A stretch of DNA of 39,018 nucleotides from Pegethrix bostrychoides GSE-TBD4-15B (GTDB lineage Bacteria; Cyanobacteriota; Cyanobacteriia; Elainellales; Elainellaceae), in the NCBI GenBank assembly GCA_019359155.1, contig JAHHHV010000028.1, forward strand, positions 1 through 39,018, read 5' to 3'. Below, in pieces: positions 1-39,018 of the stretch. A model generated the notes under the pieces. That model made no database searches, was not told where the DNA came from, and saw only the letters and a program-made list of their open reading frames with translations. Positions within the stretch are counted from its first letter, which is position 1, and each line of letters starts with the position of its first letter. The translations under genes and the position numbers were made by a program.

Positions 1-268
1 GGCAAAGGCTTCGACGATAGCAAGTTGAGGCATCGAGGTCAGGGTTTGAGAGATGGCCTAACTACCATATCAGTTTCACAATTGGAATGAAATAGCCCTG
101 CTTCAAAACCAAGTACTTTGTGTATTCGTTCACCGCCATTTTTCGAGGAGTATCCATCTCATTTGCTGCCTTCTAAGAAACTAAAACTCATCCAGAACTA
201 AAAGGCTTAATTGTCGCTGATTCATTGACAGTTTCTTTCACCCTGAAGCTGTTGTTATAAGCATGGCG

Positions 269-1510
269 TTATACCGACAAATGAAACGCTTGAACGGCAA
301 GTTGCACTTCTCTGTTTCGATCGCCATTAACGTGAAAGCGATACTGATACCACCCGAGCTCAGGCTTTGAAACGAAGCCAAGGTAATTCGAATGCTCAGT
401 TGTTGCTTGTTCAATTGTACTGAGAACGGAAGTGAACTCTTTGTTTGGCACAAAGACGATAACTGCTGCTTTTGAATCTCGCCATGTTAGATAGGACAGA
501 AGCTGCGTGATCGTATCAAGATAGCCCTTCTTTCCTCGCCAATACTTGAGCTCACCGACGAAGATGTTGCTTCCGTCGTGCCGTAGAAGGATGTCCGTTT
601 TACCCGACTTGTTGAAAGTCTCTCCGGTAGCACTTCCCTCGAAGTTTGGCTCCAATATGAGCAAAAAGTGGTCTCGCAGATGCTCTTCTTCCTTTCCTGC
701 ATAGGTGCTGGGCAGTCTTTCAAACTGCTTCCCGACATCGTGCGTGATCTTCAGTATCTGCTGATAGATAGAATTATCGAGCGCCGGCTCCGGTTTGTAT
801 CCCTTTTCGGTAACGACAGGCTTTGGCTTGGCCTGAATGGCGGGAGTCCGCTTCGCGGTAACGGCAAAGGTTGTAGGCGCGTTGTCGGATTTTCGGATAG
901 GCACTCCCAGCGCGGAGAGCAAGTTGCCCTTCTTCAGCAGATGGGACTTCCTGGCGTCAAACACTTGATTGGCAATCTGCTCAATTGAGCCATTGAACGC
1001 CGTAAGGTCTCGGGTAAGGTGTGCGTTTTGCGAAACGAGTTGCGCGACTCTGCTATCGGCTTCTCTCTTAATGGACTGAGCATCCATGTTGAAGTTGATA
1101 AATTCAAAGATGATCTCTTGCCCTTTAACAGAAATTCGCGGAGCCGACATGCTGAAAGTGCTGGCGCGAACCTTGAGAAGTTCAGCTTGTCCCGTAAACG
1201 GCAAGTGAAACGTCAGCACATCCTTTGGGTATGACTTGCCAGCGTGAACGTAGAAGGAGTGTGGGTGCATCTCGGCAGGAATCAATCGTTCCTCGGTCGA
1301 TACGCTCAACTGGTCCGCGTGGATTTCAAGCGGATTGATCGTGTATGTACTGACAAGGTGTGCTACGTACTCCGCCTTGTTGACGTTAAGAATGTAGTTG
1401 TCGGCCTGACCGTTAATGTCTGCCGCAATCTTTTGCTTCTGGCCCTCGACGACCGCAAAACCGTCGTGCTCCGAGAATGCCGGAAACTCTCTACCCCTGA
1501 ATCTATTCAC
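269..1510 (-). CDS. PD-(D/E)XK nuclease-like protein, unknown role
   Basis: I do not recognise the whole family. The C-terminal third has the layout of a PD-(D/E)XK nuclease fold: a helix rich in acidic residues (about 272-282), then GKTDILLRH with D306, then VGELKYW with E320 and K322, followed by a helix with Q336 (ITQLLSY). D-x13-E-x-K with a following Gln helix is typical of restriction-endonuclease-like catalytic centres. The first 200 residues have no domain I can name. They include a possible helical segment at about 145-185, and residues 205-240 are a Pro/Lys-rich linker. The start is GTG, preceded by GGGGAGAA. There is no partner gene in an operon: the next gene upstream is 217 bp away. 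Nuclease activity and a role in defence or DNA processing are inference from the motif; a housekeeping or degenerate fold is also possible. Confidence 0.7.
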   Translation of the reverse strand: MNRFRGREFPAFSEHDGFAVVEGQKQKIAADINGQADNYILNVNKAEYVAHLVSTYTINPLEIHADQLSVSTEERLIPAEMHPHSFYVHAGKSYPKDVLTFHLPFTGQAELLKVRASTFSMSAPRISVKGQEIIFEFINFNMDAQSIKREADSRVAQLVSQNAHLTRDLTAFNGSIEQIANQVFDARKSHLLKKGNLLSALGVPIRKSDNAPTTFAVTAKRTPAIQAKPKPVVTEKGYKPEPALDNSIYQQILKITHDVGKQFERLPSTYAGKEEEHLRDHFLLILEPNFEGSATGETFNKSGKTDILLRHDGSNIFVGELKYWRGKKGYLDTITQLLSYLTWRDSKAAVIVFVPNKEFTSVLSTIEQATTEHSNYLGFVSKPELGWYQYRFHVNGDRNREVQLAVQAFHLSV

Positions 1511-1727
1511 ACATTCTCCCCATGCTTATAACGGCTGAGATGAGCGGCAGTAGTAGCCTTGAACTCATAACCAGAACTTGGTTTGTCCGCTCCATCTCAA
1601 TGTTAGACTGTGCTTTATGATTAGCTCCTAATAAGGATTACAAGGCTTCAATGCTAATTGAGCATAGTGCCCGCACGCCTATAGATCGAGCGATCTTTTT
1701 TAGATGCATTGATGTTGATGATCCAAT
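1511..1727. other. Intergenic spacer, nothing recognised
   Basis: This 217-bp spacer lies between the nuclease-like gene and the protease gene, both on the minus strand. I see no RNA gene, strong hairpin or repeat. A short open frame on the plus strand (1651-1833) runs antisense into the repeat region of the protease and does not look coding. Confidence 0.4.
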
Positions 1728-2849
1728 TTACCCCACTGCTAAGTATGAAGCCGTGGCACCGTCCCAACTCCAACCACGCCATCCATCTCCTCTTGATACT
1801 AATTGTTTTGACGTAACTGAACCAAAGGTTTGACCATCAAATGGACGCACATAAAGCCAGGTTTGCCGTTTCTCATCAACAGCTAAGTATGAGGCTGTGC
1901 TACCATCCCAACTCCAACCACGCCATCCATCTCCCTCTGATACTACTTGGCTTGATGTGACTGGACCGAAGGTTCGACTATCAAATGGACGCACATAAAG
2001 CCAGGTTTGCCGTTTCTCATCAACAGCTAAGTATGAGGCTGTGCTACCATCCCAACTCCAACCACGCCATCCATCTCCCTCTGATACTACTTGACTTGAT
2101 GTGACTGGACCAAAGGTTCGACCATCAAATGGACGCACGTAGAGAATTGTGGTTATCTTGGCTCCAGGAGGAGTTCCAGGGTAAAGCCTTTGAGCAAACT
2201 GTTTATCGGTTGCTGAAAGTTGCGTATTCCAACCAGTAGAGAAACCATCAGTTGTTAATTCTGCAGGAATCGCATAAAGCATGATCGACTCACGATCAAA
2301 CGCCGAATATTGTGTTCGATCTTTACTTTCTGCTTGCAGCACATTCCTTGTAGTCGCATCTTCATTCCATCCATTAGTTCGACGATAATAGTCAATAACG
2401 GCTTCTCGATTCCATTTGATCCCAGACTCAGGATGTTTATGCTCATGTGTAAATCCGAGAGCGTGACCAAATTCATGCAATACAACTCTTGAATATTCTT
2501 CGTCGGGTGAATCAGCTTTCAGCCATCCAAAATTCATTGTTGGTTCGTCGCGATTGACTAGCAAGGCATCTGTACCCAACATAGACCAAGATCCTTTCCT
2601 CGTGAATGAAATTCGGATTTCTGCATTAAGATCATTACCAAACTGGAACTTAATATTTGCAAACTGGCTCCATTGATGGGCAACTACTTCAACCTTCTTT
2701 TGAACGATAGGCTCTCCATCCAAAAATCGCACGCGCAAAGTCATTCCAGCGATCCATAAATATGCAGTCAGTCCGACCAGGTAAAGCTCACTGGACTCTA
2801 CGCCTTCGGAGAATACTGGTACTGAGCAAACCTTAATTTCATCAGACAT
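1728..2849 (-). CDS. Metzincin-type (astacin-like) zinc metalloprotease with three C-terminal 48-aa repeats
   Basis: The zinc site is HEFGHALGFTH at residues 125-135, the extended HExxHxxGxxH signature of metzincins, with E126 as catalytic base. A Met-turn SIMLY at 188-192 (M190) resembles astacins and matrixins. No signal peptide or pro-domain is visible, so the mature enzyme would begin almost at the start codon. From about residue 235 to the end are three copies of a 48-residue unit containing YVRPFD, a TFGPVTS-like stretch, DGWRGWSWDG and TASYLAV. The unit is aromatic-rich, suggesting a binding or adhesion module (inference). The units are nearly identical in DNA, so they are recent duplications. 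Peptidase activity is supported by the complete motif; substrate and export route are unknown. The start is ATG, and the upstream region contains the 40-bp palindrome array. Confidence 0.85.
   Translation of the reverse strand: MSDEIKVCSVPVFSEGVESSELYLVGLTAYLWIAGMTLRVRFLDGEPIVQKKVEVVAHQWSQFANIKFQFGNDLNAEIRISFTRKGSWSMLGTDALLVNRDEPTMNFGWLKADSPDEEYSRVVLHEFGHALGFTHEHKHPESGIKWNREAVIDYYRRTNGWNEDATTRNVLQAESKDRTQYSAFDRESIMLYAIPAELTTDGFSTGWNTQLSATDKQFAQRLYPGTPPGAKITTILYVRPFDGRTFGPVTSSQVVSEGDGWRGWSWDGSTASYLAVDEKRQTWLYVRPFDSRTFGPVTSSQVVSEGDGWRGWSWDGSTASYLAVDEKRQTWLYVRPFDGQTFGSVTSKQLVSRGDGWRGWSWDGATASYLAVG
1738..2169 (-). repeat. Three 144-bp tandem repeats inside the metalloprotease gene
   Basis: The units start at 1738, 1882 and 2026, each exactly 144 bp (48 codons). 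The middle and 2026 units are nearly identical; the unit at 1738, which encodes the C-terminus, is more diverged and carries the stop codon. The period keeps the frame, so copy number can change without breaking the protein. Confidence 0.9.
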
Positions 2850-2923
2850 GTCTATATTTCCAATAATTTTATTGATTTTTTTGAGATGTCTATTGGGCTG
2901 ATTTTTCGCAGTCTAACTACTAT

Positions 2924-3110
2924 GTAGACGGACAACATCCGCCTATCTACCCTTCAGCAGGTGTATAGACGGACTGCATCCAACCATATCGCCGCTAGAG
3001 CTACTTAGGCGGACAACTATTCGCATATCTGCCCAAATCGGGTATTTAGGCGGACAACTATCCGCATATTAGCCCTCATATCCATTTGGGCGGACAAGCT
3101 TCAGCAATTC
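2924..3110. repeat. Array of five degenerate palindromic repeats with 40-41 bp period
   Basis: The core CGGAC occurs at 2929, 2970, 3010, 3051 and 3091, giving spacings of 41, 40, 41 and 40 bp. The best units read TTAGGCGGACAACTATCCGC (near 3045-3065), an imperfect palindrome with GCGGA facing TCCGC across a short loop. Units 3 and 4 are closest to each other; units 1, 2 and 5 are diverged. The array lies just upstream of the metalloprotease gene. The degeneracy and lack of distinct spacers argue against CRISPR. Candidate roles are recombination or attachment sites, an iteron-like binding array, or relics of a mobile element. Confidence 0.75.
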
Positions 3111-3170
3111 TTTAGATGATCTACCTGACTAGCCCAATCTCACCAAACGTAAAAATTCTCCCCTCCCCAC

Positions 3171-3200
3171 TTGCGCTCAGCCAGAGTTTCAGCTTATGAT
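3171..3200 (+). promoter_or_regulatory. Candidate promoter of the small ORF leader
   Basis: TTGCGC at 3171-3176 and TATGAT at 3195-3200 are separated by 18 bp, a plausible sigma-70-type pair. It would start a transcript near 3207, leaving a leader of about 210 nt before the ATG at 3421. Confidence 0.4.
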
Positions 3201-3238
3201 TTTCCAACTGATTGCGTGAAGCAGTCAGGACAGGTAAA

Positions 3239-3384
3239 AGCTTAAGGCGTCGCTGACTAGAAGTGGTGGAACACAACTAGCCAGCTAACCCGACTCCCCG
3301 TTCACGCCGGGAAGCAAGGCTGAGTCGATTTTACATCGCGCTCGCTTCGTTCACGCATGTGGTCAGGTGACTCAACGCCTTAGG
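3239..3384 (+). promoter_or_regulatory. Structured 5' leader or small RNA upstream of the small ORF
   Basis: GCTTAAGGCGT near 3239-3249 can pair with ACGCCTTAGGC near 3374-3384 (10 of 11 positions). Inside this, CTGAC (about 3252) faces GTCAG (about 3361), CGACTC faces GAGTCG around 3290-3334 with CCCG and CGGG nested within, and CATCGCG faces CGCATG near 3337-3360. Together these suggest a multibranched RNA of about 145 nt that ends about 36 nt before the ATG. The central CGTTCA and GGGAAGCAAGG recall pieces of the glutamine-II/Downstream-peptide motif, but the spacing is wrong, so I do not assign a class. Confidence 0.4.
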
Positions 3385-3420
3385 CTTTCAAACCCATAAC
3401 CAAAATTGAGGCAAATAATC

Positions 3421-3621
3421 ATGTCTACAGAGTTCAACGAACGTCTGCCGGAGTCGCTTGGCCATCAGGCACAAATTTGGATTGTCGGGACGCGAGAGCA
3501 AGTCAACCACATCATCAGCGAGATGTACGTGCGGCAGATGATTACCGACCGCAACCAGTTCTCGCCAATGGTTCCCGCACCATTCGCGCAAGGTAAGTTT
3601 ATGAGCGTGCTGCTGCGATAA
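3421..3621 (+). CDS. Small conserved cyanobacterial protein, unknown function
   Basis: This is a 66-residue protein if translation begins at the ATG at 3421, which has GAGG about 9 nt upstream. An in-frame ATG at 3406 has no comparable ribosome-binding site. The sequence is soluble-looking, with no membrane segment. It has a compact beta/helix-like core (QAQIWIVGTREQVNHIISEM) and ends in GKFMSVLLR. I believe close relatives occur widely in cyanobacteria as hypothetical proteins, but I recall no function. It stands alone, convergent with the dihydrouridine synthase gene (7 bp between stops), behind a long structured leader that may control it. Confidence 0.7.
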   Translation: MSTEFNERLPESLGHQAQIWIVGTREQVNHIISEMYVRQMITDRNQFSPMVPAPFAQGKFMSVLLR

Positions 3622-3628
3622 GCCCAGG

Positions 3629-4726
3629 CTAGCCAGCGCTGCCGACGCAGATTTGCTCAGCAGCACTGGTTGGTCTAGCCGCTTCAGAACCAGGACGCGC
3701 CAACAGTCCCGGATAAGGCTCAAGATTGAACCGCGCATTTGGATCGCTCAGCAAATGCCGATCCAAGACTGAGCAAAGTTGAGCTTCGGTTTGTGCTAGC
3801 CGCATCTCGCGCAGAAAAGCGCCCTCAGCATCCACGCTCTGAGCAATATAGTTCAGGTACATTTTCAAATAGCTGACCCGCGCTCGCTCCGGCACAGTCA
3901 GCGCAGCTGTTGTTTGGCGCAGGCGTTCAATATATTCGCGCACTTCTGCGAGCTTAACTGGCGTGACAGCCTGACCGCTCAAATACTGCCGAATCTGCCG
4001 AAAAATCCAGGGATTCCGAATCGCCGAGCGCCCCACCATCACGCCAGCCGCCCCCGTTTGCGCCAGCACCGCCGCTGCCGAAGTCGCCGAAGTCACATTA
4101 CCATTCGCCAGCACCGGACAGTTGAGCTGCTGTACAGCTTGAGCAATTCGGTCGTAATCCACTGCACCGTGATACATCTGCTTCACTGTTCGGCCATGCA
4201 GACTGAGCAAATCTATACCGTGGCGGTTGATCAGCGCCAGCATCTTTTCAAAAGAGGCCGTGTCTTCAAAGCCAATCCGCATCTTGACGCTAAGCCGCCC
4301 CGATACCGCCTGCCGTAGCTCCCCCAAAATCTGGTTCACCTTTTCAGGGTCGCGCAGCAGCCCACCGCCGACGTTTTTGCGATAGATACGCGGAGCCGGA
4401 CAGCCCATATTTAGATCAATGCCTGCCACCGGATAGCGGCTGAGCAGTTTCGCTGTCCGCACCAGATCGGGGATGCTCTCGCCAATCATCTGGGCAAAGA
4501 CGGGGCGCTGGGTCGGGTTTTCGGTAATCGAGCGCAGAATTTTTTTGTCGAGCGTCGAGCTAGGATGCACCCGGAAATACTCGGTGAAAAAGTAGTCTGG
4601 ACTGCCGTAGCTGGCAATCACCTGCATAAAAAACAGATCTGTTACGTCCTGCATGGGCGCAAGTGCAGTAACGGCTAGCCCCGGACAACTGGGCGGCGGC
4701 AGCGGATGCAGTGCCAAATTAGGCAT
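3629..4726 (-). CDS. tRNA-dihydrouridine synthase (Dus family)
   Basis: This FMN-dependent enzyme reduces uridine to dihydrouridine in tRNA D-loops. The TIM-barrel signatures are all present: LAPMQDVTD at the N-terminus, GIDLNMGCPAPRIYRKNVGGGLLRDP with the catalytic Cys in the MGCP loop, VKMRIG, LSLHGRT and VLANGNV, then VMVGRSAIRNPWIF for phosphate binding, followed by the helical domain. The open frame extends upstream to 4909, but the ATG at 4726 matches the family's usual N-terminus. It overlaps the stop of the Uma2 gene by 8 bp, which suggests translational coupling. The C-terminus has a 20-30 residue Ala/Gly-rich tail beyond the family core. Which Dus subfamily (A, B or C) applies cannot be settled here. 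Confidence 0.92.
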   Translation of the reverse strand: MPNLALHPLPPPSCPGLAVTALAPMQDVTDLFFMQVIASYGSPDYFFTEYFRVHPSSTLDKKILRSITENPTQRPVFAQMIGESIPDLVRTAKLLSRYPVAGIDLNMGCPAPRIYRKNVGGGLLRDPEKVNQILGELRQAVSGRLSVKMRIGFEDTASFEKMLALINRHGIDLLSLHGRTVKQMYHGAVDYDRIAQAVQQLNCPVLANGNVTSATSAAAVLAQTGAAGVMVGRSAIRNPWIFRQIRQYLSGQAVTPVKLAEVREYIERLRQTTAALTVPERARVSYLKMYLNYIAQSVDAEGAFLREMRLAQTEAQLCSVLDRHLLSDPNARFNLEPYPGLLARPGSEAARPTSAAEQICVGSAG

Positions 4727-5219
4727 CAGAATCCATCCCTGCGGTAATGGGCTGGTAGGTTTCAGCTTCGAGTCGGCAGCCTTTGAGCCGCTCCGGAATC
4801 CATTCGCCTCTGGGGGCAAACTGCCAGTATTCTGGGACTTCGAGCTGTTCGTAAAGATTGCGCTTAAACGTCTCGTCGCGATCGCGGGTTCCAGCAGCGG
4901 TAATTTCAAAAATAATGGCAGGCGACTGGCCTTCTGTCCAGGTTTTGAAGTGATCTCTGGAACCGGACGACAGGTCGAAAATCACCATAATGTCGGGCGC
5001 AACCCGCAGCTTCGGAAAGCCTTCAGCGCCTTCAGCGTAGTAGAGAAACTGATCGGCCAAGACGAGCGCGGGCTGTGCTGATAAATCGTGACGCAGCGCC
5101 ACCACCGCGTTGATAATCGCGTCAACGTGAACTGAATCTGCCAAAGGTTCACCGTCTGAGCTGGGGGAGAAGACTTCAGGTTTCCTAAATTTAGAGGGAA
5201 TCAGGGAAGTCGAAGTCAT
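4719..5219 (-). CDS. Uma2 family (DUF820) PD-(D/E)XK nuclease-like protein
   Basis: Uma2 proteins are expanded in cyanobacteria and have a PD-(D/E)XK fold; their physiological role is unsettled. Visible signatures are APDIMVIFDL with the catalytic-type Asp, PAIIFEITAAGTRDRDE where EIT replaces the more usual EVLSPST, then the K and Y of FKRNLYEQLEVPEYWQF. At 166 residues it is shorter than most members (about 190-240). It stops in YQPITAGMDSDA, where relatives usually continue with a G-W/L-x-S-x-x-LGL tail. The overlapping frame downstream reads QGWILMPNLALHPLP, which resembles that tail, so a frameshift may have shortened the gene (inference). It is followed with an 8-bp overlap by the Dus gene. 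Confidence 0.85.
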   Translation of the reverse strand: MTSTSLIPSKFRKPEVFSPSSDGEPLADSVHVDAIINAVVALRHDLSAQPALVLADQFLYYAEGAEGFPKLRVAPDIMVIFDLSSGSRDHFKTWTEGQSPAIIFEITAAGTRDRDETFKRNLYEQLEVPEYWQFAPRGEWIPERLKGCRLEAETYQPITAGMDSDA

Positions 5220-5241
5220 AGTCGAAAGCGCCGCAGCGTTT

Positions 5242-5275
5242 GTACTATTCTACCGGAAGTACTATTCTACCGGAA
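5242..5275. repeat. 17-bp perfect tandem duplication upstream of the Uma2 gene
   Basis: GTACTATTCTACCGGAA occurs at 5242-5258 and again at 5259-5275. Read on the minus strand each copy contains TAGAAT, a -10-like hexamer, so the duplication may double a promoter element of the Uma2-dus pair. Confidence 0.7.
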
Positions 5276-5306
5276 TCTGCTCAGCAATAAGCAGGGTAAG
5301 CGCACC

Positions 5307-5490
5307 TCAAATGTTATCGACGATTGGATCCCAGGGTTTGACTGGGTTGGGGAGAGCGGCAGCCAGTATTTTGAGCATGTAGGCGACATCCTTCCCCAAG
5401 GTGACATCCAGACCCCCAATTTGATGAGCGATCGCCCATCCTAATCTCGTCCCCTTACCCACGTCTTTCGTCGTCAACAGTCGATCCGCA
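5307..5490 (-). pseudogene. Fragment of a histidine kinase ATPase domain
   Basis: The minus-strand frame here reads DRLLTTKDVGKGTRLGWAIAHQI (5421-5490), clearly the F-box/G2-box stretch of a HATPase_c domain (compare FFTTKPVGKGTGLGLSISYQ in the adjacent intact kinase). The key glycine of the G2 box is Arg (GTRLGW). The open frame continues unrecognisably to a stop at 5307. No catalytic H or N box is present upstream, where the intact kinase gene occupies the sequence. It is a remnant of a second, similar kinase. Confidence 0.6.
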
Positions 5491-5491
5491 A

Positions 5492-6928
5492 TTATTCTAT
5501 TGGGAGTCGAATTGTGAAGGTTGTCCCTTGTCCTGAGTGTGAATCGACCTCGATTGCTCCTCTATGAAGGTCAGTAATAATTTGATAGCTGATAGACAAC
5601 CCCAATCCCGTCCCTTTACCCACAGGTTTAGTCGTAAAGAAAGGATCGAATACTTTAGATTGAGTCTCGTTTGAAATTCCCAAACCATTATCTGAAATCG
5701 AGATCTCAATTTGCTGCTCTGCGGTCAAAACAGTTCGAATCCGAATTGTATTGATATTTGCAACACTCTCATCAAGAGTGCGCTTTTGATCTGCCTCTTT
5801 CAAGGCATCAATGGCATTATTTAGAAGGTTCAAAAAAACCTGGTTTAGTTGTGCTGGAAAGCAATAAATTTGAGGTAGATCTCCGTATTCTTTAACCACT
5901 TCAATTCTCGAAGATAGCTCACTAGATTGAAGACGACCTTCCACGATAATTAATACTGATTCTAACCCTTCATGAATATCCGCAAACTTGGAGGTAGATT
6001 CGTCTAATCGCGAAAAATTTCGACAGGACTGAACAATTTCTCCAATACGCTGAGAGCCAGCCTGCATTGACCGGAATAATTGCTTGAGATCGGTTTGAAT
6101 GAAGTCGAAATCAAGCGTTTCAAGTTCGTCTTGAATCACGGGATGGGGCTGAGGATATTCCTGTTGATAAAGTTGAATGAGTTTGAGTAGATTGTCAAAG
6201 TATTGATGGGCGTGATCTAGATTCCCATGAATAAAGCTAATCGGGTTATTAATTTCATGGGCAATTCCAGCAACCATATTCCCCAAGCTCGACATTTTCT
6301 CAGCATGAATGAGTTGAACCTGAGTCTGCTTGAGCTGCATCAGCGCTTCCTCCAGGCGTAGATTCTGCTGTTTCAGCGCTTGTTCGGTAAGCTGTCGCTC
6401 AATTTCCGCAGCAGAACGAGCTGCAAAAATTTTGAGGATGGCTGCCTGCTCCTCATAGCTACGAGTCAGGGGTTGAACATGTAAGCCTGCAATATGGCCG
6501 ATTGTTTTCCCTTGACTGTTGCATATGGGAATTCCCAAGTAACTTTCTGCCCCCATTGTGACGAGGTCGATGTCTTCAGGAAATTTTTGCTGAATCTCAC
6601 TCTCGTAAATTTGCAGTCCTTGGTTTACAACAATACCGCAAGGAGTTCCGGTCAGAACATACTCAAAATTTGCCCCAAAATCATCTCCCGCCCAAAAGGC
6701 TAAAACTTTAGCCTTTGGATTGTCACCGTCAATAAATTCTGCAATGAACGCATAGCGAATTTGCAGCAATTCTGCTAAATACCGAACGCAAACTCGGAAA
6801 AAATCTGTTCCAATTTGAGAGGCGATGCCTTCAACGATGAGCTTTAAATCGGTTTCCCAATGACGATGCTCTGAGCTGGGCGATTGAGGCTCCAAGACTA
6901 AGTTAGATGGATGAGGTTGAGAATTCAT
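5492..6928 (-). CDS. GAF-domain sensor histidine kinase
   Basis: This 478-residue soluble kinase has an N-terminal GAF domain (about 25-185), with a motif YLGIPICNSQGKTIGHIAGLH typical of GAF. A coiled-coil linker (about 185-215) leads to a phosphoacceptor helix with H224 in AGIAHEINNP and a HATPase_c domain: N-box NLLNNAIDAL, G1 DNGLGI, F-box FDPFFTTK, G2 GKGTGLGLS. The catalytic half is strikingly like those of the kinases at 7033 and 34834, including the insert between H-box and N-box. No receiver domain or response regulator is adjacent, so the partner is orphan. No membrane segment is seen, so it is probably cytoplasmic and senses a small ligand, redox or light cue through GAF (family knowledge; ligand unknown). 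Confidence 0.93.
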   Translation of the reverse strand: MNSQPHPSNLVLEPQSPSSEHRHWETDLKLIVEGIASQIGTDFFRVCVRYLAELLQIRYAFIAEFIDGDNPKAKVLAFWAGDDFGANFEYVLTGTPCGIVVNQGLQIYESEIQQKFPEDIDLVTMGAESYLGIPICNSQGKTIGHIAGLHVQPLTRSYEEQAAILKIFAARSAAEIERQLTEQALKQQNLRLEEALMQLKQTQVQLIHAEKMSSLGNMVAGIAHEINNPISFIHGNLDHAHQYFDNLLKLIQLYQQEYPQPHPVIQDELETLDFDFIQTDLKQLFRSMQAGSQRIGEIVQSCRNFSRLDESTSKFADIHEGLESVLIIVEGRLQSSELSSRIEVVKEYGDLPQIYCFPAQLNQVFLNLLNNAIDALKEADQKRTLDESVANINTIRIRTVLTAEQQIEISISDNGLGISNETQSKVFDPFFTTKPVGKGTGLGLSISYQIITDLHRGAIEVDSHSGQGTTFTIRLPIE

Positions 6929-7032
6929 AAAGTTATCTTAAAAAATAGGATAATGAACGATCGATTATGTTGGCTTAGCAGTCAGCTCAGCGGTCAACAG
7001 ACAGACTAAGCCCTTGAAGCAGACATATAATT

Positions 7033-10000
7033 CTACGGATGGATCTCAGGGCAGGATAGAGGAATCTGAATTACAAATTCAGTCCCTATTCCAGGGGTAG
7101 AATGACAGGCTATTTTCCCTCCATGCTTTTCTTCAATAATTTGACGAGCGATCGCCAAGCCCAGTCCCGTGCCTTTCCCCACGCCTTTGGTAGTAAACAA
7201 ATGGTCAAAAATTCGTGCCCTTACTTCCTCTGTCATCCCTTTACCATTGTCACTAATCTGAATCTGCGCCTGGTTGGCCTGGTTGGCTGTGCGAATTCTA
7301 ATCTGTTGAGGATGGGCTTCTAGTTCAGCAAAGGGTTGAGTTTGGACGATGTCGTCAAACATATCGATCGCATTTGCCAGAATGTTCATAAACACTTGAT
7401 TGAGTTGCCCAGGGAAGCAGTCTACCAATGGCAGATCACCATAATCTTTGATGATCTCAATGGCAGGCCGAAATTCATTGGCTTTGAGTCGATACTTTAG
7501 AATCAGAATCGTACTATCAATCCCTTCATGTAGATTCGCTTTGACTTTGTGTTCAGTATCAGCACGAGAAAAGGTACGTAAGCTGGTGCTAATGCCTTTG
7601 ATGCGATCGGTTGCTCCTTTCATCGAACTCAGCAGTTTAGGTAAGTCTTTGCTTAAAAATTCGAGGTCAATCTCTTCTGCTTTATCTTGCACAGGAGCGA
7701 CAGCGTTAGGATGGTGCTGTTGATATAAAGCAACATAATCTAGCAGATCCTGCACATATTCTTTGGCATTATTGATGCTTCCATTCAGAAAGCCGATCGG
7801 GTTATTGATTTCATGAGCAACACCTGCTACAAGATTGCCGAGCGATGCCATTTTTTCACTTTGGACAATTTGCAGTTGGGATTGTTCTAGCTGTTGAGCA
7901 TAGGTTTGTGCCTGTTGATAGAGTCGGGCATTTTCCAGGGAAATAGCGGCTTGGGCGCAGAGGAAATTCAGCAGTTCGACGCGATCGCTCGTAAATGCGC
8001 CAGCAGTAACCTTGTTTTCCAAATACAAAATGGCTACGAGTTTACCCTGTTGCAGAATTGGAGTACAGAGCAGGCTCTTGGGGGTTTGCAGCACCACATA
8101 GGCATCCATTGCCAGGGTAGGATGGGTAGTGGCATCCAGAATCACCACGGGTTGTAGACTACGTTTGACGGTATGAATTAAGCTCTGGGGAAGCTCCGAG
8201 CTATCGGATAAGGCAATGGATTGTACCCGCGATGGCTGATCAATCACGGCAACCGCCTCGACAAACCATTGGTTGTCATGGGGCATCAGCAGTGCGCCCT
8301 TATCAGCCCCAGCATTTTCAAGAACCGTATGCAATACCATTGCCAAGAGCTTGTCGAGTTGAATTTCGCTGGAAAGAGCTTGAGATGCTTTCAGAACAGT
8401 GGCCAAGTCAAGAGTGTTGGAAATGCTGGGGCTGCCAGAAGTGGAGGATTCTGTACCGGGATACTGGGATGAGGTGAGCGTGGTTGTGGCAAAAACAGTT
8501 TCAGTGGTTGACAAAGACTGCTGCTGCTGTCGCAGAATGGGCGCGAGCAGGTTGGGATAGCACTGTTCTAAGTCTTGAGTTTTGGCTTTCGCACCCCAAT
8601 GGGTATAGCCGTAGTAGGCGTTAATCAGATAGTCTTGGGCAATTTTTTCTTTTCCCCAGCCGAGATAGAATTTGGCGGCAAGTTCGTTGGCAAGGGCTGC
8701 TTCTTGGATATAGCCGTTGGCTTCGGCTCCGGCGATCGCCAAATCATAATAGTCGATCGCCGGAGCCAGCTGATTCAGCACACGGGATTGCTCGGCAGCA
8801 ACCAATTGCCAACGATGTTGATGGTTAAACGGCGCATGAGTTGCCCAACCTTGCAGCTTTGCTTGATGGGCAACAACTCGGTCTAGAATCAGAGCCTGCT
8901 GCTCAGGTGGTGCGTCTGGATAGCATTTGAGCTGAATCAGCGCAGTATAGAAAATCCCGATCGGCATCAGGAAGAAACCACAGGAAGCATCGCTATATTC
9001 TTCTACAAGGGCAGCATGCTGGGCGGCTTGTTCGTCTTGCCCAAACATATAGCAAAGCAGCGCTTGGTTGAGATAAACATGGAAGAGTCCCACCCGATCA
9101 TTAGCGGATTGGAGGAGTGGAAGTGATTGATCAGCATCAAAAACTGTGCCTTGCAGGCGGTAGGGCAATTCAGATTGTCCTAATAACCCCAAAACTGCTT
9201 GCAGATAAGCCTCATGGGACCTCAAGGTGGCTTCCTGTTTGACTTGCTGAATGACTTCTCGGTAAGCCATCATTTCTTCAGCCAATCCCTTGATCTCTCG
9301 ACCTGCCCAATATTGATAGTGACTGTAGGTCAATAGATTGAGCGCCACACACTCCCAATCGCCACTATCTAAACCACTGCGATAGCCTTCTAACAGCAGG
9401 GGAATTGCATGATGCAACGGCTCTTGCCAATGACGGGTGAAGCTATTGACAATAAAATAGGCTCTGCTTTTAAAGGCGGTAATTTGCAGTTTTTCTAGCA
9501 GGGCTAGAGCGAGTTGCCCAAATTTATAACCTGTAGGAATATCCCCGATGATGCCACACAAGATCAAACCATAGTCAGCATAGGAAAAAATTGAAATTGG
9601 AGAATTTCCATGCTGAATTGAGAGTTCCACTTGCTTGAAACTAAGCAGGGGTAATAGTGAGGGTGCGGCAATATGCGCCGAGGGGACAATCTTAGACATG
9701 ATTTGCATGGCGGCGATGAGTTGTGGGTCTTGCATCGCCGGTAGATCCAACAAGTTCGAAGGATCACGTCCTTGCCAAGCCTGCTGGGATTGCTCATAGG
9801 CTGCGCCAATATCGGCGGGAGTCGGCTGAGCAGGAAATTCAATGCCCAATAGTCTCAGTACCTGCAATCCTGTTTCCACGACCTCCAGAAATCGCCCTTG
9901 AGACCGCAGAGCCATAATGCGAGTCTCATAAACTTTGATCCGATCGAGTAAAGAGGTCGCCTGTTGCAACACGATTTTGCCCCATGCTTCGAGAACCTCA

Positions 10001-12459
10001 AATTGGGTATCCAAATAAGCCACATCTAAGCGATGGTGATGCAATTCTAGGGTAAAGGCATAGTGATCAGTCCAGGCATTATCTGGTAATAGGTCAATTG
10101 CCAAATTTAAATATTTGAGAGCAGCACCATAAGCATTAGAGTTCATCGCTTTGCGTCCTGCGATCAGATTCAATCGCGCCAGATCGATCCGCTCAAGGAG
10201 ATTGGCAATCAGTCCACTGCCGGGATTCAAATGGCCGACAATTTCAAAGATCCGCTCTTCTTGGGTGGCGGATGAGAAGTGGCTCAGCAATAAGCGACCG
10301 ATGCGGTAATGAATCGTAGCTCCATGAACTTCAGGAATCAAAGAGTAGGCAGCTTGTTGAATCCGATCGTGCAAAAATCGATAGGTTGGATTAACCAAAT
10401 TTTCCGGAGAATTTTCCGGAACAGTCTGTTCCGAATCCTGAAAGAATTTGTAGACTTGGCTGGTCGGTAAAATCAAGCCTTCTTTCAGAGCTTGCCATAG
10501 GGCAGCGGCAGCAGCGGTGGACGCTTGTTCTGAGACAATAGCTAACGTCTCCAAATCAAATTGGTTGCCGATACAAGCGGCTAATTGGATCACCAGTTGC
10601 GTCTCGGCGGGCAATTTCTGCAATCGCTGAGCCATAAATTCTACGACATTATCGGTGAGCGTCAGCGTATTGACTTGGGCAATGTCGCATTCCCAATAAC
10701 GGCGGGCGTAGTCAAAGCGAATATGTCCGTCTTCATACAAGGCTTTGAGAAATTGCGTGGTGAAAAAAGGATTACCTTGGGTTTTGCGATCGATTATTTC
10801 AGTGATATTTTGCGCTTGATGCAGCGAGCATTGCAGCGTCTCTGCAATTAGGCAGTTCGTGTCGTCAAACGTCAGCGGCAACAGGGTGATGGTGCTAATC
10901 GCTCTCTGTGCTTGCTTTAGTTCCTCTATCGTCAAAATGAACGGATGAATCGGTGACACTTCATTATCCCGATATGCACCCAGCATCAGCAGATAGCCAT
11001 TATCCTGCATCAATAGCTTTACGAGCTGAAGCGAAGCAGCATCTGCCCACTGCAAATCATCCAGAAAGATCACCAGCGGATGTTCGGCTGTGGTAAAGAC
11101 TTCGATAAACTTCTGAAACATCAGATTAAATCGATTCTGGGCTGCGCTGCCTGACAGCTCTGCGACATCGGGCTGTTGACCAATAATCTGTTCCAGTTCT
11201 GGAATGACCTGGATCAGCACTTGGCCGTTCTCGCCTATAGCAGCCAAAATCTGGGTCTGCCACTGCGCCAGCTGCGTGTCGGACTCAGAGAGCAACTGCC
11301 CCATCAAATCCCGCAGTGCCTGCACAAAGGCTGAGAGCGGGATATTGCGATTGAACTGATCAAATTTACCTTTGATAAAATAGCCGCGCTGCTGGGCAAT
11401 TGGCTTATGGACTTCATTGACGACTGCTGTTTTGCCAATCCCAGAGCTGCCTGCCACCAGCATCAGCTCCGAACGACCGTTGGCAACCCGATTAAAAGTT
11501 TCCAGCAGCTTCTGCACTTCTGCTCCGCGGCCATAGAGCTTTTCGGGAATCAAAAAGCAGTCGCTCAAGTCTCGCTGCCCCAGCTCAAATTCTGTGATCT
11601 GGCCTGTGGCGTTCCACTGCGCCAAACATTGCGCTAAATCATGTTTGAGCCCCAGTGCGCTCTGATAGCGATCTTCGGCATTTTTGGCCATCAGCTTGGC
11701 GATGATCTCTGCTACAGTCGCAGGCACAGCCGGATTTACCACATCCAGCGGCACAGGCAGCTTGGCAATATGACAATGCACCAGCTCCATTGGGTCATCT
11801 GAGACAAAGGGTAATCTGCCGCTTAGCAGCTGATATAGGGTAACGCCTAGCGCATAGAAATCGGTGCGATAATCAATGCCGCGATTCATTCGCCCGGTCT
11901 GTTCTGGAGATAAATAGGCCAGCGTACCTTCCAAAATATTTGGACTTTGAATCTCCTGGGATTCTTTAGGCAGCAAAGATGCAATGCTAAAGTCTATCAG
12001 CTTCACCTGTCTAGACTCGGGCTGAATCAAAATATTGGCGGGCTTGATGTCCTTATGTACAACCCGATGCTGACTTAAAGCATGTAGAATATCGGCGATT
12101 TGGCTGGCAATCTCCAACACCACTGGCAAATCCAGGGACTGCTGCTGGATATACTGTCCTAAAGAGATACCGCCCCCATCTTCCATGACCAGCGCGTAGC
12201 TGCTCCCAACCAATTCGAGACTGAGAGGTTGGACAATTCCAGGAATCGGCAGATCTTGGGCAATGCTGTACTGATTGCGAAACTGCACCAGTTCACCAAA
12301 GCTAGGATAGTCGCGCCGCATGACTTTAATCACGACCGAACGCTGCTCTGCGGTTTGTACAGCTCGATAGACAGCTGTACGAGAGCCTAGATAGAGCTGC
12401 TCAGTAATGGCATAGCCAGCGATGTCAGGCAAAGTAGAGCTGATGGCTGAAGATGTCAT
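7033..12459 (-). CDS. Giant Ser/Thr kinase - AAA-type ATPase - GAF - histidine kinase hybrid
   Basis: This is a trifunctional signalling protein of about 1,808 residues. The Ser/Thr kinase domain comes first, with VVIKVM as the ATP lysine, HKDIKPANIL as the catalytic loop, DFS in place of DFG, and APE-like SPEQ. Next is an AAA/signal-ATPase module with Walker A GSSGIGKT and Walker B VIFLDDLQWAD. A long helical, TPR-like stretch of several hundred residues follows, then a GAF domain and a histidine kinase with H1549 in AGVAHEINNP, DNGKGM and GKGTGLGLA. The open frame begins with a TTG at 12528, but the ATG at 12459 (MTSSAISS) leads directly into the kinase and is preferred. Such hybrids (HstK-like) are common in cyanobacteria and linked to stress and heterocyst signalling in Nostoc. 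The DFG-to-DFS change may alter Ser/Thr kinase activity. Confidence 0.93.
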   Translation of the reverse strand: MTSSAISSTLPDIAGYAITEQLYLGSRTAVYRAVQTAEQRSVVIKVMRRDYPSFGELVQFRNQYSIAQDLPIPGIVQPLSLELVGSSYALVMEDGGGISLGQYIQQQSLDLPVVLEIASQIADILHALSQHRVVHKDIKPANILIQPESRQVKLIDFSIASLLPKESQEIQSPNILEGTLAYLSPEQTGRMNRGIDYRTDFYALGVTLYQLLSGRLPFVSDDPMELVHCHIAKLPVPLDVVNPAVPATVAEIIAKLMAKNAEDRYQSALGLKHDLAQCLAQWNATGQITEFELGQRDLSDCFLIPEKLYGRGAEVQKLLETFNRVANGRSELMLVAGSSGIGKTAVVNEVHKPIAQQRGYFIKGKFDQFNRNIPLSAFVQALRDLMGQLLSESDTQLAQWQTQILAAIGENGQVLIQVIPELEQIIGQQPDVAELSGSAAQNRFNLMFQKFIEVFTTAEHPLVIFLDDLQWADAASLQLVKLLMQDNGYLLMLGAYRDNEVSPIHPFILTIEELKQAQRAISTITLLPLTFDDTNCLIAETLQCSLHQAQNITEIIDRKTQGNPFFTTQFLKALYEDGHIRFDYARRYWECDIAQVNTLTLTDNVVEFMAQRLQKLPAETQLVIQLAACIGNQFDLETLAIVSEQASTAAAAALWQALKEGLILPTSQVYKFFQDSEQTVPENSPENLVNPTYRFLHDRIQQAAYSLIPEVHGATIHYRIGRLLLSHFSSATQEERIFEIVGHLNPGSGLIANLLERIDLARLNLIAGRKAMNSNAYGAALKYLNLAIDLLPDNAWTDHYAFTLELHHHRLDVAYLDTQFEVLEAWGKIVLQQATSLLDRIKVYETRIMALRSQGRFLEVVETGLQVLRLLGIEFPAQPTPADIGAAYEQSQQAWQGRDPSNLLDLPAMQDPQLIAAMQIMSKIVPSAHIAAPSLLPLLSFKQVELSIQHGNSPISIFSYADYGLILCGIIGDIPTGYKFGQLALALLEKLQITAFKSRAYFIVNSFTRHWQEPLHHAIPLLLEGYRSGLDSGDWECVALNLLTYSHYQYWAGREIKGLAEEMMAYREVIQQVKQEATLRSHEAYLQAVLGLLGQSELPYRLQGTVFDADQSLPLLQSANDRVGLFHVYLNQALLCYMFGQDEQAAQHAALVEEYSDASCGFFLMPIGIFYTALIQLKCYPDAPPEQQALILDRVVAHQAKLQGWATHAPFNHQHRWQLVAAEQSRVLNQLAPAIDYYDLAIAGAEANGYIQEAALANELAAKFYLGWGKEKIAQDYLINAYYGYTHWGAKAKTQDLEQCYPNLLAPILRQQQQSLSTTETVFATTTLTSSQYPGTESSTSGSPSISNTLDLATVLKASQALSSEIQLDKLLAMVLHTVLENAGADKGALLMPHDNQWFVEAVAVIDQPSRVQSIALSDSSELPQSLIHTVKRSLQPVVILDATTHPTLAMDAYVVLQTPKSLLCTPILQQGKLVAILYLENKVTAGAFTSDRVELLNFLCAQAAISLENARLYQQAQTYAQQLEQSQLQIVQSEKMASLGNLVAGVAHEINNPIGFLNGSINNAKEYVQDLLDYVALYQQHHPNAVAPVQDKAEEIDLEFLSKDLPKLLSSMKGATDRIKGISTSLRTFSRADTEHKVKANLHEGIDSTILILKYRLKANEFRPAIEIIKDYGDLPLVDCFPGQLNQVFMNILANAIDMFDDIVQTQPFAELEAHPQQIRIRTANQANQAQIQISDNGKGMTEEVRARIFDHLFTTKGVGKGTGLGLAIARQIIEEKHGGKIACHSTPGIGTEFVIQIPLSCPEIHP

Positions 12460-12528
12460 AGATCTAGGCGGGCGACGCAACCCCCAATAGAGTGAATTAT
12501 GTTCTAGATTTCCCGCTAATCTTGCCAA

Positions 12529-12851
12529 TCAAACGCTGCACTCCCATTGTAGAGGTCAAACTAATCTAGAGGTCAAACTAACGAAGCTGCCATCAGGGAT
12601 AGTTTAGTGCAAAAATACTATTGCAATGGGATATCACTTTAACCCGCATAATTAACGCTACGAATGCATCAGAATCAGCTTTAACTGGACTCGCTTTCTC
12701 GCAGGCGACGCAGCCTGCAGTAATTAGCCCTACCGTTCAGAACTTGTTGCCCAGCCTTTGCATCATGAATACAAGCTGTAATGCTCAATCTTCTCCTCAG
12801 TGTCATATTTTGGGCGTAATGCGGAAAGAAGGGTTCTACCGCGTTCAAGGC
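12529..12851. other. Intergenic region, nothing recognised
   Basis: This stretch lies between the giant kinase gene and a kinase remnant. It contains an imperfect duplication of AGAGGTCAAACTAA near 12551-12582 and no convincing RNA gene. An open plus-strand frame from 12621 runs into the remnant, but its first part resembles no protein I know. Confidence 0.4.
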
Positions 12852-12944
12852 GATTGCCTGGGCAGTATTCAGGTGCAGAGCGAACTCGGCAAAGGCAGCA
12901 GTTTTACGGTGCGTCTGCCGCCACTCAAACGCACCTCAGTCTAA
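12852..12944 (+). pseudogene. C-terminal scrap of a histidine kinase (HATPase end)
   Basis: The plus-strand frame ending at 12944 reads GSIQVQSELGKGSSFTVRLP, the last beta strands of a HATPase_c domain (usual form GG-I-V-SE-GKGSTF-V-LP), followed by a short tail and stop. No N, G1, F or G2 box precedes it; upstream sequence is unrelated. It is a remnant of a kinase gene on the opposite strand to its neighbours. Confidence 0.6.
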
Positions 12945-12946
12945 AC

Positions 12947-13603
12947 CTACTGCCCGTACCAGTCTTTGCGCCACTGCTGCATCTGATCAATTTCAGCCTG
13001 CTGACTGGTGAGGATGTCTTGCGCCATTTGGCGAATCTCTGGGCGGTCACTGTTTTTCAGCACCTGGTTCGCCATATCGAGTGCGCCTTCGTGGTGCGGA
13101 ATCATCGCGTTCAGGAAGCGCAGGTCAAACTGGTCGTCGGCTGCACCCAAGTCGCCACTCATCATCATGGTATCGCGCACCTCGGCACTCATCGGCATCA
13201 TGTGACCCATACTCGCGTCATACATCATCGGGGTTTCTGCCACGTTCGGATACCAGGCTTTGCGCCAGTCTTGGAGCTGAGAAATTTCTTTCTCCTGCGC
13301 AGTAATAATCGCGGTAGCCAACTGCTTAATTTCAGGACGCTGTGACTTTTGCAGCGCTTCCTGCGCCATTTCTACGCCACCCTGGTGGTGCGGGATCATG
13401 CCGTCGATAAAGCGCAGATCAAGCGATTCATCTTTAGGCCCCAAATCCATATTCATTGGACCAGCGCTGTGATTCATTCCCGGCATTGATTCAGCGGTAT
13501 CTGAGGTTTGAGCCTTGGGGCTAGAGCAGGCGGCGAAGCCCACCGCAAAAACTGCTGTCAGTCCACCCAAGGCCACCGTTGTCAAAATCTGCTTTAGTTT
13601 CAT
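12947..13603 (-). CDS. Double-DUF305 lipoprotein
   Basis: The preferred start is the ATG at 13603 (MKLKQILTT), because it gives a classic lipoprotein signal with AVGFAAC as lipobox; the frame extends to a TTG at 13711. After a Met/His-rich linker (MPGMNHSAGPMNMD) come two DUF305 units, each built round a MIPHH motif: DGMIPHHQGGVEMA and NAMIPHHEGALDMA, each followed by a helix ending in QLQDWRKAWY or QMQQWRKDWY. Between them is another Met-rich stretch (MMYDASMGHMMPM). DUF305 has a ferritin-like four-helix fold and often sits near copper-handling genes. The Met/His content fits periplasmic metal, perhaps copper, binding (inference). No metal-related gene is adjacent. Confidence 0.9.
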   Translation of the reverse strand: MKLKQILTTVALGGLTAVFAVGFAACSSPKAQTSDTAESMPGMNHSAGPMNMDLGPKDESLDLRFIDGMIPHHQGGVEMAQEALQKSQRPEIKQLATAIITAQEKEISQLQDWRKAWYPNVAETPMMYDASMGHMMPMSAEVRDTMMMSGDLGAADDQFDLRFLNAMIPHHEGALDMANQVLKNSDRPEIRQMAQDILTSQQAEIDQMQQWRKDWYGQ

Positions 13604-13897
13604 AAGGTTTTGTGAAATTGCTTGAATTCTCAGCTTCATTATCGCTAGAAATTGTGAAATCAGCCTGAAACTGCTGATATTGCAGGTTTTGGTAACGTTT
13701 TTGGTGACCAAGTATGCTTCCCGTCCCGAAGCCCTTGCGAGCTGAGAATTAGCTGTGCTTCACTAGATCGAGCGTTATGTTGGACGACTTTTAATTATTC
13801 GAGATAGGCTCAACGAATTCTTGTTATTCCAACCATGCTCTCTCCAGAATGACAACAGAGGGAGATAGAGGGAGATCAACTGATAAGCAACCGATGA

Positions 13898-15433
13898 TCA
13901 ACTATTGCGAATATTGCCTGTAAATCTAGCATTGATTTCAGGTAAGCTGCCGTAGCGTGAATTTTGCTGAGGCGGTTGGCGCTTACCCTGCCTATTAGGC
14001 TTCCTATCCAACTGCCTGCTGAATAGCTGGGGCACCACTGCATTCAAGAGCGCCAAACAAAGATACAGACCAACAGTTAAAACCTTGAGGATGTTGGTGA
14101 GTAGCCAAAGTAGGGCAATTGCCAGCACCATGAGCGGCTCCAGCAACCACGAGACCAGCCCGATGCCATTGGACGACTTGGCTCCCTGCTGCACCGACTG
14201 CTGCACCGACTGCCCGTGCAGATCGGGGGAACCTGTCGATGCAGCAGGCTGAGCAATCGGCTGGACGATAAGCTGAGGCGGGCTGGGTGCCGAACTCGCT
14301 AACTGTAGCCAGCGCCCATCAGCCGTGAGATAGCCCAGATCGGCTGTCAAGTTGGCACCGTCATAACCGGGTGGCAAGCGCAGCTTGCGCTGTTGGGTCT
14401 GTTCGCTGCACTCATACTGACGGACGGGATAGACGGCCTGGACTGGCTGAACTGCCGGGTTGTCGGAATCGAGTTTCGTTGCCTCATACAAACGCAGCAT
14501 GAGCTTGCGGCCACCCTGCCGCCGCAGGGAGAGCTTACGAGCCGTTGAAAGCCGCCATTCTGCTTGTAGATGTCCTGCGCTTGGGGTGAGATGCACCCAA
14601 TCAACTGGGAGCGCATTGGTTGGGAGCGCATGGGTTGGGTGCAGCGCTGGTTTCGCAGCAGGCTGACTCCAGCTAGCCGCATCACAGGCAGGCACAAAGA
14701 GCGGGTCTGACCAGACGATGCTCAGCCACCGACCAGTCTGGGTCAGATAGCCCAATTCCAGCAGGTAGTCGCGGCGGTCAGTAGGGATTGGCAGATGCAG
14801 TTGGCTGGACTGATCGCAGTCTAGCTCTGTGACAATGTTAGGAGCCTGCTGCGTCAGATCAATTTGATCGAGATCGAGTCCTGTCACATCGCAGAGCCGC
14901 AGCATCAGTCGCTTTCCGCCTCGGCTCTGCAAATCCTGCTGAACTACCTCAGGGATTGCCCACTGTGCGAGAGCGGCGTGGCAGGTGAGCGCGGTAAAGC
15001 TGAGACTGCTTTTGGGAAGCGCTGGAGAGGAAGACAGATTAGCGATCGGTGCAAGAATCCTGGAGCTAGCCTGACTGGACTGAAAATTAGCCTGAGAATG
15101 ATTTGCGGGCTGAGAATTTGCCAATTTTTTAGCATCTCGCTCTAGGAGCCATAAAAGCCAGACTGTCAACAGTGGAATTGAGAGCAATCCAGGCCACCAG
15201 GGCATCAGCTCCGCAGCAGTTCCGGCTTCTGTCTCAGGCTGCAAGCTCACAGAGCCAATATCTGCAGGTTGACTGGATACCTGACCAACCAGATTGCGGT
15301 CTAGAGTCCATTCCAAACCAGAATCTAAACTAGAAGCTCGACCGATCGCCATGGGAGCAGTCAGCGCTATCAGCACGACGAGTGCAGACTGTTGAGACTG
15401 CCTAATTCTTCTCCGATGCCAATCGAGGTGCAT
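13898..15433 (-). CDS. Membrane-anchored protein with two DUF4912 domains
   Basis: The 511-residue protein has a possible signal segment near the N-terminus (VVLIALTAPMAIG) and a membrane helix at about 80-97 (LLSIPLLTVWLLWLL). Two DUF4912 domains follow (about 150-250 and 285-395), each with RGGKRLMLRLCDVT-like and LELGYLT-GRWL motifs (RQGGRKLMLRLYEAT in the second). The C-terminus has a hydrophobic segment (about 430-468) and a basic tail. DUF4912 is described as a carbohydrate-binding-like beta domain of unknown role. In this topology the domains probably lie on one side of a membrane between two anchors. The ATG start lies in a region without strong signals. The name is descriptive only. 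Confidence 0.75.
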   Translation of the reverse strand: MHLDWHRRRIRQSQQSALVVLIALTAPMAIGRASSLDSGLEWTLDRNLVGQVSSQPADIGSVSLQPETEAGTAAELMPWWPGLLSIPLLTVWLLWLLERDAKKLANSQPANHSQANFQSSQASSRILAPIANLSSSPALPKSSLSFTALTCHAALAQWAIPEVVQQDLQSRGGKRLMLRLCDVTGLDLDQIDLTQQAPNIVTELDCDQSSQLHLPIPTDRRDYLLELGYLTQTGRWLSIVWSDPLFVPACDAASWSQPAAKPALHPTHALPTNALPVDWVHLTPSAGHLQAEWRLSTARKLSLRRQGGRKLMLRLYEATKLDSDNPAVQPVQAVYPVRQYECSEQTQQRKLRLPPGYDGANLTADLGYLTADGRWLQLASSAPSPPQLIVQPIAQPAASTGSPDLHGQSVQQSVQQGAKSSNGIGLVSWLLEPLMVLAIALLWLLTNILKVLTVGLYLCLALLNAVVPQLFSRQLDRKPNRQGKRQPPQQNSRYGSLPEINARFTGNIRNS

Positions 15434-15895
15434 AGCAGAACTCCTAGTGGCTAAGATTGGCGATCGCTGACGTTTTTGAGAGCTTGCATATTCTTTAGCA
15501 TAAGCGAGAAGCCTCTCAAACTGGCTATCGCCCCCAACGAAAAACCTGCTTCCCCAACCCCATCCACAGGATGAAATTGAACAAGCAGGAGTACAGTTCT
15601 GACTTGGTTCTGTCTGATTAGGCTTCCTCGTTTCAAAATATAAGGCATCACCTCAAGGTCTGACATCCGCCATTTTTAAACCTGTAAATTCACCCAAAAT
15701 AGCGTACAAACCTAGCAATAATCAGCCATTTTCCAGAGACAATTCCAGCTCTCAGCGGTTGACAACTTCTGATTTGTGTGAGTCGCTAAAAAGCGCCGAT
15801 CCTGAGACTGGGATCAGACCCGTAAGCAGCTCAACAGCCGGAAGGGCAGCGGATGAGCTAGAGCTGAGTCAGGAGTTACAAGCTGAATCTGCAAG
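15434..15895. other. Intergenic region with one hairpin and a HIP1 site
   Basis: The 462-bp region holds a GCGATCGC (HIP1) palindrome near 15459 and a minus-strand hairpin at 15540-15589. A 71-codon frame at 15451-15666 (minus) has no recognisable features and is not called. Confidence 0.5.
15540..15589 (-). terminator. Candidate rho-independent terminator
   Basis: On the minus strand CCTGCTT pairs with AAGCAGG, enclosing a second CATCC/GGATG hairpin, and the stem is followed by TTTTT. It lies about 300 bp past the end of the gene at 15896, so the link to that gene is uncertain. Confidence 0.45.
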
Positions 15896-16939
15896 TTATT
15901 GGATGCCGCCCGGAAAGCCACCCACGGGCACCATACCCGGTGGAACAGGCGAGCCGGGATAAGCTGGCCGGATGTCAGGTGACCAGCGCTGATCCGGCGG
16001 CTGAATGGCTGGCTGATAGGCAGGTTGCGCTGGCTGACTAGCTACTCGCCGACTGCTGGCCACAGGTGACTTGGCCACAGCGGGCGGCGTCAGGCTGGCC
16101 ATTTGGCTGGGGCAGAGTCGCTTCGTGCTGTAGTTAATATAGGATTCGCGGTTATGGCCGTAGTCGCCTGCAACTGCACCTTTGTACTGTGAGTCAAACA
16201 GGGAACGCACGCCCCAGTAGCTCTGCCCACCCTCTAGCCAGGAGCAGACCTGACGGCTAATTTCGAGGCGGGCGCTGTCGGCCAGACGCTCGCGTTCAGC
16301 GGGCTGAAGCGCCTGCGAATAGTCATAGAGCACGTCGTTTTCAGCTTTAGACCAGGCAAGGCTGGGTTCAGCAGGCTGCTCGGCTACCAGGGGCGCATCA
16401 GAGACAACATCTGTCGTTTTGCGAATCACCAGCGCCGCCAAGGTGGCTCCTAGCCGCGAAGCCCGCATCGCCGAGTCGACCGAGCGCTCGGAGGCCGAGG
16501 CTTTAATGACTGGAAAAAACGTCACCATGGCTCGCACCGAAGGCAGCTCTTCCTGAAGTTCCGCAGCAAAAGGCCGATGCGGATAGCGCTGGATATAGTC
16601 TTCAATCTCTTGCTCTAGGGTCAGCAGGTCGCCGACCTGAAGCTGCCCGACCTTTTGGCCACCAAAGCTGTCCCGCGCCGCAGTCGCCACCTCAACGAGA
16701 TCGTTGTAGCGCTGGGCTTCATACTGGTGGCGCGGCAGGGGTGACTGGTTGAGGAGAGCTGCCAAGTTATTAATCTGCTCAACATCCGCCTCGGTCACCT
16801 TGGTCAGCTTGCCTTCGGTGATTGATTTGGGTAGGGCATTTGCCCTGAGATTAATTAGATACTCGAAGGTTGCCATGCCGCTGCCCAGCACGGCTACAAC
16901 GGCCACAAAACTAGAAATGATTGCGCTTCGGATCTTCAC
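15896..16939 (-). CDS. Unrecognised membrane-anchored or secreted protein
   Basis: I do not recognise this 347-residue protein. It starts with GTG and has an N-terminal signal anchor (AIISSFVAVVAVLGSGMATFEYL, about 7-29). The middle (about 40-240) is alpha-helical and charged, with many Glu, Asp and Arg residues. A conserved-looking segment follows with WLEGGQSYWGVRSLFDSQYK and a single Cys pair (SRQVCSW, KRLCPSQ) that could form a disulfide. The last 70 residues are Pro-rich and low complexity (PAQPAYQPAIQPPDQRWS), as in cell-envelope linkers. Likely periplasmic or membrane-attached (inference). No operon partner; the ndhD gene ends 585 bp upstream of it in the same direction. Confidence 0.6.
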   Translation of the reverse strand: MKIRSAIISSFVAVVAVLGSGMATFEYLINLRANALPKSITEGKLTKVTEADVEQINNLAALLNQSPLPRHQYEAQRYNDLVEVATAARDSFGGQKVGQLQVGDLLTLEQEIEDYIQRYPHRPFAAELQEELPSVRAMVTFFPVIKASASERSVDSAMRASRLGATLAALVIRKTTDVVSDAPLVAEQPAEPSLAWSKAENDVLYDYSQALQPAERERLADSARLEISRQVCSWLEGGQSYWGVRSLFDSQYKGAVAGDYGHNRESYINYSTKRLCPSQMASLTPPAVAKSPVASSRRVASQPAQPAYQPAIQPPDQRWSPDIRPAYPGSPVPPGMVPVGGFPGGIQ

Positions 16940-17442
16940 CGCTCTATCCCTTAATTCACTGTCTGGTTACGAGGTCTTGCTACGAGCTTATGGCCAGATT
17001 CGCTGAGGCTTAGCCTGCTCTGTCCCAGTTCTCAATCTGACGGCTGATTGAGCTGATTAACCGAGGCTGAAGCAGGAAGTTAAAGAAACGGCTCGTCAGT
17101 CTAGCTGTGCCAGTTTGAAGACTGACTGCAATTCCTTCAAGACGCACCGAAACCCGAAGTTTCCGACCTATTTTGCCCAACCTGCTGCACAGCCTACCGC
17201 CATCAGTAGCAGATACTCAAGCCGATGAGAACAGACTTCAACGAGGCTTCTTAAAACTCCGGATAGTTTGAAGCTATTCCAATTTTAAGTATCTAAACTG
17301 CAATTCAGCAATCAATTGAATTTACTGCTGTCTAATGCAGTTTACTGTCGGTTACTGCCTGTAGCCCTATCGATTACTTCACCGCAAAGCCCCGGCTTTG
17401 CGGAAGTTCAGACTAGAACGATAGAAAGTAACGACAGAAAAT
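16940..17442. other. Intergenic region with one strong hairpin
   Basis: About 500 bp between ndhD's terminator and the gene at 15896-16939. The only structure I see is a perfect inverted repeat, CCGCAAAGCC at 17382-17391 and GGCTTTGCGG at 17394-17403, with no U-run on either side. The remainder shows no gene. Confidence 0.5.
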
Positions 17443-17470
17443 AAAAAACTCCAGCGGCGGCGGCTGGAGC
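17443..17470 (-). terminator. Rho-independent terminator of ndhF-ndhD
   Basis: On the minus strand CTCCAGC pairs with GCTGGAG across a GC-rich loop and is followed by TTTTTTATTTT. It lies about 55 bp beyond the ndhD stop. Confidence 0.8.
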
Positions 17471-17524
17471 TGAGGTGAATCGCTGAGACTCAATCGGTTA
17501 TGTCAGGTTTGGGTCAGGTTTGAA

Positions 17525-19108
17525 TCAGTTGATGGTGGGAGCCTGGATCGGCCGGGCTGCCAGTGGACGCACTTTTGCCTGCTGAAGTGCCAGAGTATTC
17601 AGCGAATTCTCTAGCTTTTCCGTAATCGCCAGGGTTTTCGCGTCGTAGATCTGCGTCACCAGCTTGGGATAGAAGCCAATGCCGATAATCGGAATTAGCA
17701 GGCAGGCGATGATAAACACCTCGCGCGGTTCGGCATCCACTAGCACCTCATGCTCCGTCAGCGCCTTGTTTTCAGGGCCAAAGAAGATTTCGCGTAGCAT
17801 CGAGAGCAGGTAAATGGGCGTGAGGATCACGCCGACTGCTGCCAGAATCACCACAATCAGCTTAAAGGGCAGGCTGTAAGCTTCGCTGGTGGAGAAGCCA
17901 ACAAACACCATTAGCTCAGCGACGAAGCCGCTCATGCCGGGAAGCGCCAGCGAAGCCATGGAGCAGGTCGTGAACATGGCGAAGATCTTGGGCATCTTTT
18001 TGCCGATACCGCCCATCTCGTCCAAAATCAGCGTATGCGTCCGGTCATAGGTTGCGCCCACCAGGAAGAACAGGCTGGCTCCAATCAGACCATGCGAAAC
18101 CATTTGCAGCATTGCGCCGCTGAGTCCCAAGTCGGTGAAGGAGGCCATGCCAATCAGCACAAAGCCCATGTGCGAAATGGAGGAGTAGGCAATCTTGCGC
18201 TTGAGGCTGCGCTGGGCAAACGAAGTCAGCGCAGCATAGATAATATTCACCACGCCCAAAATCACCAGAATCGGCGCAAAGTAGACATGCGCGTCCGGCA
18301 GCATCTCGACGTTCATCCGAATCAGCGCGTAGCCGCCCATTTTGAGCAGGATGCCCGCTAGCAGCATGTGCACCGGGGCAGTTGCCTCGCCATGCGCGTC
18401 CGGTAGCCAAGTATGCAGCGGGAAAATCGGCAGCTTGACGGCGTAGGCAATCAAAAAGCCGCCGTAGCAGAGTAGCTGAAAGTTGAGCGGAAACTCTTTA
18501 GCCATCAGCGCCCGCATGTCGAAGGTGGTGGTATCACCATAGAAGGCCATCGCTAGCGCCGCCACCAGAATGAACAGCGAACCGCCTGCGGTGTAAAGAA
18601 TAAACTTGGTAGCCGCATAGAGCCGCTTTTTGCCGCCCCAGATGGAGAGCAGCATATAGACGGGCAGCAGCTCTAGCTCCCACATAAAGAAGAACAAGAG
18701 CATATCCTGGACGGCAAACACGCCGAGCTGACCGCCGTACATTAGCAGCATCAGAAAATAAAATAGCTTCGGCTTCAGCGTTACCGGCCAAGAAGCCAGC
18801 ATCGCCAAGGTCGTGATAAAGCCTGTTAGCAGGATCAGCGGCATCGAGAGGCCATCCGCCCCGACCGACCATTTTAGATCTAGCGCCGACACCCAGGTAT
18901 AGCTCTCCACAAGCTGCAAGCCGGGGTCGGACATATCGTACTGGGTATAGAAGGCGTAGACCAAGATCACAAAATCGATCAGGCCAACGCTCAGCGCATA
19001 CCAGCGCACGGTTTTGCCGTCTTTGTCGGGAATGATCGGGATCAGCAGGGCGGCTACAACCGGCAGCAGGATGGCGGTGGTTAGCCAGGGGAATTCAGCA
19101 GTGTTCAT
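17525..19108 (-). CDS. ndhD: NAD(P)H-quinone oxidoreductase subunit 4 (NdhD1)
   Basis: NdhD is an antiporter-like proton-pumping subunit in the membrane arm of the cyanobacterial NDH-1 complex. At 527 residues it has the usual length. Hallmarks are [10 protein letters not shown] at the start, [12 protein letters not shown] with the key Glu, [45 protein letters not shown] and the 13-14 membrane helices. The sequence matches the NdhD1 type of the respiratory NDH-1L complex rather than the CO2-uptake forms NdhD3 or D4: ndhF1 lies directly upstream and no cup gene is present. ndhF lies 101 bp upstream, so they are probably one transcript ending at the terminator near 17450. The C-terminal tail after residue 490 is soluble. 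Confidence 0.97.
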
Positions 19109-19122
19109 TGCAGCTCGTTATA

Positions 19123-19150
19123 GCGGTTTGCTTCAGGCGGTTTGCTTCAG
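19123..19150. repeat. 14-bp tandem duplication in the ndhF-ndhD spacer
   Basis: GCGGTTTGCTTCAG occurs at 19123-19136 and 19137-19150; just after it ACTTGCATC is also repeated (near 19154 and 19165). Confidence 0.7.
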
Positions 19151-19209
19151 GCAACTTGCATCAGACTTGCATCGGACAGGTTAGGGCGAGCCGAAACCCG
19201 CCTCCAACG

Positions 19210-21294
19210 CTAGCCCGTGAGTCCAGAGATCAGCACCAGACCTAGCACTGCCCCAAACACAATCAGGGCATAGAACTGAGCGCGGCCAGTTTCCAGATAC
19301 TTCAGCCCTTCACCCGTCACCAGCGTCACAAAGCCCGCCAGGTTGACGACTCCATCTACAATTCGTAAATCTACCTCCATCACCTGCCGCGCTAGCCGCC
19401 GCAGACCCTTGATAAACAGGAAGTCGTAGATTTCGTCGAAGTACCACTTGTTGAGCGAGAGCTGATAGAGCGGCTGAATTTTGGCCGCAATCGCCGCCGG
19501 GTCAATTTTGCAAGTCAGGTACATCAACACCGCCAGCGAGATGCCAATCAGAACAATCCCGACTGAGCTTCCCGCCATCGGGATAAACTCGCCCCAGTCT
19601 ACCTCCGAGGGAATGCCCTCGACGACTTCGCTGGGCGGGTGAATGAATGCCTCGAAGTAGTTGGCAAACGGCGTACCCACCAAGCCAATCAGCACCGAAG
19701 GAATCGCCAGCGCCATCAGCGGCAGCGTCATCGAAAGCGGTGACTCGTGCGGACTGCCGCCGTGGTGATGATCGCCATGCTCGTCGTGAGCCGCATCAGG
19801 TGCGGGTTCAGCCTCCAGCGTCAGCTCCTGCGGGTTCATCGCGCCAGGGCCGAGCGACATCCCCATTTTCTGCATCTGCGCTAGCTTTAGCTGCTTTTGA
19901 ATCGCCGTATCGTTGCCCCGGAAGCTGCCCTCAAAGGTGCTGAAATACATCCGGAACATATAGAAGGCAGTGAGTCCGGCGGTGAACCAGCCAATTGCCC
20001 AGAGGGCTGGGTTGGCTGTAAAGGTCGCGCCCAGAATCTCGTCTTTTGACCAAAATCCAGCAAACGGCGGGATGCCGCAAATCGCCAACGTCCCCAGCAG
20101 GAAGGTAATCGCTGTGATCGGCATATATTTCCGCAGACCGCCCATCAGCCGCATATCTTGCGCTAGTACCGGGTCATGCCCAACCACCGACTCCATGCCG
20201 TGAATCACTGAACCTGAGCCCAAAAACAGCATCGCTTTGAAGTAAGCATGCGTCATCAGGTGGAACAGGCCAGCGCTGTAAGCTCCTACGCCCATCGCCA
20301 TCACCATGTAGCCCAACTGCGACATCGTCGAATAGGCCAGCCCCTTCTTAATGTCGTTTTGGGTCACAGCAGTCGTTGCGCCTACAAAAGCTGTCACGGC
20401 TCCCGTCCAGGCAATCACGTTCATCGCCACCGGCACATGCTCAAACACCGGATACATCCGGGCGATTAAGAACACACCTGCCGCCACCATTGTCGCCGCG
20501 TGAATCAGCGCCGAGATCGGGGTGGGGCCTTCCATGGCATCGGGTAGCCAGACATGCAGCGGCACCTGCGCTGACTTGGCGACCGGCCCTAAAAATACCA
20601 GAATGGCAAACAGCGAGGCCAGTCCAGCGCTGAGTGCGCCTGTCTCGACCAAGTTGGCCAGCCGCTCGCCCATCACTTCAAACTCGAAGCTGCCGGTTGC
20701 CCAGTAGAGCGCCAAAATGCCCAGCAGTAGGCCAAAGTCGCCGACGCGGTTGACGACAAACGCTTTTTGACAGGCTTCGGAGGCGGCCTTGCGGTCGTAC
20801 CAGAAGCCAATTAGCAGGTAGGAGCACATCCCCACCAGCTCCCAAAACACATAAACCTGAAGCAGATTGGGGCTAATCACCAGCCCTAGCATTGAGGAGC
20901 TAAACAGACTGAGATAGGCATAAAACCGGACGTAGCCCGGATCATGCGCCATATAGCCGTCGGTATAGATCATCACAAAAAAGGCAACAGTCGTGACAAT
21001 CACCAGCATCATTGCCGTAATGTGATCGACTGTGTAGCCCATCTTCAGGCTGAAGTCGCCCGCCGAAGCCCATTCAATCGCGCGCGTAAAGGTCGGGTGC
21101 CCTTGGAACTGACTCCAGAGCAGTGCAAACGACAGCACCATCGCTGCGCCCAGCAGAGACACGATGAAAATCGCGCTAATCTGCCGCAGCTGACTGGCTG
21201 CCTTTCCAAACGAGATTAAACCTAACCCTAGAATCATCGCTCCTGCCAGCGGCAAGACCGGAATGATCCAGGTATATTCATAGATTGCTTCCAT
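19210..21294 (-). CDS. ndhF: NAD(P)H-quinone oxidoreductase subunit 5 (NdhF1)
   Basis: NdhF is the distal antiporter-like subunit of NDH-1, carrying the long lateral helix. The 694-residue protein has WELVGMCSYLLIGFW with its key Glu, KAFVVNRVGDFGLLLG, LPDAMEGPTPISALIHAATMVAAGVFL and KKGLAYSTMSQLGYM, plus a C-terminal lateral helix and last membrane segment. The length and sequence fit NdhF1 (NDH-1L). A soluble loop at about 475-525 holds a His-rich run (HDEHGDHHHGGSPHESP), seen also in other cyanobacterial NdhF proteins as far as I recall. It is followed by ndhD1 on the same strand. The ATG lies behind a weak purine-rich GGAGTGGGC. Confidence 0.97.
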   Translation of the reverse strand: MEAIYEYTWIIPVLPLAGAMILGLGLISFGKAASQLRQISAIFIVSLLGAAMVLSFALLWSQFQGHPTFTRAIEWASAGDFSLKMGYTVDHITAMMLVIVTTVAFFVMIYTDGYMAHDPGYVRFYAYLSLFSSSMLGLVISPNLLQVYVFWELVGMCSYLLIGFWYDRKAASEACQKAFVVNRVGDFGLLLGILALYWATGSFEFEVMGERLANLVETGALSAGLASLFAILVFLGPVAKSAQVPLHVWLPDAMEGPTPISALIHAATMVAAGVFLIARMYPVFEHVPVAMNVIAWTGAVTAFVGATTAVTQNDIKKGLAYSTMSQLGYMVMAMGVGAYSAGLFHLMTHAYFKAMLFLGSGSVIHGMESVVGHDPVLAQDMRLMGGLRKYMPITAITFLLGTLAICGIPPFAGFWSKDEILGATFTANPALWAIGWFTAGLTAFYMFRMYFSTFEGSFRGNDTAIQKQLKLAQMQKMGMSLGPGAMNPQELTLEAEPAPDAAHDEHGDHHHGGSPHESPLSMTLPLMALAIPSVLIGLVGTPFANYFEAFIHPPSEVVEGIPSEVDWGEFIPMAGSSVGIVLIGISLAVLMYLTCKIDPAAIAAKIQPLYQLSLNKWYFDEIYDFLFIKGLRRLARQVMEVDLRIVDGVVNLAGFVTLVTGEGLKYLETGRAQFYALIVFGAVLGLVLISGLTG

Positions 21295-21580
21295 GACTTA
21301 CGCCCACTCCCAGCGTCCGATTGAGTTGGCAAAACCGTCTACATTGTGACATATGACTACCTGAGAAAATTCTTAAATAAGCCTAACGGATCATAAATAT
21401 CACCCTCGGAATCGCTAGAAAGCTAGCAAAAATGGCTCTCAGCAGCTTCCAGCAACAGTTTGCCGGAGCCATCCCCTTCAGACTGTTCATAGTCAACATG
21501 CTGGTTAGATTACTGCAACGGCAGCTAAATCAGCCTGTTGAGCTAGCTTTCTACCAGAATTTCTACCAGAGATAGCCATG
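21295..21580. other. Upstream region of ndhF, no gene seen
   Basis: About 290 bp between ndhF and the terminator of the small upstream gene. It should hold the ndhF promoter and 5' leader, but I cannot fix a promoter with confidence. Confidence 0.4.
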
Positions 21581-21603
21581 AAAAAACCTGGCGCGAAACC
21601 AGG
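21581..21603 (-). terminator. Rho-independent terminator after the small conserved gene
   Basis: On the minus strand CCTGG and CCAGG pair across TTTCGCG and are followed by TTTTTT. It lies about 100 bp past the end of the gene at 21703. Confidence 0.7.
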
Positions 21604-21702
21604 TCAGTTTGTAGACGAGCACCCAACTTGGTGCTCAACTTGGTGTCCAAATTGGCGACGGTATACTGGATACGAGAACGCTAGAATCTGGTATCCTAAG
21701 TT

Positions 21703-21948
21703 CTAGAGCAGCGATTTTTGAGCTGCAATCGGCTCCGGAAAGCTTGCAAAAGAAGCTAGTTGCCCCAAAAGCTGGGTCAAGACTGAGTGCGCTTCCTCCA
21801 GCAGATAGTGCTTGGGTCTACCCTGAATCACAATCTGGTAGTGGTCAGGATGTTCACCGTAGCCGTGGCCTGAGATCAGATGTCGGAAATAGGCTAGCGT
21901 GGCCAACGCCTCGACTTCGGACTTGAGTTTGCTTGCAGGTTTGCTCAT
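21703..21948 (-). CDS. Small conserved protein, unknown function
   Basis: The 81-residue product starts at the ATG at 21948, which has AGGAG about 10 nt upstream. The open frame extends to 22104, but those extra 52 residues have no ribosome-binding site at their head and look uncoded. The protein has an Ala-rich helix (VEALATLAYFRHLISGHGYG), then EHPDHYQIVIQGRPKHYLLEEAH and a C-terminal helix. It looks soluble. I do not recognise a family or function. It is followed by its own terminator. Confidence 0.65.
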   Translation of the reverse strand: MSKPASKLKSEVEALATLAYFRHLISGHGYGEHPDHYQIVIQGRPKHYLLEEAHSVLTQLLGQLASFASFPEPIAAQKSLL

Positions 21949-22209
21949 GGCTGCAATCTCCTTGATGGTTTCTATAGATAGGACTCTACTAGAGCAATTT
22001 TCAGGAGTTGGGGCTTCAGGGCTAAAGATTTGATCCGGAACAGTCATATCCCAACCCAGCAAAATGAGTCGGGCGCTCACGATAGTTCGCCCAATCAACT
22101 TCACGTAGGTTACGGTACTGCACGGATTGCCCCCTGCATGGCTGTATCATACCGCACAAAATTTTGCAGCGGGACTGTCTTTTTCGTCAGCATTGCTGTT
22201 TCGCTGAGT

Positions 22210-23241
22210 TTAGCTCAAGGCTGATTCAGGCTGTCGTGTCTGTAGCTTCAGCGCGCCTGCTGCCTGATCTGCCGACAGTCCCGCTACGTCGACTGACTCA
22301 GCCTGCCTAGGCCGCCGCTGCAAGTCATATTGGTAGGTGCGATCGTAGTAGTCCAAAATTAGCTCAAAAGCAGCAGATGGCTGGCCTGCTTGTAAGTGCT
22401 GAACAGCTGCCTGGGTGCGCTGTCCGCCCAGCCGCTTGCGAATGCGTTCGGTGGCGGCAATCAACTCTGCAGCCGGAAACCCGCCGTAGATTTCGACCAG
22501 GTAGGCCAAGCGCTCAGCCAGAGGCCGATGGATTTCCAGCAGCCAAGCCTGCTCCATTTGGGTAAACAGCGCGTCTGGAATCCGGCATAGCCCAATCCGC
22601 CGACTTTCAGCCTCTAGCCAAACGGGTCGCCTCGCATCAATCGCCGCCCAAGCCAGCGCCAGCGCGTTTTCAAACTGCTCTTGGGTTGGCTGTGGCGGCA
22701 GACCCAAAGCCCCAAAGCTGCTGCCCCGGTGATTCGCTAGATGCTCTAGATCGATCACCTGCTCGCCTAGACCCCAGAGCGCCTGCAAAATGTCGGTCTT
22801 GCCTGTGCCCGTCATGCCGCCCAGAATTACGATGGGCTTGGGCCGCTCAAACTGATGCAGAACCCAGCGCCGAAAGGTTTTATAGCCGCCTTTGAGCAAG
22901 CTCACCTCAAACCCCGCCAGTTCCAGCACCCAGGCGACGGCTTCACTCCGCATCCCGCCCCGCCAGCAGTGCAGCCGCAGCTGGCGATCTGGCGCAATTT
23001 GCTTGGCCTGGGCAATAAAGCCCGCAAACTTGCCGCCAGCCAAGGCAAACCCTAGTTCAACTGCCTGATCGTGCCCCTGCTGCTTGTAACAAATCCCCAC
23101 CTCGGCGCGTTCGGCATCTGTGAACAGCGGCAAGCTCACTGCTCCGGGTATGTGCCCCTGCGCGAACTCGCCGGGACTACGAACATCCAGGATTGGGGTG
23201 GCACAGTCCATAAATTGGGGGCAGGGGAGCAGCTGGGGCAA
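22210..23241 (-). CDS. mnmH: tRNA 2-selenouridine/geranyl-2-thiouridine synthase (MnmH)
   Basis: MnmH replaces the sulfur of 2-thiouridine at the tRNA wobble position by selenium through a geranylated intermediate. The N-terminal rhodanese domain has the active-site loop HCWRGGMRS with C92. The C-terminal domain has the P-loop GGMTGTGKTD (141-150), DLEHLANHRGSSFG, and LEAESRRIG, all typical of the SelU/YbbB family. At about 340 residues the length is normal. The first codon of the frame is TTG at 23241; an ATG at 23211 (MDCATPILDV) is an alternative, and neither has a clear ribosome-binding site. It lies 43 bp downstream of the sugar transferase gene, so it may be cotranscribed with it. A selD gene would be needed for selenation and is not in this window. 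Confidence 0.9.
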   Translation of the reverse strand: MPQLLPCPQFMDCATPILDVRSPGEFAQGHIPGAVSLPLFTDAERAEVGICYKQQGHDQAVELGFALAGGKFAGFIAQAKQIAPDRQLRLHCWRGGMRSEAVAWVLELAGFEVSLLKGGYKTFRRWVLHQFERPKPIVILGGMTGTGKTDILQALWGLGEQVIDLEHLANHRGSSFGALGLPPQPTQEQFENALALAWAAIDARRPVWLEAESRRIGLCRIPDALFTQMEQAWLLEIHRPLAERLAYLVEIYGGFPAAELIAATERIRKRLGGQRTQAAVQHLQAGQPSAAFELILDYYDRTYQYDLQRRPRQAESVDVAGLSADQAAGALKLQTRQPESALS

Positions 23242-23284
23242 AATGGCTTAGGAAATTTTGAGACTATTGCCCAGCATAGATGAT

Positions 23285-24715
23285 TTAGTAGGCTCCAGTT
23301 TTACGCAGCACCACATTGACCGTTTGCAGCAGAATCTTCAGATCCATCCAGAGCGACCAGTTGGCAATATAGGTGATGTCTAGATTGACCGCTTCATCAA
23401 AATCGCTGATGTCGGAGCGGCCTGACACCTGCCAGAGTCCGGTGATTCCCGGCAGCACTTCTTGACGAATAAAATGCCGCTCTTTGAAACGCTCCACGTC
23501 TCGCACCGGCAGCGGACGCGGCCCCACCAAGCTCATTTCACCCAGCAGCACGTTGAACAGCTGCGGCAGCTCGTCAAGGCTGTACTGGCGTAGCAAGCCG
23601 CCCACTCTGGTGATGCGCGGATCAGATTTCATCTTGAACAGCACGCCGTCTTTCATCTCGTTTTGCGCCTCCAGCTTGGCCTGAAGCTCTGCGGCGTTGG
23701 CCACCATTGTGCGGAACTTCCAGACTTTGAACTTGCGCCCATGCAGGCCAATCCGGGTCTGACGAAAGAAAATTGGGCCAGGAGAATCCAGCTTAATTGC
23801 CAGCGCGATTCCTAAATAGAGCGGCGAGAATATTAGCAGCGCCACTAACGTGGCACAGATGTCAAAGCAGCGCTTCAGCCAGTAGTCACCCCCCACAATC
23901 ATCGGCGACTTGACGGTGAGAGAGGGAACGCCGCCGATCATCCAGAATTCTGACTTGGGGAAAAACGAATGAACGTCGCTGGGTAAAATCCTCAGCGTGA
24001 TTCCGGCGCTCTGGAAATGCCAGCAGAGAAACAGCCGATTCCGAATTGCGTCCCAGGAGACAAATGCCTCAGAGACTGCCAGCTGACGCAGCGTTTCAAA
24101 GGTGGTTTCGCGATTCGCCCGGTCTAGCGCATGAGCGCCCATTACGCCGACTAGATTGTAGCACTGCTCCTGGCGAATCAGTTTCAGACTTGGCTCACAG
24201 GCTTGTATATCGGCAATCAAGAATGCTGAATGGCGCACCATGCCACGCTTACGCATCAGGTCGGTGGCGAGATCAAATACAACGCGGCTCAGGCAGAGCA
24301 GCAACATTGCCAGCAGCCAGTCCAGCAAAAACGACGAGCGTGAGACAAACCGATCGGGTTCGTAGAAGAACGCCATCAGCAAGACTAAGCTCTCTGAGAG
24401 TGTTACGGCCTTGATAATCCCCAGATAGTTGCGCCGATTAATCCCAGAGCGGTAGAGTCCACGAGCTGCCATGACACCAATCGTGACCGCCAGAATTACC
24501 GGCAGCAGGTATAGACCGTTGCCAGCCGTCCAGGTTGAATGCTGCCGAGTCCCATAGGTGACAGCCAGCAGCCAAGCCGCTGAAATTGCCAGACTGTCGA
24601 GTAAGAGCAGGATCGATATCCTCGCCCAGACGACTACCATCCCCCGACGCAATCGCGCAAACTTGGGCGACCGTAAATCCGACTTAATCCCTGTAGACAA
24701 GGAATTAGCAGCCAC
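23285..24715 (-). CDS. Exopolysaccharide-initiating polyprenyl glycosylphosphotransferase (WbaP/WcaJ type)
   Basis: The enzyme moves a sugar-1-phosphate from a UDP-sugar to undecaprenyl phosphate, the first step of exopolysaccharide repeat synthesis. It begins with GTG behind AGGAG. Four N-terminal membrane helices (about 30-150) and a soluble NAD-like region precede a membrane segment at about 284-308. The catalytic bacterial-sugar-transferase domain has [45 protein letters not shown] and [12 protein letters not shown]. Size and layout match the long WbaP/WcaJ class. It is the last of the three polysaccharide genes on this strand; the sugar is not predictable. Confidence 0.93.
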
Positions 24716-24934
24716 AGTTTATTCTCCTAGTAGATCCTGTTTATGTATTATCGAGCCTTCTCTTTTTAGTTTATCAAAGTGACCAATTAGAGCAGGCTAT
24801 AGCTTCCTTAAGCATTACACCTTGTATTCACGCTGAGCCATCACAGAGGGTTTATGGGTAGATTTAGCTTCGGGAAATACATCAACAGGTAAGACAAAAT
24901 TTTTCCTGGATTGCAGCCTTTACTAGAGCCTTTA

Positions 24935-25993
24935 CTACAGACCTGGAAATCCAAACAGCAGCCCAAGTGGAGCCACCAGACGAGCTGCAAAATCTAGGAC
25001 TGAGGCAATGCCCTGCTTCGGCACAATCACCACGTCGCCCTCCTGAATTTGGTAGCTGTCAGTGAGGTTTCGCAGATCGACCACCTGGCGCTCCATTTGT
25101 CCGGTATCGTTCATTCGCACGTACACCACCTGACTGAGTTTGGCATCGGTGGTCGGCCCACCTGCAATGGCCACCGCGCTGGACACCGAGCTAGCAGGCG
25201 GCACCTGCACCTCTCCAGGCTGCTTCACCTCGCCGACAACCCGGACACGCACGGTTTCGGGTGCAAAGCGCGAGCGTGAGAGCAATCTTTGATCGAGCTG
25301 ATTGCCCGCGGCCAGCTGTGGCACAAACAGCGAGTCACCGTCTTGCAGCACAAAGTCACGAGTGACGCTGCCGTTGGAAATAGACTCCCAGAGATTGATC
25401 GTCGATTCGGTAACCTCGCCGTTGGGCAAGGCGCGTTTCAATGTCACCCGGCGAATATCCGCATCGCGGGTCACGCCTCCCGCCTTAATCAGCGCTGACG
25501 CAATCACGGGCGCTGTGTCGGTGTCTGAGTCGGGCTGACGCTCGCTGCTAAACTCGATTGGCCCAGGACGCTGAACGGCTCCAGCCACGTTCACCTTGAC
25601 TGAGCGCAAGCCCAGCAAACTGACGGTTACCATCGGATCAACCAGCAGTGGATCGAGCTTCAGCTTCAGGGTTTGAGACAGCTGATCGGGCGTGAGTCCT
25701 GCGGTGATCACGCTGCCCAATAGGGGCAGTGAAATCGTACCGTCCGGCAGTACAGTTTGGGTATCAGTATATTCTTCATAGCCAAACACCGTGATTTGAA
25801 TCTGGTCGCCACTGCCCAGCCGATAGCCCTGCGGCACGGTGGAGTCGAGGCTGAGGGAAGCTGTTGCGGGTGCGGGCGCTGACGGCGCTACTGGCGCGGA
25901 TTGAGCGAAGGCCACGGCCTGCAACTGCGCCAGTAGACAGACGCTCAGCAGGACTGGCTGGAGAGAGAGCGGATTGAGCAAGAAGTTTGCCAT
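24935..25993 (-). CDS. OPX polysaccharide export protein (Wza-like)
   Basis: OPX proteins form the outer-membrane or periplasmic part of the capsule/exopolysaccharide exporter. The 352-residue protein has a Sec signal with a likely cut at AFAQ (about residue 30). There is no lipobox, so unlike E. coli Wza it is probably not lipidated. The poly_export domain follows, with YRLGSGDQIQITVFGYEE, DGTISLPLLGSV and GAVQRPG. At least one SLBB domain follows, with VGEVKQPGEVQVPP and a second ENGDV-like motif near QEGDVVIVPKQG. The last 20 residues are hydrophobic (LDFAARLVAPLGLLFGF). It lies 57 bp downstream of the Wzc-type kinase. Confidence 0.92.
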   Translation of the reverse strand: MANFLLNPLSLQPVLLSVCLLAQLQAVAFAQSAPVAPSAPAPATASLSLDSTVPQGYRLGSGDQIQITVFGYEEYTDTQTVLPDGTISLPLLGSVITAGLTPDQLSQTLKLKLDPLLVDPMVTVSLLGLRSVKVNVAGAVQRPGPIEFSSERQPDSDTDTAPVIASALIKAGGVTRDADIRRVTLKRALPNGEVTESTINLWESISNGSVTRDFVLQDGDSLFVPQLAAGNQLDQRLLSRSRFAPETVRVRVVGEVKQPGEVQVPPASSVSSAVAIAGGPTTDAKLSQVVYVRMNDTGQMERQVVDLRNLTDSYQIQEGDVVIVPKQGIASVLDFAARLVAPLGLLFGFPGL

Positions 25994-26050
25994 TGTTGGG
26001 ATAATTTTCTGCGGGTGCAGCGGAAATGGGGCTAGAGAAGAGCGAGAACA

Positions 26051-28270
26051 TTAGCGGCGGGAGCGGTCGGTTTCGCGGAGTCGGGCAGCCAGCGAGGTCA
26101 TTTGCAGCATTGGTTCAGAGTCGAGCTGTTCGCGGCGGTGATAAAAATGGCCATCCCGGTCTTTGTCGGTGGGCGCACCGTTGGCCACCAGCCCCAGTAT
26201 CGGCTGATGTGACTGCTCCAAGAATTCTTTGGCTGCCGCAGCTCCGACTGAATCGACCACGCCGGGACGCACGACGAGCAGCAGGCCATCCGACATTTTG
26301 CCCAGGATTGCCGCGTCGGCCATGCCCACCAGCGGCGGCGTATCCAGAATCACCAAGTCATAGTCTTGAGCGAAAGTTTCAATCAGCGAAGCCATCCGCT
26401 TCGAGTCCAGCAGCGCCACTGGATTGGGCGGAATCACGCCTGCGGTCAGCAAATCCAGACCCGGCATCGCTGACTGGATGGCGCTGGGCAACTCCTGCTG
26501 GCCGACAATCACGTTGCTCAGACCGCTCACGTTGATCAAGTCCCAGATGTGATGCTGCTGCGGATAGCGCATATCGGCATCGATCAGCAGCACCCGACGG
26601 CCAACCTGCGCGGCGGCTGCCGCCAAATTCGCCGCCACTGTAGATTTACCCTCCTGCGCCACCGAGCTGGTCACGACCACCACCCGGATCTCTTTGTCAG
26701 TATTCAGGAACTTTAGGTTGGCTTGCAACATGTGATAGGCCTCGCTGAGCGACGAGCGTGGCAGATCGCGTGGGAAGATCTTGGGAATCATCTTGGGAAT
26801 CTCAGTGCGCCCGCGCGGAGTCAGCTTGCCGTAGGTGGGAATCAGACCCAGCAGCGTGTAGCCAAACAGCGACTTGGCTTCCTGAACCGTCTTGACCGAG
26901 CGATCGCAGAGATCGATCAAGAACGCCACAGACAGCCCTAGCAGCAGACCTGCCGCACCGCCTGCCACGAGAAACAGCTGTTTACCTGGCCCTGCTGGCT
27001 CTTCAGGTAGCTCAGCCGCAGAGATGACGCGGGCATTCCCCACGTTCTGGTTCTCAGCCACCTGCACCTCTTGCAGCCGAGTCAGCAGCGTTTCGTAGGT
27101 GGACTGCGCGACCTTCAGCTTGCGGTCAAGCTCCCCCTGCGTCTGGGCGAGCCTGGGCAAGACGCTGGCGCGGCTGCGGTAGCTCTCCAAAGTTCGCCGC
27201 AGCGTTTCGGTTTGGGTGGTAAGGCTAACGCGGTCAACTTCAGCGTCGATTAGGTTGGCCGTGAGGCTAGAGCGCAGATCGCCCATTTGCAGGCTGCCTT
27301 CAGCGACTGATCCGGTTGAGCCAAGCACCTGGCTAACGCGAGACTGCAACAGCTCTCGCAGGGAATCCACCTGGCGCTGAAGGTTAGCAACGGTAGGATG
27401 ACCGCTGCGGTAGCGCGCCTGCTCAATGGCCAGCTGGCTTTGGGCTTCCTGGTACTGAGCCAGCACGTCCTGTACGCCCGAAGCCTGACTCAGAGCGGTC
27501 ATTGTGGCTGCCAGCTCTGGACTCATGCCGAGCTGGCTTTGCAGCGCCTGCGAGCGCGCTGTCGCTTTGGCTAGCTCAGCCTGCGAGTCTGAAATCTTTT
27601 GATCAAGCGACGAAATAATGTTGACCGCAGCACTCGCTTCAGATTCTAGAACGACAATCTGATTGGCTTCCTTAAACGCCCTGAGATTGATCTCCGCATC
27701 GCGCACGGCAGATTCAACGCGGGGTAGCTGACGGCTGATAAAATCGCTGGCCGCTGCTGTTTCCGCTCGGTTTGCCTCAACGTTCTTTCTAATGTAGATA
27801 TTCATCACTTCGTTAACGACTCTCGCCGCTCGTTCTGGATCGCTATCCTCAAACGAGATTTGCAGTACGTCGGTGCTGGCAACGTTTTTGACCTTCAGCC
27901 CTTCTAAAATTGCCTTGGTCGAGAGCGGCTTACCTGTCTCTTCATCTACCAGCTTCAGCGCCGCAATTGCCGCCTTAACGACCGTTTCAGAGCGCAGAAT
28001 TTCAGCCTGGGTTTCAGCCGGACTGTTGTTGGTCGTCAGTGACTGCAAGTCCCCAGTTTCTACGCCCGTTAGCCCCACCAGCGACGGACTGCGGTCGGCC
28101 TTAACCAGCAGACTGGCTGTGGCTTTGTAGGTGGGCTTCTGCAAGATGGCAGCTAGCACTGAAAGCGCCATTACAGTACTAAACACGCTCAAGGCTGGAA
28201 ACCAGCGCCGCTTGATAACCGACCAGTACTTTTGGAAATCCAGCTCTTCGGTGTAATCCTTGGGGTGCAT
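26051..28270 (-). CDS. Polysaccharide co-polymerase/tyrosine autokinase (Wzc/GumC type)
   Basis: The 739-residue protein has an N-terminal Wzz domain with a membrane helix at about 27-47, long periplasmic coiled coils (about 150-400) with the GNVR-like region, and a second membrane helix at about 425-447. The cytoplasmic BY-kinase domain follows: Walker A SSVAQEGKST with K542, Walker A' VLLIDADMRYPQ, and DTPP in ILDTPPLVG. It controls chain length and couples polymerisation to export through the adjacent OPX protein. The C-terminal tail has only one tyrosine (HFYHRRE) instead of the usual Tyr cluster, so control by autophosphorylation may be reduced or differ. It is the first gene of the minus-strand set and diverges from the CapA-like gene across 857 bp. 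Confidence 0.94.
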   Translation of the reverse strand: MHPKDYTEELDFQKYWSVIKRRWFPALSVFSTVMALSVLAAILQKPTYKATASLLVKADRSPSLVGLTGVETGDLQSLTTNNSPAETQAEILRSETVVKAAIAALKLVDEETGKPLSTKAILEGLKVKNVASTDVLQISFEDSDPERAARVVNEVMNIYIRKNVEANRAETAAASDFISRQLPRVESAVRDAEINLRAFKEANQIVVLESEASAAVNIISSLDQKISDSQAELAKATARSQALQSQLGMSPELAATMTALSQASGVQDVLAQYQEAQSQLAIEQARYRSGHPTVANLQRQVDSLRELLQSRVSQVLGSTGSVAEGSLQMGDLRSSLTANLIDAEVDRVSLTTQTETLRRTLESYRSRASVLPRLAQTQGELDRKLKVAQSTYETLLTRLQEVQVAENQNVGNARVISAAELPEEPAGPGKQLFLVAGGAAGLLLGLSVAFLIDLCDRSVKTVQEAKSLFGYTLLGLIPTYGKLTPRGRTEIPKMIPKIFPRDLPRSSLSEAYHMLQANLKFLNTDKEIRVVVVTSSVAQEGKSTVAANLAAAAAQVGRRVLLIDADMRYPQQHHIWDLINVSGLSNVIVGQQELPSAIQSAMPGLDLLTAGVIPPNPVALLDSKRMASLIETFAQDYDLVILDTPPLVGMADAAILGKMSDGLLLVVRPGVVDSVGAAAAKEFLEQSHQPILGLVANGAPTDKDRDGHFYHRREQLDSEPMLQMTSLAARLRETDRSRR

Positions 28271-29046
28271 AGTAGAACTTTAAAATAGTGGCTGTTGAGT
28301 AACGAGCGGCGGCTGAGCAGATGCAGTCAGCGAGCGGCTAACGCATCAAATGACCGACAAAAATAGCCAGACCGACAAAATCAGTCTGCAATCATGAAAC
28401 ATACTCAGCAGCAAGTCTTTTGTCCCAAAGCACCCACCTCACTTCAGGTCGGCCTCTGGAAAATTTCAACAGGCACACGCTCTAATCTAAAGACTGACCC
28501 TTCGCAGACCGTCTGTGCAGTTCCTCGCTCTCAGGTCAGTCACCTTCTGGTTACCTTGAGTTGGAGTTAAGTGCAGACGACAGCCTAGCAACTGCCGCGA
28601 AGCCCAATCTTGTATTCAGTATAAACAGGTTCTCTTACATCAGCAGGATTTAAATCACATCGCGGAAATCCCTGAGGTTTCTTCAGAGAACTTCCGACAA
28701 ACCATCATAGCCTCAGCTCAATATAAGTAGTATCCACAGGTTCACTTCAGCAAGTGAACACCTGTAGATTTTGTCAAATCTTGATGGGTATTGTCGGAAT
28801 CGGTATTTTTTTGATGAAGATTGCTAAAGATCATTGACAGCTGGGCAAACGATTTATTAGTGAACCTTTGTGGTTCTATGTGAGTCAATCTGGACTGCTC
28901 AAGTTTCATAGACAGCTTTAAAGCTACCAGGCTCACAATTTCGGCTCACTCCGCATATTCCACATCATTTTGTAAAGATGGCTACAACCCTCGATTTTGG
29001 CCTCGATTTTGGCCTCAATTTTTGGCTGCCAAATTGAGGTGAAAGT
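28271..29046. other. Long divergent intergenic region with two hairpins
   Basis: The region separates the Wzc gene from the CapA-like gene. CAGGTTCACTT and AAGTGAACACCTG pair across CAGC at 28737-28764 with a 2-nt bulge, and CCTCAATTT/AAATTGAGG at 29013-29039 form a 9-bp stem. CCTCGATTTTGG-type repeats occur near 28989-29021. It is a plausible control region for exopolysaccharide genes. A 64-codon minus-strand frame at 28742-28936 has no family features. Confidence 0.5.
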
Positions 29047-29075
29047 TTTGCCGCTTTTTACTCTGCTCGTATAAT
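29047..29075 (+). promoter_or_regulatory. Candidate sigma-70 promoter of the CapA-like gene
   Basis: TTTGCC at 29047-29052 and a perfect TATAAT at 29070-29075 lie 17 bp apart, 52 bp upstream of the GTG start. Confidence 0.55.
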
Positions 29076-29127
29076 TAGGCATCTCAAGCAGCAGCAAATT
29101 CAGCATCTAAACTTCTGAGGGGGGCAA

Positions 29128-30849
29128 GTGGAACATCTAGAGACTCTGAACCGGGCTAGGCAGGGGGAACCCGCCGCGATTGCAAGTTTGATTCAGCAGG
29201 CTTTAGCAGCTCGCGGCATTCAGGTCAAGGCAGCCTGCCAAAATTCCTGCCTGCATGTTGTGCTGGCTGCTGAGACTATTCCAGACCGAGCCATCTATGC
29301 GCGGCTGGTCTATGCAGCCCTGCTTTGTCTGGGCGCAGCTTCGATTCAAACGCTGCAAGTCTACGGTCGGCAGCAGGGCATCAACCGTCCTGGATGGGTG
29401 CAGGGGTTTCGGCTCGTCCAGCCTCTAGCCGAACCCACAGCTCAACCTGTTTCTGTCGGCCCCAGCTCACAGCCCGAACCCATTGCGATATCTGCTCCGA
29501 CAGAAGTGCCTGCCTCAGTTCATGCCACCCCGCCAGCCTCTAGGCTGCAACTGCTGATTACCCAAATAATTGCTCAAGCCCAGCAGCAGGTGAGCTGGCC
29601 GATGGCCGTTTCAATTGGGGCAGCGAGCTTGGGGCTAGGAGCTGGACTCAGTTCGCTCAGGCAGCTTCAGGTCAGGCAGTCTCGCCCAGCTGATGCTCCA
29701 GCCGCTACAGCAAGTTTACCCACGGTAAATTCACCTACAGCAAATCCTGCTTTGGCAGCATTCCCGTCGCTAGATGCGGCTTCCGCAGTGCCGGATGCAG
29801 ATGCCAGTTCAGATGCCAGTTCAGATGCCAGTCCAGATGCCAGTCCAGCCGCCGCAACTGTTGCCGTGACGCTGAAGGCTGTTGGCGATATGATTCCGGG
29901 CAGCAACTATAGCGGCAGATCCAATCTGCCGACTGTAGCCGGCGAAGCCCTAGATGCCGAGCGCGAATTTTTGTTTGGCAACATCAAGCCGTTCTTGGGG
30001 GAAGCTGACCTGCTGTTTGGCAATTTTGAAAGCACGCTGACCGACTATCCAGAATCCGCCAAGGATGTCAGCCAAAACATGACCTTCGCCTTCCGCACCC
30101 CGCCCATCTATGCCCAAATGTTTAAAGATCTGGGCTTTGACCTGCTGAGCGTGGCCAACAATCACTCAATGGACTTTGGCGAACCGGGTTTTGCCGACAC
30201 GGTGCAGGCAATCAACCAAACCGGGATGCAGGCTGTGGGGCAAAAAGACCAGATTCTCTATAAAACAGTCAACGGCATTCCGATCGCTTTTATTGGCTTT
30301 AGCTATTTGCCCTACCACAACATGATGCAGGATTTGGAGCGGGCCGGGGCACTGGTGCAGCAGGCCAAACAGCAGGCCAAAATTGTCGTGATTTCTGTCC
30401 ATGCGGGAGCCGAAGGTTCGGATCAAACACGGGTCAGCGACCGCACCGAATATTTCTATGGCGAAGATCGTGGCAACATGGTTGCTTTTTCGCACGGGCT
30501 AATTGACCAAGGAGCCGACCTGATTTTGGGACATGGGCCGCATGTGCCCCGCGCCGTTGAGCGGTATCGGGGGAAGCTAATCGCTTACTCGCTCGGCAAT
30601 TTTGTCGGCTACAAGACGCTCTCGACGGTTGGGACGCTAGGCGATTCGCTGATTTTGACGGTGCAGATGAATGCGGAGGGCGATTTCTTGGGCGGCAGAA
30701 TTCTGCCGGTGGCGCTGGATGGCAACGGCATTCCTAAGCTGGACGACTATTTTAAGAGCGTTGTTTTGATCCGCAACCTCACCCAGCGTGATTTCCCCGA
30801 AACGCCGCTGACGATTGACGACATGGGCTATCTCCTGCCCCAGAACTGA
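29128..30849 (+). CDS. CapA family (PGA_cap metallophosphatase-like) protein
   Basis: The GTG start has a strong GAGGGGGG ribosome-binding site. Residues 1-100 form a small cytoplasmic-looking domain (IQVKAACQNSCLHVVL ... IQTLQVYGRQ) that I recall as a recurrent cyanobacterial N-terminal module. A weak membrane segment follows (about 158-178), then a low-complexity Ala/Asp/Ser linker. The PGA_cap domain covers about 248-550: KAVGDMIPG, LLFGNFES, SVANNHSMDFG, VISVHAGAEG and LGHGPHVPRAVE. These are the metal-binding Asp, Asn and His motifs of the calcineurin-like fold. CapA proteins support poly-gamma-glutamate or capsule production in Bacillus. Here, beside export genes, an envelope polymer role is plausible, but the reaction is unknown. 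Confidence 0.88.
   Translation: MEHLETLNRARQGEPAAIASLIQQALAARGIQVKAACQNSCLHVVLAAETIPDRAIYARLVYAALLCLGAASIQTLQVYGRQQGINRPGWVQGFRLVQPLAEPTAQPVSVGPSSQPEPIAISAPTEVPASVHATPPASRLQLLITQIIAQAQQQVSWPMAVSIGAASLGLGAGLSSLRQLQVRQSRPADAPAATASLPTVNSPTANPALAAFPSLDAASAVPDADASSDASSDASPDASPAAATVAVTLKAVGDMIPGSNYSGRSNLPTVAGEALDAEREFLFGNIKPFLGEADLLFGNFESTLTDYPESAKDVSQNMTFAFRTPPIYAQMFKDLGFDLLSVANNHSMDFGEPGFADTVQAINQTGMQAVGQKDQILYKTVNGIPIAFIGFSYLPYHNMMQDLERAGALVQQAKQQAKIVVISVHAGAEGSDQTRVSDRTEYFYGEDRGNMVAFSHGLIDQGADLILGHGPHVPRAVERYRGKLIAYSLGNFVGYKTLSTVGTLGDSLILTVQMNAEGDFLGGRILPVALDGNGIPKLDDYFKSVVLIRNLTQRDFPETPLTIDDMGYLLPQN
29800..29847 (+). repeat. Four 12-bp tandem repeats in the CapA linker
   Basis: GATGCCAGTTCA occurs twice and GATGCCAGTCCA twice in a row, encoding a DASS/DASP linker between membrane segment and phosphatase-like domain. 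Confidence 0.85.
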
Positions 30850-30967
30850 TCGCAACTTGAATTTGATCCAGTTTTGATGCAATTTTGATTCAGTATCGAG
30901 GAATAGGACTTGTAAGCTTGAGCCAGGTTATTATCGCAGGGTGAAGATCTCGTTTCAGCCATTCTGA

Positions 30968-32098
<1,131 letters not shown>

Positions 32099-32171
32099 GC
32101 TTTGCGGGTTCGGCTGCTCCCCCTGTCCAGTCTCAAGCAAATATGCTACATTTATTAATCGTGGAACGAAA

Positions 32172-32253
32172 GGGTCGATGCCCGAGTGGTTAATGGGGGC
32201 GGACTGTAAATCCGCTGGCTATGCCTACGCTGGTTCAAATCCAGCTCGGCCCA
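32172..32253 (+). tRNA. tRNA-Tyr (anticodon GTA)
   Basis: A class II tRNA of 82 nt with a long variable arm. The acceptor GGGTCGA pairs with TCGGCCC, the anticodon loop is CTGTAAA, the T arm is GCTGG-TTCAAAT-CCAGC, and the discriminator is A. CCA is not encoded. Confidence 0.95.
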
Positions 32254-32319
32254 TCCACGCCAACCTGCCGAAGACTTGCGTTAGTTCGTAGGTTGAGGCA
32301 TGATAGGAACGTTATGAAT

Positions 32320-32391
32320 GCCCGTGTGGCTCAGTGGTAGAGCACACCCTTGGTAAGGGTGAGGTCATGAGTTCAATCCTCATCACGGGCT
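32320..32391 (+). tRNA. tRNA-Thr (anticodon GGT)
   Basis: A 72-nt tRNA: acceptor GCCCGTG pairs with CACGGGC, the anticodon stem CACCC/GGGTG encloses TTGGTAA, the T loop is TTCAATC, and the discriminator is T. It lies 66 bp after tRNA-Tyr and just upstream of an integrase gene, so it is the likely integration site of an element. Confidence 0.95.
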
Positions 32392-32417
32392 TTAGTTAAG
32401 ACTCAGGTACAGTAAGG

Positions 32418-32445
32418 CTTCTGGCGGTTCGCTAGGAGTTTTTTT
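32418..32445 (+). terminator. Rho-independent terminator downstream of the tRNAs
   Basis: CTTCTGGCG and CGCTAGGAG form a 9-bp stem with two G-U pairs around GTT, followed by seven T. Confidence 0.75.
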
Positions 32446-32492
32446 GATTAGTACATTCTGAGTAACCTATGACAACCTATGCCACTTGTAGC

Positions 32493-32551
32493 TGAACCTT
32501 ACCCCTAATATGAACCTTACCCCTAATATTGGTATTCGATTGGTATTCGGG
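32493..32551 (+). repeat. Tandem repeats overlapping the integrase 5' end
   Basis: TGAACCTTACCCCTAATA occurs at 32493-32510 and 32511-32528, directly followed by TTGGTATTCGA and TTGGTATTCGG at 32529-32550. They may be integrase arm-type or regulator sites; their position also argues for the downstream start of the integrase. Confidence 0.7.
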
Positions 32552-32560
32552 TATGGGTTT

Positions 32561-33649
32561 ATGCAGGTAAAGGTTGAATCGTTCAAGGACTGGCTCCGGC
32601 TGCGGTGGAGCCATGAGGGCCAAAGGTATTCTTTGGCGTTGGGACTGCCTAATAGTGAAGTGAACCGAACTGTAGCGGTCGGCAAGGCTACAACAATTCA
32701 TCTAGATCTAATCAGTGGCAATTTCGATCAGACGCTCGCCAAGTACAGACCCATCAATCAAGTGGCCAGCGGTATCACGGCACTGGAGCTGGTAAAGCGC
32801 TTCACTGATTACAAGGCTGACCGTCTGTCCCCAACATCGATTTCTAAGTTCAAGGCGCTGCACAAGCCTGTAGCAGATTTCTTTGGGGCTAAGGCTGCTC
32901 AGTCAGTGGATGAAGACTTGGCCGATCGCTTCAGGATGGCTTTAGCGAAGAACCTAAAGCCATCCACTGTTAAAGAACGACTGGTTGGCTTGAATGAGTG
33001 CTGGAATTGGGGCGTTAGGCGTGGGCATGTAATCCAGAATCCTTGGCGGCAGCCCCTAAAGCAAATCAAGTTATCGCCCAGTCAAAAGCCAGTCCCATTC
33101 ACTCAGCATGAGATGCAGTCCATCCTGGATGGCTTCAGGAGGCATCGGCACTACAAACACTATGCTGACTATGTTGAGTTTCTGATGTCTACTGGCGCAC
33201 GGCTAGGAGAAACTAGGGGACTGCTGTGGAAGCATCTGACACCTGACTGCTCTGCCATCTGGATTGGAGAGAGCGTAGCGCGGGGCGGCATCCGCAAATC
33301 GACCAAAACAAACCGCGCTCGACAGTTCAAGTTACCAGAACGGGTGCAGCAATTGCTATTAGCTCGGCGGACAATAAATTACGCGGGTGATGCCCTCGTT
33401 TTTCCGGCTCCACGGGGCGGAATTATCAACGACGGCAACTTCCTGAAACGGGCATGGCGCAAGGTGCTGAATAAAGAAGGCGTTGATTATCGCTATCCCT
33501 ACACATGCCGCCATAGCTTCATCTCTCATGCGCTGGAAATCAAGAAACCGATGGACGTAGCCGAAATGGTTGGACATGACCCACAGGTGTTGTTCTCTCG
33601 CTATGCTTCAGCCATCCCAGGAAGCCTAGAAGCTCCCGACATCCTCTAG
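32561..33649 (+). CDS. Tyrosine recombinase (phage-type integrase)
   Basis: The catalytic set of the lambda-integrase family is present. Counted from the ATG at 32561, R214 lies in GARLGETRG, K249 in STKTNR, Y314 takes the place of the first His in YTCRHS, R317 and H318 follow, then H339 in VGHDP, and the nucleophile Y348 in SRYAS. The N-terminal part (about 1-55) resembles the compact arm-binding domain of cyanobacterial integrases (VKVESFKDWLRLRW). A SAM-like core-binding domain lies at about 75-165. An in-frame ATG at 32510 would add 17 residues encoded by tandem repeats and is less likely. It lies 169 bp after tRNA-Thr, the classic layout of an element inserted in a tRNA gene. No excisionase is visible. 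Confidence 0.92.
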   Translation: MQVKVESFKDWLRLRWSHEGQRYSLALGLPNSEVNRTVAVGKATTIHLDLISGNFDQTLAKYRPINQVASGITALELVKRFTDYKADRLSPTSISKFKALHKPVADFFGAKAAQSVDEDLADRFRMALAKNLKPSTVKERLVGLNECWNWGVRRGHVIQNPWRQPLKQIKLSPSQKPVPFTQHEMQSILDGFRRHRHYKHYADYVEFLMSTGARLGETRGLLWKHLTPDCSAIWIGESVARGGIRKSTKTNRARQFKLPERVQQLLLARRTINYAGDALVFPAPRGGIINDGNFLKRAWRKVLNKEGVDYRYPYTCRHSFISHALEIKKPMDVAEMVGHDPQVLFSRYASAIPGSLEAPDIL

Positions 33650-33650
33650 T

Positions 33651-33761
33651 GGTAACTTGGGTAACTTGGAGGGTGAAAAACTTGCTGTGTAAGGCTTTTC
33701 TAAGTTACCTTCTTCTTCTTCTTCTTTTTTAAATAAAAAGGTAACTTAGGTAACTTAGAGC
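33651..33761. repeat. GTAACTT repeat cluster downstream of the integrase
   Basis: GGTAACTTGGGTAACTTGGAG begins at 33651, CTAAGTTACCTT lies at 33700-33711 and AAGGTAACTTAGGTAACTTAG at 33738-33758. The inner inverted repeat (12 bp each arm) encloses a pyrimidine/TTC-rich 26-nt stretch. This could be a terminator-like hairpin, a regulator operator or integrase arm sites. Confidence 0.7.
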
Positions 33762-33848
33762 CATGTGGTTTTATTGTCTGAGACGCTAAGACTCATCCTG
33801 AGACCGCATAGCCGAAATAGAGGCATAAGCCTACCGGGATATGTGGCT

Positions 33849-34138
33849 ATGTCAGATCCAAGTCTTGCGGCTCCAGCTGCGGAGATCGTCCGACTGCTGC
33901 CCAGGCTCTCGGCTGGTGACCATATTGCGGATGCCCGCAAATTGCTGAGGCGATGATTGAGCAGAAACAGGGGCGTCGGCAGGGACGGGCAGCGCGTAGT
34001 CTGGATGAGGATTTGATTCTCCAGCTTTTGGAGCAGATGCCACCCAATCAGGCTCCTTTGGCTCAAGCGCTGAGAGCATTAGTGGATGATTTTCGATTGG
34101 ATAAATTGATTGAATTAACGGGATGTGACTGGGATTGA
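33849..34138 (+). pseudogene. Frame-broken small protein, related to the one at 37879
   Basis: The first part reads EIVRLLPRLSAGDHI, from the ATG at 33849; it then runs into a stop at 33954-33956. A second frame continues with QIAEAMIEQKQGRRQGR and ends at 34138 after a 40-residue helical stretch. The other copy near 37879-38040 reads SELIPQLSEGDRIRVLQFAE then MVQQRAGKRSQRRGR in one frame. Relative to it, this copy has a net 2 extra bases at about 33925-33938. Alternatively the two frames are overlapping genes joined by ATGA. I do not know the family. Confidence 0.5.
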
Positions 34139-34532
34139 AGCTTTCTGGTGATTGAAGCTTTCTGGTTGACTGATTCACGGCTTGAAATGCAAGCTTCTAC
34201 TGCAATTGCCTCACTGAGATTTGCCCTACTGAGGTCGGCATCAGTGAGGCTAGAATTGCAACCTTGGGCACTGAGTCAATTGAATGCGGAATCTGGCAAT
34301 GCTTCTGATGCAGCAGGCATTGGGGGATTTGAGTCATCTCGGTAGTGGTTTAGCTCTGTTGTGCTGATTTCTGAATCTCACGTATCGGCAGCGAACTGGC
34401 TACTAGATCCAACTGTGGGGCAATTGAATTGACCATTGGATTGATCATTGGATTGACCATGCGATCTAGCCATAAACTGGCAGGAGTCCCCTGAGACGGT
34501 TCAACAGTGACGACAGCGGCAATTGGAATTGA
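34139..34532. other. Gene-poor stretch with short repeats
   Basis: This holds the second copy of a 17-bp tandem duplication (GATTGAAGCTTTCTGGT at 34133-34149 and 34150-34166) and TTGGATTGAxCAT repeats near 34435-34460. A 65-codon frame at 34148-34345 is not convincing. Confidence 0.5.
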
Positions 34533-34853
34533 TTAGGCCTCAGTGGGCTGGGCATCATTTTCTGAAACCGTTGGTAGATACAGCTGAAATTGAGTGCCTT
34601 TGCCTTCCTGACTAGAGAATTCAATGAAACCACCGTGATTTTTGACGATGGTGAAAACTGTTGCTAGCCACAGCCCTGTCCCTTTAGGCGCTCTAGTGGT
34701 GAAAAATGGTTCAAAGATCTGCTCCCTTAAAGCAGGCGGAACCCCCACCCCTGTATCAGAGACATCGTGTCCTTGTTTATTTCGACTACAGCAGGGGCAC
34801 CATAAGCCCTGAAGCCATCGAGAATTACAATGTATGTTAGCTTCGTTTAGCAA
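34533..34853 (-). pseudogene. Decayed histidine kinase ATPase-domain fragment
   Basis: Residues 30 to the end (about 34533-34767) are the C-terminal half of a HATPase_c domain: SDTGVGVPPALREQIFEPFF, TTRAPKGTGLW and LATVFTIVKNHGGF. The G2 glycine is Trp (GTGLWLATV). The first 30 residues are not kinase-like, and no phosphoacceptor or N-box exists upstream, where the intact kinase gene diverges. It is a remnant, possibly still an ORF by chance. Confidence 0.75.
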
Positions 34854-37167
34854 AAATCTTCAGAAGCAATGGTCTTTAAAATTCGCCCAATTTAAGCCCC
34901 TGAACCAGCAGCAATCTACTTCCTTAACCCAGAAAACCCTGCTGAATATGGCAATATGGGTGACAGGCGTTGTGCTGGTATCGGCTGGCGTCAGCTACAT
35001 TCATATGGTCAGCCGTTTAGAGAACCAAACCCAGAAGCAATTAGAAAAATATATCAAGGGTCGGGGGCAGCAAGAGAGTGCAACCTTCCAACTTGCGCAA
35101 GACAATCTCACGCTACTGCGAGATCGAATTCTTCAGGATCTCCAGCAGCCTGCTCAATCCAATTTTCAGGCTGAATTTGAGCGGCAGTTTTCTTCTTGGA
35201 AAGATGGCACTCAACGCAATTTTCCTGAGGATCGTCCCCTGACAGAGTTTGATTCAACCCGACATGCGAGTATATATATTGGTCGTGATGTCAAAGTGAC
35301 CGAAGAGTTGCAAAGGCGTCTGCTGACAGTCAACTCCTTGGTAAGTGCCTATGGAGCCGCGTGGTCTAATCGATTTGTCGATACCTATTTCGTCACGCCT
35401 GAAAATGCAGCTATCAACTACTGGAAGGGAACACCAATCGCTTTACAGGCTCCACCGGATCTCTATAATCCGAAAGAGGAGTATTTCTATATTGCCGACC
35501 CTCAGCATAATCCTACTCGTTTGACCCGTTGGACAGGCGTTTATCTAGATCCCAGCGTCAACCTATGGATGGTCTCAGCGATCGTTCCGGTTTATCAGGG
35601 CGATCGCTTTTTAGGGATTGTGGGCCATGATGTTACCCTGACTGATTTAATTGAGCATACAATTCAAGACCAGCTCCCAGGAACCTATAACTTAATTTTT
35701 CGCTCGGATGGTCGCTTGATTGTTCATCCTCACTACAGCTCAGAGCTACAAAAGGCACAAGGACAACTCAAAATCGACGAGGTCAAAGATCCGAATCTCA
35801 ACCATATTTTTCAGTTAGTCACCCATGCTCAACCCAATGACTCTGTTCTTGAAAATACTCAAGATAACGAGTATTTAGCAGTGACTCGCTTAACGGGCCC
35901 AGATTGGTATTTTGTCACGGTTTATCCCAAGTCGCTGCTTGCAGAGGCGGCCTGGTCTACCGCTCAATTTATCCTGATTGCGGGTGCTGTAGCGTTGCTG
36001 GTTGAATTGTTGTTGCTGATGTCAGTTTTACGAAAACAAATCGCTAAGCCACTTCAGGAATTAACGGTTGCCAGTAATCAGTTGGCGAATGGAGACTTTG
36101 CGATCCATCTTGACACCACTCGGCAGGATGAACTGAGTCAGCTGGCGAATTCTTTCAACAGCATGGCGAATCATTTGCAGGGTTCTTTTGCCAAGCTGGA
36201 ACAAATCAACGATGAGTTGGAACAGCGAGTCGAGGAACGCACGACGACCTTGCAAGCAACGGTTCAAGAATTACATCGTACCCAGACCCAGATGATCCAG
36301 AGCGAAAAGATGTCAGCACTAGGTCATCTAGTGGCAGGTGTTGCCCATGAAATTAATAATCCGGTCAACTTTATTCATGGAAATCTCACGCATGTTAGCG
36401 CCTATGCAGAAGATTTAATGTCACTGATCCAAGCTTATCAAGGTTATATCCCTCATCCCCCTCAGTCGATTCAAACCAAAATTGAAGAGATTGATCTCGA
36501 CTTTCTAATGCAAGATACAGTTAAGTTATTGCAATCCATGAAAGTTGGCACGAATCGAATTCGAGAGATTGTTTTATCCCTGCGTAACTTTTCCCGGCTG
36601 GATGAGGCCGGGTTTAAGCCAGTTGATGTTCATGAGGGAATCAACAGCACATTACTGATTCTGCAAAATCGTTTGAAAGTTCAGCCCCAACGACCTGCGA
36701 TTCAGGTCATAAAAGACTATGGTCAATTGCCGATCGTTAATTGCTATCCTGGCCGGTTGAACCAGGTTTTTATGAACATTTTTGTGAATGCGATCGATGC
36801 GCTTGATGAAGAGTGGGATATAGAAAGAGATAGGTCATCATCTCATACCATCCTTTCTGAAACCATGGAGGCAAAAAAAACTCCTATCATTACGGTTCGT
36901 ACAGCTATGGTTGCGAACCATTGGGTTGAAATTGCGATTGCAGATAATGGTGGTGGTATACCTGAAAGTATTCAAAAACAGATTTTTGATCCATTTTTCA
37001 CAACGAAATCGGTCGGCAAGGGAACGGGCATGGGAATGTCGATCAGCTATCAAATTATTGTTGAACACCATCATGGAGAATTCAGCTGCACCTCGGTACC
37101 TGGTGAAGGAGCAGAATTCACGATTCGCATTCCCATTAAGCAAAACGAACATTTGGCAGGTGGCTAA
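34834..37167 (+). CDS. Membrane sensor histidine kinase (dCache-HAMP-HisKA-HATPase)
   Basis: The 777-residue protein has an N-terminal membrane helix (about 37-58). A periplasmic sensory domain spans about 60-375, of dCache/PDC type (FVTPENAAINYWKG, YLDPSVNLWMVSAIVPVY, GIVGHDVTL). A second helix lies at about 378-398, then a HAMP domain (about 400-455) and a coiled coil. The phosphoacceptor H505 is in AGVAHEINNP, and the HATPase_c domain has NIFVNAIDAL, DNGGGIP, FFTTKSVGKGTGMGM. Its catalytic half is close to the kinases at 5492 and 7033. It reads outside signals, perhaps small organic molecules (family knowledge; ligand unknown). No response regulator is nearby. The decayed kinase fragment lies head-to-head at its 5' end. 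Confidence 0.93.
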   Translation: MLASFSKNLQKQWSLKFAQFKPLNQQQSTSLTQKTLLNMAIWVTGVVLVSAGVSYIHMVSRLENQTQKQLEKYIKGRGQQESATFQLAQDNLTLLRDRILQDLQQPAQSNFQAEFERQFSSWKDGTQRNFPEDRPLTEFDSTRHASIYIGRDVKVTEELQRRLLTVNSLVSAYGAAWSNRFVDTYFVTPENAAINYWKGTPIALQAPPDLYNPKEEYFYIADPQHNPTRLTRWTGVYLDPSVNLWMVSAIVPVYQGDRFLGIVGHDVTLTDLIEHTIQDQLPGTYNLIFRSDGRLIVHPHYSSELQKAQGQLKIDEVKDPNLNHIFQLVTHAQPNDSVLENTQDNEYLAVTRLTGPDWYFVTVYPKSLLAEAAWSTAQFILIAGAVALLVELLLLMSVLRKQIAKPLQELTVASNQLANGDFAIHLDTTRQDELSQLANSFNSMANHLQGSFAKLEQINDELEQRVEERTTTLQATVQELHRTQTQMIQSEKMSALGHLVAGVAHEINNPVNFIHGNLTHVSAYAEDLMSLIQAYQGYIPHPPQSIQTKIEEIDLDFLMQDTVKLLQSMKVGTNRIREIVLSLRNFSRLDEAGFKPVDVHEGINSTLLILQNRLKVQPQRPAIQVIKDYGQLPIVNCYPGRLNQVFMNIFVNAIDALDEEWDIERDRSSSHTILSETMEAKKTPIITVRTAMVANHWVEIAIADNGGGIPESIQKQIFDPFFTTKSVGKGTGMGMSISYQIIVEHHHGEFSCTSVPGEGAEFTIRIPIKQNEHLAGG

Positions 37168-37205
37168 GCCTCGATTTAAATAATTTTGCGCTTTTGAAAA
37201 CTGAT

Positions 37206-37397
37206 TTAGCACTGCTTGATTAAGGCAACGATGTCTCTCGTTTCCTGATGGAGCAAAGCGTCCACATGAGCTCCTCTAGAATGTTTTGCCTCTGCTTGGC
37301 TCTTAAAAGGACCCAGATGATACGTTTGCTGAGGCTCCGAAAGGGAGACTTCTACCCACCAACGGAAGGCGATTTGAGACAGTGAGAATGCATTCAT
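37206..37397 (-). CDS. DUF1816 family protein
   Basis: This small cyanobacterial protein has the DUF1816 core: WWVEV, TYHLGPFKSQAEA and a C-terminal helix. DUF1816 members are short cyanobacterial proteins of unsettled function, in some cases near phycobilisome or stress genes. The 63 residues match the usual length. It faces the gp25-like gene, with 30 bp between their starts. Confidence 0.7.
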   Translation of the reverse strand: MNAFSLSQIAFRWWVEVSLSEPQQTYHLGPFKSQAEAKHSRGAHVDALLHQETRDIVALIKQC

Positions 37398-37427
37398 TAG
37401 GCTTACTGGTAAAGGGGAGCTTTTGTC

Positions 37428-37772
37428 ATGCTGTTAAATGGTTATGCGTTCCCGATGGCGCTCGACGAGAACGGCGGGCGGGCTGTCGCGTCAGAGGCTG
37501 AGTATCTAGAGCAGCAGATTAGAACCTTTGTGCTGACCGACCAGGATGAGCGTCTGGGCCTGCCTGCTTATGGGATGCAGAATTCGCTATTTACCTCCGC
37601 TAAGGACACCTCGCCGATCGTCTTAGATTTGCAGACCAGCTTAAATTCCTTCATCCCGCAGGTTAGCTGCACGGTATCTGGCTCGCTCAATGACTTGGGA
37701 GAGCTTTCGCTGAGTATCTTCTGGATCTGGAATGACGAAGAACAGACGCCAATTTTGATTCCTGTAATTTAG
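37428..37772 (+). CDS. gp25/GPW-like tail baseplate protein
   Basis: The 114-residue protein has the layout of the T4 gp25/P2 W baseplate family: an N-terminal loop, then an acidic helix YLEQQIRTFVLTDQDERLGLPAYG, the ERxxxPxxG core of this family, and a beta-rich C-terminal half (IVLDLQTSLNSFIPQVSC, ELSLSIFWIW). In phages and contractile injection systems gp25 links sheath to baseplate and is usually followed by the baseplate J protein. Here a J-like start follows 20 bp later. No sheath, tube or spike gene is present, so this is a relic or a domesticated piece. Confidence 0.75.
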   Translation: MLLNGYAFPMALDENGGRAVASEAEYLEQQIRTFVLTDQDERLGLPAYGMQNSLFTSAKDTSPIVLDLQTSLNSFIPQVSCTVSGSLNDLGELSLSIFWIWNDEEQTPILIPVI

Positions 37773-37792
37773 CTTTTTGCGAGTCAGAAAAT

Positions 37793-37999
37793 ATGGCAAC
37801 CTTCGACTCTATTGTCCTTGACCCGCGCAATGAAGCCGAGCTGGTGATTCAGGCCAAGGCGTCAGCTTTTACTCTATCTGGCGGGCTTCTGAACTCATCC
37901 CGCAACTATCCGAGGGCGATCGGATTCGAGTGCTGCAATTTGCTGAGGCGATGGTGCAGCAGCGGGCAGGGAAGCGGAGCCAGCGGCGGGGACGGCTAG
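37793..37999 (+). pseudogene. Truncated baseplate-J-like gene
   Basis: The reading frame starts ATFDSIVLDPRNEAELVIQA and continues to SGGLLN, matching the N-terminus of cyanobacterial baseplate J-type proteins as I recall them. It then loses the family pattern and stops at 37999. Full-length J proteins are several hundred residues. The break lies near 37880, where the other frame takes over with the small-protein copy. Confidence 0.5.
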
Positions 38000-38040
38000 A
38001 TAAGCCGATTGATGAGAGTTGGCGGGTGGGCAATGCGTAG
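37879..38040 (+). pseudogene. Second copy of the small unknown protein
   Basis: The frame from about 37879 to the stop at 38040 reads WRASELIPQLSEGDRIRVLQ followed by FAEAMVQQRAGKRSQRRGR and ends in WRVGNA. It shares LxPxLSxGDxI and the AEAM-x-x-Q-basic region with 33849-34138, including a 14-bp identical stretch TTGCTGAGGCGATG. It has no start codon of its own and appears to be a decayed gene end fused after the J-like remnant. Confidence 0.5.
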
Positions 38041-38275
38041 GGTGAAGATACCGACAGTGCATTGAATGGCTGGCAGCTCTCCGTTAGAGCGAGGCAGTTT
38101 CAAACTGTCGGAAATATTCATGAGGTCTGGATACTTGTTCCGCCCCTCAACCTGCACCGCAGGCAGTTGTCAGCAGGACAGCGAGCAATGGTGGCATTGG
38201 CCGCAGATCACCTCGGATTGGGAATCCTTGAGCAGGAAGACGCTCTACCATGATTTTTGTAGAACCCCCGATCCT

Positions 38276-38926
38276 ATGGCTCTCCGTCGGCTCCCAGTCA
38301 TTTTTGGTCTCACCTTTGTCGGCACAATCGGCGCATTGTATGGAGTGGCGTCTCAAGTCTTGCTTCATAGTTTTCTCCAGGTTGAACAGCAAAGAACGCA
38401 AGATGATGTCCAGCGGGTTTTAGAGCTTGTCGCGGGGCAACAAACGGCCATTTTCAGTGGCTTGGTGGATTACTCATCCTGGGATGCAACCTACGCCTAT
38501 GCTCAGGGTAAAAAGCCAGACTACACCGCTGTTGATCTAACTGACTCTAGCTTTACGGCACTCAATATTGATTTAGCAGTGATCAGTGATGCCAAAAATC
38601 GCATCCTCCACAGTGCTGTCTATGACCCCCAAACAGCCAGTCGGAAGCCTTTGCCTGCTAGCCTGAATACTAACCTGACCCAGCGATCTGTCCTACAACG
38701 GCATATTCAGAAAAATGAGCCGAGACTCCAGTTTGTCATGCTGTCGAACAGACCTGTGCTGGTGGTTTCTCAGCCAATTTTGATGAGTGAAGGTCACGGG
38801 TCACCTGCTGGAAACATGATGTTTGGCAAATACCTGGATGCTGGTTTGCTTCAGAAATTGAGCAAACTGACGCGGCTCTCGTTGGAAGTGCGTGAGGTGG
38901 ACCCGAAAAACTGGACAGGTGGCTAA
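38276..38926 (+). pseudogene. CHASE4 sensor protein truncated near an IS element
   Basis: From the ATG at 38276, an N-terminal membrane helix (about 5-27) precedes a CHASE4 domain: QQTAIFSGLVDYSSWDATYAY, FTALNIDLAVISD and FVMLSNRPVLVVSQPI. CHASE4 proteins normally continue to a second membrane helix and a histidine kinase or GGDEF output. Here the frame stops after LEVREVDPKNWTGG, just before the left end of an IS3-like element. The rest of the sensor is lost or lies beyond the element. The open frame extends upstream to 38066, but the first 70 residues are not protein-like. Confidence 0.75.
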
Positions 38927-39018
38927 GGTGGTCACTAAGCTCCTCATTGCTCAACTGTGATAGGAGTATCTCATGGCAAACAAACGCAAACAATACAACC
39001 CACAATTCAAAGCCAAAG
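38912..39018 (+). mobile_element. Left end of an IS3-like insertion sequence (partial)
   Basis: The sequence from TGGACAGGTGGCTAAGGTGG at 38912 leads to a transposase start at 38973. The terminal inverted repeat cannot be confirmed because the other end is outside the window. Confidence 0.5.
38973..39018 (+). CDS. Start of an IS3 family transposase OrfA (partial)
   Basis: ATG at 38973, with TAGGAG 9 nt upstream, begins MANKRKQYNPQFKAK. This matches the usual start of IS3 OrfA helix-turn-helix proteins (K-R-x-Y-x-P-x-F-K-x-K). The gene runs off the window after 15 codons. Confidence 0.75.
   Translation, partial: MANKRKQYNPQFKAK

Follow-up and report, generated by a model that had tools for sequence, protein, structure and literature searches.

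The repeat array near the left end of contig JAHHHV010000028.1 of the cyanobacterium Pegethrix bostrychoides GSE-TBD4-15B is read here, at a probability of about 0.88, as the attI region of a cyanobacterial integron platform from which the integrase gene (intI) has been deleted; this figure covers the identity of the array, while the function of its units is graded separately. In the window (i.e., the whole stretch of 39,018 nucleotides that was analysed), the attI array has gene cassettes on the other side of its core site, intI is missing, and the leader of a 66-aa gene (ORF66) is joined to the array almost directly (Table 1). The source genome includes many integron docking sites, and no intact integrase gene was found in it.

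The original prediction suggested that the array may be cassette-like or a recombination-site array, and named no known repeat class to which it belongs. The array does adjoin an integron core site, and the neighboring protease gene is a gene cassette; the further notion that the units are themselves separate recombination sites did not find support. The unit sequence fits no named repeat class, while the object as a whole belongs to a known category, the integron attI.

Table 1. Features of the integron platform and its neighbors (coordinates of the window).
Feature	Position	Strand	Basis
Gene cassette 2, start to R''	254..1531	-	Start/R'' complement
attC of cassette 1: R'', L'' with one extrahelical base, L', R'	1526..1610	-	0 mismatches in attC scan
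Gene cassette 1 (protease cassette), core site to G of its attC	1532..2916	-	Start/R'' complement
Astacin-like metalloprotease ORF, 373 aa, 144-bp C-terminal repeats	1728..2849	-	Pfam PF01400, E 6e-7
Integron core site GTTAGAC at array left edge	2911..2917	-	Sequence; pairwise homology between array copies ends there
attI region, five units, 40-41 bp period	2917..3112	-	Sequence; relatives have this layout ahead of intI
Array unit extents	about 2925-2945, 2966-2986, 3006-3027, 3047-3068, 3087-3106
Scar of missing intI and region before leader RNA	3113..3236	+	Homology to intI-bearing orthologous locus from 3152
Structured leader RNA, closed by AAAGCTTAAGGCGT / ACGCCTTAGGCTTT	3237..3388	+	Fold z -3.3 (window 3190-3440); covariation, 31 sequences
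ORF66, 66-aa integron-linked gene	3421..3621	+	Matches in genome; follows intI immediately in several relatives
tRNA-dihydrouridine synthase (dus) gene, right-hand neighbor, anchor of orthologous locus	3629..4909	-	Pfam PF01207 Dus, E 1.9e-60

The array, its core site and the cassettes

The five CGGAC cores start at 2929, 2970, 3010, 3051 and 3091, with steps of 41, 40, 41 and 40 bp, exactly as first described. CGGAC occurs 22 times in the window, and its longest chain with steps of 39-42 bp has five members; among 200 first-order shuffles, the longest chain is one in 187 and two in 13, and is never longer. A repeat search recovers units 3-4-5 (spacings 41 and 40) and units 1-2-4 (41 and 81); Tandem Repeats Finder misses the array, even at a score of 30. 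The intervals between the units are free of genes. The partial inverted complement that had been ascribed to the units can be read directly in unit 4 (GCGGA...TCCGC); as a general property it is weak, with 8/12 at unit 1, 9/12 between units 3 and 4 and 8/12 off the middle of unit 4 in a symmetric test of 12 positions, where the mean shuffle maximum is 7.8.

At its left edge the array meets a core site of the form G|TTRRRY, with two cassettes on the far side. As judged from the sequence, a single crossover point would be expected at this end, between G2917 and T2916. Cassette 1 starts with GTTAGACTG, and its R'' (CAGTCTAAC) is the exact 9-nt complement of that start. The attC of this cassette (1610-1526 of the minus strand) shows the R''/R' and L''/L' pairing and the extrahelical base of such sites. 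Matches with zero mismatches arise by chance 0-2 times per strand in six shuffles of the window; with one mismatch, 3-11 chance matches occur per shuffle, and only zero-mismatch matches were kept. The array does lie upstream of a protease, as had been stated, and this astacin-like enzyme is the product of cassette 1. Its gene includes 2.8 copies of a 144-bp repeat with 92% matches (1738-2138), which is a recent internal duplication. Cassette 2 starts with GTTATAAGCATGG and encodes a 413-aa ORF (1510-269) with no Pfam match; an R'' (CCATGCTTATAAC, 266-254) that follows the ORF is the exact 13-nt complement of the cassette start, and the remainder of this attC was not recognised.

Copies of the platform and loss of the integrase gene

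A search for copies that flank other accessory genes had been proposed as a check, and copies of the array do exist elsewhere in the genome, each cassette side differing from the next. In these copies the order of the units is unchanged, and to the right of the array lies a conserved block of about 500 bp, the end of which is close to the ORF66 stop codon. Copies L009 and L019 have lost units, and L013 has lost its left end. Eight further copies carry, in the equivalent position, an array of similar unit style and other sequence (type B). One of these (L034, G000:C35; G000 is the source genome) is split, at about -497 to -410 from the ORF66 start, by an insert with inverted repeats at its ends (TATAGCAATCC...GGATTGCTATA) that looks like a small non-autonomous transposon.

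The likeness between pairs of array copies ends at AAC, which is G|TT on the opposite strand. Genome-wide, 18 such array-core ends were located, of which ten belong to type A and eight to type B. All 18 have a purine next after GTT, GTT itself being part of the search pattern, and the full GTTRRRY consensus is present in only 6 of the 18. In the first 1500 bp past these 18 cores, one 65-bp piece is common to two copies and nothing else is shared at E 1e-3. Unlike DNA beyond like core ends thus gives these places the look of integron docking sites. Eight perfect attC sites occur in the 98,270 bp of left flank of the 18 copies, where shuffles yield a mean of 1.0 in total, and one occurs in 95,799 bp on the right-hand sides. 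An R'' complement of at least 9 nt is detected in 7 of the 18 copies (0.3 expected from foreign starts and shuffled flanks) and one of at least 8 nt in 8 (1.1-1.6 expected). Taken together, 10/18 copies have attC or R'' (at least 8 nt) evidence of cassettes; the other 8 have neither in the flank available, which is shorter than 1 kb in two of them.

A search of the genome with an array 17-mer at up to three mismatches gives 33 matches versus 31 for the reversed pattern, so there is no excess at this setting; the informative matches are only the 14 with at most one mismatch. The viral contigs searched carry neither the exact array 17-mer nor a confirmed relative of ORF66. The copies within the genome are related by descent; thus, the spacing that they share does not count as independent evidence for selection.

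A search with TIGR02249 finds nothing over the cut-off and no intact intI in the source genome; what it does match is a fragment from the N-terminal part (residues 1-77, 100.8 bits) and, weakly, two other genes. A complete integron, which is defined by an integron integrase gene in the same genome, is therefore not what this genome contains. In the type-B copy L041/L127, residues 1-77 of intI stand right behind the array. In L042 (G000:C39), a short stretch that resembles the extreme end of intI lies ahead of the leader, at about -310 to -290 from the ORF66 start, and could be a further trace of intI loss. In L127 (G000:C75), L140, L145 and L149, a palindrome centered on GTAC (such as GTACTATTGAATACACAGTAC in L127) was seen by eye a short way ahead of the intI start and may be a regulator site.

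TIGR02249 matches over the cut-off are found in 26 of the 60 genomes searched. In relatives the array lies ahead of intI, i.e., it adjoins an integron integrase gene as an attI should, and in several of them the leader RNA and the 66-aa gene then follow; in the window intI is absent from this place. The 66-aa gene is immediately downstream of intI, on the same strand, in Elainella saxicola E1 (G001), G004, G006 and G012. A comparison at the same locus is offered by G004, a genome of the same genus, in which the locus of the window itself reads intI - leader - ORF66 - dus, compared to array - leader - ORF66 - dus in the window. The dus gene is 82% identical in DNA between the two, and the alignment of the loci begins at window position 3152 and runs onwards. 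The G004 contig starts within intI, which places its attI beyond the contig end, and the intI end is out of frame as it stands. Since the same-genus genome holds intI at this place, beside dus, the window platform most likely lost intI and kept attI, leader and ORF66. With no intact intI found in the genome, the site in the window is an orphan; it would be either inactive or usable only with an IntI supplied from elsewhere.

A period of about 41 bp ahead of most cyanobacterial intI genes surveyed

Between core and intI (a distance of about 135-317 bp), the sequence of the units differs from one integron to the next, while the step is constant. The top autocorrelation lag is 40-42, or the double of this (80-84), in 20 of 24 regions, the exceptions being L137, L139, L150 and L151. 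This set is made up of the window and 23 of the 28 loci with an intI start, the other five having no core or flank that could be used; the source genome accounts for one of the 23 and thus contributes two regions. Autocorrelation troughs at 15, 25, 36 and 46 are as helical phasing would give, and the arrays number about 3 to 7 units by eye.

Upstream of intI, 25 of 32 cyanobacterial loci have their best lag at 39-43, as do 3 of 21 from Chloroflexi and 4 of 23 from other groups, with about one in ten expected. The survey (lags 20-69, 300 bp) includes 76 of 80 named IntI loci, which rank highest among at least 555 relatives, four having been omitted for less than 150 bp upstream. One of the four in-range loci among the others is L167 (Candidatus Gracilibacteria MAG SU_1_2), in which an intI 69% identical to a cyanobacterial IntI is preceded by a 40-bp period; this contig may be misbinned cyanobacterial DNA or the outcome of transfer. 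Within the cyanobacterial loci the in-range lag is frequent on the attI side (26/31), with 4/25 far upstream, 2/33 inside intI and 3/32 after it, where about 10% is expected; depending on the stretch taken, the cyanobacterial count is 25/32 (300 bp), 26/31 (250 bp) or 28/32 (250 bp). The cyanobacterial arrays are not independent, as single linkage places 27 of the 32 in one sequence cluster; of the five clusters in all, each has its majority at 39-43, one of them weakly (z 1.6).

In 14 of the 24 regions, the center of a dyad of at least 8 matches lies at 19-21 bp from the core (shuffle mean 0.5, maximum 3), so that array and crossover are in register. Taken singly, dyads at other places are weak and score close to the shuffle maximum. 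A 39-42-bp period is also noted upstream of some ORF66 copies, with z above 4 in 11 of 30 in G001 (30 of its 63 matches were examined for their surroundings) and 5 of 14 in G006; these values are the best of many windows without a control, and they hint that other genomes, too, may have amplified attI platforms.

What the units do is a question on which known attI sites provide a guide. IntI recognises attI as double-stranded DNA by its sequence and attC as a folded strand, and attI1 has two extra binding repeats that favor the attI x attC reaction, as far as the account in PMC8946536 goes. By analogy, there is about an even chance that the cyanobacterial units serve IntI as accessory binding sites and so form an expanded counterpart of DR1 and DR2 of attI1. 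Cassettes would enter at G|TT, at the left end of the array; the units, about four helical turns apart, would present their binding sites on one face of the helix; with the first dyad some 20 bp from the crossover, several IntI protomers could load beside it; and the loaded protomers would favor synapsis of attI with attC, the role that DR1 and DR2 have on a smaller scale in attI1.

A tentative alternative accepts the site as an attI and takes the 41-bp units as operator or promoter elements, bound by an SOS-type or other regulator, for intI and the cassettes. The units do occupy the interval from intI to the cassettes, in which the promoters of both have to lie, their helical phasing would suit looping or cooperative regulators, and the GTAC palindrome seen ahead of several intI starts points the same way. 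By contrast, unit sequence varies among integrons while the period is constant, a pattern that suits an integron-encoded factor better than a host regulator, and the register of the first dyad with the crossover also counts against this alternative. A sigma-70 scan of window positions 2850-3800 likewise detects one promoter-like site, no more than in shuffles.

It is improbable that stepwise tandem duplication left the array behind as a remnant that now has no function. The units are degenerate, two copies have lost some of them and the TIGR02249 search left the source genome without an intact intI, all of which speaks for such a remnant; however, the period is kept ahead of full-length intI in other cyanobacteria despite differing unit sequences and numbers. 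The original prediction had held that, with no copies elsewhere and no conserved period in relatives, the array would reduce to a local degenerate duplication; since copies occur in the genome and relatives keep the spacing, it does not reduce to one. A repeat RNA antitoxin, a CRISPR remnant or a plasmid iteron is very improbable: short, evenly spaced units beside a small ORF and a plus strand that folds better than shuffles (z -4.5) recall such elements, but array and ORF66 are separate modules, arrays precede intI at loci where ORF66 was not found, Rfam yields no match at the gathering score, and the core site and attC, which explain the layout, fit none of the three.

Among known systems, the class 1 integron site attI1, with its L and R boxes and the direct repeats DR1 and DR2, is one of the closest to the cyanobacterial arrays. 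The likeness, drawn from the description of attI1 in PMC8946536, lies in the position between intI and the first cassette, the one cleavage point and the extra repeats; the difference is that attI1 has two direct repeats, whereas cyanobacterial sites mostly have several units of about 41 bp. The attIA site of the Vibrio cholerae chromosomal integron is likewise a chromosomal attI and, unlike the cyanobacterial arrays, is without such repeats in the description given by PMC8946536.

Leader RNA, ORF66 and platforms without integrase

The leader RNA is about 150-200 nt in size, lies upstream of ORF66 and has covarying helices. An alignment of 31 leaders from 16 genomes includes 51 predicted pairs, 25 with at least two Watson-Crick types, and 88.5% of its cells are paired; these figures lean towards structure, as the structure was predicted on that same alignment. 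The 31 are what remained of 40 leaders after nine were removed by eye beforehand (L121, L067, L073, L074 and L081 as unlike the rest, the others as near duplicates or disturbed by inserts). On this modelling the leader structure looks conserved. The leader matches no Rfam family at the gathering score; at a relaxed threshold its best match is symR, on the other strand and at 30 bits (E 0.0017), where the cut-off is 61, and membership of a known RNA family was rejected. The leader may be a new cis-regulatory RNA. In several relatives a leader strand such as GCCUUGCUAAUG is, by eye, complementary to the Shine-Dalgarno region CAUUAGCAAGG, which suggests that ORF66 could be under translational control by leader pairing.

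ORF66 is found in 22 of the 60 genomes (the source genome included), all within the 36 of the same family. Its matches number 40 in the source genome, 63 in E. saxicola E1 (three with an internal stop and some partial) and 14 in G006, and the copies are almost always open. Homology between copies mostly stops near the ORF66 stop codon and is followed by unique DNA that often appears hairpin-like by eye. Among 115 intI-related loci, ORF66 is present in eight, each time with the leader (L141 and L172 are one place); thus, the pair is not a general part of cyanobacterial integrons. The array was also considered as a constant companion of ORF66, and this was rejected, as the DNA upstream of the leader in other ORF66 copies holds either a different module or none in common. 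No convincing relative of ORF66 was found in Pfam (best E 0.1), NCBIfam, PHROGs or the sequences of the PDB (best E 3.2), and the pLDDT of its AlphaFold2 model (63; two sequences) is too low for a fold search.

Integrons without an integrase have been described before. As defined in PMC9024848, CALINs are clusters of attC sites without integrase, recognised by the attC clusters alone, and In0 elements are integrases without cassettes. The platforms described here share with CALINs the cassettes with attC and the absence of intI; they differ in that attI, leader RNA and the 66-aa gene persist and recur many times per genome. For cyanobacteria, intI and attC are already known (PMC9668308, PMC2426708, PMC3108266, PMC8946536, PMC8352920, PMC9024848, PMC3607928), and attI is poorly described outside class 1 integrons according to the account of IntegronFinder 2.0 (PMC9024848). 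The listed titles and abstracts on integrons, attI and cyanobacteria hold no report of cyanobacterial attI repeat arrays or of amplified attI platforms without integrase, a description in the subscription literature being possible.

A wider proposal is put forward tentatively. The cyanobacterial sites would form a distinct attI class, a phased array of about 3-7 putative IntI-binding dyads, and, in one family, the unit of attI, RNA and ORF66 would have been amplified without the integrase into many platforms per genome. Such platforms could make up a docking network that one IntI might serve in trans, with the RNA and the 66-aa protein as accessory or control factors.

The 41-bp signature could make cyanobacterial attI sites findable from sequence alone, even where intI has been lost, and the arrays offer a direct test of why some attI sites have extra repeats. 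One genome thus holds many docking platforms without integrase, every one of them with accessory DNA of its own, and a small gene and a conserved RNA travel with them.
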